DNA of 64,000 bases from assembly GCA_007693745.1 (NCBI GenBank), contig REDA01000045.1, positions 1 to 64,000 of the forward strand, in the 5' to 3' direction. Below are positions 1 through 64,000 of this stretch, in pieces; the first letter of the stretch is position 1, and every line of letters starts with the position of its first letter. The notes beneath the pieces are model-generated. The model was not told the origin of the DNA. It saw only the letters and a list, made by a program, of their open reading frames with translations, and made no database searches. The translations under genes and the position numbers were made by a program. Source of the DNA: Balneolaceae bacterium (GTDB lineage: Bacteria > Bacteroidota > Rhodothermia > Balneolales > Balneolaceae).

Positions 1-31
1 AGAAACCAGAAACCCAAAACGCGCGAAGCGC

Positions 32-61
32 CCTCAACCTTAACCTCAATCTCAACCTCAA
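32..61. repeat. Hexamer tandem array at uspA 3' end
   Basis: Five consecutive hexamers of the type CCTCAA (CCTCAA, CCTTAA, CCTCAA, TCTCAA, CCTCAA) end exactly at the stop codon of the stress-protein gene. This is low-complexity DNA of unknown role. It begins close to the window edge, so it may extend or be preceded by other repeats. Confidence 0.6.
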
Positions 62-976
62 CTACCCCTCTCTTTCCGCCGGAATCAGCAGTACCGGAAC
101 CTTACTGTAGCGGGTCACCTGAGTGCTGACTCCGCCCAGGAAAAATTCCTCCACAAAACCGCGCCCCTGACTTCCCATCACAACCAGGGTCACACCATTC
201 TGATCAATGGCCTGTATGATTTCCCGTCCGGGAGTGCCGTAGGTAATGATGATTTCCGAATCATTCCGGGTTTTATCTGAGAGCTCGTTGCGCAACTCTT
301 CGAGCTGTTCAAGTGTCTGTTCATTCAGCCTCTCCAGACTGGCAGGATCCTTAAGTGCAATGGCGTGGTCTCCCTGAACGTGTATAAGGGATATCTTCCC
401 GACGTTCCCTTTTTCATCCAGATTTCTGACCACATTAAATGCGCGTTTGGCGGTATCTGAAAAATCAGTGGCATGCAATACATGGTTCAGGGCATCCTCA
501 ACCGGCTGTGTCACATAAAGAGATCGCTTTTCACTCTCTTCACTATCCTGTTTCATGTCAATATTGATCAAAAAAACGGGCAGGAGTGAGCGCTGAAGCA
601 CCTCAGTAGCGGTACTGCCGATCAGTAATTCCTGTACTTTGCTCTGTCCGCGGCTGCCTATGATCAGAAAATCAGCAGCTCTTTCAGCAGCAGCTGTGAG
701 AATTTCAGCAGGAGCATAGAAATAGGTCCCGGCTCTTACCTCCGTTTCCACAATGAGATCATACTGCTCCAGTTCTTTTTTGTATTGATCCAGTTTTTGC
801 TTGTGATCGTCAATGTTAAACTCTGTACGTTCACCTGTAAAGGGAACGGATACAACGGTAACCAAAGTGATCTTACGGGTTCCAAACTCTTTGAAATGGG
901 GCACTGTTTTTACGATAAGATCACTGGCTTCCGAGAGATCCAGTGCTACCAGAGCGTGTGTAAACAGGGTATTCAT
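62..976 (-). CDS. Tandem-domain universal stress protein (UspA family)
   Basis: A 304-residue protein made of two Usp domains in tandem, roughly residues 1-140 and 165-304. Each domain ends with the ATP-binding pattern G-2x-G-9x-G-(S/G): GSRGQ...IGS in the first and GSQGR...LGG in the second. Both nucleotide-binding loops therefore look intact, which suggests an ATP-binding rather than a UspA-only type. The usual role is cytoplasmic stress survival with no defined reaction. The gene stands alone, and its 3' end carries a hexamer array. The ATG start is preceded by a GGTGTCTC stretch (minus strand) that could serve as a weak ribosome-binding site. The family call is firm; the specific role is unknown. 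Confidence 0.92.
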   Translation of the reverse strand: MNTLFTHALVALDLSEASDLIVKTVPHFKEFGTRKITLVTVVSVPFTGERTEFNIDDHKQKLDQYKKELEQYDLIVETEVRAGTYFYAPAEILTAAAERAADFLIIGSRGQSKVQELLIGSTATEVLQRSLLPVFLINIDMKQDSEESEKRSLYVTQPVEDALNHVLHATDFSDTAKRAFNVVRNLDEKGNVGKISLIHVQGDHAIALKDPASLERLNEQTLEQLEELRNELSDKTRNDSEIIITYGTPGREIIQAIDQNGVTLVVMGSQGRGFVEEFFLGGVSTQVTRYSKVPVLLIPAEREG

Positions 977-1331
977 GGAGACACCTCTTAATTTTGGTTT
1001 GGTGTATAATTGTCTCTGCTTATGTTATAAAATAGAAAATTGGATGTGAGAAGTTCCTACGGGTTTCCCTGTTTGTGGTTTCTCGCCATTTTCGCAAGGA
1101 AAAAGGCTCCGAAAAATCGGGATACGACTCCGAACGAAGGGATCCCCGCAAAGCGATAGCGGAGTGCAAAGCACCCAACAAAAGTGATCCGGAACGCAGC
1201 GCTCCTCTTTTATCCCGCGAAGCGCTCCTCTTTTATCCCGCGCAGCGATAAGTCTTTTGGGCGAAAGCATCTCTCCCAATCCACCAGATCATAATCTGAC
1301 CATTCTCACGGGTCTTGTGAAGCGCTTTGAG
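977..1331. other. 355-bp intergenic region with GC-rich repeat block
   Basis: No credible gene is seen. The open frame on the minus strand at 1025-1279 has repeat-like composition and no ribosome-binding site. The stretch holds a GCGAAGCG/GATAGCGGAGTG-type GC-rich repeat block with a 23-bp tandem duplication (listed separately) and probably the promoter of the stress-protein gene. Confidence 0.6.
1198..1243. repeat. 23-bp tandem duplication, dispersed GC-rich repeat family
   Basis: The unit AGCGCTCCTCTTTTATCCCG plus CGA occurs twice head to tail (1198-1220 and 1221-1243). A diverged relative lies at 2890-2945, where the same CAGCGCTCCTC(A/T)TTTATC core is followed by GGAGCGACAGTGGAGTG. That resembles the GCGATAGCGGAGTG stretch just upstream of the tandem pair. 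The copies flank the lipoprotein gene between them. Confidence 0.65.
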
Positions 1332-2822
1332 TTAAAAGAGAGGCTCCATGGTTATCCGGTTTTCAAGTGAACTTATCGCAGAGCTGATGCTGAAGGGATC
1401 GGGCATTATTTTACCGGAACCTCCGCATCCCTCAGGAGAGTAGTGCTTCAGTTCAGATCTTATAAACTGATGTGACCATCCGGTGATCTGTTTTCCAAGA
1501 AACCGAAGATCGAGTCCGGCATTGACTTCAAATCTCCTGGAGAGCATCGTACAGAGTGGCCCCCATGTGAGCGCTGCACCAACATAAAATTCAGGACGTA
1601 TAAACGGGACGATCGTATTGCCGAAGAGTTCCAGTGAGATATCAGGATATCCGACGCCATACTGTGCATCAACGGTCACCCCGAGATTGCCGGCAGCGTT
1701 TCCGATGGCGGGCTCAAATAACGGTTCATCAATGTCGCTGACAGGGACGATATCAAGGCCGTCGATTTCGAAGCCGGCATCACCGGAATAACGCATGGAG
1801 GTTCGCATATGCGCACTTGAATCGAGCCCCAGTTGCACTCTTACCACGAAACGGACGCCCACACTGATGATCACCGGTACCGGCCCTGCAGTAGCAGGAA
1901 TCCTGATCCGAAGGGCGGCAGGTTGAGAAGGGTCGGGATAAACGAAGTTCGGACCGGTTCCCCCGGCTCCTGCAAACTGAAAATCAACAGTGCCCCCGAG
2001 GTTTTTGTTGCGATACGTGAATGATTCGGTTTCGTGATTCCGTATTCGAATATCTGTTTCATTGGAGAGATCCCCGATTTCAGTTTCGAAGCGGAATGCT
2101 CCGCTGGCACTGGTATTGCCCTGCTGAATTTTGTATCTGGGCAGTATTATCAACTGAATTCTTCTCTGCTGAATAGAGCTGATCTTTGCCTCTACGGTCC
2201 AGTCCCCTTGTTCAATTTTCATTTCAAAGGAGAGGGTATCACCATGCTGAGACATCGATTCAAGTTTGGGGCTGACCTCTTTTCCCATAAATTCAAAAAC
2301 CGCTTCTTCTAAAATTTCCCTGGTGAATTCCAGCGGTTTGTCCCAGGTGATATCCGCATTTTCAAACGCCTCATTGAGAGAGGCAAAACCGGTTTTTACG
2401 GTTATGATGCCGTTCGACTCACTCACTTCAGAGATTCTTCGAAGTGTCGTGCCATGAATGAGCAGTATTTCTCCTGCCACAAGACTGATGCCTGCTTCGG
2501 CCAGTGATTCTGCATCAAAACTGTACACATGCTGATCCGGATCACTTTCACCTTTCAGGTAACTGCTTTCAGCCACAGTCTCGGAAATATAGATTGTTTC
2601 AGTTCCCAGCTCACCCTTGAATCCCTCAGCCTCTATGGATGGGTCTGATGGAATATCATCCGGATCAGATGAAGGTGATGTCGATGAATCACAGGACACC
2701 ATCCAAACGCCCAGTAACAGAATGAAAAGCAGAGTGGGGTAGTTTTTGAAGAGGCGGTTCGTTGGTTTGAATCTGTTTCTTTGAGACATCATTACTAAGG
2801 AATTTATTTTGAGGTTTTTCAC
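1332..2822 (-). CDS. Uncharacterised secreted lipoprotein
   Basis: A 496-residue protein with a signal peptide and lipobox ending M-V-S-C (Cys about residue 44 from the GTG at 2822), followed by an Asp/Ser/Pro-rich linker (DSSTSPSSDPDD). This is typical of an exported Bacteroidota lipoprotein. The rest is rich in beta-strand-like segments with no motif I recognise. Residues near 440-480 contain two Cys that could form a disulfide. GTG at 2822 is the longest start; ATG at 2792 or 2789 would still keep the whole signal peptide, so the start is uncertain. The gene is monocistronic between repeat-bearing spacers. Function unknown. Confidence 0.75.
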   Translation of the reverse strand: MKNLKINSLVMMSQRNRFKPTNRLFKNYPTLLFILLLGVWMVSCDSSTSPSSDPDDIPSDPSIEAEGFKGELGTETIYISETVAESSYLKGESDPDQHVYSFDAESLAEAGISLVAGEILLIHGTTLRRISEVSESNGIITVKTGFASLNEAFENADITWDKPLEFTREILEEAVFEFMGKEVSPKLESMSQHGDTLSFEMKIEQGDWTVEAKISSIQQRRIQLIILPRYKIQQGNTSASGAFRFETEIGDLSNETDIRIRNHETESFTYRNKNLGGTVDFQFAGAGGTGPNFVYPDPSQPAALRIRIPATAGPVPVIISVGVRFVVRVQLGLDSSAHMRTSMRYSGDAGFEIDGLDIVPVSDIDEPLFEPAIGNAAGNLGVTVDAQYGVGYPDISLELFGNTIVPFIRPEFYVGAALTWGPLCTMLSRRFEVNAGLDLRFLGKQITGWSHQFIRSELKHYSPEGCGGSGKIMPDPFSISSAISSLENRITMEPLF

Positions 2823-2889
2823 AGTACAGAATAATAAAGCTGAATCAGAGGGGCAAATCTGAAAAGTCAGAGAGTAAAAGTGATTCAGA

Positions 2890-2945
2890 ATGCAGCGCTC
2901 CTCATTTATCTCACGGAGCGACAGTGGAGTGATGAACCGTGAAGC
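2890..2945. repeat. Diverged copy of the GC-rich dispersed repeat
   Basis: This shares the CAGCGCTCCTC(A/T)TTTAT core and a GGAGCGACAGTGGAGTG tail with the block at 1150-1262, in the spacer between the divergent lipoprotein and tyrA genes. No coding potential is evident. Confidence 0.5.
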
Positions 2946-3037
2946 GAAAATTGACAGCTTACATTTTTTTTACACAGGAGCAGATGAGCCGTATATTAAT
3001 CCGTTAGCGATGGACAGACAAAAAATGATTTTATACC

Positions 3038-4168
3038 ATGAGTAAACCGCCCGATTTAAAAAAACAGCGACAGCAGATCGACCGGATTGATGAACAGATT
3101 CTCGATCTGCTGTACCAGAGAAAGGAGGTGGTGCAGGATGTTCTCAAACGGAAAGTGGAGCAGCAGCTGCCGGTATTTGTGGCAAAACGGGAGATCGAGA
3201 AAACGGAGTCGTTTCGGGATAAAGCTGTTGCCCGCGGCCTCGATCCTGAATGGGCTGAGGATTTTCTCCGGATGATTATGGCCGCTTCCAGAGCTACGCA
3301 GTCATCCCAAACGTTTCCCCGTGCAACTGACGAACCTAAACATATTCTCTATGTGGGCGGTGAAGGCGGCATGGGCAGGCTCTACCGCAGGTTTACCGAA
3401 CAGAGCGGCCATCATGCCTACAGCATCGACAAGGGGAACTGGTACCAGCTGGAGGAACTTGCCCCGAAACTGGATATGGTGATTGTAACCGTACCGATCA
3501 ACATCACCCCCGATGTGATCAAACGTCTGGCATCCCGGCTTGAGAAGAAAACCATCCTTGCGGATTTTACAAGCAACAAAAGCGAACCTCTTGCAGCTAT
3601 GCTGGAGGCTCACCCCGGGCCTGTGATTGGGCTTCACCCCATGCACGGACCCGATGTGCCGAATCTCTCGAAGCAGCTGATGGTATTCTGCAACGGCAGG
3701 GATGCGGATTCCGCTGAGTGGTTCAGGAAGCAGTGCATGCTCTGGGGAATGCGAACGATGGATGCAGATCCGGTAAAGCACGATTATGTGATGCACCTTG
3801 TACAGGGACTGCGCCATTTTGTGGCACTGCTCCACGGCTCTTTTATGAAAGAGTTTGATCTGAATCCGGCCGAAATGCTCGACTACTCCAGCCCGATCTA
3901 CAGAGCTGAGCTGATGATGACCGGCCGTATTTTTGCACAGGATGCCGAACTTTATGCCGATATCGTTTTTTCAAACAAGGAACGGCGCGATCTTTTACTC
4001 TCCTTTTTCAATCATCAGAAAAATTTGATGGAGATGGTGGAAAAGGATGATAAACAGGCTTTTATCAAGGAGTTTGAAGCGGTTACCGATTACTTCGGCA
4101 AGTTTGCCTCTCAGGCTCTTGTCGAGAGCGGTTACCTGATCAACAGGCTTGCTGACCGCTTTTCCTGA
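3038..4168 (+). CDS. tyrA: Chorismate mutase-prephenate dehydrogenase (T-protein)
   Basis: A 376-residue bifunctional enzyme of tyrosine synthesis. Residues 1-90 form an AroQ-type chorismate mutase (DRIDEQILDLLYQRKEVV, then KREIEKTESFRDKA). From residue about 103 a Rossmann-type prephenate dehydrogenase begins with GGEGGMGRLYRRF, followed by IVTVPI, GLHPMHGPD and a C-terminal helical part with LRHF, SSPIYR and GRIFAQD. Length and motif order match the enterobacterial TyrA T-protein closely, including the order SSPIYR...GR(I/L)FAQD..LYADI. This fusion is common in Gammaproteobacteria and not the usual arrangement I know from Bacteroidota, so transfer is possible. It converts chorismate to prephenate and then, with NAD, to 4-hydroxyphenylpyruvate. 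The gene is monocistronic. Confidence 0.95.
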   Translation: MSKPPDLKKQRQQIDRIDEQILDLLYQRKEVVQDVLKRKVEQQLPVFVAKREIEKTESFRDKAVARGLDPEWAEDFLRMIMAASRATQSSQTFPRATDEPKHILYVGGEGGMGRLYRRFTEQSGHHAYSIDKGNWYQLEELAPKLDMVIVTVPINITPDVIKRLASRLEKKTILADFTSNKSEPLAAMLEAHPGPVIGLHPMHGPDVPNLSKQLMVFCNGRDADSAEWFRKQCMLWGMRTMDADPVKHDYVMHLVQGLRHFVALLHGSFMKEFDLNPAEMLDYSSPIYRAELMMTGRIFAQDAELYADIVFSNKERRDLLLSFFNHQKNLMEMVEKDDKQAFIKEFEAVTDYFGKFASQALVESGYLINRLADRFS

Positions 4169-4524
4169 TATTTTCAGAGAAAGAGTATCACCGTTCTTTG
4201 GCCGGGAACCTTTGTTCCCGCAACTTTGAACTGCCTGCATATCCTGATTAGGCTGTGGTTTAAAAAATTGTTTCTGTCACGATCTTAAAGACAATCCTGA
4301 CTTTCAATGACCCCTGATGGCCCGAAAGTGGAGTGAATCAACCGGAATTTTAATTTTGTCCCGGCTCAGCTCCTGCAAAAAATCAGGAGTCTGTTTCAGG
4401 CCTTTTTTTATCAATCTTAACGTTTGACTCTTCAGATTTTCTGATAAAAGATCATTTTTAGTAACTTACCCTGATACATAGTGAATGGCCTCTCAGGCTC
4501 TGTTCTGAATCAATCAATTTTTTT
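4169..4524. other. 356-bp spacer containing a decayed repeat copy
   Basis: No gene is seen. It contains a degenerate member of the 140-bp interspersed repeat (4187-4315). It also has an A/T-rich stretch before the metalloprotease gene with a CAGGCCTTTTTTTAT run near 4397-4412 that could act as a weak terminator or be part of a promoter. Confidence 0.5.
4187..4315 (-). repeat. Degenerate copy of 140-bp interspersed repeat
   Basis: Aligned by eye to the copy at 40622, it retains GTTCTTTGGCC, CTTTGTTCCCGCAACTTTGAA, GGCTGTGGTTTAAA, TTGTTTCTG and a terminal CAATGACCCCT in the same order and at similar spacing. There are many substitutions and small indels, so this is an old copy. It lies just downstream of tyrA. 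The strand is a convention: minus marks the same orientation as the copies at 11486 and 40622. Confidence 0.7.
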
Positions 4525-6783
4525 ATGTCTGATTACTCCCTGAAACGTTTTCTGCCGGTTCTCTTTCTGCTGTTTACTTCTGTTACATTACAGGCACAGC
4601 AGCATATTGTGGATCAGGTTCGCGTGATCGAACCGGCTCAGCTGGAAGAAATCTGTACTCTGGAACCGCTGGATCACGATGCCAATTTCTATTTCAGACC
4701 ATTTGATATGGCTGCGAAACCCCGATCTGCCACGGGAGGTGCCACCTTTGATATAACCTATCTGAATAACTGTGACGGAGCAGAGTGGCCGGAGGAAGCC
4801 AAAGCGGCGTTTGAGTACGCCATCGACCTCTGGTCCGCACACCTCTCTTCCGAGATCCCCATCGGGATCAGTGCAAACTGGCGTGCCCTCGGGGGTAACA
4901 CGCTCGGGAGTGCCGGCCCCACCCGTGTGGTCTCTTTCACCAGTGGTTCGGGGATTATTCCCGGCACCTGGTACCCGATAGCTCAGGCGAGTGCCATTGC
5001 CGGGGTGGATTATAAACAGCAGTTTGGTGTGGAGTATGATATCACCGTAAATATGAACTGTGAATTCCGCGACTGGTATTATGGAACGGATGCCGTAACA
5101 CCGGGCGGCCTGATCGACATGGTAACCGTACTGCTGCATGAGATTGGCCACGGCATCGGGTTTGTGGGTACCGTGGGGCCGAGTCCGAGCACCGGAGCAG
5201 GCACTGCGGACTGGGGATTGAGAGCTTTTGTGAATGCTCCCTTACTTCCCATCATTTACGACCGGTTTGCCCTCGACGGCGATTTTGAAAACCTGATCGA
5301 TACGGAAATCTATCCCAACCCCTCCACGCTTCTTTACTCGGCGGTGACAGGTCAGCGAGGGGGTGTCTTTTTTGGCTCTGTTGATGCAGAGGGGGCCCTG
5401 GCCAACCGGCGGATTCCGCTCTACGCACCCAATCCTTTTCAGGGAGGATCCAGTTTTTCCCATCTCGATCAGAATTACTTCCACCCGGATAGCACGAAGG
5501 GGGGTTCCGGTCAAAACGCCTTGATGCGTCCGCAGATTCCCCGCGCATTTGCTGTCCACAGTCCGGGACCCGTATTCTGCGGCATGCTGAAAGGAATGGG
5601 CTGGCCGCTTGGCCCTGCCTGTGAATTTCTGATTCGGGATTCCGGGCCGCTTCCCATACCGCGGCTGGCACTTCCGGCCAACGGTGTGAAAAACCAGAAC
5701 CGCACCCCTGAGCTTGCCTGGGATGCGGTAGCAGGGGCACAGGAATACCGGATCCAGGTTTCCAAAGAGTTTACACACACCTTTGCTACGATCGATGAAA
5801 TCGTGACGGAAACCACATTTGAGATCCCTCAAAACCTCGATTTTCAGACCCTCTACTTCTGGCGGGTGCGTGCAGTGGGAGCTTCCGGCAACAGCAGCTG
5901 GAGTCCGAACTACCGTTTCACAACCGCTATCGGCATCCCCGATGCGGTCACACTTTTGGCACCGGCCAACGGGAGTACCAATCTGAGGCCGGCCGTGGAT
6001 CTGCAGTGGGAACCGATATCCGGAGTCACAAGTTACAGGCTTCAGGTGGCCACAGATCCGCAGTTTTCAAACCGGGTGATTGACAGGGATCTTACCATCT
6101 CGCAGTTCAATGCCTCCCAGCTTCTCGATTTTTCCACCACCTACTACTGGAGAGTGAGGGCAACGGGTCCGGCAGGAACCACCGAATGGAGTCCGGTCTG
6201 GGAGTTTACAACGATTATCGAGCGGCCGGAAACAGTAGTGCTCAGCACCACCGGCAACACCCCTGCTGACGGAGCCACACAGGTGCCTGTCGGAACATCA
6301 TTTACCTGGGAGCCCAGTGCCAGGGCAGCTGAATTCACGATCCAGATCTCAGATGACCGGACCTTCACAACGGTATCGGTTGAGGGATCTGCATCCGAGG
6401 CGATTTTTACGCCCTCATCACCACTTGAGTTTGCCAAAATCTATTACTGGAGAGTGAAGGCGAGCAATATTGGCGGAGAGAGCGGCTGGAGTGCACCAGC
6501 CGGGTTCACAACAGAAGTACGCGAAACCCTGGTGAGCGCCAATTATCCAAATCCATTCAATGCCAGCACCACCTTACGGTATCAGCTCTCGGATCAGAGG
6601 GATGTACTGGTGGATGTGTATGATATGGCCGGGAGAAGGGTCGCTGTAATGGTAAACCAGCAGCAGGCGCCGGGAGTCTATTTTCTGCAGATGAATGCAA
6701 ACAACTTCGCGTCGGGAACGTACCTGGTTCGGTTTATTGCCGGCGATGTGATGGATGTGCAGAGAATGGCTGTGATCAAGTAG
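4525..6783 (+). CDS. Secreted zincin with three Fn3 repeats and T9SS sorting domain
   Basis: A 752-residue secreted protein with a signal peptide at 1-25. A metallopeptidase-like domain covers about 55-370 with HEIGHGIGF at 205-213 (HExxH zinc site plus glutamate). It also has a GSSFSHLDQ segment at about 309-317, whose His is a candidate third zinc ligand (inference). Three fibronectin III-like repeats follow at about 378-468, 474-562 and 570-663, each ending in YYWRV(R/K)A...WSP...FTT. The C-terminus, from NYPNPFN at about 673, is a type A Por/T9SS sorting signal with VYDMAGRRV and SGTYLVRF. It is predicted to be exported across the outer membrane and kept at the surface or released. A paralogue lies at 7865. 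The substrate is unknown, and catalytic activity is inferred from the motif only. Confidence 0.88.
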   Translation: MSDYSLKRFLPVLFLLFTSVTLQAQQHIVDQVRVIEPAQLEEICTLEPLDHDANFYFRPFDMAAKPRSATGGATFDITYLNNCDGAEWPEEAKAAFEYAIDLWSAHLSSEIPIGISANWRALGGNTLGSAGPTRVVSFTSGSGIIPGTWYPIAQASAIAGVDYKQQFGVEYDITVNMNCEFRDWYYGTDAVTPGGLIDMVTVLLHEIGHGIGFVGTVGPSPSTGAGTADWGLRAFVNAPLLPIIYDRFALDGDFENLIDTEIYPNPSTLLYSAVTGQRGGVFFGSVDAEGALANRRIPLYAPNPFQGGSSFSHLDQNYFHPDSTKGGSGQNALMRPQIPRAFAVHSPGPVFCGMLKGMGWPLGPACEFLIRDSGPLPIPRLALPANGVKNQNRTPELAWDAVAGAQEYRIQVSKEFTHTFATIDEIVTETTFEIPQNLDFQTLYFWRVRAVGASGNSSWSPNYRFTTAIGIPDAVTLLAPANGSTNLRPAVDLQWEPISGVTSYRLQVATDPQFSNRVIDRDLTISQFNASQLLDFSTTYYWRVRATGPAGTTEWSPVWEFTTIIERPETVVLSTTGNTPADGATQVPVGTSFTWEPSARAAEFTIQISDDRTFTTVSVEGSASEAIFTPSSPLEFAKIYYWRVKASNIGGESGWSAPAGFTTEVRETLVSANYPNPFNASTTLRYQLSDQRDVLVDVYDMAGRRVAVMVNQQQAPGVYFLQMNANNFASGTYLVRFIAGDVMDVQRMAVIK

Positions 6784-6965
6784 GATGGCACGGTGTATAA
6801 GGGTGGAGCTCTTCTGTCCCGTATAAGGTGCGGTTCTCAGCAACGCACCCTGCAGGTAATTTGCTGACCGGCATTCTGTTTTCAGCCGGTGTTATGGATT
6901 CCCAAACGGTTTTTAGTCAGCAAACCCCTCTGACAGATTCAGAGGAGTGATTAATTCCCGGCGTT
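6784..6965. other. Spacer with hairpin between convergent genes
   Basis: A 182-bp gap between the convergent metalloprotease and tspO genes. It has perfect 7-bp arms CCTCTGA/TCAGAGG at 6927-6945 and a looser ACCGGC...GCCGGT pair near 6880. Neither has a proper T-tract, so a terminator role is possible but not clear. Confidence 0.35.
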
Positions 6966-7475
6966 TCAGGCCTGATTCAGGGTCCAGATCGTGAAATTCA
7001 GATATCCGGCGAACGATACCCAGGCAATATAGGGATAGAGCAGCCAGGCAGCTATCCGGTCTTTTTTATAGAAGAGAAAGGTGGTGGTGATGATTGCCGC
7101 AAGCAGAAAAAGAAGCTCCACAAAAGCCCAGCCGATCAGCTGCATCCCAAAAAAAATCTGAGACCAGAGTCCATTGAGAACCAGCTGAATAAAAAAGAAG
7201 CTCAATCCGGCAGCTGCCCCCCGGAAACCATAGCGCACCCACACCCTCCAGGCAGCGACAGCCATTAGCAGATAGAGCGTACTCCATACGGGACCGAACA
7301 CCCATCCCGGCGGATTCCAGGAAGGCTTTTCGATCGACATGTACCAATCCATCGGAGCCACACCCGGCGACACCTGAGCGCCGGCCCAGGCTGTAATAAA
7401 ACAGACAAAAATGAAAAGGATCAATCCGGTTATACGGGTCGGGAGGCTTCTCTTTACCAAGGCGTTTTTGGGCAA
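6966..7475 (-). CDS. tspO: TspO/MBR family tryptophan-rich sensory protein
   Basis: A 169-residue, very hydrophobic protein of about five transmembrane helices. It has the family features W-Y-x-S-x-x-K-P-x-W-x-P-P-G-W-x-F-G-P-V-W near residues 44-64 and many Trp/Tyr residues in the later helices. The size is normal for the family. Members bind porphyrins and related ligands and are implicated in tetrapyrrole and stress signalling. No tetrapyrrole gene is adjacent, so the local role is not defined. It stands alone, convergent with the upstream protease gene. Confidence 0.93.
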   Translation of the reverse strand: MPKNALVKRSLPTRITGLILFIFVCFITAWAGAQVSPGVAPMDWYMSIEKPSWNPPGWVFGPVWSTLYLLMAVAAWRVWVRYGFRGAAAGLSFFFIQLVLNGLWSQIFFGMQLIGWAFVELLFLLAAIITTTFLFYKKDRIAAWLLYPYIAWVSFAGYLNFTIWTLNQA

Positions 7476-7864
7476 AATTTATGGGTTTGCAAAAAACCTG
7501 TTTTTGTGAAAACAGGAATCAATGGATCAGTACTCAGGAGCAGGGGGCTTTGAAAACCAGGAGTTTTTGCACAAGATCAAGGAGGAAGCAACTTTAAAAC
7601 CGCAGCCTGTTTGCCAACCGTGAGGATTTTAAAGTTGCGACAACGAAGATAGTGGGCAAAAGAACAGTTTTACAAAGCCCCCGGGTAATGTACATATTGT
7701 GTCGTTAAAAATCCCCACACGGCTTTCAGTCTGCATTTTCAACAGAGAGTATCGGTCTGTAAGGTGTAAGCAGCTTTTTATTGGTGAATCTTTCTCATTA
7801 CATTGGATCTGATTCAATCCTGCAAAACAGTGGATCTTTCCTGAATAATGTACCATACTGCTTA
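7476..7864. other. 389-bp divergent spacer with hairpin and repeat copy
   Basis: The spacer lies between tspO and the second metalloprotease. It contains a perfect 8-bp hairpin CCTGTTTT-TGTG-AAAACAGG at 7497-7516 and one well-preserved copy of the interspersed repeat at 7543-7682. The remaining 180 bp must hold the protease promoter; no convincing promoter motif was identified. Confidence 0.55.
7543..7682 (+). repeat. Full-length copy of 140-bp interspersed repeat
   Basis: The ends are GGGGGCTTTGAAAAC and, inverted, GTTTTACAAAGCCCCC, so the element has terminal inverted repeats of about 15 bp. A second perfect inverted pair lies inside: GCAACTTTAAAA at 7588-7599 and TTTTAAAGTTGC at 7627-7638. 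No open frame is present. The same sequence, with point differences, recurs at 11486, 40622 and 58034. Confidence 0.9.
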
Positions 7865-9619
7865 ATGAGAAACGTATTCCGAAGGGAAAAAGACAGGCTC
7901 AGGCAGCTTCTTGCTGAAGGATGTCTGATTACCGGTCGAATTTCAATTTTCCTGATCGTATTTTTACTGTTGGATGCAAAAGCCATTTTTGCCCAGCATC
8001 CGTTCCATGAGATCCGGAGCCGTCCTGTTCCGGATACCGGTGAAATTTGTACGCTTGACCCTACAGATCTGAATGCTTTTTTCTACATCGGGGCGGATCC
8101 GCGAATAGAAGCGGTGATGAAACAGCAGGCCTCTCTGTTTGAGGTCGGGTATTCAACAGATCTTGCGAATCCTTGCTCACCCGCAGGCTGGCCGCAGGAA
8201 GCGATTGAAGCGTTTGAATATGCTATGGCTATCTGGTCAGCTCATCTTCACTCAACAGTACCAATTCGGGTTCAGGCAATCTGGAGATCAATCGAAACAG
8301 AAGATGGAGTTACACTGGGGAGTGCCGGTCCGACCCGAATTGTTCAGATACCGGGTGTGGGTGTTCCGGGTACCTGGTACTCTGTTGCACAGCTCACAGC
8401 CATGACCGGTGAACCTGTACGGGAGCAGCTGAATGATGATCTCAGTTTTGATATTCGGGTAAATATTAACTGCTCCTTCGGGGAGTGGTATTTCGGAAGA
8501 GATGCCAGTCCATCGGAAGGGCTCATCGATTTCATTACCGTGGTTCTTCATGAGATGGGTCACGGCCTGGGTTTTATCGGCAGCCTTGCCGCCAAAGATG
8601 AGGATGAGAGTGCTTTCTGGGGTGCCGGAGAGCCCCCTGTTCCCTTTGTTTTTGATCGGTTTGTTAAAGATGGAAGCCATAATGATATGTTGAACTCATC
8701 GATTTATCCAAATCCGTCTGTGGCACTTTTCCAGGCACTGACAGGAAGGCGGGGCGGACTCTTTCTGGCCGGAGATGAGGTGCGCAGCACACTGGCCGGT
8801 GATGAAGAGGCGGGGGCCCGGCTATATACACCGCAGGAGTACAGGAGAGGCTCCTCCTATTCACATCTGGATCAGGAAACATTCAGCGGTTCGGGCAATG
8901 CCCTGATGCGTCCGCGAATCGATCGTGCCTTCGCAATACATACCCCGGGTCCTGTTTTTTGCGGACTGCTGCGCGATACAGGCTGGCCTCTTGGGGAGGG
9001 TTGCCTGATCTATCTTTCACCGTTTGCTTCTGTTAAAACGGACAGCGATTTTCTCGATTTTGGCGTTTTGCCGGCGGGGGGACAGCAGGATTTACGGTTG
9101 TTTCTTGAAAATGAGTTCTTTGCGGATGAGCTGCTTCGTATTGAAGCGGAAATGGATGGATCAGGGTTTGAATTGCTAACTGAATCTGAATTTACAGTTC
9201 CGCCGGGAGCCTCTGTTCAGATGGGTGTACGGTTTTCTCCGGATGAAGCGGGGATCCGGCAGTCCCGGCTGAGGTTAAAGCACAATGCAAAAAATATTCC
9301 TTCACCTCTGTGGATAGAGCTTTACGGTGAGGCTTTGAGAGAGCAGCAGGTGGTTCAGCTGGATCAAAGCTTTCCAAATCCGATTGTTTCATCCGGTTCG
9401 GTTCCAACCCTCTCCTATGCGATTGCGAAAGATTCGGATGTGAAGCTCGATCTTTACACAGCAGAGGGGAGACATGTCAGATCACTTGTGCATGAGCGTC
9501 AAACTGCAGGCAGATACCGCCTGGAACTGGATTTAAGCGGGCTCTCAAGCGGGGTTTACATCTACAGAATTGTTGTGAACAGCAGCATCGAATCCGGAAA
9601 ACTACTCTATTTCCGCTGA
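7865..9619 (+). CDS. Secreted zincin paralogue with ASPM/HYDIN-like domain and T9SS signal
   Basis: A 584-residue paralogue of the protein at 4525. I start it at the ATG at 7865 rather than the TTG at 7781. The 7865 start still leaves a basic N-terminus and a hydrophobic signal segment (ISIFLIVFLLLDAKAIFA, about 26-43). The zincin domain carries HEMGHGLGF at 229-237 and SHLDQ at about 333-337, the same spacing as in the first protein. Instead of Fn3 repeats it has one beta-sandwich at about 395-495 (FLDFGVLPAGGQQDL...VRFSPDEAG) of the HYDIN/choice-of-anchor D type. A type A sorting domain follows (SFPNPI...LYTAEGRHV...SSGVYIYRI). It is likely surface-exported. Substrate unknown. Confidence 0.87.
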   Translation: MRNVFRREKDRLRQLLAEGCLITGRISIFLIVFLLLDAKAIFAQHPFHEIRSRPVPDTGEICTLDPTDLNAFFYIGADPRIEAVMKQQASLFEVGYSTDLANPCSPAGWPQEAIEAFEYAMAIWSAHLHSTVPIRVQAIWRSIETEDGVTLGSAGPTRIVQIPGVGVPGTWYSVAQLTAMTGEPVREQLNDDLSFDIRVNINCSFGEWYFGRDASPSEGLIDFITVVLHEMGHGLGFIGSLAAKDEDESAFWGAGEPPVPFVFDRFVKDGSHNDMLNSSIYPNPSVALFQALTGRRGGLFLAGDEVRSTLAGDEEAGARLYTPQEYRRGSSYSHLDQETFSGSGNALMRPRIDRAFAIHTPGPVFCGLLRDTGWPLGEGCLIYLSPFASVKTDSDFLDFGVLPAGGQQDLRLFLENEFFADELLRIEAEMDGSGFELLTESEFTVPPGASVQMGVRFSPDEAGIRQSRLRLKHNAKNIPSPLWIELYGEALREQQVVQLDQSFPNPIVSSGSVPTLSYAIAKDSDVKLDLYTAEGRHVRSLVHERQTAGRYRLELDLSGLSSGVYIYRIVVNSSIESGKLLYFR

Positions 9620-10222
9620 TCAGATTCCGGAGAGATCCAGAATAAACTGCTCAAACTCCCTGGTGTCATATTTTGCCAGGCCTCTTTTTTCCAGAGCCAG
9701 CCGTCCGTCAGGTGAGATCACATATGTTGTGGGAATCACGCTGCTGTCGTAGGTGCCGGGAGCCCGCGATCTGAAGTGATAGATCGGAAGATTGAAGTTT
9801 CTTCGCTCCATGAACTGCTCCGCTTTTGTAAAATCTTCATCCACGGAAACAATCAGGAAACGGACGTTCTCCTTCTCCCCGATACGGTCGTAGAGAGCCT
9901 GAATGGAAGGCATTTCAGCGATGCAGGGGGGGCACCAGGTTGCCCAGATGTTCATGAAAACAACTTCACCCCTGTGTTCTCCCAGAGATCTGACAACGCC
10001 ATCTGGATCGGCAAAAAAGAAATCCGGACTCGCCGGCGGGAAATTGGCAGTCAATTCCGGAACTGTTGGTTTGATGAGTCCGGTAGCGAGCAGACCTCTC
10101 TGCATGGTGCCGATCACCTGGGTATGCCATCCCATCAGATAGAGAAACAGTGCCACACCGATGAGCAGCCCCCACTCGATCAGGGATCGTTTCAGGGAGC
10201 CTTTTTTCTTCTCGTTTGTCAT
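9620..10222 (-). CDS. Membrane-anchored TlpA/ResA-like thioredoxin
   Basis: A 200-residue protein with one N-terminal transmembrane anchor (about 13-30) followed by a thioredoxin fold. The active site WATWCPPC sits at about 92-99, and the family Pro lies in SSVIPTTYVISPDG. It probably faces the periplasm and reduces or exchanges disulfides, for example in cytochrome c maturation or oxidative defence; the actual client is not shown by context. Its stop codon abuts the convergent protease stop. It lies 23 bp downstream of mrp on the same strand and may be co-transcribed with it. Confidence 0.9.
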   Translation of the reverse strand: MTNEKKKGSLKRSLIEWGLLIGVALFLYLMGWHTQVIGTMQRGLLATGLIKPTVPELTANFPPASPDFFFADPDGVVRSLGEHRGEVVFMNIWATWCPPCIAEMPSIQALYDRIGEKENVRFLIVSVDEDFTKAEQFMERRNFNLPIYHFRSRAPGTYDSSVIPTTYVISPDGRLALEKRGLAKYDTREFEQFILDLSGI

Positions 10223-10245
10223 GTTGCTAAATAAGCTGCATCAGA

Positions 10246-11379
10246 TCAGGGCCTGATTTTGATATCAATCTTTTTGGTTGGCTGCATTTCTGCATTACGC
10301 AAAGCGAGAGCCTGATGTATCCGGTTTGCGATCTCTTTCAGCCTGATTGCTGAGGGTGAAGAAGGATCTGCAGCAACGACAGGAGTACCCGAGTCACTGG
10401 TCTCACGGATCTGTTCCCGGAGAGGAACTTCACCCAGAAAAGGCACTTCGAGCCGTTCTGCCAGCTGTCTTGCACCGTGTTTGCCAAAGATATAATATTT
10501 TTTCTCAGGCTGATCGTCAGGCACAAAATAGGCCATGTTCTCTATCACCCCGAGCACAGGTACATTCACTTTCTGAAACATGGCCACTCCCTTTCTGACA
10601 TCGTCGAGAGCCACAGCCTGTGGTGTGGAGACAATCACGGCGCCGGTGAGCGGTACAGTCTGCACAATCGTAAGCTGAATATCCCCGGTGCCGGGAGGAA
10701 GATCCAGGATCAGGTAGTCGAGTTCTCCCCATGCAACTTCCTGCATAAACTGTTTTACAGCACTGGTAACCATGGGGCCGCGCCAGATCATCGCCTGATC
10801 CGGATCCACAAGAAAGCCCATGGAGACCAGATGAACACCGTGTTTCTCAATAGGAACCAGTTTCTTCTGAGTCGTTACATTGGGCCGTTCTGTTACGCCA
10901 AACATCGTGGGTACACTTGGCCCGTAAATATCTGTATCAAGCAGCCCAACCCTGGAACCGGTCTGCGCAAGAGCTACGGCCAGGTTAGCCGCCACGGTAG
11001 ATTTACCAACGCCGCCCTTTCCGGAAGCGACAGCAATCACATTCTTTACACCTGCCAAAACCGGCTCCGGCTGCGGTTGTTGAGGCGGCTTTTGTGCTGA
11101 ATCCTCTCCTTCCAGCTCACGCTGCCTGGAGATGTTGATGCCCACTGTGATATCGAGTACGGCATCGGGATCCACATACTTCTGTATAGCCGCTGTACAG
11201 TCACTTTTCAGTTTAGAGGCAAGCGAATCATCCTTTTTTGGGAGTTCCAGGGTAAAGGAGACAAATTTATCCTGAGTGATCAGATCCTGTATAAGATCGA
11301 GTGTAATCAGGTCTTTTTTGTACCCGGGATGTATTACATAGCCGAGTGCACTGCGAATCTGTTCTTTGTGAATAGACAT
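10246..11379 (-). CDS. mrp: Mrp/ApbC family iron-sulfur carrier ATPase
   Basis: A 377-residue protein with an N-terminal MIP18/DUF59 domain (about 1-90) and a deviant Walker A P-loop ATPase, ASGKGGVGKSTVAANLAVAL near 117-136, then DTDIYGPS and LDLPPGTGD. The proteobacterial CPxC cluster-binding motif after the ENM sequence is absent. Here ENMAYFV is followed by PDDQPEKKYYIFGKHG, which I recall as the usual Bacteroidota form. Members help load Fe-S clusters onto apoproteins in the cytoplasm. How this type holds a cluster without the motif cannot be read from sequence. It precedes the thioredoxin gene on the same strand. Confidence 0.93.
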   Translation of the reverse strand: MSIHKEQIRSALGYVIHPGYKKDLITLDLIQDLITQDKFVSFTLELPKKDDSLASKLKSDCTAAIQKYVDPDAVLDITVGINISRQRELEGEDSAQKPPQQPQPEPVLAGVKNVIAVASGKGGVGKSTVAANLAVALAQTGSRVGLLDTDIYGPSVPTMFGVTERPNVTTQKKLVPIEKHGVHLVSMGFLVDPDQAMIWRGPMVTSAVKQFMQEVAWGELDYLILDLPPGTGDIQLTIVQTVPLTGAVIVSTPQAVALDDVRKGVAMFQKVNVPVLGVIENMAYFVPDDQPEKKYYIFGKHGARQLAERLEVPFLGEVPLREQIRETSDSGTPVVAADPSSPSAIRLKEIANRIHQALALRNAEMQPTKKIDIKIRP

Positions 11380-11845
11380 AAATCAAAAGATAAAAGAGTA
11401 AAATTAGCGCTGTGTGAAGATAGTCAGATTTCAAGGCAATTTAAACGATTATATAAACGTCCGGGAACGGCTTTACATTTCATGAGGGCTTTGAAAAACT
11501 GTTCTTTTGCCAACTATCTTCGCTGTCGCAACGTTAACATCCTCACAGTTGGTAAACAGGCAGCGGTTTTAAAGTTGCTTCCGCCTTGATCTTGAACAAG
11601 ACTCCTGGTTTTTCAAAGCCCCTTCCATAAAAGAGGAACAATGTCTGAAGCAGTAGGTTATCAGAATGTGAAAGAGATCGGTTTATACTTTCAGCGAAGG
11701 ATGTAGTATATTTCGTGACTGTTTGAAAACCGGAAAAAGAGACTGCCTCTGGGAAAATCGAATACCTGCTTACCGACGGAACTCATTGGCTGAACCGGGG
11801 ACTGCAGCTGAAACCGAAAAAGATGAATTAAAAAATTGAAGTAAG
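11380..11845. other. 466-bp divergent spacer with repeat and long gcvT leader
   Basis: It contains a full interspersed repeat copy (11486-11622) and then 220 bp of leader before gcvT. I looked for the two-aptamer glycine riboswitch pattern in the leader and did not find it. A GC-richer block at 11735-11820 could fold, but no known class is recognised. Confidence 0.5.
11486..11622 (-). repeat. Full-length copy of 140-bp interspersed repeat
   Basis: It begins GGGCTTTGAAAAACTG and ends GGTTTTTCAAAGCCCC, giving nearly perfect terminal inverted repeats. Inside are the TTCTTTTGCCAACTATCTTC block, CACAGTTGGTAAACAGGC and TTTTAAAGTTGC, in the same order as the other copies but opposite in orientation to 7543 and 58034. 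It lies between the divergent mrp and gcvT genes. Confidence 0.9.
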
Positions 11846-12946
11846 ATGCTGAAAAGAACACCTTTTTACGATAAGCAGACAAAAGCCGGAGCAAAAATGA
11901 TCGATTTTGGCGGGTTTGAGATGCCAGTTCAGTTCAGCGGAATTAAACAGGAGCATACTGCCGTACGTGAAAAAGCCGGCCTGTTTGACGTTTCGCATAT
12001 GGGTGAATTTTTCCTGAAAGGAGAGGGGGCGCTGGATCTGATCCAAAAAGTAACCATTAACGACGCGTCGAAACTCGTGACAGGGAAGGCGCAGTACACA
12101 GCGATGTGCTACGAGGATGGCGGTATTGTGGACGACCTTCTGGTTTACATGCTTGGGAAAAATGAGTATATGCTGGTTGTCAACGCCTCCAACATCGAAA
12201 AGGATTTCGACTGGATTTCAAAGCATCATCAGCACGATGCCGAACTTGTAAACCGGTCTGACAAGACGGCACTTCTTGCACTGCAGGGTCCGGCATCGGC
12301 CGCCATTCTGCAGAAACTGACGGAAGTGGATGTAGAAGGCATAGGGTTTTATACATTTACGACCGGGAGTGTTGCGGGTGAGGCGGGTGTAATTATTTCT
12401 GCCACGGGATATACCGGGGAAAAAGGGTTTGAACTCTATTTTGATACAGAACAAACCGATGCCGAACGGATCTGGGATGCACTGACCGATGCAGGAGGTG
12501 AGGAGCTGCTGCCTGCCGGACTCGGTGCGCGCGATACTCTGCGCCTTGAGATGGGTTATGCCCTCTATGGAAATGATATCACCAAAGATACCACACCACT
12601 TGAAGCCGGGATGGGATGGCTTACAAAACCGGAAAAAGGAGATTTTATCGGCAGGGAGAGGCTTATTGAGCAGAAGGAGAAGGGAGTGGACCGCAAACTG
12701 ATGGGTTTTGAAGTATCTGAACCGAGAAATATTCCCCGATCCGGATACACTATTGAAAACAGCGAAGGGGAACAGATCGGATTTGTGACCAGCGGCACGC
12801 ACTCTGTCAGCTTGAACAAAGCCATCGGAATGGGTTATATTTCCATCGATAAGGCAGTTGAAAATGAAGAGATATTCATCAATATCCGAAATAAGAGTGC
12901 AAAGGCGACGGTAAAAAAACCACCGTTCCTGAAAAAAAAGAACTGA
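11846..12946 (+). CDS. gcvT: Aminomethyltransferase, glycine cleavage T-protein
   Basis: A 366-residue T-protein of the glycine cleavage system. It transfers the methylene group from the lipoyl-bound aminomethyl intermediate to tetrahydrofolate, releasing ammonia. Characteristic segments are DFGGFEMPVQFSG, GLFDVSHMGE, the catalytic-Asp region MCYEDGGIVDDLLVY near 93-107, GYTGEKGFELY, GARDTLRLEMGYALYGNDI and a C-terminal barrel with GFVTSGTHS. Length is normal. The gcvH and gcvP genes are not in the window. It is followed after 11 bp by comB and probably shares its transcript. Confidence 0.96.
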   Translation: MLKRTPFYDKQTKAGAKMIDFGGFEMPVQFSGIKQEHTAVREKAGLFDVSHMGEFFLKGEGALDLIQKVTINDASKLVTGKAQYTAMCYEDGGIVDDLLVYMLGKNEYMLVVNASNIEKDFDWISKHHQHDAELVNRSDKTALLALQGPASAAILQKLTEVDVEGIGFYTFTTGSVAGEAGVIISATGYTGEKGFELYFDTEQTDAERIWDALTDAGGEELLPAGLGARDTLRLEMGYALYGNDITKDTTPLEAGMGWLTKPEKGDFIGRERLIEQKEKGVDRKLMGFEVSEPRNIPRSGYTIENSEGEQIGFVTSGTHSVSLNKAIGMGYISIDKAVENEEIFINIRNKSAKATVKKPPFLKKKN

Positions 12947-12957
12947 TAAACAAACAG

Positions 12958-13695
12958 ATGACAGACCAAAAAACGATTGATGTTTTTTTCTCCATAAACT
13001 CATTTATGGAGGAAGAGTTGCGTAATAAAACCGTTGTGGTTATTGATGTGCTTAGGGCCAGTTCAACGATTGTTACGGCGCTTTTGAATGGTGCAAGTGC
13101 TGTAATCCCGGTGGCAGACATGGGAGAAGCCAGCAAGATTGCCCAGAATGTAGATTCAGATTACTATTTACTTTGTGGTGAAAAAGACGGGATAAAAATT
13201 GAGGGATACGATCTCGGAAATTCGCCGCTAGAGTATACCCCCGAAGTGGTGAAGGGAAAAAAACTCATCTTCAACACCACAAACGGGACGAAGGCGATTA
13301 AAAAAACATTTAACTCCTCACAGATCTGTATCGGCTCTTTTCTGAACGTATCTGCTGTGGCTGAGATGCTGAAAAAGCAGCCGAATGAGATTGTGCTGGT
13401 CTGTGCCGGCTGGAAAGGAAGGCTCGCATTTGAAGATATGCTCTGCGCCGGAAATATTCTCTACAACCTTTTGGGGGAAGAACTGAATGAAACCGCAAGG
13501 GACGGAGTGCGTATTGCCCACAGTCTCTACAAAACCTACGGTTCCCGGCTATCCGAGGTAATTCATCAGTCAAATCATGCAGAGAGACTGAAGGAGCAGG
13601 CGGGTCCGGAAGATATTGACTACTGCAGTCAAACGGATATCACAGACATCGTACCTTGTTTACATGAGGGAATGATCACCCTGGCCAATGGCTAA
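12958..13695 (+). CDS. comB: 2-phosphosulfolactate phosphatase (ComB family)
   Basis: A 245-residue ComB-family enzyme with the conserved blocks VVVIDVLRASSTIVTAL near 21-37, CGEKDGIKIEGYDLGNSPLEY near 77-97 and NTTNGTKAI near 110-118. The family removes phosphate from 2-phosphosulfolactate to give sulfolactate, a step known from coenzyme M synthesis in methanogens. In a bacterium of this type, coenzyme M is unlikely; sulfolactate or cysteate for sulfonolipids is a speculative alternative. No other sulfonate gene is nearby. The 3' end overlaps the ftsK start by 8 nt, so translation may be coupled. Confidence 0.88.
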   Translation: MTDQKTIDVFFSINSFMEEELRNKTVVVIDVLRASSTIVTALLNGASAVIPVADMGEASKIAQNVDSDYYLLCGEKDGIKIEGYDLGNSPLEYTPEVVKGKKLIFNTTNGTKAIKKTFNSSQICIGSFLNVSAVAEMLKKQPNEIVLVCAGWKGRLAFEDMLCAGNILYNLLGEELNETARDGVRIAHSLYKTYGSRLSEVIHQSNHAERLKEQAGPEDIDYCSQTDITDIVPCLHEGMITLANG

Positions 13696-16138
13696 ACGAA
13701 ATAAAAATTATGGTTTCAGTGCCGTCAGCTTCTCCAGAAAAATGGAGATTGCAGGTATACTCACCATTGCAATTTCGTTTCTGATCCTTCTCAGCATCGC
13801 ATCCTATCATCCGGGCGACTATGCCATTGCACGGTCACTGTCGTACGATTCGCTGTTTCGGCTCGATTCGGGTTCCACCCTCTCAGTGCAGAACTGGCTG
13901 GGTCCTGCAGGAGCCTATATCTCCTATTTTCTGGTTCATACACTTTTTGGGTATATCAGTATCGTGCTTCCTGTCATTCTCTTTTTTATGGGGTGGTATA
14001 TCTTCCGGCAAAAAGATTTAACAGAGCTGATCTGGCCTGTGGCCTACGGAGTGTGGATGCTGCTGCTGGTCTCCTCAATAATGGGCTGGTTTCATAATCA
14101 CCTGGAAGCAGAGCTTCTGGTCTGGAGTGGTGGTTCGGGTGTTGCGGTTGCGGGAATTTTGTACAACATCACCCATATGGGGTCCATCATTATGATGATG
14201 GTGCTGCTTTTCGTGTCGATGCTGCTTCCGCTGGATCGAGATCTCCAAAAAACAGTAGATTGGATTAAAGCCCGTGTGGCTGAGTGGAGCGATCGGTCGG
14301 ATGAGGAGAGTATCGATCACTCTTCCGCTGTAACAGCCCGGCAGAGAGCCGATCAGCTCGGGAAGGAGCGGGCGGAACAGCAAAGGGAAAAAGCCCGGGA
14401 AACAGCAGAGCCGATCGAGGAGATTCTGGAGCGCTCGGAGGAGGAAGAGAAGCGGCGCGAAAGGCTCAGGCAAAAAGAGAGTGAAGAGCTTGAAAAGGCC
14501 CTTCCGAGAGCGATTATTGAACGCCCGTCACCGCTGGAGGCAGGCACGGGGGACTCTGAAGATGATGATGTGGAAATATCAGTATATGTAGGCAAGGGGG
14601 AAGAAGAGGCGGGCGCAAAGGAGCTGGACAGGCAAAATAAGCAAAAGGCAAAAGAGGTGCCTGTCATCAAGTATAAATTTCCCGGAATTGACCTGCTGGA
14701 CTCGGCCCCAAACGAGGGGAACGAAGTGGATATTGAGGAGATCAAGGCGAACAAAAAGATTATCCTTGAAAAGCTGAGACGCCATAAAATTGAAATTCTC
14801 ACCATCAATGCCATTGTAGGGCCCACAGTAACACTCTACGAGCTCGAACCTGCACCGGATGTGAAGATCAGCAAAATCGAGAGCTATTCCAACGACCTGA
14901 AAATGGCCACGGCGGCACACGGTCTTCGCATCATCGCACCGATTCCGGGAAGATCTGCCGTGGGAATAGAGGTTCCCAACAAAACGCGGGAAACGGTGTT
15001 TATCAAATCGGTCATCAATACCCGGAAATTTGTAGAAACAGGGTTCGAACTCCCCGTCGCACTTGGGAAAACGATCGAAAATGAGGTGTTCATGATCGAT
15101 CTGGCAAAGATGCCGCACCTTCTGATTGCCGGCGCTACCGGTTCCGGAAAATCGGTGGGAATCAATACGGTGATTACCTGCCTGCTCTACAAGTGTCACC
15201 CGGATGAACTGAAATTTGTTCTGATCGATCCCAAAAAGATAGAACTCTCTCTCTACAGGAATATTCAGAATCATTTTCTGGCCGTTCTGCCGGGCTCTGA
15301 GGAGCCGATAGTAACCGATACGACGGCGGCTCTTGAGACTCTTCAGAGCGTGACGAAGGAGATGGATCAGCGGTACGATCTGCTGAAAATGGCGATGGTG
15401 AGGGATCTGAAATCGTATAATCAAAAATTTGACAGTGGCGAGCTGGATGAGGAACTGGGACACAGGCACCTGCCCTATATTGTTGTGGTGATTGATGAGC
15501 TGGCCGATCTGATGATTACGGCAGGAAAGCAGATAGAAGAGCCGATTGCCCGGCTGGCTCAGCTTGCCCGCGCAATCGGGATTCATCTGGTGGTTGCTAC
15601 CCAAAGGCCGTCGGTAAATGTGATTACCGGAACAATCAAAGCCAATTTCCCTTCCCGGATCGCCTATCAGGTAGCATCCAAGGTCGATTCCAGGACGATA
15701 CTCGATGTGGGCGGAGCGGATCAGCTTGTGGGCAGCGGGGATATGCTCTTCTCCGGCGGAGCGGGGATGACACGTATTCAGAACGCCTATGTCTCCACGG
15801 ATGAAGTAGAGCGGATCACCGCCTTTATCGGGAGTCAGCAGGGTTACAGGAAACCTTTTCTTCTTCCGGTGATAGAAACAGAAGAAGGTGCTTCCGGTAC
15901 ACTTGAAGATATTGACGAGCTGTTCAAGGAAGCAGCGAAGGTTGTGGTTCTGCATCAGCAGGGTTCAGTATCCCTGCTTCAGAGAAAACTGAAAATCGGA
16001 TACAACCGTGCAGGAAGAATTATTGACCAGCTCTACAATGCAGATGTTGTTGGGCCGTTTCAGGGGAGTACCGCACGGGATGTGAAAATCGCTGACGAAG
16101 AGGAATTAGATGAAATATTCAGAGAACTTGGAATTTAA
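13688..16138 (+). CDS. ftsK: DNA translocase FtsK/SpoIIIE
   Basis: An 816-residue septal DNA pump. The N-terminus has about four transmembrane segments (residues 17-185), followed by a charged Glu/Arg-rich linker (about 200-330). The RecA-type motor carries Walker A GATGSGKSVGIN near 480 and Walker B VVVIDELADLM near 599. The C-terminal gamma winged helix (about 741-810, including GSVSLLQRKLKIGYNRAGRI) would read the orienting polar sequences. It moves chromosome ends through the division septum and activates XerCD at dif. It sits between comB and lolA with overlapping ends on both sides. Confidence 0.97.
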   Translation: MAKRNKNYGFSAVSFSRKMEIAGILTIAISFLILLSIASYHPGDYAIARSLSYDSLFRLDSGSTLSVQNWLGPAGAYISYFLVHTLFGYISIVLPVILFFMGWYIFRQKDLTELIWPVAYGVWMLLLVSSIMGWFHNHLEAELLVWSGGSGVAVAGILYNITHMGSIIMMMVLLFVSMLLPLDRDLQKTVDWIKARVAEWSDRSDEESIDHSSAVTARQRADQLGKERAEQQREKARETAEPIEEILERSEEEEKRRERLRQKESEELEKALPRAIIERPSPLEAGTGDSEDDDVEISVYVGKGEEEAGAKELDRQNKQKAKEVPVIKYKFPGIDLLDSAPNEGNEVDIEEIKANKKIILEKLRRHKIEILTINAIVGPTVTLYELEPAPDVKISKIESYSNDLKMATAAHGLRIIAPIPGRSAVGIEVPNKTRETVFIKSVINTRKFVETGFELPVALGKTIENEVFMIDLAKMPHLLIAGATGSGKSVGINTVITCLLYKCHPDELKFVLIDPKKIELSLYRNIQNHFLAVLPGSEEPIVTDTTAALETLQSVTKEMDQRYDLLKMAMVRDLKSYNQKFDSGELDEELGHRHLPYIVVVIDELADLMITAGKQIEEPIARLAQLARAIGIHLVVATQRPSVNVITGTIKANFPSRIAYQVASKVDSRTILDVGGADQLVGSGDMLFSGGAGMTRIQNAYVSTDEVERITAFIGSQQGYRKPFLLPVIETEEGASGTLEDIDELFKEAAKVVVLHQQGSVSLLQRKLKIGYNRAGRIIDQLYNADVVGPFQGSTARDVKIADEEELDEIFRELGI

Positions 16139-16757
16139 AACAGCTTCTGCAGCGCTGCTGCTCTCTCTCTTTCTGTTCCCCTCTGTGCTGATTAGCCAGT
16201 CAGCCCCGCAATTTGAGGCTCTTAAGGAGCGTTTTGACCGGCAACAGGTATTTGCAGCTGAGTTTATTCATGAATTCAACGATGCGTTCACCGGTGAAAA
16301 CCAGATTACAGAGGGAGAAATTCATGTAGGAAAGACACGCTACCGAATGGTAAGCGGAGAAAACAGGATGCTTGTGGATGGTGAGTTATCCATGGTTTAT
16401 GACTCCTCACGAAACAGGGTTATTTATAGTGACTACGTTGAAGAGGATGATGATTTTGCCCCATCACGTATGCTTCAGGGTGTGGATGACCACTTCTCGG
16501 TATCCGAGCGCTCTGTGGATAACGGGGAGCTGCTGATTACACTCACATCCAATGATCCTTTTTCACTCTTTGAGCAGGTTTACATTACTCTCGACCGGTA
16601 TGGCATTCCATTGAAGATTGAAGCTGTAGACCAGGTGGAAAACCGCCTGACCACGCGGTTTTCTTCCGGCCGGTTCGTGAGGGAGGATGAACAACTTTTC
16701 GTTTTCAGCTATCCGGAAGATGCGGAAAGAATCGACTTACGGGATGAAAACCCATGA
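16110..16757 (+). CDS. lolA: LolA-like outer-membrane lipoprotein carrier
   Basis: A 215-residue periplasmic protein with a signal peptide (ALLLSLFLFPSVLISQ, about 12-30) and a LolA/LolB fold: FAAEFIHEF, GEIHVGKTRYRM, YDSSRNRVIYSDY and LTSNDPFSLFEQVYITLD. It carries lipoproteins from the inner-membrane Lol exporter to the outer membrane, which fits a genome with this many lipoproteins. The start overlaps ftsK by 29 nt; the ftsK-lolA order is common in Bacteroidota as I recall. The next gene starts within the stop codon (ATGA). Confidence 0.88.
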   Translation: MKYSENLEFKTASAALLLSLFLFPSVLISQSAPQFEALKERFDRQQVFAAEFIHEFNDAFTGENQITEGEIHVGKTRYRMVSGENRMLVDGELSMVYDSSRNRVIYSDYVEEDDDFAPSRMLQGVDDHFSVSERSVDNGELLITLTSNDPFSLFEQVYITLDRYGIPLKIEAVDQVENRLTTRFSSGRFVREDEQLFVFSYPEDAERIDLRDENP

Positions 16758-17752
16758 AAAAACGATTGCTCAACACGGTATTACCGGTATTGTTTGCAGC
16801 CTTTTTTCTCTGGATCGCATTTGGCACTGTGGATCTTGCTGAGCTCTGGAATCAGATAGGAGAGGTGACGTATGGCTGGCTCCCTGGATTCATTGTTATG
16901 CTTCTTTTAAGTCATTTTCTGAGGGCAGAAAGATGGAGGATGCTGTTGCCTGCACAGGGTAAAGGGATATCACGTATCACACTCTTCTCTGCCGTTATGC
17001 TGGGTTATTTCATGAACAATTTCATTCCGCGCCTGGGGGAGATATCAAGACCGGTTTACCTCGCAAAAAAGGAGGAGTTAAACGCCGGAAACCTGATCGG
17101 AACGATTGTGGCAGAGCGCATTTTTGATCTGCTTGTGATGCTTGCACTGATGTTTTTCTCCCTGATCTGGCTGGTGAGTGACCCTCAGCTGATCAGCCAG
17201 CTGCTCGGAGTGGATACCTGGAATCCTTTCTACAGTGTGCTGATCCCTGTGGTGATGGCTCTGCTACTTATTTTCCTCTGGGTTTTCTATCGGCTACTTC
17301 TGTTTGCAGAAAACCGAATCAGTGTGCGGAACGCTGTTCTCTCGGGCATTGTAAAGTTCGGACGCTCTTTTGGTGAGGGAATGATTTCATTGAGACGGGT
17401 GAATCACTGGCCGAAGTTTTTACTCTACACGGCTGCAATCTGGCTCGGGTATATTTCGATGGCGTATCTGCCGTTTTATATGCTGTCGTTACAGGAGATC
17501 TACGGCCTGACGTTTAATGACGCGGTGGTACTCACAGTAGTTTCCTCCGTTGGAGTATCTGTACCCACTCCGGGTGCTATCGGTTCCTACCACCTTCTCA
17601 TTCAGCAGAGCATGTGGCTGCTGTACGAGATACCACTTGCCAGGGCACTAACGTATGCTACAGTAGTACATGCAGTTACGTTTATCAGTATTACACTCTT
17701 AACCCCTTTTATACTCTGGGCAGACAAAGCTTCAGGAATGAAAAGAAGTTGA
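16754..17752 (+). CDS. YbhN/AglD-like integral membrane protein (UPF0104)
   Basis: A 332-residue protein with about eight transmembrane helices and the lysylphosphatidylglycerol synthase transmembrane-domain fold. It has SHFLRAERWRMLLPAQG near 56-72, YFMNNFIPRLGEISRPVYLAKK near 84-105, ERIFDLLVM and a C-terminal PTPGAIGSYH loop. The aminoacyl-transferase domain of MprF is absent, so lipid aminoacylation is not expected. Members are thought to move or handle lipids at the inner membrane. It overlaps lolA by the ATGA junction, so the two are translationally coupled. Confidence 0.85.
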   Translation: MKKRLLNTVLPVLFAAFFLWIAFGTVDLAELWNQIGEVTYGWLPGFIVMLLLSHFLRAERWRMLLPAQGKGISRITLFSAVMLGYFMNNFIPRLGEISRPVYLAKKEELNAGNLIGTIVAERIFDLLVMLALMFFSLIWLVSDPQLISQLLGVDTWNPFYSVLIPVVMALLLIFLWVFYRLLLFAENRISVRNAVLSGIVKFGRSFGEGMISLRRVNHWPKFLLYTAAIWLGYISMAYLPFYMLSLQEIYGLTFNDAVVLTVVSSVGVSVPTPGAIGSYHLLIQQSMWLLYEIPLARALTYATVVHAVTFISITLLTPFILWADKASGMKRS

Positions 17753-17828
17753 GAAGCAAACACTTAAAAATTCACAAAACTTGTGGTATCTTATACCCTT
17801 GTACGATAAACCCGTTACTGACTGAATA

Positions 17829-19565
17829 GTGAGAATGATCAGATTATTTCCGCTTCTTGTGATCTTTTCCCTGGTACTGATCTGCGATCCGGACCTGCAT
17901 GCCCGTCAGGTTCAATCTGAAACAGATCAGTCTCTGCTGCCGGAAATAGATCCGCAGGATATTGAGATCCGAAGTCAGTTTCAGGCTCGTTTTCCGGGAT
18001 TGAGACGGCAACCGATCCTTGGCTTTAATCCCCGGCCGAGAGTTTTTCAGCGCGATCCAAACCGAATTCCGTTTCTTGAATCGGGTGAGGCCGTCGCCGC
18101 AAATCTCCCCATTGGAAGGCTTGAGCGCCCCGAAGGCCCCGAATATCGTTTGCTTGGATATGCGGAACCCCGGAATGCGTTTTTCAGAGCAGGTATTGGA
18201 AGTGAAATTTCCCCGGAGGCTGATCTTTACGGCGTGGCCTCCCTGGGACAGCGTAACTGGATTTCGGGCTCTCTCTCACTGGAGTCGAGTAAAGGGCATG
18301 AAGAGAGGGTAACCACATCATACAGATACCTGGATACAGCAGTGCGCTCTTTCCACAGGCTCTCAAACAAAACCACTCTCAGGTTTAATTCAGGCCTGAC
18401 TTCCGATTTCAACCATATGCTGCAACTCGGCAGTACAGATCCTGCGCTTCTGAATACAGATACCAGGGTAGAAATGACGGGCTTCAGGGGCGGGGCGGAA
18501 CTGGATGTTGAGCAGACATCTTTGAGTGGTCTCAGGATATCAGCGAATGGCTATACCAACCGGTTTGAATTGAATTCAGATCTGCCTGATTTTAATGCTC
18601 CTGCCTCTGAATGGGGAGCTTCACTTCATGGTGAGTACAGCAGGCTTGGCAGTCGTATCAATGAGATTCAGAAGCTGCGGCTCGAGTCATACTCAGGCGG
18701 AATCAACAGCGATTCCGGGGGGAATGAATTATGGACCGTGAACAGACTGTCGGCCGCATATGAGCGGCTGCTCAATTACCGGACAGATATCAAGGCTTCG
18801 CTGGGTTTCAGCGCTGTTACAGATGCAGTGAATGATTTTACATTTTATCTATCTCCCGAAGTTGAGGTGAAACATACATTTTTTACAGGATTTGGTGTAC
18901 GCGGCTTCTTTTCGGGTAGTCCTTCTCACACCAGTTACGGTGAGCTTCTTCAGGAAAACCGGTTTTTCGGGCTGAATTCAGTTTTGGAGCACCAGTTTGA
19001 GTGGATGGCCGGAGGAGAACTCTTTACAGAACCCTTTTTTGGTACCAGGATTCTGGGAGGAGCCTCATGGCAAAATGTGAAAAACTATCTGTACTATGTA
19101 AGAGAGAGCTCCCCGTTAATATCCGTGCCGGCGGTTACGGAGGGGTATTATCAGGCGCTGTTTGCTGATGCCACTCAGATACGGGTTTATGGTTCGTTTT
19201 CTCAGGATCTGAATCCCGGGGTTTTATGGATTAATGGCGATGCCTACTGGCAGATCCCAAATCTTAGCGGAGGGGATCGCATTCCCTATACCGAAACACT
19301 CGGAATCAAGGGAGCCGTCTCCTTCAGGCCGGCAAGAGAGGTGTTGATCGAAGGATGGGCCGACTTTACATCCGGCAGAAAAGATCCGGCCGGACAAAGC
19401 ATGAACGCTTATACAATTATTGGAGCGAGATTTGAGATTTCGGTAACAGGCAGATATGGGATATACGGTAAGCTGTTAAATCTGATGAACGAGGAGTATG
19501 AACTCTGGAATGGGTATCAGGAACGAGGCTTTCAGGGTTTTGTAGGACTCACAATACTATTATAA
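17829..19565 (+). CDS. TonB-receptor-like outer-membrane beta-barrel without plug
   Basis: A 578-residue secreted protein with a signal peptide (FPLLVIFSLVLICDPDLHA, ending about residue 26). A short leader follows, then a long series of alternating amphipathic strands up to the final GFVGLTILL. The C-terminal LLNLMNEEYELWNGY resembles the last strands of TonB-dependent receptors, but no plug domain is visible before the barrel. GTG at 17829 or ATG at 17835 are both possible starts. The gene heads a run ending in exbB, exbD and tonB, so it may be an energised or structural barrel partner. Ligand unknown. Confidence 0.7.
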   Translation: MRMIRLFPLLVIFSLVLICDPDLHARQVQSETDQSLLPEIDPQDIEIRSQFQARFPGLRRQPILGFNPRPRVFQRDPNRIPFLESGEAVAANLPIGRLERPEGPEYRLLGYAEPRNAFFRAGIGSEISPEADLYGVASLGQRNWISGSLSLESSKGHEERVTTSYRYLDTAVRSFHRLSNKTTLRFNSGLTSDFNHMLQLGSTDPALLNTDTRVEMTGFRGGAELDVEQTSLSGLRISANGYTNRFELNSDLPDFNAPASEWGASLHGEYSRLGSRINEIQKLRLESYSGGINSDSGGNELWTVNRLSAAYERLLNYRTDIKASLGFSAVTDAVNDFTFYLSPEVEVKHTFFTGFGVRGFFSGSPSHTSYGELLQENRFFGLNSVLEHQFEWMAGGELFTEPFFGTRILGGASWQNVKNYLYYVRESSPLISVPAVTEGYYQALFADATQIRVYGSFSQDLNPGVLWINGDAYWQIPNLSGGDRIPYTETLGIKGAVSFRPAREVLIEGWADFTSGRKDPAGQSMNAYTIIGARFEISVTGRYGIYGKLLNLMNEEYELWNGYQERGFQGFVGLTILL

Positions 19566-19569
19566 AAAT

Positions 19570-19779
19570 ATGGAAACGGAATTTATAAAAGCCTTCAAGG
19601 ATGTTTTGCGCGAGCAGCTTATCGCAAAAAACAGTGTGGAGCTGGAAGGTCTCGGAACATTTGAGGTGAAGCACTATCAACAGCATCAGAAGCGGTACAG
19701 CAACGGGAAGGTGGTGATGATGCCCCCGGCTGATGTTCTGGAATTTAACTCAACAGTTCAGGTGTCCGATGAAAATTGA
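19570..19779 (+). CDS. Small HU-fold protein
   Basis: A 69-residue protein with the HU/IHF-type core: an N-terminal helix pair, then VELEGLGTFEVKHYQQ leading into the arm region. Sequence similarity to HU is limited to the helix-turn-strand (ELEGLGTFEV is equivalent to EIRGFGTF in HU). Such domains occur in Bacteroidota as HU-CCDC81-like modules. It starts 4 bp after the barrel gene and overlaps the next HU-like gene by 11 nt. DNA binding is an inference; it could also be a structural partner of the neighbouring SPOR protein. Confidence 0.7.
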   Translation: METEFIKAFKDVLREQLIAKNSVELEGLGTFEVKHYQQHQKRYSNGKVVMMPPADVLEFNSTVQVSDEN

Positions 19780-20746
19780 TAAAAAGCGACTTGTAGAGCT
19801 TTTGGTTGAAAAAACCAGCATGAAAAAAGAAGTGGTGGAAGAGCAGCTGGATCAGCTGGTGGAACGGATTCTGGATGCTGCAAGAAGAGGGAAAGCCCTT
19901 GAAATCAAGGAATTTGGAATGTTCTATTTCGATCAGGACGGCACCTTGAAATTTGAAGTGGCAGATGAATTAAGTACCGAAATCAGTTTTAAGTATGCGG
20001 GGATGAAACCTCTCGAATTAAAACCCGAGCGGGACGCCTCGATCGTGATTTCAGATGCAGATGAGGATACGGCTTCTGAAAATCTGGCAAAAACGATTGC
20101 CGCTAAACGAGTGAGCGATCAAACAGAAAAAGAACCGGTGAAGGCCGGGACGGCAGCAGCTCCGGTTAAAAAACCAACGCAACCCAGTAAACGTATGGCT
20201 GATACCAAAAAATCGAAAGAGTCGAAGCGTGGCCCCCTTGTTGCAGTTGTATTGGTGGTGGTGCTTATCCTTGCGGGTATTTTCTATTTCCGCTCAACTC
20301 AAACGGCAGAATCGGTTACCGAACCGGTATTGACTGAAGAGGAGGTGCCCGCAGTCGCAGAACAGGATCAGGTCGCTGTGATACAGGAGGATGAAGTTTC
20401 CGTTCTGCCCGATACTGAGCAACAAGAACCCGCCCGGGAACAAACGGTTCAGGCGCAGGTTTCAACCGGAAGCGGCTATGGACTCCGCGGAAGTGCAGTA
20501 TCTCTGCAGGGGCGTGTTTACTCCATTGTTGTGCACTCTATGTCGAACGAGGCTGCTGCACGCAGAACCGTGAATCAGTTTACAGAACAGGGATACCGGG
20601 CTTTTGTGAGTACCCGAACAGTGGGTGGCAGCGAAACATGGCGTGTAAGCCTCGGGCAGTTTTCAACGATTGATGAAGCAATTTTAGCCGCCCGGGAGTT
20701 GCCTTCACCCTACAATGACCAGAACTTTATTCAAAGACTACAGTAA
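19769..20746 (+). CDS. HU-fold, single-pass membrane, SPOR-domain protein
   Basis: I use the ATG at 19769, giving 325 residues. An earlier frame opening at 19733 would extend into the upstream gene without adding a domain. Order: HU-like domain (1-85, KRLVELLVEKTSMKKEVVEE...ALEIKEFGMFYF), charged linker, one transmembrane helix (about 150-170, LVAVVLVVVLILAGIFYF), acidic linker, and C-terminal SPOR domain (about 245-325, RVYSIVVHSMSN...WRVSLGQF). SPOR domains bind denuded septal glycan, so the protein would join a possible DNA- or self-binding cytoplasmic domain to division-site peptidoglycan. This layout is known in Bacteroidota; function is not established. It is translationally coupled to the upstream HU gene. 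Confidence 0.82.
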   Translation: MKIDKKRLVELLVEKTSMKKEVVEEQLDQLVERILDAARRGKALEIKEFGMFYFDQDGTLKFEVADELSTEISFKYAGMKPLELKPERDASIVISDADEDTASENLAKTIAAKRVSDQTEKEPVKAGTAAAPVKKPTQPSKRMADTKKSKESKRGPLVAVVLVVVLILAGIFYFRSTQTAESVTEPVLTEEEVPAVAEQDQVAVIQEDEVSVLPDTEQQEPAREQTVQAQVSTGSGYGLRGSAVSLQGRVYSIVVHSMSNEAAARRTVNQFTEQGYRAFVSTRTVGGSETWRVSLGQFSTIDEAILAARELPSPYNDQNFIQRLQ

Positions 20747-20763
20747 TTACAGAAATACCCCGC

Positions 20764-21486
20764 ATGAAAATCATCTACTTATTTTTTTTACAGTCTGCCG
20801 TGGCTGAAAATGACTCACTCCTGATGGAAATGTTGCAGGCGGAATCATCCATGTCCTTTATGGAGATCCTTACACAGGGGGGGATTTTGATGATTCCCCT
20901 GTTTGTGCTCTCCATACTTGCGATCTACGTGATTGCTGAGCGATGGAGAACGTTTGAAAATTCCAGGATGGACATCAATAATACCCTCAATACCATCGAA
21001 ACACTGCTGAAATCGGGCAGCCAGCAGCGGGCAATACAGTATTGTGAAGAGTATAACAAGCCGCTGGCAAGGATCTTAAAAGCCGGGATACGCCGCCTGG
21101 GCAGACCAATCGCGGATATTGAAAGTTCGATCCAGAAAGCGGGGAAAAAAGAAATTTTCCATCTTGAAAAGAGAATGAACTGGCTTGCCACGATTGCGGG
21201 GGTAGCTCCTCTGATCGGTTTTACCGGTACTGTAACGGGGATGATTCGTGCCTTCATGGATATTCAGTCCCTGCAGGGAAATGTGAACCCGAGCGTGCTG
21301 GCCGGCGGAATCTGGGAAGCGCTGATTACAACTGCTACGGGGCTTATCGTGGGAATTATCGCCTACGGATTTTATAACTATCTGCTGGGCAAAATCAATC
21401 GTATGGTATTTGAACTGGAGAATGCCTCTGCAGATTTCATAGATCTGTTGCAAACTCCTGCACCAAAGAAAAAGACGGAGGTCTGA
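20764..21486 (+). CDS. exbB: MotA/TolQ/ExbB proton channel protein
   Basis: A 240-residue inner-membrane protein with three transmembrane helices: about 40-58, then two after the cytoplasmic loop. It has the family signature GVAPLIGFTGTVTGMIRAF near 147-165 and GGIWEALITTATGLIVGI near 179-196. It forms the proton channel that powers TonB, or TolA, in the envelope. It lies 18 bp after the SPOR gene and 4 bp before exbD, clearly one operon. Confidence 0.93.
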   Translation: MKIIYLFFLQSAVAENDSLLMEMLQAESSMSFMEILTQGGILMIPLFVLSILAIYVIAERWRTFENSRMDINNTLNTIETLLKSGSQQRAIQYCEEYNKPLARILKAGIRRLGRPIADIESSIQKAGKKEIFHLEKRMNWLATIAGVAPLIGFTGTVTGMIRAFMDIQSLQGNVNPSVLAGGIWEALITTATGLIVGIIAYGFYNYLLGKINRMVFELENASADFIDLLQTPAPKKKTEV

Positions 21487-21489
21487 GAA

Positions 21490-21894
21490 ATGGATTTCCG
21501 TGAAGGTAGAAATATCAAAGAGCCGCTCTACATGTTTTCGCAGTCTTCGCTGACGGATATTATATTGCTGTTGCTCATATTTTTTCTGCTGACTTCCTCT
21601 TTTGTAACCAATTTCGGAATACGCGTAAATGTACCTCAGGCGCAGTCGAGTGTCACCACAGAAGCGAATCAGATTTCCGTGGCGATTACACCGCAGGGAG
21701 ACTTTTTTGTAGAGGGGGAGCAGACACCAAGGGCGAATCTTTCCATTGTTTTGAGACAGGTGTATCAGAATAAGCCAAATGCCACGTTAGTCATACGGGC
21801 AGACAGAGATGCCAGAGTGGACGATGCGGTGCAGGTCATGAATATTGGCCGCGCGATGAATATGAATATTGTGATGGCGACAGAGCGAAACTGA
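21490..21894 (+). CDS. exbD: ExbD/TolR biopolymer transporter
   Basis: A 134-residue protein with one N-terminal transmembrane helix containing the proton-carrying Asp (SSLTDIILLLLIFFLLTSSF, Asp about 18-20) and a periplasmic TolR-like domain (NQISVAITPQGDFFVEG...LVIRADRDARVDDAVQVM). It partners with ExbB. Spacing to both neighbours is 3-4 bp. Confidence 0.93.
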   Translation: MDFREGRNIKEPLYMFSQSSLTDIILLLLIFFLLTSSFVTNFGIRVNVPQAQSSVTTEANQISVAITPQGDFFVEGEQTPRANLSIVLRQVYQNKPNATLVIRADRDARVDDAVQVMNIGRAMNMNIVMATERN

Positions 21895-21897
21895 TCC

Positions 21898-22731
21898 ATG
21901 AAAGAGTGGCTGAAAAGACAACTGGATGATGAAAACCGATTCGGAGCCGGAATCACGGCTGCGATCCATCTGGTTTTACTGCTCATTGCGCTGCTCTACA
22001 CCATAGATTTCAAACTGGAAGACCGGGCAGCCTACATCGAGGTCACACTGGGAGAGTTTCGCAGCGGTACCCTTGCAGAGAGAGCACCTGTGCAGCGGGA
22101 ACAGGTGGCAACGCGGCCCAATCCGCCTCAGCAACCCCCGGAGCGCCCGAATCCGGAAGTGACGCGCCCGGTTGAAACACCGCAGCGCCCGATGGAAGAG
22201 ACAACCAAGCCGGTGGATCTGCCTGATCAGGTGCAGGAGATTATTTCTGAGGATATTGTGGAGACCCCTGTAACGGAAGTGATCGATCCGCGTGTGCTGG
22301 AGGTGACGGAAGATATCGTGGAGGAAGAGATGCCGCCCATGGCTCAGGAAGCTGAGCGGGTGGAAGAGGGGGTGGCAGAAAGCGGGGACATACGCGGATC
22401 CAGGGGGAATCCGAATGTGGATCAGGGTACAGGTTTTACACCCGATCGTTCAGCACCCTACGATCTGCAGTGGGAGGGGGAACTGAGCCGTTCACCTATG
22501 CTGCAGCCACTGCCCTCGAATCAGACCAACGAAGAAGCTGTAATCACGATTCGTTTTCAGGTATTTCCGGACGGCTCACTTGGGCAAGTGATTCCGCTGC
22601 GCAAAATGAATCCTGAGTTGGAGAGAGAAGTGATGCGAACACTTCGGAGCTGGCGTTTTTCCCGCCTGCCGACAGGCGTGCCCCAGGAGCCTCAATGGGG
22701 TACCATAACATTCCGGTTTGTGCTGGACTAA
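21898..22731 (+). CDS. tonB: TonB-family energy transducer
   Basis: A 277-residue protein: a short basic N-terminus, one transmembrane helix (about 17-36, ITAAIHLVLLLIALLYTI), a long Pro/Glu-rich periplasm-spanning segment (about 60-160) and a C-terminal TonB fold. The C-terminal part has VITIRFQVFPDGSLG, LEREVMRTLRSWRFS and WGTITFRF. It relays the ExbBD proton-driven motion to outer-membrane receptors. The SusC-like receptor downstream at 25017 is an obvious client, though this is inference. Last gene of the operon. Confidence 0.9.
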   Translation: MKEWLKRQLDDENRFGAGITAAIHLVLLLIALLYTIDFKLEDRAAYIEVTLGEFRSGTLAERAPVQREQVATRPNPPQQPPERPNPEVTRPVETPQRPMEETTKPVDLPDQVQEIISEDIVETPVTEVIDPRVLEVTEDIVEEEMPPMAQEAERVEEGVAESGDIRGSRGNPNVDQGTGFTPDRSAPYDLQWEGELSRSPMLQPLPSNQTNEEAVITIRFQVFPDGSLGQVIPLRKMNPELEREVMRTLRSWRFSRLPTGVPQEPQWGTITFRFVLD

Positions 22732-22750
22732 GACAGAGATTTCATTTCCC

Positions 22751-22791
22751 ACGAACTGAGTTACGGGTTTTGCTCTGTTGGTTCGTTTTTT
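22751..22791 (+). terminator. Possible weak terminator after tonB
   Basis: Arms ACGAAC (22751-22756) and GTTCGT (22781-22786) run into TTTTT. The stem is only 6 bp with a 24-nt loop, so this is a weak candidate. Confidence 0.35.
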
Positions 22792-22897
22792 ATACCTGCC
22801 TGAAGAGCTCTCCCCGCCAGGTTTTTATATTTGGTTATGAGTTCAATCCTGATATCTTTGGGAAGAAATGCAGATTCTGACGAATGGGTTGTGTTTC

Positions 22898-22923
22898 CTG
22901 TACCATACAGTGAACAGGTACAG
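22898..22923. promoter_or_regulatory. Inverted repeat upstream of ECF sigma gene
   Basis: Perfect 7-bp arms CTGTACC and GGTACAG are separated by 12 nt. No T-tract follows on the plus strand, so a regulator site or RNA structure is more likely than a terminator. It lies about 100 bp before the sigma start. Confidence 0.4.
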
Positions 22924-22933
22924 TAAAAAAATG

Positions 22934-22949
22934 GTTACCATTTGGTAAC
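22934..22949. promoter_or_regulatory. Perfect 16-bp palindrome, operator-like
   Basis: GTTACCATTTGGTAAC has 7-bp perfect arms around a 2-nt centre, 72 bp upstream of the sigma-factor start. The size and symmetry suit a dimeric repressor or activator site. No regulator gene is adjacent. The AT-rich TTTATTTTTTAGTTTG at about 22962-22977 could be the promoter it overlooks. Confidence 0.45.
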
Positions 22950-23021
22950 ATCTGCCGCCCGTTTATTTTTTAGTTTGAAGGAAATAAACATCATGTTCCC
23001 GTAAATAAAGATCCACTTCCT

Positions 23022-23666
23022 GTGAAGACATCTTCTGTAAACAAGACATGCCTTACTGATGCTCCCGGTAACATACAGGAGGTTTCAGAAGACACCCTCT
23101 TACAGAGAATTCGGATTGAAAGTCACAAAGAGTCCTTCGAACTCCTTTTCCGAACCTATTATCAGGAACTGCATGTCTATGCGTATAGCTATTTGAAGGA
23201 AAAAGAAGCGGCAGAGGATGTGATTCAGACTGTTTTCATGAGGATCTGGTCGAAAAGGGAGGAGTGGAATCCGGGAGGCACTATACAATCCTATCTGTTT
23301 CAGGCAGTTAAAAACGAGTCGCTCAACGCACTTAGAAAGAGAAGATTTTTGACAGAACATCGTGAAAATATACTCACCGTGTTCAGAGAGAACAGCTCTG
23401 CGGAAACAGCAACGGAACCGGGCACAGATTCTGAATTGCAGAAGCAAATAGAAATAGCGATAGACAACCTTCCGGATCGCTGCAGGCAAATCTTTCTTTT
23501 AAACCGGAGAAGCGGTTTAACCTACCGTGAAATTGCCGAACATCTGGATATTTCCCTGAATACTGTAAACACTCAGATGGGACGGGCACTATATACACTC
23601 AGAAATCATCTTGTCCGGTACCTTTCTGCATACGTTGCTGCTACATCAGTCGCCACATTTTTTTGA
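23022..23666 (+). CDS. ECF sigma-70 factor of the FecI/RpoE type
   Basis: A 214-residue ECF sigma factor starting with GTG. Region 2 covers about 40-105 (FELLFRTYYQELHVYAYSYLKEKEAAEDVIQTVFMRIW), and region 4 about 150-205 (LPDRCRQIFLLNRRSGLTYREIAEHLDISLNTVNTQM), with no region 3. It belongs to the Bacteroidota sigma group that pairs with FecR anti-sigma factors. The next genes are fecR, susC and susD, so it should drive the uptake genes when the receptor is loaded. Two palindromes lie in its upstream region. Confidence 0.92.
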   Translation: MKTSSVNKTCLTDAPGNIQEVSEDTLLQRIRIESHKESFELLFRTYYQELHVYAYSYLKEKEAAEDVIQTVFMRIWSKREEWNPGGTIQSYLFQAVKNESLNALRKRRFLTEHRENILTVFRENSSAETATEPGTDSELQKQIEIAIDNLPDRCRQIFLLNRRSGLTYREIAEHLDISLNTVNTQMGRALYTLRNHLVRYLSAYVAATSVATFF

Positions 23667-23826
23667 CAGGGTATGAAAGCGCTTTTCTACGATGAATATT
23701 TTCTCACCTGTGTAACCACCAGTCACGAATTTCTTTCCCTTGCAGGAATAAATTTTTTGCCGGTTTTGTCACAGTAGCCAGTCTGTCGTGTGTTATTTAT
23801 GAAAGCATCATAAAAAGCACATAGCA

Positions 23827-24930
23827 TTGAACAGAAGAAATCAGGTTTTTTGGCAGCAGCTGGCAAAATATTTTTCCGGTGAATTAACCGCCCCGGAAGC
23901 GGAAAAGATGGAAAGATGGATCCGGGAGTTTCCTGAAAGGGAGAAACTTGTATCAGAACTTCATGAAATCTGGATCAAATCAGAGCAAATCAGTTACCCA
24001 TTGGATGCAGACAGAGCCTGGGAAAGACTGACAGTGTCAATCGGCGAGCATCAAAATACCAGGACAGTACCTGAAGTTCACTCACATCCTGCCTCAGCAG
24101 CGTTCAATACAGGCCATACGTCACTGCCAAAACATCAAAGAGCAGGCGAGTGGATCCGCTGGACTACATTGGCAGCTGCTACGGTTTTGATTGCACTGCT
24201 TACTGCTCTCTTTGTTATGAACTATCATTCACAGCCTTCAGGGATAGCTGAAGTGGCTGAAAGCAGACTGATCCAAACGATGTATGGTGAGCGGGCCACA
24301 TATATTCTTGAAGATGGGACCAGACTGGTTTTGTTTGCCGGAAGCCGTATTGAAATTCCTGCCGGTTATAACGAGAAAAACCGGGAGCTCTATCTTGAAG
24401 GGGAAGCTTATTTTGAAACGGCTCATAATCCGGATAAACCATTTATCGTTCATTCAGCCTCTTCATTTACGGAGGTTCTTGGCACCCGCTTTATCGTACA
24501 GGCCTGGCCGGATCCCAATAACAGAGTAGAAGTCATCGTAACTGAGGGCCGGGTACTTTTTGGCCAGCGGCATGGAACTGCTGAGCCCGGTGAAAAAAAG
24601 GAAGTTCTGCTTTCGGAATCACAAAAAGGAGTCATTTTTGGCGATCTGGTTCCGTATGTGGAAGAGATCGAAAACCTGGATGAATATATCGGCTGGACAG
24701 AAGGGCGGCTGGTGTTCAATAACAGAGAGTTGAATGAGATTATGCCAAGGATTGAACGCTGGTACAATATCTCTATAGAGATAGAAGAGGACATTTCTGC
24801 CATAAAAATTACAGCCGATATCGATTCCAGTTTACCCATGAGCGATGTGTTGGATGGATTGGCGCTTACTCTTGGCGTGGATCTGCTATTTCATGGAAAC
24901 CGAAAATATTCATTTGTGAAAAAAAAGTAG
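23827..24930 (+). CDS. fecR: FecR-family anti-sigma factor
   Basis: A 367-residue protein from a TTG start. Residues 1-60 are a cytoplasmic sigma-binding region (QLAKYFSGELTAPEAEKMERWI). A transmembrane helix follows at about 115-137 (WTTLAAATVLIALLTALFVM). The periplasmic FecR domain spans about 155-265 (YGERATYILEDGTRLVLFAGSRI, VTEGRVLF), and a C-terminal DUF4974-type domain about 295-365 resembles the STN fold (VFNNRELNEIMPRIERWY). It would hold the upstream sigma factor and receive a signal from the STN domain of the SusC protein. The 160-bp gap before it has no clear promoter. Confidence 0.92.
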   Translation: MNRRNQVFWQQLAKYFSGELTAPEAEKMERWIREFPEREKLVSELHEIWIKSEQISYPLDADRAWERLTVSIGEHQNTRTVPEVHSHPASAAFNTGHTSLPKHQRAGEWIRWTTLAAATVLIALLTALFVMNYHSQPSGIAEVAESRLIQTMYGERATYILEDGTRLVLFAGSRIEIPAGYNEKNRELYLEGEAYFETAHNPDKPFIVHSASSFTEVLGTRFIVQAWPDPNNRVEVIVTEGRVLFGQRHGTAEPGEKKEVLLSESQKGVIFGDLVPYVEEIENLDEYIGWTEGRLVFNNRELNEIMPRIERWYNISIEIEEDISAIKITADIDSSLPMSDVLDGLALTLGVDLLFHGNRKYSFVKKK

Positions 24931-25016
24931 CAGAGTCCCGCTGTTACTTCAGGTAAACAGTGGGTCAGGCGAAATTCAACCATACGACAACCTAACCAAA
25001 ACCAAGGAGCAATAAC

Positions 25017-28000
25017 ATGAAAAGCTACACCATTCGTCTCGTTTTGCTGTCAACCCTTTTCTATTTTGCAGGCCCGTTTCTTTGGGCACAGCAATCAGTT
25101 TCAGGGGGAGATATGTCTTTGGCATATCAGCACCAAAACAAGATCTCAGAAAAAGCGGTTGCACTGCTTGAGGAACAAATAGAGCTGAATCTGGAGTATG
25201 TGACACTTGAAACAGCGCTGACAGTAATTGCTGAAAAAGCTCAGCTGAAACTGATGTACAGTGAGATCATACTTCCAAAGGATAAACGTGTTACTGTCCA
25301 TCATGAAGCAATTCCTCTCTATAACGCATTATGGGAGGTATTGGATGGGACGGGAATTCGCTTTGCAATCTCACCAAACAGACAGTTGGTGCTGATGAGG
25401 GATGAAGAAATTGCGGAGGTGCAAACTGAACCTGTTGTAGATCAGGTAATTTCCGGGCGAGTGACAGATGCAGGTTCAGGAGAACCTCTGGTTGGAGTAA
25501 CAGTGATGGTTCCCAATACAACGATTGGCACCACAACCAACAGTGATGGTGTTTATACACTATCAGTACCTGAATCGTACAATACCCTGGTTTTCTCCTA
25601 TATAGGATTTCGGACGGTTGAAGTAAGCATCGGTGAGCGTGAACTTATAAATATTGCACTCGAACAGGACCTGCTACTACTGGAAGACCTGATTGTAGTT
25701 GGGTACGGAGTTCAGCAAAGGGTGAATCTGACAGGGGCAGTTGATCAGGTTACAAGTGAACAGCTTGAGAGAAGACCGGTTGCAAACCTGACTCAAGGCC
25801 TTCAGGGGCTGATGCCCAATGTGAACATAGATCCGGGACAGGGTAAGCCGATTGAATCGCCCGCAATCAATATCCGGGGTGTAACCTCGATCGGGCAGGG
25901 TGGGAATGCGCTTGTGCTGATTGATGGAGTTGAGGGTGATCCAAGCATGCTGAATCCAAATGATGTCGCTTCTGTGTCTGTATTGAAAGACGCCTCTGCC
26001 GCCGCTGTTTACGGTGCCCGTGGTGCATTTGGAGTGGTTCTGATCGAAACGAAACAGGGTGCCCGAAATGATTTTTCAGTGAACTACTCGACCAATTTTG
26101 GATTCAAGCAGCCTACTGTAAACCAGGGAGATTTTGAAGTAGATCCGGGCATCTGGGCTACCAAATATGTGGAGGCATTTCAAAACTGGGAGGGTACTTT
26201 CCCAAGAAACGTAAATAAAACACTGCCATTTTCCCCGGAATACTATCAGGAAATTCTCCGAAGAGCCAATGATCCCAGCCTTCCGAGAACCTGGGTTGCC
26301 GATGATGGCACCTACAGATACGCCCATGCCAATAACTGGTATGACGAGCTGTACACCGATGTAATCGGTTCTGTGGAACATAATCTGAGTATTTCCAGAG
26401 GAACGCAGAATTCACAATTTGTTATTTCAGGACGCTATCAGGCACAGGACGGTCTTTTCCGACACAGCCCGGATGACTACAGACTGATGAATCTTCGGGC
26501 GAGGGCTTCTGCAGATGTGACCAGCTGGCTGATAGTGAGCAACAACTTCAATTATTCCAACAGAACCTATTTCAATCCGTTGACTGTCGGGGAAGGTGGG
26601 AATATCTGGAGAAATATTGCGGATGAGGGGCACCCGCTCGCGCCAATGTATAATCCCGATGGCACACTCACACATTCAGCGGTCTATACGGTCGGAAATC
26701 ATGTGTATGATTCCGGTGGATTCAATTTTGAACGCAATGTGCTTCGCAATACTTCAGGTATGGAAGCCAGATTTTTACAGAACCGATTGCGCGTTGTGAG
26801 TGATTTCTCTATTCAGCGTACTCAGGATGAAGAGTCGAGATACCGGTTTGAGATCCCATACAGTGACGGCCCGGACCGCTTCAGGGTATTGCGTACAGAG
26901 TTCAATGATTTAAGGGTAACGGAAGACAAGCGAAATTATCTTGCGACAAACTTCTACGTTCAGTTCGAAGATACGTTTGCCAGCAAGCACAATCTGAGAA
27001 GTATGGTGGGATACAACTATGAAGAGTCTGAAAGCAGAAGGCTTCGGGCATTTCGTGACGGTCTCATTTTCAAGGGAGCAGATGACCTGAATCTCGCTTT
27101 AGGCAGTAACGTGGATACCGGCGGAGGTTATGAAAAATGGGCAATCCAGGGTGGATTTTACCGGTTTAATTATATCTATGATGAAAGATACCTGGTTGAG
27201 CTTTCCGGGCGGTATGACGGATCCACCAAGTTTCCCGAAAATGAAAGATATGCTTTCTTCCCCTCTGCTTCTGTTGGATGGCGGATTTCATCGGAGTCTT
27301 TTTTCAGGGTGCCTCAAAACATCATCAACCACCTCCAGCTTCGCGCATCCTACGGATCCATGGGGAACGGGAATATCAATTCATACGTGTTTCTTGAAAC
27401 ATTCAACATCACTCAGACTACATCCGTACTTAACGGGGAAAGACCAAGGAGAACATCCAACCCGTCTGTTCTTCCGGATGGCCTGACCTGGGAGACTTCG
27501 ACAACGAGTAACCTGGGCCTTGATCTGGAAATGTTCGAAAGCCGTTTTTCATTTACCGGTGATGTCTATCTTCGTGAAACCTCAGATATGTTTACCATTG
27601 CCCTGACTCCACCGGCAGTTTTTGGTGCTTCCGCACCGCGCGGTAACTACGCCGACCTTGAAACAAAAGGGTGGGAGATGCAGATGAACTGGCGCGATCA
27701 GTTCCAGCTTGGAAGCAAGCCATTCAACTATCGAATCGGTCTCTCTATGTCTGACTCCAAGTCAACGATTACCCGTTACAACAATCCCGACCGTTTTCTC
27801 AATGATTACTACGAAGGAATGGTCATCGGGGAATTCTGGGGGTATGTGACGGATGGCTTTTTTGTAGATCAGGCAGATATCGCATCGCATGCTGATCAGA
27901 GTCGATTCAGATCCACATCATGGGGTGAAATATTCCCGGGTGATCTGAAACTCAGAGATCTGAACGGTGATGGTGTGATTGGCCCCGGAGATAATACGGT

Positions 28001-28598
28001 TGACAATCCGGGTGATCGAAAAATTATTGGAAACACTTCACCTCGATACAGAATCGGGATTAATCTGGGAGCCGAATGGAACAATCTCTTTGTCTCAGCC
28101 TTTTTCCAGGGAGTTCTGAGACAAAACTGGTACCCGAGACACGATTCTGCTCTTTTCTGGGGAATGTACAACAGACCTTATGGAGATTTACCGAAATGGC
28201 ATCTGAGGGAGGGAGTGATCTGGACAGAGGAAAATCCATCTCAGGACGCCTTTTTCCCGAGGTTTGTTGGCAGACTGGCCAACCGTGACGGAGCCATTAT
28301 GAGAAGTGCACCTCAAACTCAGTATCTGATGGATATGAAGTATATCCGGATGAAAAATATTCAGATTGGATATAATCTGCCGATGGACCTGACTTCAAAA
28401 ATCGGAGTTCGCTCTGCGACAGTTTATGTATCCGGTGAGAATCTCTGGACATGGGCACCTTTCTACAAAACGGTTACCAATATGGATGTGGAAAACGCAC
28501 TGAATCCGTCGGATCCTTTGATTGGAGGAAACGCCGGTGACGGATATAATTATCCGATGCTCAAAAGCGTGAATCTGGGCCTCTCTGTAACATTTTAA
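25017..28598 (+). CDS. SusC/RagA-type TonB-dependent receptor with STN domain
   Basis: A 1193-residue outer-membrane receptor. It has a signal peptide at 1-24, an STN (secretin/TonB N-terminal) domain at about 55-125, a carboxypeptidase-regulatory-like beta-sandwich at about 145-225 (ISGRVTDAGSGEPLVGVTV) and a plug from VVGYGVQQRVNLTGAV (about 228) with NIRGV and VLKDASAAAVYGARGAFGV. A 22-strand-type barrel ends in VNLGLSVTF. With the SusD lipoprotein it imports an oligomeric nutrient, and the STN domain marks it as a signal sender to FecR. The ligand cannot be told, as no glycosidase or peptidase gene adjoins it. It has a strong AAGGAG ribosome-binding site 8 bp before ATG. Confidence 0.96.
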   Translation: MKSYTIRLVLLSTLFYFAGPFLWAQQSVSGGDMSLAYQHQNKISEKAVALLEEQIELNLEYVTLETALTVIAEKAQLKLMYSEIILPKDKRVTVHHEAIPLYNALWEVLDGTGIRFAISPNRQLVLMRDEEIAEVQTEPVVDQVISGRVTDAGSGEPLVGVTVMVPNTTIGTTTNSDGVYTLSVPESYNTLVFSYIGFRTVEVSIGERELINIALEQDLLLLEDLIVVGYGVQQRVNLTGAVDQVTSEQLERRPVANLTQGLQGLMPNVNIDPGQGKPIESPAINIRGVTSIGQGGNALVLIDGVEGDPSMLNPNDVASVSVLKDASAAAVYGARGAFGVVLIETKQGARNDFSVNYSTNFGFKQPTVNQGDFEVDPGIWATKYVEAFQNWEGTFPRNVNKTLPFSPEYYQEILRRANDPSLPRTWVADDGTYRYAHANNWYDELYTDVIGSVEHNLSISRGTQNSQFVISGRYQAQDGLFRHSPDDYRLMNLRARASADVTSWLIVSNNFNYSNRTYFNPLTVGEGGNIWRNIADEGHPLAPMYNPDGTLTHSAVYTVGNHVYDSGGFNFERNVLRNTSGMEARFLQNRLRVVSDFSIQRTQDEESRYRFEIPYSDGPDRFRVLRTEFNDLRVTEDKRNYLATNFYVQFEDTFASKHNLRSMVGYNYEESESRRLRAFRDGLIFKGADDLNLALGSNVDTGGGYEKWAIQGGFYRFNYIYDERYLVELSGRYDGSTKFPENERYAFFPSASVGWRISSESFFRVPQNIINHLQLRASYGSMGNGNINSYVFLETFNITQTTSVLNGERPRRTSNPSVLPDGLTWETSTTSNLGLDLEMFESRFSFTGDVYLRETSDMFTIALTPPAVFGASAPRGNYADLETKGWEMQMNWRDQFQLGSKPFNYRIGLSMSDSKSTITRYNNPDRFLNDYYEGMVIGEFWGYVTDGFFVDQADIASHADQSRFRSTSWGEIFPGDLKLRDLNGDGVIGPGDNTVDNPGDRKIIGNTSPRYRIGINLGAEWNNLFVSAFFQGVLRQNWYPRHDSALFWGMYNRPYGDLPKWHLREGVIWTEENPSQDAFFPRFVGRLANRDGAIMRSAPQTQYLMDMKYIRMKNIQIGYNLPMDLTSKIGVRSATVYVSGENLWTWAPFYKTVTNMDVENALNPSDPLIGGNAGDGYNYPMLKSVNLGLSVTF

Positions 28599-28618
28599 AA
28601 GTTTAAACTGAGATCATT

Positions 28619-30436
28619 ATGAAATTTCTGAATAAATCGACAATTATTGGAATTCTTTTGACCGGCCTGTTCTTCATCCCATCATGCGATCTGGTGGAAG
28701 AACCCCGGGATTCGGCTTCAAAAGATGCAATTTTCAGCACGGAGCAGGGTCTCCAGCTTTACACCAACTCGTTTTATGACTGGCTGCCATCGGCAGACGA
28801 TCTGTTTCGGGCTGATTACGTGGCTGATAATGCAGCCCGGCGGGATGTTCCCCCACTGGTGCGCGGGGGTGTAAGCCCAACCACTACAGACGACACCTCG
28901 CAGTCCGGCTGGAACCGGGTTGCCCTGGGAGGAGATGTACACTGGGGCTGGAATGGTCTGCGGAATATCAACTATTTTCTCGTGAATAATACTGATGCTG
29001 CAGTTCCGGCAGAAATTCGTCAACACTATAATGGGATTGCAAGGTTCTTCCGGGCTTTCTTTTATTTTGAAAAGGTGAAGCGATACGGAGACGTTCCCTG
29101 GATCGATACACCTCTTGATGTTGAAGATGAGAAGCTGTTCGGCGGGCGGGACAGCCGGGAGGTGGTTATGGCAAATGTTCTGGCTGACCTGGACTTTGCA
29201 ATTGCCAATATCCGTACCGAGGCTGAGGGATCCAGATCACTAATCACCAAAGATGTGGCGCTTGCCCTGAAATCAAGGGTGGCTCTTTTCGAGGGTACCT
29301 TCCGAAAATACCATGCAAACGGACTGGCATCAGGCCTTGGCAGCAGTGCCAATAACTGGCTCCAGGAGGCTGTTTCTGCCTCTCAGCAGCTGATGCAGCG
29401 AAATCGTTATTCGGTATATACCGGCTCCGGAGATCTCTCCTATCAGCATCTGTTTCTTTCAGATGACCCAACTTCTGCAGAAGATATTCTGGTTAGGCAG
29501 CTCGATGGCGGTATCGGCGTACGGCATTCTGCAAACTGGGTACTCAACAGCGCAACCACGGGTGTAAGATATAATCTGGTAAGAACCTTTATTCACACCT
29601 ATCTGAACAGCGACGGCACGCCGTTTACGAATAATCCCAACTTCGAAACAATGACGTTTCTGGAGGAGATTCAGGATCGTGATAACAGGCTGTATCAAAC
29701 TATCAGAACGCCTCTCTATAATAGCCCGAGAGGAGGTATAGAGAACCTTAGAGCAGCAGACTGGGCATATACCTATACAGGATATCAGCCAACGAAGTTC
29801 ACAGAGCCTGATAAACCCTTGGGTCAGGGTACTGTGAATACCAACACGGTTCCCATTTTCAGATATGCCGAAGTTCTACTGAATTATGCTGAGGCAAAGG
29901 CAGAGCTGGGTACACTGACGGATGCAGACTGGGCTCAAACGATCGGTGCACTGAGATCCCGGGCGGGTATCACCGGCGGCTTGAACTCATTGCCTGCGGT
30001 TGCAGACAACTATCTGCAAAGCAACTATTTTCCTGACATTTCTGATCCGGTATTACTTGAAGTAAGAAGGGAAAGAGGCATTGAACTGGTTCTGGAAGGC
30101 CATCGCTTTTACGATATCGTTCGCTGGGGAAGAGGAGAACTCTTCAACCGTACCTGGAGTGGTATCTATGTACCTCAGGCCAATGAGTATCTGGATTTGA
30201 CCGGAGATGGTTCTCCCAATATCTATTTCTTTACAGTGGATCCGGGCGACAACAGGCTTCCGGGGGTTACCTATCTGGATGTTCGGTCTGATTATGTTCT
30301 CTCTGAATCGGATTCCGGAGAACTGTTATGGAGAAGTAATGTAGTGAAGCAGTGGATGCCACATTACTACTTTTACCCGATTCCTGAGAACGATCTGCTT
30401 ACCAATCCTAATTTGGGTCAAAATCCCGGTTGGTGA
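28619..30436 (+). CDS. SusD/RagB-type nutrient-binding lipoprotein
   Basis: A 605-residue surface lipoprotein with a signal peptide ending F-I-P-S-C (Cys 23). It has an N-terminal SusD-like TPR part (WGWNGLRNINYFL, YNGIARFFRAFFYFEKVKRYGDVPW) and a C-terminal RagB/SusD domain (PIFRYAEVLLNYAEAKAELG, LLEVRRERGIELVLEGHRFYDIVRW). It forms the lid over the SusC barrel and captures the substrate. It follows susC by 20 bp and ends the unit before a strong terminator. Confidence 0.96.
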   Translation: MKFLNKSTIIGILLTGLFFIPSCDLVEEPRDSASKDAIFSTEQGLQLYTNSFYDWLPSADDLFRADYVADNAARRDVPPLVRGGVSPTTTDDTSQSGWNRVALGGDVHWGWNGLRNINYFLVNNTDAAVPAEIRQHYNGIARFFRAFFYFEKVKRYGDVPWIDTPLDVEDEKLFGGRDSREVVMANVLADLDFAIANIRTEAEGSRSLITKDVALALKSRVALFEGTFRKYHANGLASGLGSSANNWLQEAVSASQQLMQRNRYSVYTGSGDLSYQHLFLSDDPTSAEDILVRQLDGGIGVRHSANWVLNSATTGVRYNLVRTFIHTYLNSDGTPFTNNPNFETMTFLEEIQDRDNRLYQTIRTPLYNSPRGGIENLRAADWAYTYTGYQPTKFTEPDKPLGQGTVNTNTVPIFRYAEVLLNYAEAKAELGTLTDADWAQTIGALRSRAGITGGLNSLPAVADNYLQSNYFPDISDPVLLEVRRERGIELVLEGHRFYDIVRWGRGELFNRTWSGIYVPQANEYLDLTGDGSPNIYFFTVDPGDNRLPGVTYLDVRSDYVLSESDSGELLWRSNVVKQWMPHYYFYPIPENDLLTNPNLGQNPGW

Positions 30437-30464
30437 TCGTTGACCTATTTTGCAATTTGCTCAA

Positions 30465-30498
30465 AAGCAGCTCTGACCAGTCAGAGCTGCTTTTTTTT
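30465..30498 (+). terminator. Strong intrinsic terminator after susD
   Basis: AGCAGCTCTGAC and GTCAGAGCTGCT form a perfect 12-bp stem with a CA loop, followed by eight T. It closes the sigma-fecR-susC-susD unit. Confidence 0.9.
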
Positions 30499-30540
30499 AT
30501 CAAATATTTTACTGTATCATTCAGTTCTGGCCTCGTGGCT

Positions 30541-30638
30541 GACTTGAAAAACTGTTCTTTTGCCCATTATCTTCGTTACCAGATTTTATTTCAGGCTCAA
30601 TCGAACGAACCTGATTGACCCGCGTTTTCCACCCCCCT
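30541..30638 (-). repeat. Internally deleted copy of interspersed repeat
   Basis: It keeps the end block TTGAAAAACTGTTCTTTTG plus CCCATTATCTTCG and a terminal GTTTTCCACCCCCC, but the middle is shortened and diverged. It is therefore about 98 bp instead of 140. It lies after the susD terminator. Confidence 0.65.
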
Positions 30639-30660
30639 AACCATAATTTTATTTACAGTC

Positions 30661-31278
30661 ATGAAGTGTTCCTATTTTACTCCAATTTTTTCCCTGCTCT
30701 TTCTTCTCTCCTGCACCGGTGAAAAAAATGAATCCAATCCGGCCCCGGCCGGCGATGATACCGCTGCTTTTGATCTTTTTTTTGATGCACTGGCTCAACA
30801 GTGCGGAAACGCTTATCCCGGCGGACTCACCCTGGAACCGCCGGGGGATGAGATGCTCACCGGGACCGAGTTGCTGATTGTCCATTTCCGGGAATGCAGT
30901 GATGTACAACTGAAACTGCCATTCCATATCGAGCTGGAGGAGGAAGAGTTGTGGGACCGATCGCGAACCTGGATCTTCACCAGGCATGAGGAGGGTCTCG
31001 AGATCCGCCACGATCATCGTAAACCCGACGGAAGTGAAGACGACTTCACGATGTACGGTGGCTTCTCGGTGGGTGAAGGCAGTGCCTTGCGTCAGGAGTT
31101 TAAATCTGTGGAACGGACAGAAGAGACAGGGATTTTTCGCGGCTGGAGGATTGAAATCGAACCGGGAGTCCGTTACACCTACGGGACAATCCGCGGGGAT
31201 GAGTGGTCATGGAGAGTCGATTTCGATCTGAGCGAACCCCTTGAGGAGCTGCCTCCTGCACCCTGGGGACACGAGTAA
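30661..31278 (+). CDS. Uncharacterised secreted lipoprotein
   Basis: A 205-residue protein with a signal peptide and lipobox L-L-S-C (Cys about 17). A conserved-looking soluble domain follows: QQCGNAYPGGLTLEPPG, LLIVHFRECSDVQLKLPFHI, RSRTWIFTRHEEGLEIRHDH and EDDFTMYGGF. I recall similar unnamed proteins in many marine bacteria, but none with a known function. Two Cys in the mature part could form a disulfide. The gene stands alone between the susD unit and convergent barrel genes. Confidence 0.8.
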   Translation: MKCSYFTPIFSLLFLLSCTGEKNESNPAPAGDDTAAFDLFFDALAQQCGNAYPGGLTLEPPGDEMLTGTELLIVHFRECSDVQLKLPFHIELEEEELWDRSRTWIFTRHEEGLEIRHDHRKPDGSEDDFTMYGGFSVGEGSALRQEFKSVERTEETGIFRGWRIEIEPGVRYTYGTIRGDEWSWRVDFDLSEPLEELPPAPWGHE

Positions 31279-31389
31279 GTTGCGATAACCGGATACGGGG
31301 GAAAGCCCGGGATTGTATATAAGCCCACGGGCTGTTTGAAATCTTCTTCCGTCAGCATCCCGCTTCAAACCGGTGGCGTGAGCCGGCTT

Positions 31390-32001
31390 TTAAAACTTGC
31401 CAAACCTCAGACCCGCAGCAACCGATAATCCGGAGAGATCCGTATCACTGGTTCCCGCCAGATTGACATTGGAAGCATACCTGTAGAGAACAGACCCACT
31501 GATTCTGAACCAGCTGGTCACATTTACATAGAGAGAGGCACCTGGCTGAACCACGAAAAAGTTGTCCGACTTTTTATCAAAGGAGGAGCCGTTCTGATAT
31601 CTCACATCCCCCGAACCCACCAGAGTCTGAAAGCCGAAATGGAAGAGATCGAGTGAACGAATGGTGTATTCAAGCTCAAATCCACCGTAATTGGTTTTCA
31701 GTTCCGGAATTTCATTACCGCTCTCTCTCCAGTTTACAACATCAAAATTCTGATCAGACCGATAGCCCGAAAACCCGACATGAAGAGCATTGCCGTTGTC
31801 GAAACGGATCACCCAGGCACCCTTGGAGCCCTTCAGATAGGTTGCCTGCCCGTTCAGAGAGGTTACTCCGTGGAAAAGAGCTCCGTAACCTCCGTGCCGA
31901 ACACTGCCGGAGAAGAGGGTTTCGGACTGCTGTGCCTGCAGATCGGGCGACAAAAAGAGGATGAGTGAGAAAAAAGCAGCAATGGAAATAGATTTCATCA
32001 A
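31390..32001 (-). CDS. Small outer-membrane beta-barrel-like protein (paralogue 2)
   Basis: A 203-residue exported protein (signal peptide ISIAAFFSLILFLSPDLQA) whose mature part is a series of alternating strands: LFSGSVRHGGYGALFHGVTS, GAWVIRFDNGNALHVGFSGYRS, YGGFELEYTIRSLDLFHFGF and a C-terminal AAGLRFGKF. The last residues fit an outer-membrane barrel signal. It is a clear paralogue of the gene at 31998, with the same strand order and the shared ending FGKF. It starts within the stop codon of that gene (4-nt overlap), so the two are coupled. Function unknown. Confidence 0.75.
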   Translation of the reverse strand: MMKSISIAAFFSLILFLSPDLQAQQSETLFSGSVRHGGYGALFHGVTSLNGQATYLKGSKGAWVIRFDNGNALHVGFSGYRSDQNFDVVNWRESGNEIPELKTNYGGFELEYTIRSLDLFHFGFQTLVGSGDVRYQNGSSFDKKSDNFFVVQPGASLYVNVTSWFRISGSVLYRYASNVNLAGTSDTDLSGLSVAAGLRFGKF

Positions 32002-32633
32002 AATTTACCAAATTTAAATGTTAGGGTTCCGGTGAAGGCTGAGAAGTCTGAGTCACTGTATCCAAAATCTGAGATTCCGTTTGTAAACCGGTATCCGGCA
32101 CCGGCTGCAATCCGGAAAAAATGCGTGACATTCAGTTCGATGCTCAATGACGGTTCAAACACGAAAAAGGGATCATTTTCGTCTTCATTCACAGTCTCGT
32201 ACTCTTTGTCGCGAAGCAGTACCGCCCCAGCTCCAATCAGGGACGAAACCGTGATGTGGGCAAGCCTGTAAGAGCGGTTGGTGTATTCCAGGATAAAGCC
32301 ACCATACCCGCTCAGCGCATAGAGGTTTTCTGAGCCGGCCGGTTGAATTCCGGCCAGATGATCACTGACCAATCCGTAGCCTCCGCCACCGATGGAGATT
32401 GCATGGTTCGGGGTGGCATTAATAATCCAGCCTCCGCGTCCGCCAACCCATACTCCCGGGGATCCGGCGACTGTACCGAATTTAATTTCGGGTCCGCCAA
32501 ACCCGCCGTGTGTCACATTCCCGCTTATCAGGGTTTGCGCCTCCTGCGCAGAGGCGATCCCTGAGAGTCCTGCAGCCAGGCTGAGGCAGAGAGCAGAAGC
32601 AGTGATCCATTTCATTACGTTTCCCATATCCAT
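31998..32633 (-). CDS. Small outer-membrane beta-barrel-like protein (paralogue 1)
   Basis: A 211-residue first gene of the tandem pair. It has a signal peptide (ALCLSLAAGLSGIASA) and a Gly-rich mature part: LISGNVTHGGFGGPEIKFG, GGRGGWIINATPNHAISIGGGGYGL, YGGFILEYTNRSYRLAHI and a terminal TLTFKFGKF. The GNVTHGGFGG and GYGGFxLEY blocks match paralogue 2 position for position. It is probably an eight-strand barrel in the outer membrane. No partner genes are adjacent. Function unknown. Confidence 0.75.
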   Translation of the reverse strand: MDMGNVMKWITASALCLSLAAGLSGIASAQEAQTLISGNVTHGGFGGPEIKFGTVAGSPGVWVGGRGGWIINATPNHAISIGGGGYGLVSDHLAGIQPAGSENLYALSGYGGFILEYTNRSYRLAHITVSSLIGAGAVLLRDKEYETVNEDENDPFFVFEPSLSIELNVTHFFRIAAGAGYRFTNGISDFGYSDSDFSAFTGTLTFKFGKF

Positions 32634-32731
32634 CCTGATTCGTTAAGGTTCTATACCAATCCTTTACGACTGGATAGAACTGATGTTTCAGGGAATTGTA
32701 AATAATCCAATGTCAGGTTTGTACATCCCCG

Positions 32732-35194
32732 TCAGGAGTGCGTCTTCACCTTCCAGATTTCATCTGCGTAGTCTTTGATGGTTCTGTCGGACGAAAACTT
32801 ACCGACCCGGGCTGTATTGAGCAGAGCTTTCCGGAACCACTCATCTTTGTTGCGGAAAAGATCGTCCACCTTCTCCTGCTCCTTCAGGTATGCCTCAAAG
32901 TCGGCCAGCACCAGAAAATAGTCCCCATTGTGCAGAAGGGAATCAATAATGGGCTGGTAGAGGTGTTTTTCTTGATTAAAGAATCCGTCGCGCAGCTGAT
33001 CAAGAGCCTTTTTTAATTCCGGTTGAGCATGGTAATACTCCCAGGGGTCATACCCTTCGTGTCGCATCAAATCCACATCGTCCACATTGAGGCCGAAAAT
33101 GAAGATATTCTCCTTACCTACTTCCTCGAGTATCTCCACATTGGCTCCATCGAGGGTACCAATGGTGATTGCACCATTCAGGGCAAATTTCATATTGCCG
33201 GTTCCGGATGCTTCAAAACCGGCAGTTGAAATCTGTTCGGAGAGGTCAGCCGCCGGAATCATTTTTTCAGCAAGGGTAACACTGTAGTTTTCCAGGAAGA
33301 GGAAGTTCAGTTTCCCCTCCATATCGGGGTCATTGTTGATCTTCTCTCCTACATCGTTCATCAGTTTGATGAAGAGTTTTGCCATCGTGTATCCGGGCGC
33401 TGCCTTTCCAGCCAGGATAATGGTCCTTGGGACCACATCCAGGTCCGGATTCTCCTTGATCCGGTTATATTGTGCAATCCCATAGAGTGTAAGCATTAGT
33501 TGACGCTTGTACTCGTGAATGCGTTTGATCTGAATATCAAACATGGAGTGGACATTCACTTTCACGTTATTGTGTTCGAGAATGTAGTCGGCCAGATGCT
33601 GCTTGTTCTTCAGCTTAATCTCTTCAAATGCCTTCATGAATGCCTTGTCATCGATAAAGGATTCAATTTTGCGGATTTTATCGAGATCTGTGACCCACTC
33701 TTCACCAATTTTCCCTGTTATCAGATCGGCCAGTTCAGGATTGCACTGTCTGAGCCATCGCCTGGGAGTAATTCCATTGGTTTTATTAGTAAAGCGATCC
33801 GGGTAGATTTCATAAAAGTCCCGGAACAGGGTCTTCTTGATAAGATCACTGTGCAGGGCAGCCACGCCATTGGTTTTGTGTGAACCCACGATGCCCAGAT
33901 GAGCCATGTGTACAACAGGATTTTCACCTTCTCCAACGATGGAAACCCGGCCCATCTTGCTTCGGTCGTCACCCACTTTAAGTGCCACCTCTTTCATGAA
34001 ACGACGGTTGATTTCATAGATGATCTGCAAGTGGCGCGGAAGCAGGTTTCTGAGCAGGGAAACCGGCCATTTCTCCAGTGCCTCCGGGAGGATGGTATGG
34101 TTGGTGTAGGAGATGGTTTTTCGTGTAATCTCCCAGGCAAGTTCCCATTCGAGCCCTTCCTGATCGATCAGCACTCTCATCAGTTCCGGTATGGCCAGAT
34201 TTGGATGTGTATCGTTACACTGAATGGCTACTTTCTCCGGAAGCTTTCGCCAGTCGCTGTTGGTTTTACGGAAACGGCGCAGCAGATCCTGCATGGAAGC
34301 GGAAACCAGGAAAAATTCCTGTTTGAGGCGCAGTTCCTGTCCAACAAATACCTTGTCGTTCGGATAGAGTACCCTTGAAATATTTTCATTCAGCTGCGTC
34401 TCTTTCACCGCTTCAATATACTGTCCCTGATTAAAGCTGGCCAGATCGATGGTTGTGGGTGATGAGGCTTTCCATAACCGAAGATTGTTTACCACATCAT
34501 TCTTAAAACCTGGAATGGGTGTGTCGTAAGCCATGGCTCTGGCATCCCTTGTATGCTGCCATTCAAACCGCAGACGTCCTGTATCATCATGATAAGCGTG
34601 AGATTCTCCGTAAAAAGGGACATTGTACTGAATTTTCGGGCGGATGATATCCCAGGGATTACCATACTGCAGCCAGAGATCGGGCTTTTCAATCTGGTAG
34701 CCGTTCACAATCGATTGTGTAAAGATCCCAAAGTCGTACCGGATGCCGTATCCGACCGCAGGGATCCCCATGGTTGCCATTGAATCGAGAAAACAGGCGG
34801 CCAGCCGGCCGAGGCCGCCGTTTCCAAGCCCGGCGTCCAGTTCAGAACTGCGGATCATATCGTAATCCAGTCCCAGCTCTTCCAGGGCATCTGCCGCGGC
34901 CTGCTGCATCCCGAGGTTTACGAGCATGTTGTCGAGCAGCCGCCCGATCAGGAACTCCATGGATATGTAGTAAACTCTTTTCACATCATCTCTGTAGTAT
35001 CGCTGCTGAGTGTGGACCCACCGGTCATTCAGGCGGTCCATCACAGCCAGTACAACACTTTTGTAGTGATCCCATTCGGTGGTTGAATAGCTGTCTTTCG
35101 CCAGGGTGTATCGTAAATGATTCCGGATATCTTCGCGGAAAGATTCTGTGTCCATGCCTTTGCGAAGATCGGCGTTAATCTCTTTTTTAATCAT
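32732..35194 (-). CDS. glgP: Glycogen/starch phosphorylase
   Basis: An 820-residue GT35 phosphorylase releasing glucose-1-phosphate from alpha-1,4-glucans. Diagnostic segments are YYISMEFLIGRLL near 77, GNGGLGRLAACFLDSMAT, the PLP site EASGTGNMKFALNGAITIGT near 660-680 with its Lys, and EYKRQLMLTLYG. Length matches the bacterial GlgP/MalP class. It stands alone; no glycogen synthase or branching enzyme is in the window. A sugar nucleotidyltransferase lies 2.5 kb away, beyond ispE and cca, and looks unrelated to glycogen. Confidence 0.97.
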   Translation of the reverse strand: MIKKEINADLRKGMDTESFREDIRNHLRYTLAKDSYSTTEWDHYKSVVLAVMDRLNDRWVHTQQRYYRDDVKRVYYISMEFLIGRLLDNMLVNLGMQQAAADALEELGLDYDMIRSSELDAGLGNGGLGRLAACFLDSMATMGIPAVGYGIRYDFGIFTQSIVNGYQIEKPDLWLQYGNPWDIIRPKIQYNVPFYGESHAYHDDTGRLRFEWQHTRDARAMAYDTPIPGFKNDVVNNLRLWKASSPTTIDLASFNQGQYIEAVKETQLNENISRVLYPNDKVFVGQELRLKQEFFLVSASMQDLLRRFRKTNSDWRKLPEKVAIQCNDTHPNLAIPELMRVLIDQEGLEWELAWEITRKTISYTNHTILPEALEKWPVSLLRNLLPRHLQIIYEINRRFMKEVALKVGDDRSKMGRVSIVGEGENPVVHMAHLGIVGSHKTNGVAALHSDLIKKTLFRDFYEIYPDRFTNKTNGITPRRWLRQCNPELADLITGKIGEEWVTDLDKIRKIESFIDDKAFMKAFEEIKLKNKQHLADYILEHNNVKVNVHSMFDIQIKRIHEYKRQLMLTLYGIAQYNRIKENPDLDVVPRTIILAGKAAPGYTMAKLFIKLMNDVGEKINNDPDMEGKLNFLFLENYSVTLAEKMIPAADLSEQISTAGFEASGTGNMKFALNGAITIGTLDGANVEILEEVGKENIFIFGLNVDDVDLMRHEGYDPWEYYHAQPELKKALDQLRDGFFNQEKHLYQPIIDSLLHNGDYFLVLADFEAYLKEQEKVDDLFRNKDEWFRKALLNTARVGKFSSDRTIKDYADEIWKVKTHS

Positions 35195-35225
35195 CAGTTT
35201 TTACTGTTCAGTTTACGTTGATTAC

Positions 35226-36092
35226 TCAGTTTTCTTTGAAATAAATTCCGTAGTCGGGCTTGAACCCGGGCCGTGTCAGGTTGACCGCATATCCCAGTCT
35301 ATGAAACGACTCATAGGCGTTAATTGCAACAAAATCCTGTTCAAAAATTCCAAAAACGGTAGAACCGCTTCCACTCATGGCTGCGTACAGTGCTCCGAAA
35401 TCGTAGAGCTGATCCTTCATGTATCCGATCATCTCATGGATACGGATAACGGGGCCCTCCAGGTCGTTTTCCAGAAAAACCGGCCATTGAGCCGGCTCTT
35501 CTCCCAAAAGGGTTTCTCTGAGTGAAAACTCCGGATCCGGGTTGGGAGTACACTGCTGGTAGGCGACGGGAGTGGAGGATTCAAAACCGGGCCAGACGGT
35601 AACGATCCAGCCGTCGGGTTGAATGTCAACAGGCTCGATCTGCTGACCGGTTCCGGTTCCGATACCGGTCACTCCCTCAATAAAAAAGGGAACGTCTGCT
35701 CCGAGTGTTGCGGCCATTTCTTCGAGTTCCCTGTTTGACAGGCCCGTTTTTTCAAGTTTATTGAGGATTCGCAGGGTTAAAGCTGCATTGCTGCTCCCGC
35801 CTCCAAGTCCGGCTCCCGCCGGAATCTTCTTTTGAACAGAGAAGCGGTACTGGCTCTTCAGGCCGGCTTCCGTTTCAAAGAGTCTGTATGCTTTAGTGAT
35901 CAGATTGCTCTCATCCACAGGGATAGCTGAATCAGAAAATTCCAGCCGGTACTGGCTTGAGGGAAGCACTTCAAAACGGTCGCTCCATTCGATAAAGCAG
36001 AATCCGGTTTCAATACGATGATATCCGTTTGGCAGGCGCTCCAGGACATGAAGTCCCAGGTTAATCTTTGCAAAGGCGTCGGCAATCCACAT
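35226..36092 (-). CDS. ispE: 4-diphosphocytidyl-2-C-methyl-D-erythritol kinase
   Basis: A 288-residue GHMP kinase of the non-mevalonate isoprenoid pathway, phosphorylating the 2-hydroxyl of CDP-methylerythritol. It has the N-terminal AFAKINLGLHV, the GHMP ATP loop KIPAGAGLGGGSSNAA near 90-105, GADVPFF near 135 and the C-terminal MSGSGSTVFGIF. Size is normal. It follows cca by 60 bp on the same strand. Confidence 0.96.
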   Translation of the reverse strand: MWIADAFAKINLGLHVLERLPNGYHRIETGFCFIEWSDRFEVLPSSQYRLEFSDSAIPVDESNLITKAYRLFETEAGLKSQYRFSVQKKIPAGAGLGGGSSNAALTLRILNKLEKTGLSNRELEEMAATLGADVPFFIEGVTGIGTGTGQQIEPVDIQPDGWIVTVWPGFESSTPVAYQQCTPNPDPEFSLRETLLGEEPAQWPVFLENDLEGPVIRIHEMIGYMKDQLYDFGALYAAMSGSGSTVFGIFEQDFVAINAYESFHRLGYAVNLTRPGFKPDYGIYFKEN

Positions 36093-36152
36093 TTGGAGTC
36101 AAATTTCGTTTAAATAGTCAAGATACGGCGATACACCATATGAGCAAGGCTC

Positions 36153-37571
36153 TCACTTTCCGGTTTCGGTAAAACGGTTACGAATCTGCATGAGAAAGTT
36201 GTAGGCCTCCTCGTGGTTATTGGCGATTTCTCCGTCGAGTATAGCATTTTTGATACGCTCTTTTACCTGCCCGACAACAGGTCCGGGCTCGCATTTCATT
36301 ACTTCCATGATTTCATCACCGCTAACGGGATTTTTCCAGTTTCTGATTTTGTCGTTTTCCTCAACCTCTTTCAGCCGTGTTTCAACCCGGTCGAAATTGT
36401 TTTGGAATTTTTTCACTTTCCACTCATTTTTACTGGTGATATCAGCTCTGCAAAGAGCCATCAGATCATCAATTTCGTCGCCGGCCTCAAACAGAAGACG
36501 CCGGATGGCGCTGTCGCTTACCTCATCTGCTACCAGGGCAATGGGCCTCAGGTGCAGTCTCACAAGCTTTTGCACTCTCTTCATCCGCTCATCAAGCGGC
36601 AGGGTAAGCCTCTTGAAAATACGTGGAACCCATTTTGCCCCCAGGGCATCATGTCCGTGGAAGGTCCAGCCAACGCCACGCATAAAACGTTTTGTGGGGG
36701 GTTTGGCAATATCATGCATGATTGCAGCCCAGCGCAGCCAGAGATCGTTGCTTACCAGTGCCACGTTATCGAGCACCTCAAGCGTATGCCAGAAATTGTC
36801 TTTGTGTCTCTGCCCCTGTTTCTCCTCCACACCCAGCAGATCGGTCATTTCCGGGAAAAACTCTTTCAGAAGACCGGTTTGCAAGAGCAGGGTAAATCCA
36901 TAGGATGGCTCATCTGTGAGGATGATTTTATTCAGCTCATCCAGTATCCGTTCTTTGGAGATGATCGACAGGCGTGGAGCCATGGTTTCGATGCCAGAGA
37001 GTGTCTTTTCCTCAATGGAAAACTTTAGCTGTGCTGCAAAGCGCACTGCGCGCATCATTCGAAGCGGATCGTCATCGAAGGTTTTTAACGGGTCGATCGG
37101 TGTTTTGATTCTTCTTTCCAGCAGATCCTGAACTCCTCCAAACGGGTCGTGAAGGAGCCCGAATGAGTCCGGATTCAGACTCCAGGAGAGGGCGTTGATC
37201 GTAAGATCGCGCCGAAGCTGATCATCTTCCAGGCTTCCGTTTTCCACAACCGGTTTTCTCGATTCTCTGCGGTAGCTCTCCTTGCGTGCACCCACAAATT
37301 CGAGATCCAGATCCCTGTACTTTACCTGTGCGGTTCCGAACTGTTTGAACACTGAGAGTTTGGTTGTTTTCAGAATCCTGGATGTCTCCTCTGCCAGACG
37401 GATACCGGATCCGATGGTGACAAAGTCGATATCGGTTAGCTCCGAAACATCTTTGTTGAGATAGTGATCCCGTACGTATCCGCCTACCACAAATACCTTT
37501 TGGCCTATCGTATCCGCTGCCTTGCCGATGGTTTTGAACAGTTGCAGATGTTGTTCAGGAATATCAGTCAT
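36153..37571 (-). CDS. cca: CCA tRNA nucleotidyltransferase / poly(A) polymerase family with HD domain
   Basis: A 472-residue class II nucleotidyltransferase. The N-terminal catalytic head has VFVVGGYVRDHYL near 24-36 and the DID metal pair in ELTDIDFVTIG near 44-54. The DDQLRRDLTINALSW block and the RNA-binding neck (DPLRMMRAVRFAAQLKF) follow. A C-terminal HD domain has AAIMHDIAKPPT near 285. All encoded tRNAs in the window lack a genomic CCA, which fits a need for this enzyme. An alternative name would be poly(A) polymerase; CCA addition is more likely. Confidence 0.92.
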   Translation of the reverse strand: MTDIPEQHLQLFKTIGKAADTIGQKVFVVGGYVRDHYLNKDVSELTDIDFVTIGSGIRLAEETSRILKTTKLSVFKQFGTAQVKYRDLDLEFVGARKESYRRESRKPVVENGSLEDDQLRRDLTINALSWSLNPDSFGLLHDPFGGVQDLLERRIKTPIDPLKTFDDDPLRMMRAVRFAAQLKFSIEEKTLSGIETMAPRLSIISKERILDELNKIILTDEPSYGFTLLLQTGLLKEFFPEMTDLLGVEEKQGQRHKDNFWHTLEVLDNVALVSNDLWLRWAAIMHDIAKPPTKRFMRGVGWTFHGHDALGAKWVPRIFKRLTLPLDERMKRVQKLVRLHLRPIALVADEVSDSAIRRLLFEAGDEIDDLMALCRADITSKNEWKVKKFQNNFDRVETRLKEVEENDKIRNWKNPVSGDEIMEVMKCEPGPVVGQVKERIKNAILDGEIANNHEEAYNFLMQIRNRFTETGK

Positions 37572-37658
37572 CTCGGTTAACCTGTTTGAAATAGAGACCG
37601 TGATCGGAGCGGGAATTTCGCAACGCTCAATCCCGTGTCCGGATAGTCTGGGATTGGC

Positions 37659-38657
37659 TCAGGATGAACGGATAACAGAGTGATCACCAATGTGAATCTC
37701 ACCGGTAATTCCTTCCGTTTCGGTATCAGCCCCGATGGTTGAGCGGCTGAATGCGCACTCTTTGATAACGGCATTTTGCTGAATGATAGAATGACTGATT
37801 TTTGAGTTCATGATTTCGGATCCTGATTCGATGGAAACATTGGGTCCGATTTCAGATCCGATCACAGAAACACCCTTACCGATGAATACGGGAGGGTGGA
37901 TGGTGCTGTTTTCGAATTCGGGATAGCTGTGGCTCTCTTTTTCCAGGATAACGGAACTGGTATCCAGCCATGCCGCAAGTGTACCGCAGTCGAGCCATTC
38001 ATCAACAGTGGCTTTTTTGAAAACCTTGCCATCTTTCAGCAATCGGTCGAGTGCGTCCGTCAGCTGATACTCTCTTCCATGACCCGTAATGTCGTGATCC
38101 AGCAGATACTGAATCTCTTTCATGAGATCTTTCCCCTCCCGGAAATAGTAAACGCCGATAATTGCGAGATTGGAAATCGGCTCACTCGGTTTTTCAACAA
38201 ATCCGGTAATGGTATCCCCTTCATGTACGGCGACACCGAAACGGGACGGGTCGTCCACTTCTTTAAGCCAGATCACACTGTCTGCATCTTCGACAGACAC
38301 CTTCGCTTTGGAATCAAAAAGGGTGTCGGCAAAGACAATGATCACTTCTCCCTCAAGATCTTCTGCTGCACATGCAACGGCGTGGGCAGTACCGAGTGCA
38401 GTTTCCTGAACCCGGAATGTGGCTTTGGCCCGGTGCCGGTCACTCATTTCCGTAAGGGTTGTCTGAATCTGCCGTCCAAAATCAGGACCCAGAATATAGA
38501 CAATTTCCGTAATGGTACGGTCGAGGGTTTTGGCGAAGGTCTCCACAATCCTCTCAATAATCATCGTTCCGGCCACCGGGAGCAGAGGTTTCGGGGTGGT
38601 ATGTGAATGCGGGCGAACGCGTGTGCCGCGTCCGGCCATGGGGATGATCAGTTTCAT
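37659..38657 (-). CDS. Sugar-phosphate nucleotidyltransferase (RmlA/GlmU-like)
   Basis: A 332-residue protein with an N-terminal nucleotidyltransferase domain (LIIPMAGRGTRVRPHSHTTPKPLLPVAG at 3-30, then EIVYILGP and VIIVFADTLFD). The C-terminal part is a left-handed beta-helix (about 250-332) with hexapeptide-type repeats (VFIGKGVSVIGSEIGPNVSIESGSEI). It activates a hexose-1-phosphate with an NTP, but which sugar and nucleotide cannot be decided. A glycan or cell-wall precursor role is likely. It stands alone upstream of cca, 87 bp apart. Confidence 0.9.
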   Translation of the reverse strand: MKLIIPMAGRGTRVRPHSHTTPKPLLPVAGTMIIERIVETFAKTLDRTITEIVYILGPDFGRQIQTTLTEMSDRHRAKATFRVQETALGTAHAVACAAEDLEGEVIIVFADTLFDSKAKVSVEDADSVIWLKEVDDPSRFGVAVHEGDTITGFVEKPSEPISNLAIIGVYYFREGKDLMKEIQYLLDHDITGHGREYQLTDALDRLLKDGKVFKKATVDEWLDCGTLAAWLDTSSVILEKESHSYPEFENSTIHPPVFIGKGVSVIGSEIGPNVSIESGSEIMNSKISHSIIQQNAVIKECAFSRSTIGADTETEGITGEIHIGDHSVIRSS

Positions 38658-38929
38658 AAGAAGTTTAATTTAAGTTATATCGGTCAGTTTGCGCTCTCTT
38701 CAGGGGGTGCCGCAAGCTGATTTGCGGATCCCGTCTGTCTTTTGTAAGATCTTTACTATCTTTGTAACACTTAAAACCCGGAACGATTGACGAACCGGAG
38801 CGATCAAATCTGTTGCAACGACACTATATGTTTCGGGGTGGTTGATTACATGACGTATTGAACGCCTGTAAATATAACAGATTGAACCCTCAGAATCGAC
38901 CCGTTTGATGGCGGGTTCAAACCACATAA

Positions 38930-40618
38930 TTGCGGATTTTGGAATTTTACTCCATCCTGGCCAATCTTTTTGTACTGCTCATGATTGCAGTTGTGATCCG
39001 TCATTCTCTTTACAGAATGCGCTATTTTCTGCACATGTTTCAGCAGAACGGGTACAGTTTGGCGGATATGTACCGCTGGTTTTCAGGTCATCTTTTCTCA
39101 CGCGGCATTACTGCTGAGCATCTTTTTTTCAATCTGCTGATTCTGGGGATGACCGCCTATGCAGCTTCCAGAATTACTATGACCGCCGGGTCTGTGATCA
39201 TGGCGACAGTGGCCATTTTCTGGTTTATTGACGTAGATATCTACAGTCCCGTGCAGCAGAAAAAGCCGCTGGTATTTACTTCCAGAATGAAGAGACTTGC
39301 CGTCATCTATCTCCTGCCGGTAGTTGCAGCCTGGTACTATCTGATCGATTTCAGCTATAACAGAATGGTGATCCGGGATTACGCCGGCGCCTTTGTGAAT
39401 ACCGACCCCTATTTTGTTGCCTTCTTTGTCGTGTTGATAGACATGCTGATTCCGCTGTTTCTTTTTGTAGTAGCCGCGATTATCCAACCTGTTGAGCGAT
39501 TTATCCAGGAAGGGTTCAAAAAACAGGCCAGGGAAAAGCTTTCGGCACTTTCTCATGTGAAGGTGATTGCGATTACCGGAAGCTATGGGAAAACAAGCAC
39601 AAAATTTACTATTTCAGCACTCCTGGGAGAGCGGTATCAGGTATGTGTGACTCCCGGCAGCTTCAACACACCCATGGGTATCTGCAAGGTGATAAACAGC
39701 GACCTGGAGGCTCATCATGAAATCCTAATCCTTGAAATGGGTGCCCGCTACAGGGGGAATATCAAAGAACTCTGTGAAATTGCCCGGCCCGATATCTCAG
39801 TGATCACCAATGTGGGGGTTTCGCACCTCGAGACCTTTGGTTCACAGGAGGTGATCGCACACGAAAAGGCCACACTTGCCAGAGAACTCAAGCCGGGCGG
39901 AATCCTGATTCTGAACGGAGAAGATGAATGGGTAAAGGCGATGAAATTACTCCGTGACGATGTAACGTGTATTGTGACCGGACCGCAGGGTACTGTGATG
40001 GCAGAAGGTATAGAGACGGGTGGCGAGGGTACCTCTTTCGACCTGGTGCTGAAGGATGAGAAAGGCAGGGTGAGAGAGACAGGGCAGATCGCAACCAAAC
40101 TGCTGGGAAGGCATAATGTGCAAAATCTGCTGCTTGCTGCCGCGGTGGCGAATGAGCTGGATATACGCATCAAAACAGTGGCTCTTGCCGCCTCAAAAAT
40201 CAATCCGGTGGAACACCGCCTGGAGCTGAAGCAACGCAATGGAATTACCGTGATTGATGATGCGTTTAACTCCAATCCGGTAGGAGCCGCAAACGCAGTG
40301 GAAGTGTTGAGCTCATTTTCCGGGGTCAGAAAAATTATTATCACACCCGGTATGATCGAGCTGGGTGATGCGGAGGACGATCTCAATGAGCAGTTTGGAA
40401 GAGATATTGGAGAAGGGGGGATCGATCTTGCCATTCTGGTGGGAGGTGAGCGTATCGCCCCGATTGAGAGAGGGATCCGGCGGAGTGATCCGGCTGGAAA
40501 GACAGAGATCCGGATTGTGAACAGCCTCTTTGAGGCGAATGATCTGCTCGCTGAAGTTGCACGTCCGGGAGATGTGGTTCTTTATGAGAACGACCTGCCT
40601 GACAGCTACAACAGCTGA
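38930..40618 (+). CDS. Membrane-anchored Mur ligase family protein (MurF-like)
   Basis: A 562-residue protein. The first about 185 residues contain several transmembrane helices (about 8-25, 65-90, 115-135, 155-180). A Mur-ligase central domain then starts with the ATP loop ITGSYGKTSTKFTISALLG near 208-226, followed by NTPMGICKVINS, LEMGARYRGNIKELCEIA, ITNVGVSHLETFGS and a C-terminal domain with VIDDAFNSNPVGAANAVEVL. The ligase core resembles MurF, which adds D-Ala-D-Ala to UDP-MurNAc-tripeptide, but canonical MurF has no membrane domain. It could act on a membrane-bound precursor instead. The TTG start directly follows a stop codon; the first helix requires a start this early. Confidence 0.82.
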   Translation: MRILEFYSILANLFVLLMIAVVIRHSLYRMRYFLHMFQQNGYSLADMYRWFSGHLFSRGITAEHLFFNLLILGMTAYAASRITMTAGSVIMATVAIFWFIDVDIYSPVQQKKPLVFTSRMKRLAVIYLLPVVAAWYYLIDFSYNRMVIRDYAGAFVNTDPYFVAFFVVLIDMLIPLFLFVVAAIIQPVERFIQEGFKKQAREKLSALSHVKVIAITGSYGKTSTKFTISALLGERYQVCVTPGSFNTPMGICKVINSDLEAHHEILILEMGARYRGNIKELCEIARPDISVITNVGVSHLETFGSQEVIAHEKATLARELKPGGILILNGEDEWVKAMKLLRDDVTCIVTGPQGTVMAEGIETGGEGTSFDLVLKDEKGRVRETGQIATKLLGRHNVQNLLLAAAVANELDIRIKTVALAASKINPVEHRLELKQRNGITVIDDAFNSNPVGAANAVEVLSSFSGVRKIIITPGMIELGDAEDDLNEQFGRDIGEGGIDLAILVGGERIAPIERGIRRSDPAGKTEIRIVNSLFEANDLLAEVARPGDVVLYENDLPDSYNS

Positions 40619-40621
40619 GCA

Positions 40622-40760
40622 GGGAATTTGAAATACTGTTCTTTTGGCCAGTATCTTTGTTGCCGCAACTTAAAAATCCTCACGGTTGGCAAAAAGGCTG
40701 CGGGTTTAAAGTTGTTTCTGCCTTGATCCTGAGCAAAAGTCCTGGTTTTTCAACGCCCCC
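40622..40760 (-). repeat. Copy of interspersed repeat with promoter-like end
   Basis: It runs from GGGAATTTGAAATACTG to GGTTTTTCAACGCCCCC with the central CACGGTTGGCAAAAAGGC and GGGTTTAAAGTTG blocks. Its left end contains TTTG, 21 nt, TATCTTTG, matching the Bacteroidota primary-sigma promoter pattern (TTTG, 19-21 nt, TAnnTTTG), pointing into the element. It lies between the convergent Mur ligase and dinB genes, starting 3 bp after the ligase stop. Confidence 0.85.
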
Positions 40761-40778
40761 TGTGGCAGCCGGTTTTTA

Positions 40779-41891
40779 CTAAACCACTCTGCCTGCCGAT
40801 GGAAAAGGAATCTCGAGCTGTTCTCCGAAAGCACCTTTCTCCGAGAGATTGAGGGATGACACAGAGAGGCCGATCAGCCGTATCTCCCTCTCTCCAGCCT
40901 CCGTCTGTTCCAGCAGGCGCCGGCTGACTTCAAAGAGATCTGTGGACGAATTTGTAAAAAGAGGCAATGTTTGGCTCTTGGTTATCGTCTCGAAGTTCTC
41001 ATAACGCACCTTCAGGGTAATCGTCTTGCCTGCCGCATTGAGTTTCTGCATGGAAGCAGAAACCTTTTCAGCCAGCTGCCCGAGAAATTCCACAATCCAT
41101 TCCAGATCGGAGATATCTTCTTCGAACGTTTTCTCCTTTCCGATCGATTTCCGTACCCGGTCAGGCTGTACCTTTCGCGTATCGATTCCCCTTGCAATCC
41201 TGTAATAATGGTGTCCGGTTTTCCCGAAAAGCTTTACAAGCCTGGCCTCATCCCATGTTTTGAGATCGGCACCGTTGTGAATTCCCAGGGATTCCATCTT
41301 CTGCTGAGTGGCTCTGCCCACACCATAAAATTTACCGATGGGCAGATTTTCGATAAACGGTTCGGCCTCTTCCGGGGTAATTACGCTCAATCCGTCCGGT
41401 TTTTCAAGATCCGAGGCTATTTTTGCGAGAAATTTACTGGAAGAGACCCCCGCAGAGGCTGTCAGGCCGGTTTCATTATAAATTCGTTTTTTTATCTCTC
41501 TGGCAATCAGTGTGGCTGAAGGGTTGCCGGAGTGATTTTCCGTGACATCAAGATAGGCTTCATCCAGAGAGAGTGGTTCTACCAGATCTGTATAATCATA
41601 AAAGATCTCCCTGATCCGGGCAGAGACTTCCTTATAGACTTCAAATCTCGGCTTTAGAAAAACAGCGTGCGGGCAGAGTTTTATGGCTCTGGATGCAGGC
41701 ATGGCTGAGTGGATTCCGAATTTTCTGGCCTCATAGCTGGCAGCAGCCACCACACCCCTTCCCTGAGGAGAGCCACCCACCAGAACCGGCCTGTTTCTGT
41801 ACTGCGGATGGTCTCGCTGTTCAACGGATGCAAAAAATGCATCCATATCCACATGGATAATCTTTCTCGTCTGTATCTCAGGATTTTTCAT
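40779..41891 (-). CDS. dinB: DNA polymerase IV
   Basis: A 370-residue Y-family translesion polymerase. It has IIHVDMDAFFASVEQ near 13-27 with the first catalytic Asp pair, the steric-gate region, VEPLSLDEAYLDVT near 100-113 with the second Asp-Glu pair, helix-hairpin-helix YGVGRATQQKMESLGI and a little-finger domain ending about 350. The C-terminal tail (EQLEIPFPSAG) resembles a beta-clamp-binding motif (Q-x-x-I-P-F). Divergent from the small membrane protein gene. No LexA-type operator was recognised. Confidence 0.95.
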   Translation of the reverse strand: MKNPEIQTRKIIHVDMDAFFASVEQRDHPQYRNRPVLVGGSPQGRGVVAAASYEARKFGIHSAMPASRAIKLCPHAVFLKPRFEVYKEVSARIREIFYDYTDLVEPLSLDEAYLDVTENHSGNPSATLIAREIKKRIYNETGLTASAGVSSSKFLAKIASDLEKPDGLSVITPEEAEPFIENLPIGKFYGVGRATQQKMESLGIHNGADLKTWDEARLVKLFGKTGHHYYRIARGIDTRKVQPDRVRKSIGKEKTFEEDISDLEWIVEFLGQLAEKVSASMQKLNAAGKTITLKVRYENFETITKSQTLPLFTNSSTDLFEVSRRLLEQTEAGEREIRLIGLSVSSLNLSEKGAFGEQLEIPFPSAGRVV

Positions 41892-41977
41892 CCAAATGTG
41901 TGAAGAATTCAGAAAAAAATATCAAATTCCGTACTTTGTCAGTTCATTCAAAAAGAATTCAATTAAAGTACGAAAAC

Positions 41978-42259
41978 ATGGAAGAATTAAATGGTGTAAC
42001 GATCTACTGGCTGATCTCCATTGGTTTACTCGTTGGCTTCATCATCGACCTCATAATGATCAAACGGGGAGTTGGTATGATAGCAAATCTGCTTTGCGGT
42101 GCAGCTTCCTCTGTTGTAATCGGTGTGATTGCCATATCATTCACTGTCTATGCACCACTGATTTTTGCAGCTATCGGAGCCATCGCTCTGCTGTTCCTTG
42201 TAAATGTTTTCAGTATCCATGTCGTTGAGGCAGCGGATGCACAGAGTCTGGACAGCTGA
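41978..42259 (+). CDS. GlsB/YeaQ/YmgE-like small membrane protein
   Basis: A 93-residue protein from ATG 41978; a GTG at 41900 would add 26 residues without a membrane feature. It has three transmembrane helices (about 8-27, 35-55, 58-80). The short loop IKRGVGMIANLLCGAASSVV resembles the family pattern of a basic turn followed by a Gly-rich helix. Such proteins are stress-linked in several bacteria, but no activity is known. Divergent from dinB with 86 bp between. Confidence 0.65.
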   Translation: MEELNGVTIYWLISIGLLVGFIIDLIMIKRGVGMIANLLCGAASSVVIGVIAISFTVYAPLIFAAIGAIALLFLVNVFSIHVVEAADAQSLDS

Positions 42260-42682
42260 TTATGACTCTTATCTTTTGACACTGCTCTCCGGAAGCGGGC
42301 AATCTGAGTGATCTGAAATAGTTGAAAGTGATCTTTCTTACATTTCAGTACCACCCGGAAGTTTGTATGAACCGGTGATGATCTTGTCAGAAATGTCTGA
42401 GGACAGAGGTTTTTTTCAAAAAAAAAGCCCTGTACAGGTCAGTGTACAGGGCCAAAATGAATTATTTGTTAACCAAAACATCTTCTGTTCTTCTATACGT
42501 CCTGCTTATCAATTTGTTTCAAAAAAACTTTAACAAAAAAACAGGGATACGAAGGGGCGTTGTGCAGGCTTGCCCGTTTTTTTAAAGGTGTACAAATTCC
42601 TTCCGATTTCCGGGAAGCAGTGGCATAATGTTTATTGCCCTGATCATCCAGGGACCACAACCGAAGTTAAAATTCTGAAATT
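42260..42682. other. 423-bp spacer with orphan minus-strand terminator
   Basis: No coding frame is supported. It holds a strong hairpin whose T-tract is on the minus strand (42418-42452) and an A/T-rich stretch. It also has a GGGCGTTGTGCAGGCTTGCCC stretch followed by TTTTTTT near 42557-42584 on the plus strand, which could be a weak plus-strand terminator. A small RNA is possible. Confidence 0.45.
42418..42452 (-). terminator. Orphan intrinsic terminator on minus strand
   Basis: GCCCTGTACA and TGTACAGGGC form a perfect 10-bp stem with a 6-nt loop. Read on the minus strand it is followed by nine T. Both neighbouring protein genes run on the plus strand, so the transcript it ends is not annotated. 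Confidence 0.7.
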
Positions 42683-43768
42683 GTGATTATACCAGTTTTA
42701 TGGTTTCTGGCCGGTTTGGCAGCGCTCATTGCCGGAGCGGAAGTGCTGGTGAAATCTGTGTCGCGGCTGGCTCTGGCTGCAGGGATTTCAAAACTGGTGA
42801 TTGGTCTGACACTGGTTGCCTTCGGTACAAGCGCACCAGAGCTGGCCGTCAGTATTCAGGCCGGGATCAATGGTGAGACGGATCTGATGATCGGAAACAT
42901 CATCGGAAGCAATATTTCCAACACCTTGCTGATTTTGGGTATCGGAGCACTTTTGATTCCTGTCAAGATAAATGTGAATCTGATTCGATCTGATCTCCCC
43001 ATTATGATTGGCGCAACATTGCTGGTCTGGGTTTTTGCGTTAAACGGAAGCATTTCCATGTGGGAGTGTCTCGCACTGTCTCTTTTGCTGTTCGTTTATC
43101 TGCTTTTTCTCGGGCGGCAGAGCGGGAGTGAGTACTCTTCCGGTGTAAAGACAAAGCGCAAAGCAGGCGTGATTGTTCTTCAGCTTGCCGGAAGTATTGC
43201 AGGCTTTATTCTGTTAATTCTGGGAGCCGGCTGGATGGTGGACAGTGCTGTGATATTTGCTGAAATCGCCGGCGTAAGCGAACTGGTAATCGGATTGACA
43301 GTTGTTGCGATTGGAACCTCGCTGCCCGAGATTGTCGTGGTAATCGTTGCCGCATTCAGGAAGGAGAGAGATATCGCTGTTGGGAGCGTCATCGGCAGTA
43401 ATATTATGAATTTACTTGCCGTTTTAGGGGTGTCCGGTCTTTTTATTCCCGGTTCCATACCTGTTCCGGAAGTGCTTCTCCGGGTCGATCTTTCCGTACT
43501 TATTGCGGCCTCTTTTCTCTGTATTCCGGTATTTTACACGGGCAGGATGATTTCAAGAGCAGAGGGGCTGATGTTCCTCTTTTTTTACAGTTCCTACCTT
43601 GCCTATCTCTATCTCTCAAACAAAGAGCATTCGCTGCTGGATCTGTTTTTAGCGCTGATGCCCTATGTCTTCGGATTGATTTTACTGGTTTTAGCTTTGA
43701 GATCTCTTCGTGAAATCTTTCGCAGATACCGGTTTCGGAATTTTAATCACGTAAACCTGAAAGAGTAG
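42683..43768 (+). CDS. Calcium/sodium antiporter (CaCA family, YrbG-like)
   Basis: A 361-residue GTG-started membrane protein with about ten helices and two inverted copies of the alpha repeat. The first is GLTLVAFGTSAPELAVSIQAG near 40-60 with GNIIGSNISNTLLILG; the second is GLTVVAIGTSLPEIVVVIVAA near 203-223 with GSVIGSNIMNLLAVLG. The acidic residues of the two G-T-S-x-P-E motifs are present, so cation exchange should be intact. Typical members export calcium in exchange for sodium. Single gene. Confidence 0.95.
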   Translation: MIIPVLWFLAGLAALIAGAEVLVKSVSRLALAAGISKLVIGLTLVAFGTSAPELAVSIQAGINGETDLMIGNIIGSNISNTLLILGIGALLIPVKINVNLIRSDLPIMIGATLLVWVFALNGSISMWECLALSLLLFVYLLFLGRQSGSEYSSGVKTKRKAGVIVLQLAGSIAGFILLILGAGWMVDSAVIFAEIAGVSELVIGLTVVAIGTSLPEIVVVIVAAFRKERDIAVGSVIGSNIMNLLAVLGVSGLFIPGSIPVPEVLLRVDLSVLIAASFLCIPVFYTGRMISRAEGLMFLFFYSSYLAYLYLSNKEHSLLDLFLALMPYVFGLILLVLALRSLREIFRRYRFRNFNHVNLKE

Positions 43769-43785
43769 AGGCGGATGCAAAGCAT

Positions 43786-43828
43786 CCAAAAAAAATAACC
43801 CCTACCGGGTTTCAGCCAGTAGAGGTTA
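43786..43828 (-). terminator. Terminator downstream of tRNA-Lys
   Basis: On the minus strand AACCTCTAC and GTAGGGGTT pair (one mismatch) around a 13-nt loop and run into ATTTTTTTT. It is correctly placed about 27 bp after the tRNA-Lys 3' end. Confidence 0.7.
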
Positions 43829-43854
43829 ATCAAGAGAGATTCTTAAAATTGGAG

Positions 43855-43927
43855 TGAATCGGGAGGGGCTCGAACCCTCGACCCGCGGCTTAAAAGGCCG
43901 CTGCTCTACCAACTGAGCTACCGATTC
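43855..43927 (-). tRNA. tRNA-Lys (anticodon TTT)
   Basis: A cloverleaf of 73 nt with acceptor GAATCGG/CCGATTC, D arm AGCTCAGTTGGTAGAGC, anticodon loop with TTT in the AGCGGCCTTTTAAGCCGC arm, T arm GAGGG-TTCGAGC-CCCTC and discriminator A. No CCA is encoded, so CCA must be added after transcription. Confidence 0.95.
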
Positions 43928-44262
43928 ATAGTGCATTTTTGCAAAGACACTAAAGATACGGGTTTTTGAAAATGAAAATCAAACCGCAGATCCAATTCAC
44001 CTGTGAGGGGCTGTAAAAAAAATGGAATTTTGCTCAAAATCGGTACGATAGTACATCTAAAAACGCAACTTCTTGACAATAGGTGAGGATTTTTGAATTT
44101 GAGGCAATGAAGATATTGGACAAAAGAACAGTTTTACAACAACCCCTCTAAACAGTATCGAAAAGAACAATCTTAATTGTAAAATACAAAAATATGCAGT
44201 AGTAATACAATTACTGTATTTTAACTCCGTATGAACATCAATCGTTCAAAAGATCAGAAAAA
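43928..44262. other. 335-bp spacer between tRNA-Lys and HIT gene
   Basis: No gene is seen. It contains a strongly diverged full-length copy of the interspersed repeat (44006-44147) and then AT-rich sequence before the HIT gene, presumably its promoter. Confidence 0.55.
44006..44147 (+). repeat. Diverged full-length copy of interspersed repeat
   Basis: It keeps GAGGGGCTGTAAAAA, GGTGAGGATTTTTGAA, AATGAAGATATTGGACAAAAG, AACAGTTTTACAA and a final CCCCT at the expected spacing of about 140 bp. The inner inverted pair is largely lost. An older copy than 7543 and 58034, in the same orientation. Confidence 0.75.
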
Positions 44263-44661
44263 ATGGCAACCATTTTCACCAAAATCATAAGGGGTGAGAT
44301 ACCCTGCTATAAAATTGCTGAAAACAGCACTCATATCGCTTTTTTGGATATCAGTCCGGTGAGTGAAGGACATACTCTCGTGGTACCGAAACAGGAAATT
44401 GATTATCTGTTTGAGCTGCCCGACAGCCTGCTTGCAGAGAGCGTGATTTTTGCAAAGAAAGTGGCAACAGCCCTGGACAGGACTCTCAAACCGCTAAGGA
44501 CAGGCGTTGTGGTAGAGGGTTTGGAGGTGCCTCATGCGCATATTCATCTTGTGCCGATTTACCGTGAGGGACAGGGCCTATCGCTGCGCAGCAAGGCTGA
44601 AGTTAGCCAGGAAAGAATGCAGCAGATTGCAGAGATCGTTTCGGCCGGGGTGGAGTTGTGA
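44263..44661 (+). CDS. HIT family protein (histidine triad)
   Basis: A 132-residue protein with KIIRGEIPCYKI near 6-17, EGHTLVVPKQEIDYL near 38-52 and the histidine triad motif EVPHAHIHLVPIY near 88-100. These small cytoplasmic hydrolases cleave nucleotide-phosphoramidate or dinucleotide substrates. The stop codon overlaps the GTG start of aroQ by 4 nt, so the two are coupled. Confidence 0.94.
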   Translation: MATIFTKIIRGEIPCYKIAENSTHIAFLDISPVSEGHTLVVPKQEIDYLFELPDSLLAESVIFAKKVATALDRTLKPLRTGVVVEGLEVPHAHIHLVPIYREGQGLSLRSKAEVSQERMQQIAEIVSAGVEL

Positions 44662-45095
44662 AGATCCTGGTGTTGAACGGACCCAATCTCAATTTACTTG
44701 GCCAGAGAGACAAGGCTGTTTACGGAACCGTGACACTTGCTGAAATAGAGAAGCATCTCAAAACCTGCTGCCCCGAACTGTCGTTTGAATTTGTTCAGAG
44801 CAATCATGAAGGCGAGCTGATTGATGCGCTTCAGAAGGCACGTACGTCGGGTACTGACGGAGTCGTAGCCAACTGGGGCGGTTTTACACACACTTCAGTT
44901 GCCATCCATGATGCACTGGAACTTCTCACAATCCCCAAAGTTGAAGTTCATCTCTCCAATATTCACGCCAGAGAGGAGTTTCGCGAACGGTCAGTGACCG
45001 GCCGGGCGATGCATGGTGTAATCACCGGATTTGGTGTTCAAAGCTATGTTTTGGGGGTAGAGGCAGTTTTACACCTCATCCGGGCAGATAAATGA
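44658..45095 (+). CDS. aroQ: Type II 3-dehydroquinate dehydratase
   Basis: A 145-residue enzyme of the shikimate pathway converting 3-dehydroquinate to 3-dehydroshikimate. It has the start LNGPNLNLLGQRDKAVYG with the active-site Arg and the catalytic Tyr, SNHEGELIDAL, NWGGFTHTSVAIHDAL and HLSNIHAREEFRERS near 97-111 with the catalytic His. The GTG start lies in the stop of the HIT gene. Length is typical of the dodecameric type II class. Confidence 0.96.
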   Translation: MKILVLNGPNLNLLGQRDKAVYGTVTLAEIEKHLKTCCPELSFEFVQSNHEGELIDALQKARTSGTDGVVANWGGFTHTSVAIHDALELLTIPKVEVHLSNIHAREEFRERSVTGRAMHGVITGFGVQSYVLGVEAVLHLIRADK

Positions 45096-45122
45096 AGGAT
45101 ATAAAAACCTGAATCGGTACCC

Positions 45123-46631
45123 TTGAAAAAACTTCGGGAACTCTTTTCGGATACTCTTATCTACGGAATCAGCAGCGTAGCCGCACGGTTTATAAACTAT
45201 CTGCTGGTTCCTTTTCATACGGATGTCTTTAATCCGGCACGATACGGCATTATCGGGCTCATTTACGCGGCGATTGCCCTGCTAAATGTGATTTTTACAT
45301 TCGGTATGGAGTCGGCTTACCTGCGCTATGCCGCAGACCGCAAAGAGGCTTCCAATATCTTCAAAACTCTGCAGCTCTCCCTTCTGGGGTTTGCCACACT
45401 TCTCTGCCTGCTCCTCTGGCTTGCCATGCCGGTATTGCTGCCACTGTTCAATCTCGGCGCGGAGAGTTCGGCGATCTTTGTAATGATGCTGGGAATACTC
45501 TGGTTCGACACTCTCTCCATTGTGCCGATGGCAGAACTCCGGCTTACCCGCAGGGCACTGCTTTTCGCATCGGTAAAAACTCTTCATGTCATCGTCAATC
45601 TGACGCTCAATTTCTGGCTTATTCTGGGGATGGGCTTTGGAATAGAGGCAGTCTTTATCGCCAATCTGGTGGCGTCGATGCTGATGACCCTGCTCGTTTG
45701 GGCGTTCACAGCAGATCTTCTGAAAGGGAGCTGGAAAAGCCGCTGGCTGAAAACTGCATTTGAATTTGGCTGGCCGTTTGTCCCCTCCGGCATCGGGTAC
45801 GCCATCAATGAGATGCTCGACCGCTTTCTGCTCAATGCCATGGATCCGTCTGCAGCTGAACGGCTCTATGGGATGGGCACCACACCTGAAGATGTGGTGG
45901 GGATCTATAACGCATGCTACAAGATGGCGGTCTTTATGCTGCTGCTGGTTCAGATGTACCGCATGGCATGGCAACCCTTTTTCATGCGCCACGCTCAGGA
46001 TAAGGAGTCACCACTTCTTTTCGGCCAGGCATTTACCTGGTTCAACCTCTTTGCCGCCGTTCTTTTTCTAAGTGTGGCACTCTTCCGGGAACAGATTGTG
46101 GCCATCCCTGTTCCGCTGCTGAACGCATCCCTTATCGGAAGCAGTTACTGGGCCGGCCTGGATATTGTCCCCTGGCTTCTGCTGGCTTACTGGTTTCACG
46201 GCTGGTATATCAATTTTTCAGCAGGTATTTTTATCAAGGAGAAGACCAGAGCTCTCTATAAAATCACACTGATGGGCGCCCTGATAACGGTGTTGGCAAA
46301 TCTGATTCTGATTCCGTTGTATGGAATGACCGGCTCAGCTGTTGCCACGCTTGCCAGTTACGGGGCGATGGCCCTTGTACTCGGGTTTTACAGCAGGCGT
46401 GTGATGAGCGTGCCCTACCGGCTATCGCAGAGCCTGATTCTGATGGCACTTCTGGCCGCTCTCGTATTTGCTGAACCGTGGTTTGCGCAACTCATCGGCG
46501 GTGAGATGGTAACGAAATTCATTTTACTGATAACCGGAGTGGTGATCACCGCTGGTTACGGGTGGGGGCTTCTCAACCCGCGCGAAAAGGAGTCTTCTGA
46601 GCATGAAGGGAAGACTTTCTTCCGGAAATAA
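45123..46631 (+). CDS. Oligosaccharide flippase family protein (Wzx/MATE-like)
   Basis: A 502-residue TTG-started membrane protein with 12-14 predicted helices. It opens with LRELFSDTLIYGISSVAARFINYLLVPF, typical of polysaccharide exporters, and has PFVPSGIGYAINEMLDRFLL near 219-238 and GIYNACYKMAVFMLLLVQMYRMAWQPFF near 262-289. It would flip a lipid-linked glycan across the inner membrane. No glycosyltransferases adjoin it, so the substrate is unknown. It lies 27 bp after aroQ and may be co-transcribed. Confidence 0.9.
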   Translation: MKKLRELFSDTLIYGISSVAARFINYLLVPFHTDVFNPARYGIIGLIYAAIALLNVIFTFGMESAYLRYAADRKEASNIFKTLQLSLLGFATLLCLLLWLAMPVLLPLFNLGAESSAIFVMMLGILWFDTLSIVPMAELRLTRRALLFASVKTLHVIVNLTLNFWLILGMGFGIEAVFIANLVASMLMTLLVWAFTADLLKGSWKSRWLKTAFEFGWPFVPSGIGYAINEMLDRFLLNAMDPSAAERLYGMGTTPEDVVGIYNACYKMAVFMLLLVQMYRMAWQPFFMRHAQDKESPLLFGQAFTWFNLFAAVLFLSVALFREQIVAIPVPLLNASLIGSSYWAGLDIVPWLLLAYWFHGWYINFSAGIFIKEKTRALYKITLMGALITVLANLILIPLYGMTGSAVATLASYGAMALVLGFYSRRVMSVPYRLSQSLILMALLAALVFAEPWFAQLIGGEMVTKFILLITGVVITAGYGWGLLNPREKESSEHEGKTFFRK

Positions 46632-46889
46632 AAAAATATCTGTAATGGAAGTGAGAATCGTGGTTCATACATCTGATGCCTCCGAATGAATGCCATCAGC
46701 CCGGTTGATGCAGGCAGAGCAGAATTCAGAGTGGCTGGAATCTCTTTGAACGAGGGATTCGGATCAATTTGTTGAGAATTTGAGTTTCGGTTTTTGAGTT
46801 TATGCAATAAATGAGATAAACTCTGTTTAACTTTAGTCGCGGAGCCTGGCAGCCATGTTGAGAAAATCAACCATTCAGTAATTTTACTC

Positions 46890-48593
46890 ATGATTAAATC
46901 ACTGTATATTAAGGATTTTGCACTGATCGATGAGCTGGAGGTGCGGTTTGAAGAGGGTCTGAATGTACTTACCGGTCAGACCGGTGCCGGAAAGTCAATC
47001 ATTATTGGCGCACTGAACATGATACTGGGCGAAAGGGCGGCCACTGAGGTGATCCGGCAGGGAGCTGATAAAGCCATATCTGAGGCTGCCATCACTGCGG
47101 GATCCAGTGAGGTTGTCAAAAAGCTGCTCAGGGAAAACGAGATAGAATTTGCCGGTGAGCTGATTTTAAGGAGGGAAATTCGTCATGCCGGAAGCCGTGC
47201 GTTTATCAATGACACTCCGGTAACCATCTCGGTGCTCAAGGAGGTGGGCGACCAGCTGGTAGATCTGCATGGGCAGCACGATCATCAGCTGCTGCTGAAA
47301 GATGAAAATCACCTGGGCGTGATCGATCAGTTCGATCAGGTTAAGCCTTATCTCAACAGCTACAGGGAGGCCTGGGCGGAGATGTCGGCATTTCAGAACG
47401 AACTGAAACATCTGCTGAAACGCGAACGGGAGCTGCGTGAAAAGAGCGATCTCTATCAATTTCAGCTGAAAGAACTGGAAGCGGCGAAACTCAGTCCGGA
47501 TGAGGAGGAGGAACTGGTCGCTGAAATGAATCTGCTCGACAACGCCGAAGAGCTGGATCAGAAAGTCCGGGCAATTACGGATATTGGCAATGGGGATGAC
47601 GTGAGCCTGATGCAGCTGATCAATACGGTGAAGCTTCACCTCGAGGATATTGCCCGAATTGAACCCGATTTTGAATCGTACCTGAAAGAAGTAAACAGCG
47701 CCCGCATCAGCCTTCAGGAAACCCTGCAGTTTGCCGAACGCTACAGGGATCAGATCGAATTCAATCCCCTGCGACTCGAAACCCTGCGTCAGCGGCAGGC
47801 TGAACTGATGAGGCTTCAGAAGAAATATATGCGATCTCTGCCCGAACTGATTCAATATACCGCTGAAATCCGCTCAGAACTCAATAAGGCAGAGAACTTT
47901 GACCTCGAGACCGGCCGTATCCGCCGGCAGATTGAAGAGCAGAGAACTCTCCTCACTGAAAGAGCTTCCGAACTGCATGAAATCCGGGTTCGTATAGGTG
48001 AAACGCTTTCTGAGGATATTGTGAACTCCCTGAAGAATCTCGGGATTATGCACGGGCAGTTCAGGGTTCGGACCGACTGGATGTTCACGGAGAAGGGATG
48101 GATTGATATCGACGGGCGACCGGTCGCATGCACGGAGAACGGCTGTGATGAGGTTCGTTTCTTTATTTCCACCAACAAGGGAGAAGAGCCGAAACCCCTG
48201 GCAAAGATCGCATCGGGCGGGGAAGTAAGCCGTGTGATGCTGGCCCTGAAATCTATCCTGGCAAGGCAGCACCACCTGCCTGTGATGATTTTTGATGAAA
48301 TTGATACCGGTATCAGCGGGAATATCTCCGAAAAGGTGGGCCGGGAGATGAGAAAGCTGTCCGAACATTGCCAGATTATTGCGATTACGCACCAGCCCCA
48401 GATTGCAAGTCAGGCTCATAAGCACTACCGGGTTGCGAAAGTGGAAGAGGGAGAGCGTACTCTCACCCGGATTGAACCCCTGAACAGCGATGAGCATATC
48501 CGGGAAGTGGCCGCACTGATGAGCGGTGAGCAGATCACGGAATCTGCTCTGGCCAGTGCGAGGGAGCTGATCGAAAGAGGGAACGGAAATTAG
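46890..48593 (+). CDS. recN: DNA repair ATPase RecN
   Basis: A 567-residue SMC-like repair protein. It has the N-terminal ATPase half with Walker A GQTGAGKSIIIGALNMILGER near 28-48 and the EVGDQLVDLHGQHDHQLLL Q-loop region. A coiled coil covers about 155-360. The C-terminal half has the signature ASGGEVSRVMLALKSIL near 445 and Walker B PVMIFDEIDTGISG near 465. It helps in double-strand break repair. The preceding 258 bp hold no gene. Confidence 0.96.
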   Translation: MIKSLYIKDFALIDELEVRFEEGLNVLTGQTGAGKSIIIGALNMILGERAATEVIRQGADKAISEAAITAGSSEVVKKLLRENEIEFAGELILRREIRHAGSRAFINDTPVTISVLKEVGDQLVDLHGQHDHQLLLKDENHLGVIDQFDQVKPYLNSYREAWAEMSAFQNELKHLLKRERELREKSDLYQFQLKELEAAKLSPDEEEELVAEMNLLDNAEELDQKVRAITDIGNGDDVSLMQLINTVKLHLEDIARIEPDFESYLKEVNSARISLQETLQFAERYRDQIEFNPLRLETLRQRQAELMRLQKKYMRSLPELIQYTAEIRSELNKAENFDLETGRIRRQIEEQRTLLTERASELHEIRVRIGETLSEDIVNSLKNLGIMHGQFRVRTDWMFTEKGWIDIDGRPVACTENGCDEVRFFISTNKGEEPKPLAKIASGGEVSRVMLALKSILARQHHLPVMIFDEIDTGISGNISEKVGREMRKLSEHCQIIAITHQPQIASQAHKHYRVAKVEEGERTLTRIEPLNSDEHIREVAALMSGEQITESALASARELIERGNGN

Positions 48594-48753
48594 CGCCGGT
48601 TGTCTGTTTTCGGTTTCGCTCAGGGTGCAGTGTCTGTCTCCCGGGGATGAGTTTTAACAGAAGGTGATGGCAGTGGTTTCTTTTCTGCAACCTTCGGGTT
48701 AATTTTCTATTTTTCAGCTCAGATGACCCATCCATCATAAACTCTTTCACCCT

Positions 48754-49728
48754 ATGATTAAGGAAACCAATCAACGACGAACATTTCTGAAACAGCTTGC
48801 CGCCGGTGTGGCTGCGGGAACCCTGATTCCGGTCACTGCCCTGGCCGGGAGAAAACAGCGTCGGATTGCTTCTTCCGGAACTGCATCAGCGCGAACCCCT
48901 TTTCACGTTAAACTTGGGATTTCATCTTACTCCTACTGGCATTTTAGTCCGGAGAGAACACCGATACGCCATGTGATTGAAGAGGCATCGCGTCTCGGAG
49001 TGTACGGCGTGGATATTCTGCACCGCCAGATGGAGAGCGAGAACCCGGAGTATATCCGCTCCCTGAAGCGTCATGCATTGATGCACGGGGTGGCTTTAAA
49101 CTGCCTCTCCACGCATCAGGATTTTGTGAATCCTGATCCGGCTGAACGTCAGAAGAGTATTGATGACACCAAGCGGTTTGTACGCCTTGCATACCAGCTT
49201 GGGATTCCCTGTATCCGGATCAGTGCGGGTCGCTGGGGCACCACGGACACGTTTGCCGAACTGATGGCAAACCGGGGATTGGAACCTGCAATTGAGGGGT
49301 ACACGGAAGATGATGCCTACGGCTGGTGTATTGATGCGATCAACGAGGTGGTGCCAGTGGCTGAGGAGCATGGAGTGATGCTTGGCCTGGAAAACCACTG
49401 GGGCATGACCCGAAGTGCTGAAGGGGTTCTTCGTATTTTGAATGCCGTGGATTCGCCGTGGCTCAAGGTGCTGATGGATACGGGTAATTTTCTGGAAGAG
49501 ACGTACGAACAGCTGGAGATGCTCGCACCACACACTGTATTTATCCAGGCCAAAACCTACTACGGAGGGGGGCGGTTCTATACACTGGATCTCGATTATG
49601 AGCGAATTGGCCGGATTCTGAAGGCTGTGGATTACAAAGGATATGTGTCCATTGAGTTTGAGGGCTTTGCTCCTTCTGCTGAAGCTGTGGCAGAGAGCAT
49701 CGACCTGCTCAGAGATGCCCTGACCTGA
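48754..49728 (+). CDS. Tat-exported sugar phosphate isomerase/epimerase (TIM barrel)
   Basis: A 324-residue protein with a twin-arginine signal (QRRTFLKQLAAGVAAGTLIPV at 7-27). It is therefore probably exported folded with its metal. The mature part is an AP-endonuclease family 2 / xylose-isomerase-like TIM barrel (LGISSYSYWHF, YGVDILHRQ, LGLENHWGM with a likely metal Glu, VLMDTGNF, IEFEGFAPSAEA). Such secreted forms are common beside sugar catabolism genes in Bacteroidota; the substrate is unknown. Its stop overlaps the next ATG. Confidence 0.88.
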   Translation: MIKETNQRRTFLKQLAAGVAAGTLIPVTALAGRKQRRIASSGTASARTPFHVKLGISSYSYWHFSPERTPIRHVIEEASRLGVYGVDILHRQMESENPEYIRSLKRHALMHGVALNCLSTHQDFVNPDPAERQKSIDDTKRFVRLAYQLGIPCIRISAGRWGTTDTFAELMANRGLEPAIEGYTEDDAYGWCIDAINEVVPVAEEHGVMLGLENHWGMTRSAEGVLRILNAVDSPWLKVLMDTGNFLEETYEQLEMLAPHTVFIQAKTYYGGGRFYTLDLDYERIGRILKAVDYKGYVSIEFEGFAPSAEAVAESIDLLRDALT

Positions 49729-49781
49729 TGAAGGTCAGGTTTTTCACCGGACAGTGTGCCAGTTCCCCCGGATATTTCTGC

Positions 49782-50372
49782 ATGGTGAGCATTGCCAGAA
49801 TCGTTTTGCTTGTTCCGGTGCTTTGTCTCTTTTATGCTTCGCTTTACGCACAAAAACCTGTTGTGCTGATCGTCTATCACAGTGAAACCGGAAACACACA
49901 GCAGATGGCGGAAGCCGTCGCCGCAGGCGCGGCAGGGGCAGATGTTGAAGAGGTACTTCTCAGAACGACAGAGACAGTGACACATCAGGAGTTAATCCAG
50001 GCGGATGCCATCATTGTAGGCAGTCCGGTCTATAACGCAAACGTCTCGCCGGAAATCTCCCGGTTTATCGCCTCATGGCCGTTTGAAGGAGAACCCCTGA
50101 GGGATAAAATCGGGGCTGCATTTGTGACGGGTGGAGGTATATCGGCCGGCGAGGAACTGGTGCAGATGTCGATCCTGCAGAGTATGCTGGTGTTCGGAAT
50201 GATTGTGGCGGGAGGGCCCGACTGGACCCAGCCGTTTGGGGCTTCGGCAATCACATCAGAGGCTCCGTTTCAGGCCGCAGCCGGCTCGGGACTGCAGGAT
50301 CGGTTTCTGGCAAAAGGGCAGGCGCTTGGAGAGCGGATCGCCCTGCTCGCCATCAGAATGGCATCAGAATAG
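49782..50372 (+). CDS. Exported flavodoxin-like protein
   Basis: A flavodoxin/WrbA-like fold: VVLIVYHSETGNTQQMAEAVAAGA (FMN phosphate loop T-x-N-T), ADAIIVGSPVYNANVSPEISRFI and AAFVTGGGISAGEE. In front is a clear signal-like segment (SIARIVLLVPVLCLFYASLYA), so this flavoprotein appears exported or membrane-anchored, which is odd for a normally cytoplasmic fold. I start at ATG 49782 (196 residues). ATG 49728, which overlaps the stop of the Tat isomerase gene, would add 18 residues before the hydrophobic stretch; the junction favours that start, the signal peptide the later one. Confidence 0.8.
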   Translation: MVSIARIVLLVPVLCLFYASLYAQKPVVLIVYHSETGNTQQMAEAVAAGAAGADVEEVLLRTTETVTHQELIQADAIIVGSPVYNANVSPEISRFIASWPFEGEPLRDKIGAAFVTGGGISAGEELVQMSILQSMLVFGMIVAGGPDWTQPFGASAITSEAPFQAAAGSGLQDRFLAKGQALGERIALLAIRMASE

Positions 50373-50524
50373 GCTCCGGCACCCGTTACGTTTCGGGATC
50401 ACTGAACCACATCGTTTGGATGATTCAAAAGATGTGCGTACAGATTGCCGGATCCAATGCAAGGCTTTGTATCTGAGAGCCGGAAACTACGTTAAAGAAG
50501 AGCCAGCTGCCTGTCTGTATTTGT

Positions 50525-53479
50525 TCAGGAATCAGACGGAACACTCTTCTTTTGATCAGGCAGCGAATCGGCCATAATTCGGGCAGGATGCAGAGCCTTT
50601 CTTCTGAGACCGTCGGCAATCTGGTGCCGGCAGGAGAAGCCCGGCGCACAGACCAGCAGATCCGGGGTGAGTCCCCTGAGTGATGGGAAAACCGTCTCTT
50701 CTCCAATCTTCATAGAGAGGTCATATTTATCTTTCTGATACCCAAAGCTCCCTGCCATTCCGCAGCAGCCTGTCTGAAGTTCAACCGGGCGGAAGCCTGT
50801 GAGGCTTAATGCCTGCAGAAGCGGATCATTGCCCACCAGCGCCTTCGTGTGGCAGTGGCCGTGAACAGCTACCGTGGCGCCGTTTCCGATAGACAGAGGG
50901 CCTGAAGCTGCCAGCTCTGTGGTGATAAACTCCTCCCAGAGAAAGGTGTTTTCAGCAATTTTGACAGCATCGGCCAGTTCGTCCTTTTCACACAGATCGA
51001 GATACTCATCCCGAAGTGTCAGAATTTCACTGGGTTCGAGTCCCACAATAGGGATTCCCTCCTCAGCGTAGGAAATCAGCCACCGGATGTTGGAACTGCA
51101 GATCCTCGCCGCATCATCCAGCAGCCCTTTGGAGAGCTGCGGCCTGCCGGTTGCGCGTACGCCGGGGAAAATCAGATCGTAGCCGAGATAGCTGAGAAAC
51201 TTCGCTGCACCAATAGCTGTGGAAGGCTCATGATAATTGACAAAGAGATCCACCAGAAGAACCACCTTTTTCCCGTCGGGACGACTGAGATCAGCACTGT
51301 TTTTTCTGTACCAGCTTTCAAAAGTCTCTGCAGCAAACTCGGGCAGCGCTCTTCTGGAATCGATGTTTACCCATTTTTCAAGCTGTTTTTTCACCCAGGG
51401 GTTTCGAGTAACCTGATTGGAAATACCGGAAAAGAGCGAGGCCAGCGGATAGAGGCTTTCCGGCCGGCCAAAGAAGCTTTCACTGAGGGTAATGCCGTTG
51501 GCCTGGTGCCATCCATGAGTAAACTCCGCTTTCATTTTGGCCATATCCACATTGGCAGGGCACTCGCTTTTGCAGGCTTTGCAGCTCAGGCAGAGTTCGA
51601 GGGCCTCCTTTAGTTCTTCCGATTTAAAGGCATCCTTCTGTTTTCCTGAAAAAAGTTGACGAAAGAGATTTGCACGGCCTCTTGTGCTGTCCTTTTCGTC
51701 GCGGGTGGCGTGGTATGAGGGGCACATGGTGCCGCCGCTGGCAGCCAGCTTTCGGCAGACACCGGCGCCGTTGCAAAGTTCCACGGCTCCGGCAAAACCG
51801 CCGGCAGTGCGCCATTTAAAGGCAGTAGGAACGGCCGGACTCTTGTAGGCGGGTGAAAACCGAAGGTCGCTGTCAATCGGTTTTGGGTTGGTAATTTTAC
51901 CGGGATTAAAACGGTTTTCAGGATCCCAGATCTCTTTCACTCTCTGAAGAAGAGGGATCATCTCACTGCCCAGAACGATTTCGATATAGGGCGATCGGGC
52001 GCGGCCATCGCCATGTTCGCCGGAAAGAGATCCGCGGTATTTTTTTACCAGTTCAGCAACATCCAGCGCCATCTCTTTCATCTTTCCCAAACCTTCAGGC
52101 TTCGTCAGATCCATCATAGGCCTGAGGTGGAGTTCGCCGACCGATGCGTGGGCATAAAAGACGCAGGTGGTTTCATGCTTGTCCAGAATTTTCTGAAAAT
52201 CGAGTACATAAGCGGGGAGATCCTCCACCCGCACCGCAGTATCTTCGACGAATGTTGGAGAGCGGGATTCGGTTCCAAGGCCCATCAGCAGACCCAGGCC
52301 GGCTTTTCGAAGGTTCCAGACCCGTTCCATCCGTTCCTTCTCACTGAAAAAAGGATGGGCATATCCAAGATTCATCTCCTTCAGCTTTTCAGCCAGACCC
52401 GCGGCCTGATCCTCAATCTTTTCGGCGGAACTTCCTTCAAACTGAATGATCAGCAGACATGCGGGGTCACCGTTGATAAAGAACCGGTTTCGTTTCTGTT
52501 CGATATTTCCCTTGGTGGCATTCAGGATGATATTATCCACAAGTTCCACTGCAGAGGGTTCCCACTTCACCGCTTCGACGGTGGCCAGCATCGCTTCGTG
52601 GAGAGAGTCGAACTGCGGAATCAGCAGAATTTTGTGCCTGGGGAGAGGTACCAGGTTGAGTTTTGCGGAGGCGGTAAGAGCCAGTGTTCCTTCACTGCCG
52701 CAGAGGAGTTCGGTGAGGTTGAATGGGCGACCGCCGGGCGTGACGGGCTCCATTTCGCAGAGCCGGTCGAGTGCGTAACCGGTATTTCGGCGGGGGATTT
52801 CGGGATGAGGATAGTGCTTCAGAATCTCATCTCGGTTGGCCTTAAGAAGGCTCAGCATCTCCCGGTAGATTTTTCCCTCCAGCGATTTGAGCCTGAGCTT
52901 TTCATCCAGTTCTGCCTCGCTCAGAGCCCGGAAATGGACAAGGGAGCCGTCACTCAGAACGGCTTCCACCTCAAGGATGTGCTCCCGTGTGGTTTGATGT
53001 TTGATGGAAAAAGAGCCGCAGGAATTATTGCCGATCATTCCTCCAATCATGCAGCGGTTGGTGGTTGCCGTATCGGGACCGAACTGCAGGCCAAACCTGC
53101 CGGCTTCACGATTGAGTGTGTCGCGGATTACACCTGGATGAACATGAGCCACCCCCTTGTCAGGGTCGATGCGCTTGATGCGGGTCATGTGACGGGACAC
53201 GTCCATAATCACCCCTCCTCCGGTTGTTTGACCGGCGAGGCTGGTACCGGCGCTTCGCGCTGTAATAGAAAACCCTTCGTAATTCGCACGCTCTACCAGC
53301 AGGCGGATATCCGAGACACTTCTCGGGAAAGCAACACCGGTCGGGAGCTCTTCATAGATCGAAGCATCATTGGCATAGAGGTGGCGGGTGAGCAGGTCCG
53401 TGTGAATCTCACTTTTCCATTCCGGTGTCTCGATCGGTTCCCCGGTATCAGGTGTCTGAAATTGAGCGGATTGTGACAT
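50525..53479 (-). CDS. FAD/4Fe-4S oxidoreductase fusion, YdiJ-like (D-2-hydroxyacid dehydrogenase)
   Basis: A 984-residue fusion. Residues 45-260 are a PCMH-type FAD-binding domain (TARSAGTSLAGQTTGGG). Residues 260-520 are the FAD-oxidase C-terminal domain with SGEHGDGRARSPY near 490. About 565-660 is a ferredoxin-like part with a CNGAGVCRK...MCPSY and CLSCKACKSECP pair of cluster motifs. The C-terminal CCG domains carry HGHCHTKALVG and TGCCGMAGSFG near 903. This is the layout of E. coli YdiJ, which I recall as a D-2-hydroxyglutarate dehydrogenase; D-lactate is another possible substrate. The next gene upstream on the same strand is LhgO. Confidence 0.92.
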   Translation of the reverse strand: MSQSAQFQTPDTGEPIETPEWKSEIHTDLLTRHLYANDASIYEELPTGVAFPRSVSDIRLLVERANYEGFSITARSAGTSLAGQTTGGGVIMDVSRHMTRIKRIDPDKGVAHVHPGVIRDTLNREAGRFGLQFGPDTATTNRCMIGGMIGNNSCGSFSIKHQTTREHILEVEAVLSDGSLVHFRALSEAELDEKLRLKSLEGKIYREMLSLLKANRDEILKHYPHPEIPRRNTGYALDRLCEMEPVTPGGRPFNLTELLCGSEGTLALTASAKLNLVPLPRHKILLIPQFDSLHEAMLATVEAVKWEPSAVELVDNIILNATKGNIEQKRNRFFINGDPACLLIIQFEGSSAEKIEDQAAGLAEKLKEMNLGYAHPFFSEKERMERVWNLRKAGLGLLMGLGTESRSPTFVEDTAVRVEDLPAYVLDFQKILDKHETTCVFYAHASVGELHLRPMMDLTKPEGLGKMKEMALDVAELVKKYRGSLSGEHGDGRARSPYIEIVLGSEMIPLLQRVKEIWDPENRFNPGKITNPKPIDSDLRFSPAYKSPAVPTAFKWRTAGGFAGAVELCNGAGVCRKLAASGGTMCPSYHATRDEKDSTRGRANLFRQLFSGKQKDAFKSEELKEALELCLSCKACKSECPANVDMAKMKAEFTHGWHQANGITLSESFFGRPESLYPLASLFSGISNQVTRNPWVKKQLEKWVNIDSRRALPEFAAETFESWYRKNSADLSRPDGKKVVLLVDLFVNYHEPSTAIGAAKFLSYLGYDLIFPGVRATGRPQLSKGLLDDAARICSSNIRWLISYAEEGIPIVGLEPSEILTLRDEYLDLCEKDELADAVKIAENTFLWEEFITTELAASGPLSIGNGATVAVHGHCHTKALVGNDPLLQALSLTGFRPVELQTGCCGMAGSFGYQKDKYDLSMKIGEETVFPSLRGLTPDLLVCAPGFSCRHQIADGLRRKALHPARIMADSLPDQKKSVPSDS

Positions 53480-53527
53480 AAGAGTTAAATCACCGGGTTC
53501 ATAGATATAACTGATAAATGGTGTCCA

Positions 53528-54739
53528 TCAGAGCGAAAAAGCCTGTTTTGCCTTGTTCACAATTTCATCGCCTATGGAAAGGCCGGCTGTGGCGGCCGGA
53601 CTCGGCGCATTGAGTACATGAATTTCATTATCGGTGGTCTCGAAGAAGAAGTCATCCACAATATTGCCATTCGGATCCAGGGCCATGGCGCGTACACCTG
53701 CGGGAGCCGGCTTAAGGTCATCTATTTGCACGGAGGGAATCAGCTTCTGAAGATTTTTCAAAAAACCGTTCCTGGATACCGAACGGTACATCTCGTCCAG
53801 CCCCATTTTCCAGTGCCGGCCGGCCAGTTTCCAGAAGCCCGGAAAGTTCACGGTTTCGATCGTGTCAGTAAAGTTGAATGCCATTTTTGTATATCCCTCA
53901 CGTTTAAAAGCGAAAACCGCATTGGGACCGCATTCAACTCCACCCAGTACCATGCGTGTGAAATGGACGCCAAGGAAAGGGAAGTCCGGATTGGGAATCG
54001 GATAGATCAGGCCCTTCACCAGGTGGTCTGCACTGGATGTGAGCTTGAAATACTCACCCCGGAACGGAACAATTTTTATCTGGGTATCCACTCCCGATGC
54101 CCGGGCTACACGGTCGCTGTGCAGACCGGTACAGTTGATGAAGTGTTTGCAGGTATAAGAATGACCGGAGGCACTGATTGTGAGCGATCCGTTTGACTGA
54201 TGTACTCCCGTGATCATGCTGTTGAAAAGGATCCGGTTGCCGGGAAGAACCGTTTTAGCTGCAAGAACTTCACATACACCCTTGAAATCGACAATACCTG
54301 CGCAGGGAACATGGATCGCCCGTAAACCTGCTGCGTGAGGTTCCAGTTCCCGCAACTCCTTCGAATCGATCAGATTGAGGCCCTCAATCTCGTTTTGAAG
54401 ACCGCGGTTAAAAATCGCAGTGAGTCCTGGAATCTCTTCTTCCTGTGTGGCCACAATCACCTTTCCGCAGATATCCATCTTAATCTCATTTTCCAGGCAA
54501 AAATCCACCAGCTGATGGCGCCCATCCACGCAGTTTTTTGCTTTGTAGCTGCCCGGTTTATAGTAGATCCCGGAGTGGATCACTCCGGAGTTGTGACCGG
54601 TTTGATGGGCAGCAACCCCCGGCTCCTTTTCGAGGATGAGAATTGATGCATCCGGATAGGCAAGAGACAGTTTATAGGCAGTGGAGAGACCTACAATGCC
54701 GGCGCCGGCTATGATAAAATCGAATGTTTTGGAAGTCAT
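53528..54739 (-). CDS. lhgO: L-2-hydroxyglutarate oxidase
   Basis: A 403-residue DAO-type flavoprotein from the ATG at 54739. It starts FDFIIAGAGIVGLSTAYKLS with the Rossmann GxGxxG dinucleotide loop. Then come VAAHQTGHNSGVIHSGIYYKPGS near 50-72, FINCTGLHSDRVAR and GVRAMALDPNGN. An upstream in-frame start at 54814 would add a 25-residue tail lacking homology, so I reject it. It oxidises L-2-hydroxyglutarate to 2-oxoglutarate, passing electrons to quinone. Immediate neighbour of the YdiJ-like gene (48 bp), so both enantiomers may be handled by one unit. Confidence 0.93.
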   Translation of the reverse strand: MTSKTFDFIIAGAGIVGLSTAYKLSLAYPDASILILEKEPGVAAHQTGHNSGVIHSGIYYKPGSYKAKNCVDGRHQLVDFCLENEIKMDICGKVIVATQEEEIPGLTAIFNRGLQNEIEGLNLIDSKELRELEPHAAGLRAIHVPCAGIVDFKGVCEVLAAKTVLPGNRILFNSMITGVHQSNGSLTISASGHSYTCKHFINCTGLHSDRVARASGVDTQIKIVPFRGEYFKLTSSADHLVKGLIYPIPNPDFPFLGVHFTRMVLGGVECGPNAVFAFKREGYTKMAFNFTDTIETVNFPGFWKLAGRHWKMGLDEMYRSVSRNGFLKNLQKLIPSVQIDDLKPAPAGVRAMALDPNGNIVDDFFFETTDNEIHVLNAPSPAATAGLSIGDEIVNKAKQAFSL

Positions 54740-55024
54740 AATAGAAAGTATTTGGACACGGAATCCGGCAATAAAATCCCGGAATTTCATGCAGTACAGT
54801 CTGCGAATCTGCATAAAGAGCAGAAAAGAGTGATGGCAAGACGAAGATCGCTTGCTCAGTACGGTTCAAAGTGAACAGATGAAGCGAAATAAACGTTGTT
54901 CCCAACAGATCTTTTAAAGAACGTTACAGACAGTGCAAGTTAAGATTTTTTTATAAGAGCAGGTATGTAAACTTCGTTACACATTTTGAAAAAAACACCT
55001 TATTTTACGAGAATGGAAAAATTA

Positions 55025-55564
55025 ATGAAAAACCGAACGCTGTTTTACAGTTCATGGATAATGCTGTTGCTTGTATTTGTGGTAACCGCATGTTCTGAAG
55101 GTGATGGCGACGACGGCAGTGTGGAGTGGGTTGTGGAAAACGCCCGGTTTACGGATCTCGATGGAAATGATGTATCTGTAAAGGAGTTTGAAGGCAGTGT
55201 GGTACTGATCGATTTCTGGGAGTCATGGTGCGGGCCCTGTCTTCAGGTGTTTCCGGCAATGGAAGAGCTGAGAGCGGAGTTTCCGAATGAATTTCAGGTG
55301 CTGGCTGTAACGGCCGGGCTCTCGGAGGGACCTGAAGAAGCCCGCGAGTTTGCAGAAAAACATGGGTATGATTTTCATTTTCTCTATGATGAGTATGGTG
55401 TGTTCAGCCGTCTCGGCGGTCAGGGGATACCCTTTAAAGCGTACCTCGATCCGGACGGGAATTTCATTAAAATTGAGATGGGTTCGTTCGGAAGGCAGGG
55501 CGACTACAACCGCGCCAAGGCTCTGATCATGGACTATTTCGGAGAGCCGGCCGAAGAGGGATAG
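55025..55564 (+). CDS. TlpA/ResA-like thioredoxin lipoprotein
   Basis: I prefer the ATG at 55025 (179 residues), whose signal peptide WIMLLLVFVVTAC ends in a V-T-A-C lipobox. TTG at 54986 and ATG at 55013 would only add basic residues. The mature domain is a thioredoxin fold with DFWESWCGPCLQVFP near 58-72 (active site CGPC) and the Pro in GGQGIPFKAYLDPDG. It is anchored to a membrane by its lipid and would act on disulfides or as a peroxidase-like thiol in the periplasm. Single gene. Confidence 0.88.
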   Translation: MKNRTLFYSSWIMLLLVFVVTACSEGDGDDGSVEWVVENARFTDLDGNDVSVKEFEGSVVLIDFWESWCGPCLQVFPAMEELRAEFPNEFQVLAVTAGLSEGPEEAREFAEKHGYDFHFLYDEYGVFSRLGGQGIPFKAYLDPDGNFIKIEMGSFGRQGDYNRAKALIMDYFGEPAEEG

Positions 55565-55790
55565 AGACAATTGCAAAAGGCGGCCTGGATTATAAATTTC
55601 GGAAACAGGAGTCTTTTTTTGAATGAAATGGCATTTACAATTGTTTTCCAAACTCATAAATCCGGTACATGGCAAGCCATGCTTCAGCTAACCTATTTGA
55701 ATGCATGCAGATGTAAACTGACTGACGATTTAACCATCGGTGTTATTTCTGGATGAGATAATGATTTTTAATATTAACTAACATGACAGA

Positions 55791-57092
55791 ATGGAAAAAC
55801 AAGTAGAAAAATTACCCTACAAGGTAAAAGATATCACCCAGGCAAGATTTGGAAGGCAGGAGATCGCTCTTGCGGAAGCCGAAATGCCCGGACTGATGTC
55901 AACCAGAGAAGAATTTGGAACAAGCAAGCCGTTGAAGGGTGCCCGCATTGCCGGCTGTCTTCACATGACCATTCAGACAGCGGTTCTGATTGAAACTCTG
56001 GTGGAGCTGGGTGCAGAGGTTCAGTGGAGCTCCTGCAACATCTATTCAACACAGGATCACGCCGCAGCAGCGATCGCTGCTGCCGGGATTCCTGTCTATG
56101 CCTGGAAAGGAATGACCGAAGAGGAGTATGAATGGTGTATTGAACAAACACTGTTTTTCCCGGATGGTGAGCCCCTGAACATGATTCTGGACGACGGCGG
56201 CGACCTGACCAACATGGTGCTGGATCAGTACCCGGAGCTGGCGCGCAATATCCGCGGCATCTCTGAGGAGACCACCACCGGTGTGCTTCGTCTCTATGAG
56301 CGCATGAAGAAAGGTACGCTGAGCATCCCTGCGATAAATGTGAACGACTCGGTGACCAAATCCAAGTTTGACAACAAATATGGCTGCAAGGAGTCTTGCG
56401 TGGATGCGATCCGCCGTGCCACCGACACGATGATGGCAGGGAAAGTGGCTGTTGTTGCCGGTTATGGTGATGTTGGCAAGGGTTCGGCTGCGTCGCTTCG
56501 CGGCGCGGGTGCACGTGTGATCGTGACTGAAATCGATCCGATCTGTGCACTGCAGGCCGCGATGGACGGCTACGAAGTGAAAAAGATGATCGATGCGGCT
56601 GCTGAAGCCGATATTGTAGTGACGGCTACAGGGAACAAGGATATCCTGACCGGCGACCACTTCAAAGCGATGAAAGACAAGGTAATTGTCGGAAACATCG
56701 GCCACTTCGACAACGAGATTGATGTGCGCTGGCTGAAAGAGAATGCTGAAGAAGAGAACATCAAGCCACAGGTGGATCTGTTCCGCTTTGCTGACGGCAA
56801 AGAACTGGTGCTGCTATCACAGGGCAGGCTGATGAACCTTGGCAATGCAACAGGCCATCCGAGTTTTGTGATGAGCAACAGCTTCACCAACCAGACCCTG
56901 GCTCAGATCGCACTCTGGGCTGAGGAGTTTGAAGTGGGTGTACACCTGCTGCCCAAGCATCTGGATGAGAAGGTAGCCCGTCTGCACCTGAAGAAGATCG
57001 GCGTTGAGCTGGAAGAGCTGAGCGACGAGCAGGCCGAATATATCGGTGTGCCGAAAGAAGGTCCCTACAAGACAGATCTTTACAGATACTGA
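55791..57092 (+). CDS. ahcY: Adenosylhomocysteinase
   Basis: A 433-residue NAD-dependent S-adenosylhomocysteine hydrolase, recycling SAH to homocysteine and adenosine. It shows [17 protein letters not shown], the [11 protein letters not shown] segment, the NAD loop [15 protein letters not shown] near 222-236 and the C-terminal [13 protein letters not shown] with the Lys-Tyr pair. The upstream 226 bp were checked for the SAH riboswitch pattern and none was found. Two terminators follow. Confidence 0.98.
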
Positions 57093-57118
57093 CCGGGGGT
57101 CGATTGTAAACATTTGGG

Positions 57119-57154
57119 AAAGTCCGGCTGCAAGGTGCAGCCGGACTTTTTTTG
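57119..57154 (+). terminator. Intrinsic terminator of ahcY
   Basis: AGTCCGGCTGCA and TGCAGCCGGACT form a perfect 12-bp stem with a 3-nt loop, followed by TTTTTTT. Confidence 0.93.
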
Positions 57155-57202
57155 TTTCTGCTGCAGAGGTGGATATTCCACAAACCAATGCGAACAAACC
57201 AA

Positions 57203-57232
57203 AAAAAAACCCGGCATGACCGGGTTTTTTTA
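57203..57232. terminator. Bidirectional terminator between ahcY and yceI
   Basis: AAACCCGG, CATGA and CCGGGTTT have an A-run before and a T-run after, so it can end transcription from both sides of the convergent pair. Confidence 0.8.
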
Positions 57233-57263
57233 TCATCAGTTAATAATGCGGTGTTCCGGGATA

Positions 57264-57797
57264 TTACTGCTTCGTGAACTGCACGTTGAGAAGAAGGCGG
57301 ACTTCATCCGAAACTACCAGATTCCCTGCTTCCGTAACGGCGCTCCACTGCAGGCCAAACTCCTTCCGGTTGATTGCGCCTTCAGCTTCAAAGCCCGCCT
57401 TGGTCTGTCCGTAGGGATCGACAACCGTTCCGCCATAAACTACATCCAGAGAGACGGTTTTGGTAATGTTACGGATCGTCAGGTCTCCGGTCAGAGTATA
57501 GCTGCTGTCACTGTTCTTAACAAAATCGGAAGATACAAAACTCATCTTCGGGAATGCTTCTGCGTTGAAAAAATCGTCTGATTTCAGGTGCGTATCGCGG
57601 TCTGGATTGTTGGTGTCTATACTGTCGATATCTGCGTCGAAACGAACAGAAGCTCCTGTGAAATCTTCATTTTCAGTCTCCATGGATCCGGAAAACGAGT
57701 TAAATGTTCCCGTAACAGTAGAGATAACAAGGTGCTTTACCTTGAAGTTGATTTCGGAGTGGGTGGGGTCAATGACCCATTTTGTTACTGTGCTCAT
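57264..57797 (-). CDS. YceI family protein
   Basis: A 177-residue lipocalin-like YceI protein: WVIDPTHSEINFKVKHLVISTVTGTFNSFSG, then FVSSDFVKNSDSSYTLTGDLTIRNITKTVSLDV. Members bind isoprenoid-like chains. There is no signal peptide, so this copy should be cytoplasmic, unlike the periplasmic type. The upstream region has an AT-rich near-palindrome (TGTTTTAATATTAAACA, 57826-57842) that could be a promoter or operator. Confidence 0.93.
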   Translation of the reverse strand: MSTVTKWVIDPTHSEINFKVKHLVISTVTGTFNSFSGSMETENEDFTGASVRFDADIDSIDTNNPDRDTHLKSDDFFNAEAFPKMSFVSSDFVKNSDSSYTLTGDLTIRNITKTVSLDVVYGGTVVDPYGQTKAGFEAEGAINRKEFGLQWSAVTEAGNLVVSDEVRLLLNVQFTKQ

Positions 57798-58182
57798 TGT
57801 AAGTAGTTTAGAGTTCTTAATTAAATGTTTTAATATTAAACAATATAAGATGAAGATTCGTTCTGCTCCAATAGAAAAAAATTATCGGGGTTATCGGCAA
57901 GAAAAAATGCGGACTCTGTGAAATGGGGAAAAGGCTTATGAGTCCCGTAGCCATCAGGCTACGGTAGTGAGTCGCGCAGTGGCGCCGAAATCATTTGCCA
58001 TTGCGGTTGAAAAGTCTTTTTATTGAAAGGAGGGGGGGCTTTGAAAAACCAGGAGTTCTTCTCAAGATCAAGGCGGAAGGAACTTTAAAACCGCAGCCTG
58101 TTTGCCAACCGTGAAGATGTTAACGTTGCGACAGCGAAGATAGTTGGCAAAAGAACAGTTTTTCAAATCCCCCAGGATATTT
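57798..58182. other. 385-bp spacer with hairpin and repeat copy
   Basis: It contains the AT-rich yceI promoter zone, a CGTAGCC-ATCA-GGCTACG hairpin at 57946-57963 without a T-tract, and a full interspersed repeat (58034-58173) immediately before the lipoprotein gene. No coding frame is supported. Confidence 0.55.
58034..58173 (+). repeat. Full-length copy of interspersed repeat at gene start
   Basis: It runs from GGGGGCTTTGAAAAACC to AACAGTTTTTCAAATCCCC with all central blocks, closest to the copies at 7543 and 11486. AGGA occurs at both edges: before the G-run on the left and directly after the C-run on the right. This may be a small target-site duplication. The right-hand AGGA is the ribosome-binding site of the next gene. 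Confidence 0.9.
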
Positions 58183-59067
58183 GTGAGAAAATTAATGATG
58201 ATGCAAAAATTATATGTTCTGCTACTGATTGTGGTTGCCGCTGGTTGTATGGCAAAAGAGACTCAAAACGGACTTCTATGGAGCAGCTGGGAAGAGGCAT
58301 CAGACTCGGGAACGGCGGTTCTGGAGCTTGCCTATGTGCCGAGTGAGGGGTTTTCCTATGAGGATGAGGATGGAAAAGTAACAGGGGTTACCATTGAGAT
58401 ATTTCGCGATTTCGTCCGGTATCTGGAGGAATATCACAAGTTGGATGTTCAGTATCAGCTGAAACCGGTGGATCGGTTTTCCGATTTTTATCATGCTGTA
58501 AGAGAAGGCAGATCGGGTCAGTTTGGTGTGGCCAATGTCACGATAACCGATGCGCGAAAAGAGGAACTTGCGTTTAGTCCGCCTTATATGAGTAATATTG
58601 CTGTGCTGATCACACACCGCGATGTGGAGGAAATCAGTTCCATCCGGGAGATGCCGGATCTCTTGTCGGATCACAAGGCTCTCGCATTTGGGGGTACTCT
58701 TCATGAAGTGCGATTGCGCAACATCGTTGAATCCTACCTGCCTGATGTAAACATTGAGTATGCTGAATCAAACCGTGAAATCATCGAAAGAGCAGGTGAG
58801 ATGCCCGGTTACTTCGCCTATGTGGATCTGTACAATTACTGGAGAGCTGCAGAGGCAGGAACTGCTGTCCGGAGACATGGGCTGTTTGATGAATCTTCAG
58901 AGCAATTTGGGATGATCATGCCGCATGGAAGCGACTGGGCGGATGTGTTGAATCAATTCTTTGAAAGCGATGGCGGCTATCTGAATTCGGATCGGTACCG
59001 GTTGTTGATGGAAACCCATCTTGGCCGGCAGCTGGCGGATCTTCTGATATCACAGCATCAGCCATAA
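58183..59067 (+). CDS. Extracellular solute-binding lipoprotein (SBP family 3)
   Basis: I choose GTG at 58183 because AGGA lies 5 nt in front. This gives 294 residues with the lipobox VVAAGC (Cys about 22). ATGs at 58195-58201 are possible too. An open frame starting farther upstream runs into the repeat and is not used. The mature protein has the periplasmic-binding fold of the amino-acid type (LAYVPSEGFSYEDEDGKVTGVTIEIFRDF, FGVANVTITDARKEELAFSPPYM, KALAFGGTLHE). No transporter gene is adjacent, so it could be a sensor or a stand-alone lytic-type domain. The ligand is unknown. Confidence 0.82.
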   Translation: MRKLMMMQKLYVLLLIVVAAGCMAKETQNGLLWSSWEEASDSGTAVLELAYVPSEGFSYEDEDGKVTGVTIEIFRDFVRYLEEYHKLDVQYQLKPVDRFSDFYHAVREGRSGQFGVANVTITDARKEELAFSPPYMSNIAVLITHRDVEEISSIREMPDLLSDHKALAFGGTLHEVRLRNIVESYLPDVNIEYAESNREIIERAGEMPGYFAYVDLYNYWRAAEAGTAVRRHGLFDESSEQFGMIMPHGSDWADVLNQFFESDGGYLNSDRYRLLMETHLGRQLADLLISQHQP

Positions 59068-59099
59068 AAAAAGTGAAGAGTGCGCGGGGCACTCTTCAC
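59065..59099 (-). terminator. Intrinsic terminator of the DUF1080 gene
   Basis: GTGAAGAGTGC and GCACTCTTCAC form an 11-bp stem. On the minus strand it is followed by eight T, the last of which overlap the stop of the convergent solute-binding gene. Confidence 0.85.
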
Positions 59100-59110
59100 G
59101 GACCTGAATA

Positions 59111-59863
59111 TCAGAGTTCACGGATGTAGATATTGCGGAATTGAACGAGGGATGGGGAACTGGCCCACTCGCCATCCACTTTATGGCCATGGTGCTGCAG
59201 TGCGATGGGTCCCCGCTCGTTTACGCCGGGCAGCTGAGCATCTTCAATTACGATATGCCCGTTCAGTTCTACAGTAAGCCGGTCACCAATGAGGGTAATC
59301 TCAAATGAATTCCACTCGCCGATGTGATTATCTGCATGCAGCCGGGGTGTTACAGCCGCTCTTACTTCATCCGGCATGTTTCTGTCCATACGGTAGCCGT
59401 ACACTTCACCTGAACCAATTGGCCAGGTCCAGATATTTACCTGGGCTTTGGGCATTCCCCTCAGGAACAGGCCGGAGTCGGAATCAGGAATAGAAAGTGT
59501 GATTTCATTGCCATCTGCATCAAGCTTGTGGGTACCGTCGGGTAAAATCAGAGGGACTCTGTGATTGATAAATGGCGTTTCCTTGATCCGCCAATCCACA
59601 CGCAGCACAAAATCACCGTACTCGTTTTCTGTCCAGAGATCCTTGCTGCCCGTTGCCTGACTCATGGCATCATAGTCGATCACGCCATCGAGGACTTTCC
59701 AGTGGCCGCCATCTCCTTCGGGTACCACCCAGTTGGTAAAGTCTGTTCCGTTAAAGAGCTGCACCCACTCATCATCCGAATCCGTGGTGGAATAAAAAGT
59801 GCCTGCAACGAGCAGAATGGAAGTTGACAATAAAGCGATCAGAAAGATGTGTAAAGATTTCAT
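59111..59863 (-). CDS. DUF1080 / 3-keto-disaccharide hydrolase-like secreted protein
   Basis: A 250-residue protein with an N-terminal signal/anchor (HIFLIALLSTSILLVAG) and a concanavalin-like DUF1080 domain. Its features are WVQLFNGTDFTNWV, GGHWKVLDGVIDY, YGDFVLRVDWRI, SDSGLFLRG, WNSFEITLIGDRLTVELNG and GPIALQHHG. Some family members cleave 3-keto-disaccharides. It is close to a Glyco_hydro-type propeller gene and, farther off, the Tat isomerase, families that often go together in carbohydrate loci. The substrate here is unknown. Terminator found at the 3' end. Confidence 0.88.
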   Translation of the reverse strand: MKSLHIFLIALLSTSILLVAGTFYSTTDSDDEWVQLFNGTDFTNWVVPEGDGGHWKVLDGVIDYDAMSQATGSKDLWTENEYGDFVLRVDWRIKETPFINHRVPLILPDGTHKLDADGNEITLSIPDSDSGLFLRGMPKAQVNIWTWPIGSGEVYGYRMDRNMPDEVRAAVTPRLHADNHIGEWNSFEITLIGDRLTVELNGHIVIEDAQLPGVNERGPIALQHHGHKVDGEWASSPSLVQFRNIYIREL

Positions 59864-60460
59864 AAGCAGATTAATTTGTATTCATTGATGAAACGGATGT
59901 GTGCGATACACTCAGTCGAAGTACTCAGTGAACTGTTGAAAAATATCAAAACTCCATAGTAAGAGATAAGAAAAGAGCCAATGAAAAACAATGCAAAGCG
60001 ATCGTGAGATGGTTTTTGCCGGAAATGTTATCAGATCTGACAAGATTCACGGACAAAGGTTTGCACCGTTTTGATGCAATGAGCGAATATCATATCAGAG
60101 AGTAGGGAAAACAGTCGTAATATTGCGGATAACTTACCGTGAAAGAGCCATTGAAGAGGAGTTTTCAGAGAATAAAAGGTTGGTATTAATGAAGCCGGAA
60201 AACGATATTGCATAGATGGTGTTTGCATCGAAAGAGCAGACGGATGGCAAGAGCAGTCTTTTCATATTCCTGCTATTACCCTATCTCTTCGTTGTCGTAA
60301 ATGCAACATGCACACGCAGAAATGATTCACTGTGTTTACAATGACTTCAGTCCGGGTCTTGCAGAATACAACCGGTTGTATATAGCCAGCCTGACATGAG
60401 CCGCACAGATGAATCGAAATATTTAATCGGGATACAAATAAAAAAACAGGAGCAATATTT
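59864..60460. other. 597-bp divergent spacer without gene
   Basis: The largest empty stretch of the window. Short open frames have no ribosome-binding site and no recognisable content. TTGAAAAATATCAAAA at about 59936 recurs at about 63073, each in front of a minus-strand gene. A possible repeat relic lies at 60271-60315. It may contain a decayed gene or regulatory RNA; nothing firmer can be said. Confidence 0.5.
60271..60315 (-). repeat. Possible relic of interspersed repeat
   Basis: CTGCTATTACC, CTATCTCTTCGTTGTCG and AACATGC roughly follow the CTGTTCTTTTGCC, CTATCTTCG(C/T)TGTCG, AACATCC order of the repeat. Ends are absent. Weak. Confidence 0.3.
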
Positions 60461-62437
60461 ATGAAACAGATGATGAATCAGATGGTGTGGGCCGGGCTTT
60501 ACAGTGCGCTTGCAGCCTCAATATTCGTTTTGATGTTTACCGGCGTGCAGGCTCAACAGCCCGGACTTTTACCTCAACATAGTGAGGGTTTTGAAACCGG
60601 CGACTGGCGAAATTTCCGTCCGCACTATATCGGGGATTCTTCAGAGTGGATCCGGCCAAACTTTACCATTAACGAAACGGATCCGATCTCCGGCAATTAT
60701 TCGCTGCAGTGGAAAGGGGATGGAGAGGAACATGAATGGCTCAAACTCAGTAATGCGTTTTATACGGGGTTGCCGGTAACGGTAAGCATCGATATTCGGG
60801 TGGAAGCTGTTCATGCAGAGTGGTCGGCGGGACTGAGATTGCTTGAAACATTTGGACGTTATACAGGTGTACGCCTGGCATCCCGTGAGGATGGGCTTCT
60901 GGATCTGTATCTTGAAGATCTGTCCGGGCAGAAAAAAGTTATCGATGCAAAAACAGGGAGTGTTTTACGAGTAACGATCAGCAGAAGCGGAAACGATGAA
61001 GTGAGTGCGGTGATCGAAGAGAAGGAAAGCGGAACAACCATAGCTAAGCTGAATGGTTACAGCAGTGTGGTTCCGGAAGCAATTGGAATCTATGTGAAAA
61101 CAGGGCATGAAAGTGATGCGATCATCAATTTTGATAATGTACATGTGGAGGCGGCGCCTTACCGTATGCGATCCGGAAAATGGACGCGCTCCCCTCAGTT
61201 TGTAATACTGCCACGGCTCCCTGAAATCACACAGGATCAGGGAAATTGGGTGGGAGGTCAGTCTACCATGAAGAAGGGAGACCGATACCTGATGTGGTAT
61301 CGGATGCGCGACAATATTGACCGTGGCCGGGGATACGGATTTGCCGAAAGCAGCGACGGGCTACATTGGAAGAAGTACGAAAATCCGCCGGTGTTTACAT
61401 ATGATCCTGATCTGTATTCCAGCTCTGAGAAGATCAGTGTGTTGTATGTGGATGGCCTGTACAGAGCCTGGTATGCCGTGAATGCGCCCCATGCATGGTA
61501 CACGGCCTACGCTACCAGTGAGGATGGAATCAACTGGGAGAAGCATGGTCTGGTGATTGACGAGGCGAGTACAAAAGATGCGGTAGTGATCTACACAGGG
61601 GGTACCTACTATCTTTATGCAATACGGGATAATGTGAATGTGGGAATTCATACATCACAAGATGGGATAGAGTGGCAGCATCGCAATACGATACCCATGG
61701 GTGCGCATCGCCATGTTGCCGCCGTTTATGTTGAACGAACCAGTAGATTTCATTTATACATTACCGGTGGATTTGCAGGCGTGAGTGAAGCCGTTTCAGC
61801 AGATGGAGTAAATTTTGGTCCGTTCCGACAGGTAATGGAACCCTCAAAAGCAGGGCTGGATGACTGGCAGGATGCAGGAGTTACTTACCTCTCATTTTTG
61901 ACAGATGAGTATGGAAAGATAGATGATGACCGGCAGATGCCTGTCTATTACCAGGCACGGAATACCTGGAATAATAACATTCCGGGATGGTTGTATCACG
62001 GAGGGGAGAGGGTTGTACTTGCAGGACACTATTCCGGGATATTTCCAGGAGTGAAAACGACCATTTTGCCAACGGGTGAGTATGAATACCACAGTTTTCC
62101 CTTCGGAATACCCCTTGCTGAAGGGCTGGAAATTACAGCATCACAGGAATCGGTACTGATGCTGGATAACTGGAAGAGAGACGGGAATATAGTTGCAGAA
62201 GGCAGTGTTGTGATACAACCGGTCTACTCCGGACACTCCGGCCTGATCAAGACCCAGGTACAATGGGAGATGAAGGAGTTGCTGCCTGATACGCATTACG
62301 GCTTGGAAATCGATGGAGAACAGGTTCTCACGCAGCAATCGGACAGCAATGGCAATCTGTTGCTGACAACAGTTCTCGGAGACGGTGAAACAGAGGTCCG
62401 GTTTACAATTGCCAGAATTCTTCTCACCCGGGAGTGA
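60461..62437 (+). CDS. Secreted GH43/GH32-like beta-propeller protein
   Basis: A 658-residue protein with a signal peptide (about 10-30, LYSALAASIFVLMFTGVQA). An N-terminal jelly-roll-like domain covers about 40-230. A five-bladed propeller at about 245-530 has repeated SSDGLHWKKY, SEDGINWEKHG and SQDGIEWQHRN segments and MWYRMRD near 277. The C-terminal sandwich is at about 560-655. Glycosidases of families 32, 43 and 130 share this fold; the catalytic residues could not be assigned confidently, so activity is an inference. It has a good ribosome-binding site (CAGGAGCAAT). Terminator downstream. Confidence 0.78.
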   Translation: MKQMMNQMVWAGLYSALAASIFVLMFTGVQAQQPGLLPQHSEGFETGDWRNFRPHYIGDSSEWIRPNFTINETDPISGNYSLQWKGDGEEHEWLKLSNAFYTGLPVTVSIDIRVEAVHAEWSAGLRLLETFGRYTGVRLASREDGLLDLYLEDLSGQKKVIDAKTGSVLRVTISRSGNDEVSAVIEEKESGTTIAKLNGYSSVVPEAIGIYVKTGHESDAIINFDNVHVEAAPYRMRSGKWTRSPQFVILPRLPEITQDQGNWVGGQSTMKKGDRYLMWYRMRDNIDRGRGYGFAESSDGLHWKKYENPPVFTYDPDLYSSSEKISVLYVDGLYRAWYAVNAPHAWYTAYATSEDGINWEKHGLVIDEASTKDAVVIYTGGTYYLYAIRDNVNVGIHTSQDGIEWQHRNTIPMGAHRHVAAVYVERTSRFHLYITGGFAGVSEAVSADGVNFGPFRQVMEPSKAGLDDWQDAGVTYLSFLTDEYGKIDDDRQMPVYYQARNTWNNNIPGWLYHGGERVVLAGHYSGIFPGVKTTILPTGEYEYHSFPFGIPLAEGLEITASQESVLMLDNWKRDGNIVAEGSVVIQPVYSGHSGLIKTQVQWEMKELLPDTHYGLEIDGEQVLTQQSDSNGNLLLTTVLGDGETEVRFTIARILLTRE

Positions 62438-62486
62438 ACTAACTGCTGATTATGGATACTGATCTTCACAATCCGCAATAAAACAA

Positions 62487-62522
62487 AAAAGCTCCGATCT
62501 TATTGTGAGATCGGAGCTTTTG
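62487..62522. terminator. Bidirectional terminator
   Basis: AAAAGCTCCGATCT and AGATCGGAGCTTTT form a perfect stem of about 14 bp with a 7-nt loop between the propeller gene and the convergent tRNA-Arg. It serves both directions. Confidence 0.88.
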
Positions 62523-62526
62523 TTCG

Positions 62527-62600
62527 TACACCCGACAAGATTCGAACTTGTAACCGCCTGATTCGTAGTCAGGTACTCTATCCAGTTGAGCTACGGGTGC
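62527..62600 (-). tRNA. tRNA-Arg (anticodon ACG)
   Basis: A 74-nt cloverleaf: acceptor GCACCCG/CGGGTGT, D arm AGCTCAACTGGATAGAGT, anticodon stem CCTGA/TCAGG with loop CTACGAA (ACG), T arm ACAAG-TTCGAAT-CTTGT, discriminator A. No encoded CCA. Confidence 0.95.
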
Positions 62601-62625
62601 ATGTAAATTTCATTCAGTATGTAAA

Positions 62626-62698
62626 TGTGTCCGACAAGATTCGAACTTGTAACCGTCCCGACGCCTCGGGATACTCTATCCGGTTGAGCTACGGGTGC
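62626..62698 (-). pseudogene. tRNA-Arg pseudogene with hairpin instead of anticodon loop
   Basis: A tandem copy of the tRNA-Arg 26 bp away, identical in the 5' acceptor strand and T arm and with one change in the D arm. The 3' acceptor strand is CGGACAC, which mismatches GCACCCG at three positions. The anticodon arm is TCCCGA-GGCG-TCGGGA, a 6-bp stem with a tetraloop (or 5 bp with a 6-nt loop), so no 7-nt anticodon loop exists. It cannot decode. Probably a decayed duplicate with an inserted palindrome. Confidence 0.8.
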
Positions 62699-62805
62699 AT
62701 TTTTTACAGACCCAAAAATTAACACATTTTCTTTTCTATTACAACCAAAGCTCTCCGGATCAGGTGAATTCACCTGATGAAAACAGGCAGCATATCCTGC
62801 ATGAG

Positions 62806-63036
62806 TCAGCTGTCCAGAAGGTAATCAATACGCTCGATCAGATTTTCATACGCCTCATCCAGCGTGTCTCCGTCGGCAGTGAGTCGTACTCCCTTTACAT
62901 CCAGCGCTCCTACCTGAACACTGTTTTCCGCCTTCGCCCTGCCGCCCTCCAGCTGAAATCCGCGATACCCTTCTTCGCGTAAAAGATTAACCCTTTCCTG
63001 TATGACAGATTCCCGTTCCGAATAGTTAACAGACAT
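62806..63036 (-). CDS. Small conserved-looking protein, unknown function
   Basis: A 76-residue protein with an excellent ribosome-binding site (GGAGGG, 3 nt before ATG), which supports it as real. The sequence VQVGALDVKGVRLTADGDTLDEAYENLIERIDYLLDS suggests a small alpha/beta domain with a C-terminal helix, loosely reminiscent of HicB-type domains (the D-T-L-D-E-A-x-x-N-L helix start). No HicA toxin partner is adjacent. Function unknown. Confidence 0.7.
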   Translation of the reverse strand: MSVNYSERESVIQERVNLLREEGYRGFQLEGGRAKAENSVQVGALDVKGVRLTADGDTLDEAYENLIERIDYLLDS

Positions 63037-63382
63037 ATTCCCTCCGGTTCAGTGTTACGGTTTCCCTTTATTGAAAAATATCAAAATCAGCATCAGAAGG
63101 CAAAAAAGGGATCCATTCCGTGAAGGAAGAGAACCGCCATATCCCGAAGATGCATGTGAGGAACAGATCCTGAATGCTCAAGAACTGCCAGCGGTACTTG
63201 AGGAGATCTGTTCTGTCGAATGTTTTTGATGCAGATTTTCGATATTTTTGGTCTGATTAATCAGCGAGAAGTTTGAGATTTAGTGGATTCCGACGTTCAA
63301 CTCAACTTATTGATCAAGGTTTCTCGGAGTAGAACGGATCAGGGCCGATGGCTCCCCCGGTTCATCTTGTAAGCAAACGAAA
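63037..63382. other. 346-bp divergent spacer with a composite hairpin
   Basis: No gene. It contains an imperfect 53-nt hairpin (63161-63213) and the promoter zones of the flanking divergent genes. A TATTTTTG motif at 63243-63250 fits the -7 consensus of Bacteroidota, but its -33 partner is not at the right distance. Confidence 0.45.
63161..63213. other. Composite hairpin, possible structured RNA
   Basis: Outer arms GAACAGATC/GATCTGTTC (9 bp, perfect) enclose inner arms CTCAAG/CTTGAG (6 bp) with a 14-nt loop and an asymmetric bulge. No T-tract follows on either strand, so it is not a simple terminator. Confidence 0.45.
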
Positions 63383-63937
63383 ATGACCGTTAAATCTGAA
63401 CCAACTAAGTATACTGTGAAGATCCCCGGGGAGTTTTCTTATTCACTGGCGCCTACTCCCTATGGTGAGGCACTCTTTGTATCCACAGAGAAAGGCCTCT
63501 GTCAGCTTTCTTTTCTCAGTGAATATGAAAGCCCGGAAGAGATCATCCAAAACCGTTTTCCCGGGGCAGTGCTGCGTCAGGAAGTCACGGAGAGTCACCG
63601 GCTCGCAACAGAGTTATTGCATTGCAGCACAGAGGAGTTTCCGGGGATGAAATTCCCGAAGCTTTATCTGAAGGGCACAGAGTTTCAGCGCTCGGTCTGG
63701 AACCTGTTACTCACACTGGAAAGAGACCGTCTTTATACCTACAGTGAAATCGCCGGGCTTTTGGGTCGCCCGAGAGCTGTACGCGCAGTGGCATCGGCAG
63801 TCGGGGCCAATCCTATCGCCTGGCTCATTCCCTGCCACCTGGTGGTGCGACTCGACGGATCCATCGGGGGATACCGGTGGGGCGTGGAAAAAAAGAGAGC
63901 GATGACCGGGAGTCTTTCTGCCGGATTGTATGGATGA
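63383..63937 (+). CDS. ogt: Methylated-DNA-[protein]-cysteine S-methyltransferase
   Basis: A 184-residue suicide repair protein that moves an alkyl group from O6-alkylguanine to its own cysteine. The N-terminal domain (GEALFVSTEKGLCQLSFL) resembles Ada-C/Ogt. The C-terminal part has FQRSVWNLLLT, LYTYSEIAGLLG, RAVRAVASAVGANP with the recognition-helix Arg, the active site IPCHLVV near 154-160 and GYRWG. Length is typical. Another gene may follow directly at the window edge. Confidence 0.95.
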   Translation: MTVKSEPTKYTVKIPGEFSYSLAPTPYGEALFVSTEKGLCQLSFLSEYESPEEIIQNRFPGAVLRQEVTESHRLATELLHCSTEEFPGMKFPKLYLKGTEFQRSVWNLLLTLERDRLYTYSEIAGLLGRPRAVRAVASAVGANPIAWLIPCHLVVRLDGSIGGYRWGVEKKRAMTGSLSAGLYG

Positions 63938-63943
63938 TTTAGG

Positions 63944-64000
63944 ATGAGCAGTTCTGCACTGATCACCGAACCAAACAGCATTTCTGCCCGGAAAAAGAGA
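63944..64000 (+). CDS. Possible start of a truncated gene at window edge
   Basis: ATG at 63944 opens a frame without stop to the end of the window (19 codons, beginning MSSSALITEPNSISARKKR). It lies 6 bp after the ogt stop, with GATTTAGG in front as a weak ribosome-binding site. Too short to identify. Confidence 0.35.
   Translation, partial: MSSSALITEPNSISARKKR

Follow-up and report, generated by a model that had tools for sequence, protein, structure and literature searches.

Just upstream of an intact tRNA-Arg(acg) gene lies a second, partial tRNA-Arg copy in which a short and perfectly palindromic hairpin stands in place of the anticodon arm. Copies so marked recur at other tRNA genes of the same genome, in sister genomes, and across the order. 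They do so, that is, in association with small GIY-YIG genes which lie on the same strand as the tRNA and form tRNA-type-specific lineages, and which at tRNA-Asp co-occur with the copies. An earlier note on this DNA took an isolated, decayed copy to be the simplest reading, and that recurrence is why a lone decayed copy is rejected here. To the Arg copy instead being a hairpin-marked partial tRNA duplicate, i.e., a relic of a SegB-like homing element of tRNA genes, we give about an even chance.

The window, meaning the whole of the 64,000-nucleotide stretch of Balneolaceae DNA that was analyzed, carries both tRNA sequences on its minus strand (Table 1), with the order of transcription being broken copy, spacer, intact tRNA-Arg(acg), and then a terminator-like hairpin. 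The broken copy is located 5' of the intact gene and is therefore the first transcribed of the two. Its sequence, coordinates, and palindrome (TCCCGA-GGCG-TCGGGA) are as previously described, and the earlier suggestion that a hairpin replaced the anticodon arm, rather than the arm having gradually decayed, holds. Here 16 nt of hairpin stand for 17 nt of tRNA (t28-44), with t1-27 and the T arm retained. Within the window the exact hairpin pattern has this single site, with matches of up to 3 mismatches found at chance level.

Table 1. Features of the window locus and, below these, tRNA arrays found elsewhere in the same genome (positions are those of the window unless a contig is named).
Feature	Position	Strand	Basis or remark
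Terminator-like hairpin (intrinsic) of the tRNA unit	62487..62521	-	
Intact tRNA-Arg(acg)	62527..62600	-	ARAGORN, Rfam, folding
Spacer between copy and intact gene, 25 bp	62601..62625	-	No conservation in G002 or G004
Broken tRNA-Arg copy: t1-27, hairpin, T arm, mispaired 3' acceptor strand	62626..62698	-	ARAGORN, Rfam, folding
Perfect 16-nt hairpin at the place of the anticodon arm	62656..62671	-	Pairing kept in G002 and G004
Stretch 5' of the copy, presumed tRNA promoter region	62699..62754	-	Conserved in G002 and G004
tRNA-Asp array: three hairpin copies, 178-bp repeats, GIY-YIG gene	C98:37577-38418 (L006, L070)		
Downstream array of tRNA 3' ends, Arg(tcg), period 101 bp	C69:65318 (L008)		
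Downstream array of tRNA 3' ends, Met, period 133 bp	C15 (L009)		
Downstream array of tRNA 3' ends, Pro, period 99 bp	C34 (L014)		

That the copy is not a working tRNA, as had been suggested, is seen in several ways. ARAGORN calls the intact gene as tRNA-Arg(acg) at 62526-62600 and labels the copy 'tRNA-???', with a two-letter anticodon. The covariance-model comparison which had been proposed earlier, i.e., with the Rfam tRNA model, gives 65.4 bits to the intact gene versus 35.6 bits to the copy (gathering threshold 29), the latter with three mispaired positions in its acceptor. RNA folding yields a cloverleaf for the intact tRNA and none for the copy. By these approaches together, the copy lacks both the valid anticodon and the paired acceptor stem of a functional tRNA.

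The genus, with the window's own genome counted, offered 19 loci in which the intact tRNA-Arg(acg) was read, and for 18 of these the sequence reaches 900 bp upstream. Three of the 19 have the hairpin copy upstream of the gene, i.e., the window's own genome (G000), G002, and G004; 9 genomes outside of the genus lack it. When aligned, the three copies are alike up to and including position 27, over the hairpin, and for the bases immediately after it, while the spacer leading to the intact gene has diverged; the stretch 5' of the copy is conserved as well. The hairpin itself has two substitutions in G002 and one in G004, all three keeping pairing via G-U, though three such changes are weak evidence. 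A different Arg(acg) copy, in G010, is found downstream, with a hairpin-like segment inserted into its T arm.

Two alternative explanations may be judged against this comparison. An assembly artefact might be suspected, as the source assembly is in 100 contigs and such repeats can break contigs. The same copy is carried in the same arrangement by two other, separate assemblies of the genus, however, and because of this the Arg copy is not a local assembly error, artefact being largely refuted and now hardly credible. Alternatively, the copy might yield a functional tRNA-like or decoy RNA or, as the earlier note had proposed, serve as a source of fragments; the conserved 5' stretch makes transcription of the copy probable, and the pairing-preserving substitutions would fit with this. 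Neither the G000 nor the G002 copy has a cloverleaf fold, however (z of -0.54 and 0.01, respectively), and downstream copies often are without the 5' acceptor strand. As the 3' half, T arm, or acceptor stem has been lost in G000, G002, and G004, with the loss of acceptor or T arm differing between genomes, it is unlikely that such copies serve generally as decoys or sources of fragments, and we view a functional RNA product as highly improbable.

In the window's own genome, partial tRNA copies form arrays at Arg(acg), Asp, Arg(tcg), Met, and Pro. The tRNA-Asp gene has one upstream copy and two downstream copies, the latter within 178-bp repeats, all with anticodon arms replaced by TCCCGATTACTCGGGA, and the array is followed by a GIY-YIG ORF of 93 aa (PF01541, 46 bits). 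The sole other GIY-YIG match in this genome is a 633-aa frame, which is taken as UvrC. As read by eye, the 178-bp Asp units retain the first codons of a GIY-YIG ORF fused to tRNA sequence, and because of this they have the appearance of units that underwent internal deletion. At Arg(tcg), Met, and Pro the arrays consist instead of the 3' ends of tRNAs, each preceded by another hairpin, GCGAAGCAGTGCTTCGC or one closely similar. This genome has 22 ordinary tRNA loci, and 23 tRNA matches if the broken copy is included; as the assembly, at 95% complete, shows just 22 ordinary genes, tRNA loci with arrays may be getting lost at contig breaks.

Hairpins in such copies were also counted across loci. 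Within the genus, 38 of 49 distinct split copies have a replaced segment with a stem of at least 5 bp, and outside of it 16 of 19 do. Pooling the non-empty segments gives 53 hairpins among 67, where shuffles give 3.66 (tandem copies, it should be noted, are not independent), and 46 of those 53 hairpins have a 4-nt loop. They occupy the D loop, anticodon arm, or T arm, and do so at recurring breakpoints, i.e., t31|t45 and t12|t20 in Asp and t23-25|t34 in Gly. The density of hairpins of 6+4+6 form is 7.85 per kb in split copies, 0.69 per kb in the rest of the same 66 loci, and 0 in intact tRNAs. Separately, tRNA-Ser copies at loci L085, L159, and L169 display double-hairpin segments of about 22 nt, located between positions 36/37 or 20/21 with no tRNA bases lost.

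The hairpin is not, however, limited to tRNA copies, and here a plainer explanation must be weighed, that of ordinary decay of a tandem tRNA duplicate, with a dispersed palindromic repeat having by chance fallen into, or replaced, a stem. Asking whether the hairpin occurs elsewhere in the genome, as had been proposed, returned 6 sites for TCCCGANNNNTCGGGA, of which 4 fall within tRNA copies (1 Arg, 3 Asp), versus 0 for a reversed control. All 28 genus genomes have the pattern, at 2-45 exact sites each and again with 0 for the reversed pattern, many sites being outside of tRNAs in other repeats. Among the 67 sites read, which come from four genomes (three complete lists plus part of G008), 27 have a tRNA within 1 kb and 40 do not; 21 have tRNA-like flanks, with remaining sites found in dispersed repeats or in structured RNA genes such as that for RNase P RNA. 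A dispersed double-palindrome repeat, TGCGTGCAGTTCGCAG adjoining TCCCGANNNNTCGGG, also is seen (L055, L056, L061, L066, and L067), with several copies near contig ends.

In RNase P RNA loci (L256-L280), TCCCGA-type hairpins are found in different terminal stems in different genomes and, on alignment, mostly occupy stems that already exist. This pattern favors stem replacement over insertion, though it proves nothing. That terminal stems of another RNA bear such hairpins, along with the degraded 3' half of the window copy, is consistent with decay, and it is because TCCCGANNNNTCGGGA is dispersed away from tRNAs that a dispersed palindrome landing in dead copies stays alive as an explanation. 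Against this are the recurrence of breakpoints in Asp and Gly, a hairpin density in copies that is approximately 11-fold that of the remaining locus sequence, retention of the hairpin in three genomes while the spacer diverged, and the co-occurrence with GIY-YIG genes at tRNA-Asp, described below. Chance decay we therefore hold to be unlikely, if still to be reckoned with seriously.

The hairpin might instead be a recognition site or an element end, one that is bound or cut by the GIY-YIG protein or by another factor, with the copies then representing the ends of elements. Within a given tRNA lineage the stem is nearly constant while the 4-nt loop varies freely, and in some loci, i.e., at the genome's own Asp and that of G025, up- and downstream hairpins are identical. 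Between lineages stems differ yet stay paired (TCCCGA, TCCGCC, TCCCGC, TTCCGA). These features a recognition site could explain. In some lineages a stem also changes on both sides at one tRNA position (TCCGCC to TCCGTC in Met copies). The dispersed hairpins are not all beside GIY-YIG genes, however, and hairpin copies are present without the gene at Asp of G027 and G003, as well as at Arg(acg). The absence of a REP-type Y1 transposase also counts against this explanation, which on balance we deem improbable. That same absence, i.e., 0 matches to PF01797 in the own, 95% complete genome, led to the rejection of RAYT-driven REP palindromes as a candidate.

What ties the copies to a putative homing element is the GIY-YIG genes. 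Matches are present in 28 of 28 genus genomes, many of them ORFs of approximately 85-130 aa. From these matches, 83 distinct small ORFs were read as a subset, and 57 have an ARAGORN tRNA within 600 bp, every one (57/57) on the same strand as the tRNA. The other 26 have no ARAGORN tRNA within 600 bp, some having tRNA fragments only and some being at contig ends. In the order outside of the genus, a tRNA lies no more than 600 bp from 32 of 40 such ORFs (34 loci). When order and phylum loci outside of the genus are combined, 78 of 89 distinct ORFs are within 1.5 kb of a tRNA, with 78/78 on the same strand; these outside loci are best-scoring or hand-picked, so that their tRNA-neighbor fractions should not be read as unbiased estimates. 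Of the order genomes 80 of 128 match the family model, as do 219 of 394 genomes of the phylum sample, where a match alone does not imply a tRNA neighbor. A search with Rfam of 20 GIY-YIG loci, chosen mostly for having no clear tRNA, found no RNA family.

The tRNA-linked ORFs have a GIY-YIG domain with conserved active-site residues. Across 22 proteins Y, S, Y, G, R, H, and P are invariant, and E is found in at least 90%, these being what we take to be residues of a catalytic type. In relatives the unit is laid out as tRNA, terminator, GIY-YIG ORF, hairpin copy, and a similar terminator, with the stop codon of the ORF (TAG) falling inside the tRNA-like 5' part. Exact tandem arrays of the ORF exist as well, e.g., five at tRNA-Leu(cag) (L347); in distant phylum genomes L347, L348, L349, L351, and L353 are exact or near-exact tandem arrays of 3-5 ORFs, at Leu, Asp, or Ser tRNAs. 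A phage origin of the enzyme was considered and rejected, one query protein having given 3 weak phage matches, none of which covered 80%.

These genes are consistently placed at tRNA genes and in lineages specific to their targets. In a tree of 80 genus ORFs, 59 of them labeled by tRNA, there are 10 changes of tRNA label, which is the minimum for 11 types, versus 40.9 with labels shuffled and 45 changes for host genome; 14 rows, of which 13 carry no tRNA label, form a separate group in this tree. Among the 169 rows of the phylum tree there are 27 changes (minimum 17, shuffled 96.9), and the four ORFs linked to Arg(acg) all fall to the same side of a branch. The alignment is short, at approximately 105 columns, leaving deep forks unresolved, and the clustering by tRNA type could partly come from vertical inheritance at a fixed locus.

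Co-occurrence was tested at tRNA-Asp, a gene found in 24 of the 28 genus genomes and readable on both sides in 19. Seven of those 19 have both the upstream hairpin copy and a GIY-YIG gene, 1 has the copy only, 0 have the gene only, and 11 have neither (one-sided Fisher approximately 2e-4, computed by hand and ignoring kinship). One of the seven, G016, has a 54-aa GIY-YIG fragment. Four more genomes have the Asp copy on a contig that runs out no more than 125 bp past the tRNA, and in G021 the upstream side is cut off. G003 has five downstream hairpin copies with no GIY-YIG gene there, which speaks against too simple a reading.

At the window locus itself there is no GIY-YIG gene, nor a clear remnant of one, beside the tRNA-Arg(acg) copy (a remnant search gave sub-threshold scores only), and the locus consequently is not a complete homing element. 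The 19 genus loci in which an intact tRNA-Arg(acg) was read likewise have no such gene beside it. GIY-YIG ORFs do, nevertheless, occur upstream of this tRNA gene in two distant genomes of the phylum, G175 and G321, where they are preceded by 5' tRNA pieces that bear hairpins, which indicates that Arg(acg) can be a target. With no local enzyme and a targetable tRNA, the window copy is classified as a hairpin-marked partial copy rather than a complete element.

How a homing element could give rise to these arrangements can be imagined as follows, with cleavage, homing, and a protective hairpin all being things that we infer. The GIY-YIG nuclease would cut its own tRNA gene. Recombinational repair against partial copies would then spread the nuclease gene while leaving tandem partial copies both up- and downstream, with one intact tRNA always kept through the cycle. 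Conversion of an arm into a hairpin would strip from the extra copies the cut or recognition sequence along with tRNA function, flanking homology meanwhile staying. The Arg(acg) copy of the window would be a relic of this process, or instead a part without its own enzyme. The anticodon-arm stretch of intact tRNA-Asp is identical in 24 of 24 genomes, enzyme or not, from which it follows that something other than this sequence must determine any cutting there. Protection by sequence change, furthermore, leaves the palindromic form of the replacement unexplained, and why the arms of redundant copies become hairpins, rather than simply being lost, is a question that these loci raise.

In E. coli, the tyrT/rtT region has, downstream of a tRNA gene, short tandem repeats that contain the 3' end of the tRNA, and the present downstream arrays are similar in that they too are tandem repeats bearing tRNA 3' ends. 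We know of no GIY-YIG gene and no arm-replacing hairpins in association with those E. coli repeats. A closer likeness is to SegB of T-even phages, also a free-standing GIY-YIG nuclease found beside tRNA genes. The SegB enzyme of phage T6 is reported to cleave within tRNA genes, with motif RAWTSGAAC (PMC13096335), which by our reading is the complement of T-loop sequence. It is also reported to bring about tandem amplification of the tRNA together with truncated segB, through recombination that probably takes place where the 5' end of the tRNA and the 3' end of segB share microhomology (PMC13096335; PMC2988022). The end of the bacterial ORF likewise runs into tRNA 5' sequence, and truncated ORF–tRNA fusion units occur. 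The present loci differ, however, in being bacterial and chromosomal, in that their cleavage is presumptive, and in having hairpins that replace tRNA arms in extra copies. In addition, each lineage here is tied to one tRNA type, whereas segB association is reported to favor no particular isotypes (PMC13096335).

Mobile hairpin repeats are described too, including repetitive hairpin-forming elements of sponge mitochondria, i.e., small palindromes that spread (PMC2800124), and IS1272, with which inverted-repeat targets are replaced (PMC5678879). Unlike those, the present palindromes are at arm positions of tRNA copies beside GIY-YIG genes. Open-licence literature, as searched by title and abstract, contained no description of bacterial chromosomes in which GIY-YIG genes are accompanied by hairpin-marked copies of tRNAs.

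More tentatively, and at somewhat less than an even chance, genomes of Bacteroidota type may host phylum-wide, minimal selfish elements. Each would consist of a nuclease of approximately 90 residues, devoted to one tRNA gene per lineage, plus hairpin-marked partial copies that serve as cleavage-proof homology arms, with one intact tRNA left, and the window would then hold an enzyme-less Arg(acg) relic. If true, such elements would account for the recurrent tandem tRNA fragments, and probably for contig breaks, at tRNA genes in many genomes of the phylum, and they would represent a bacterial, tRNA-type-specific counterpart of phage SegB.
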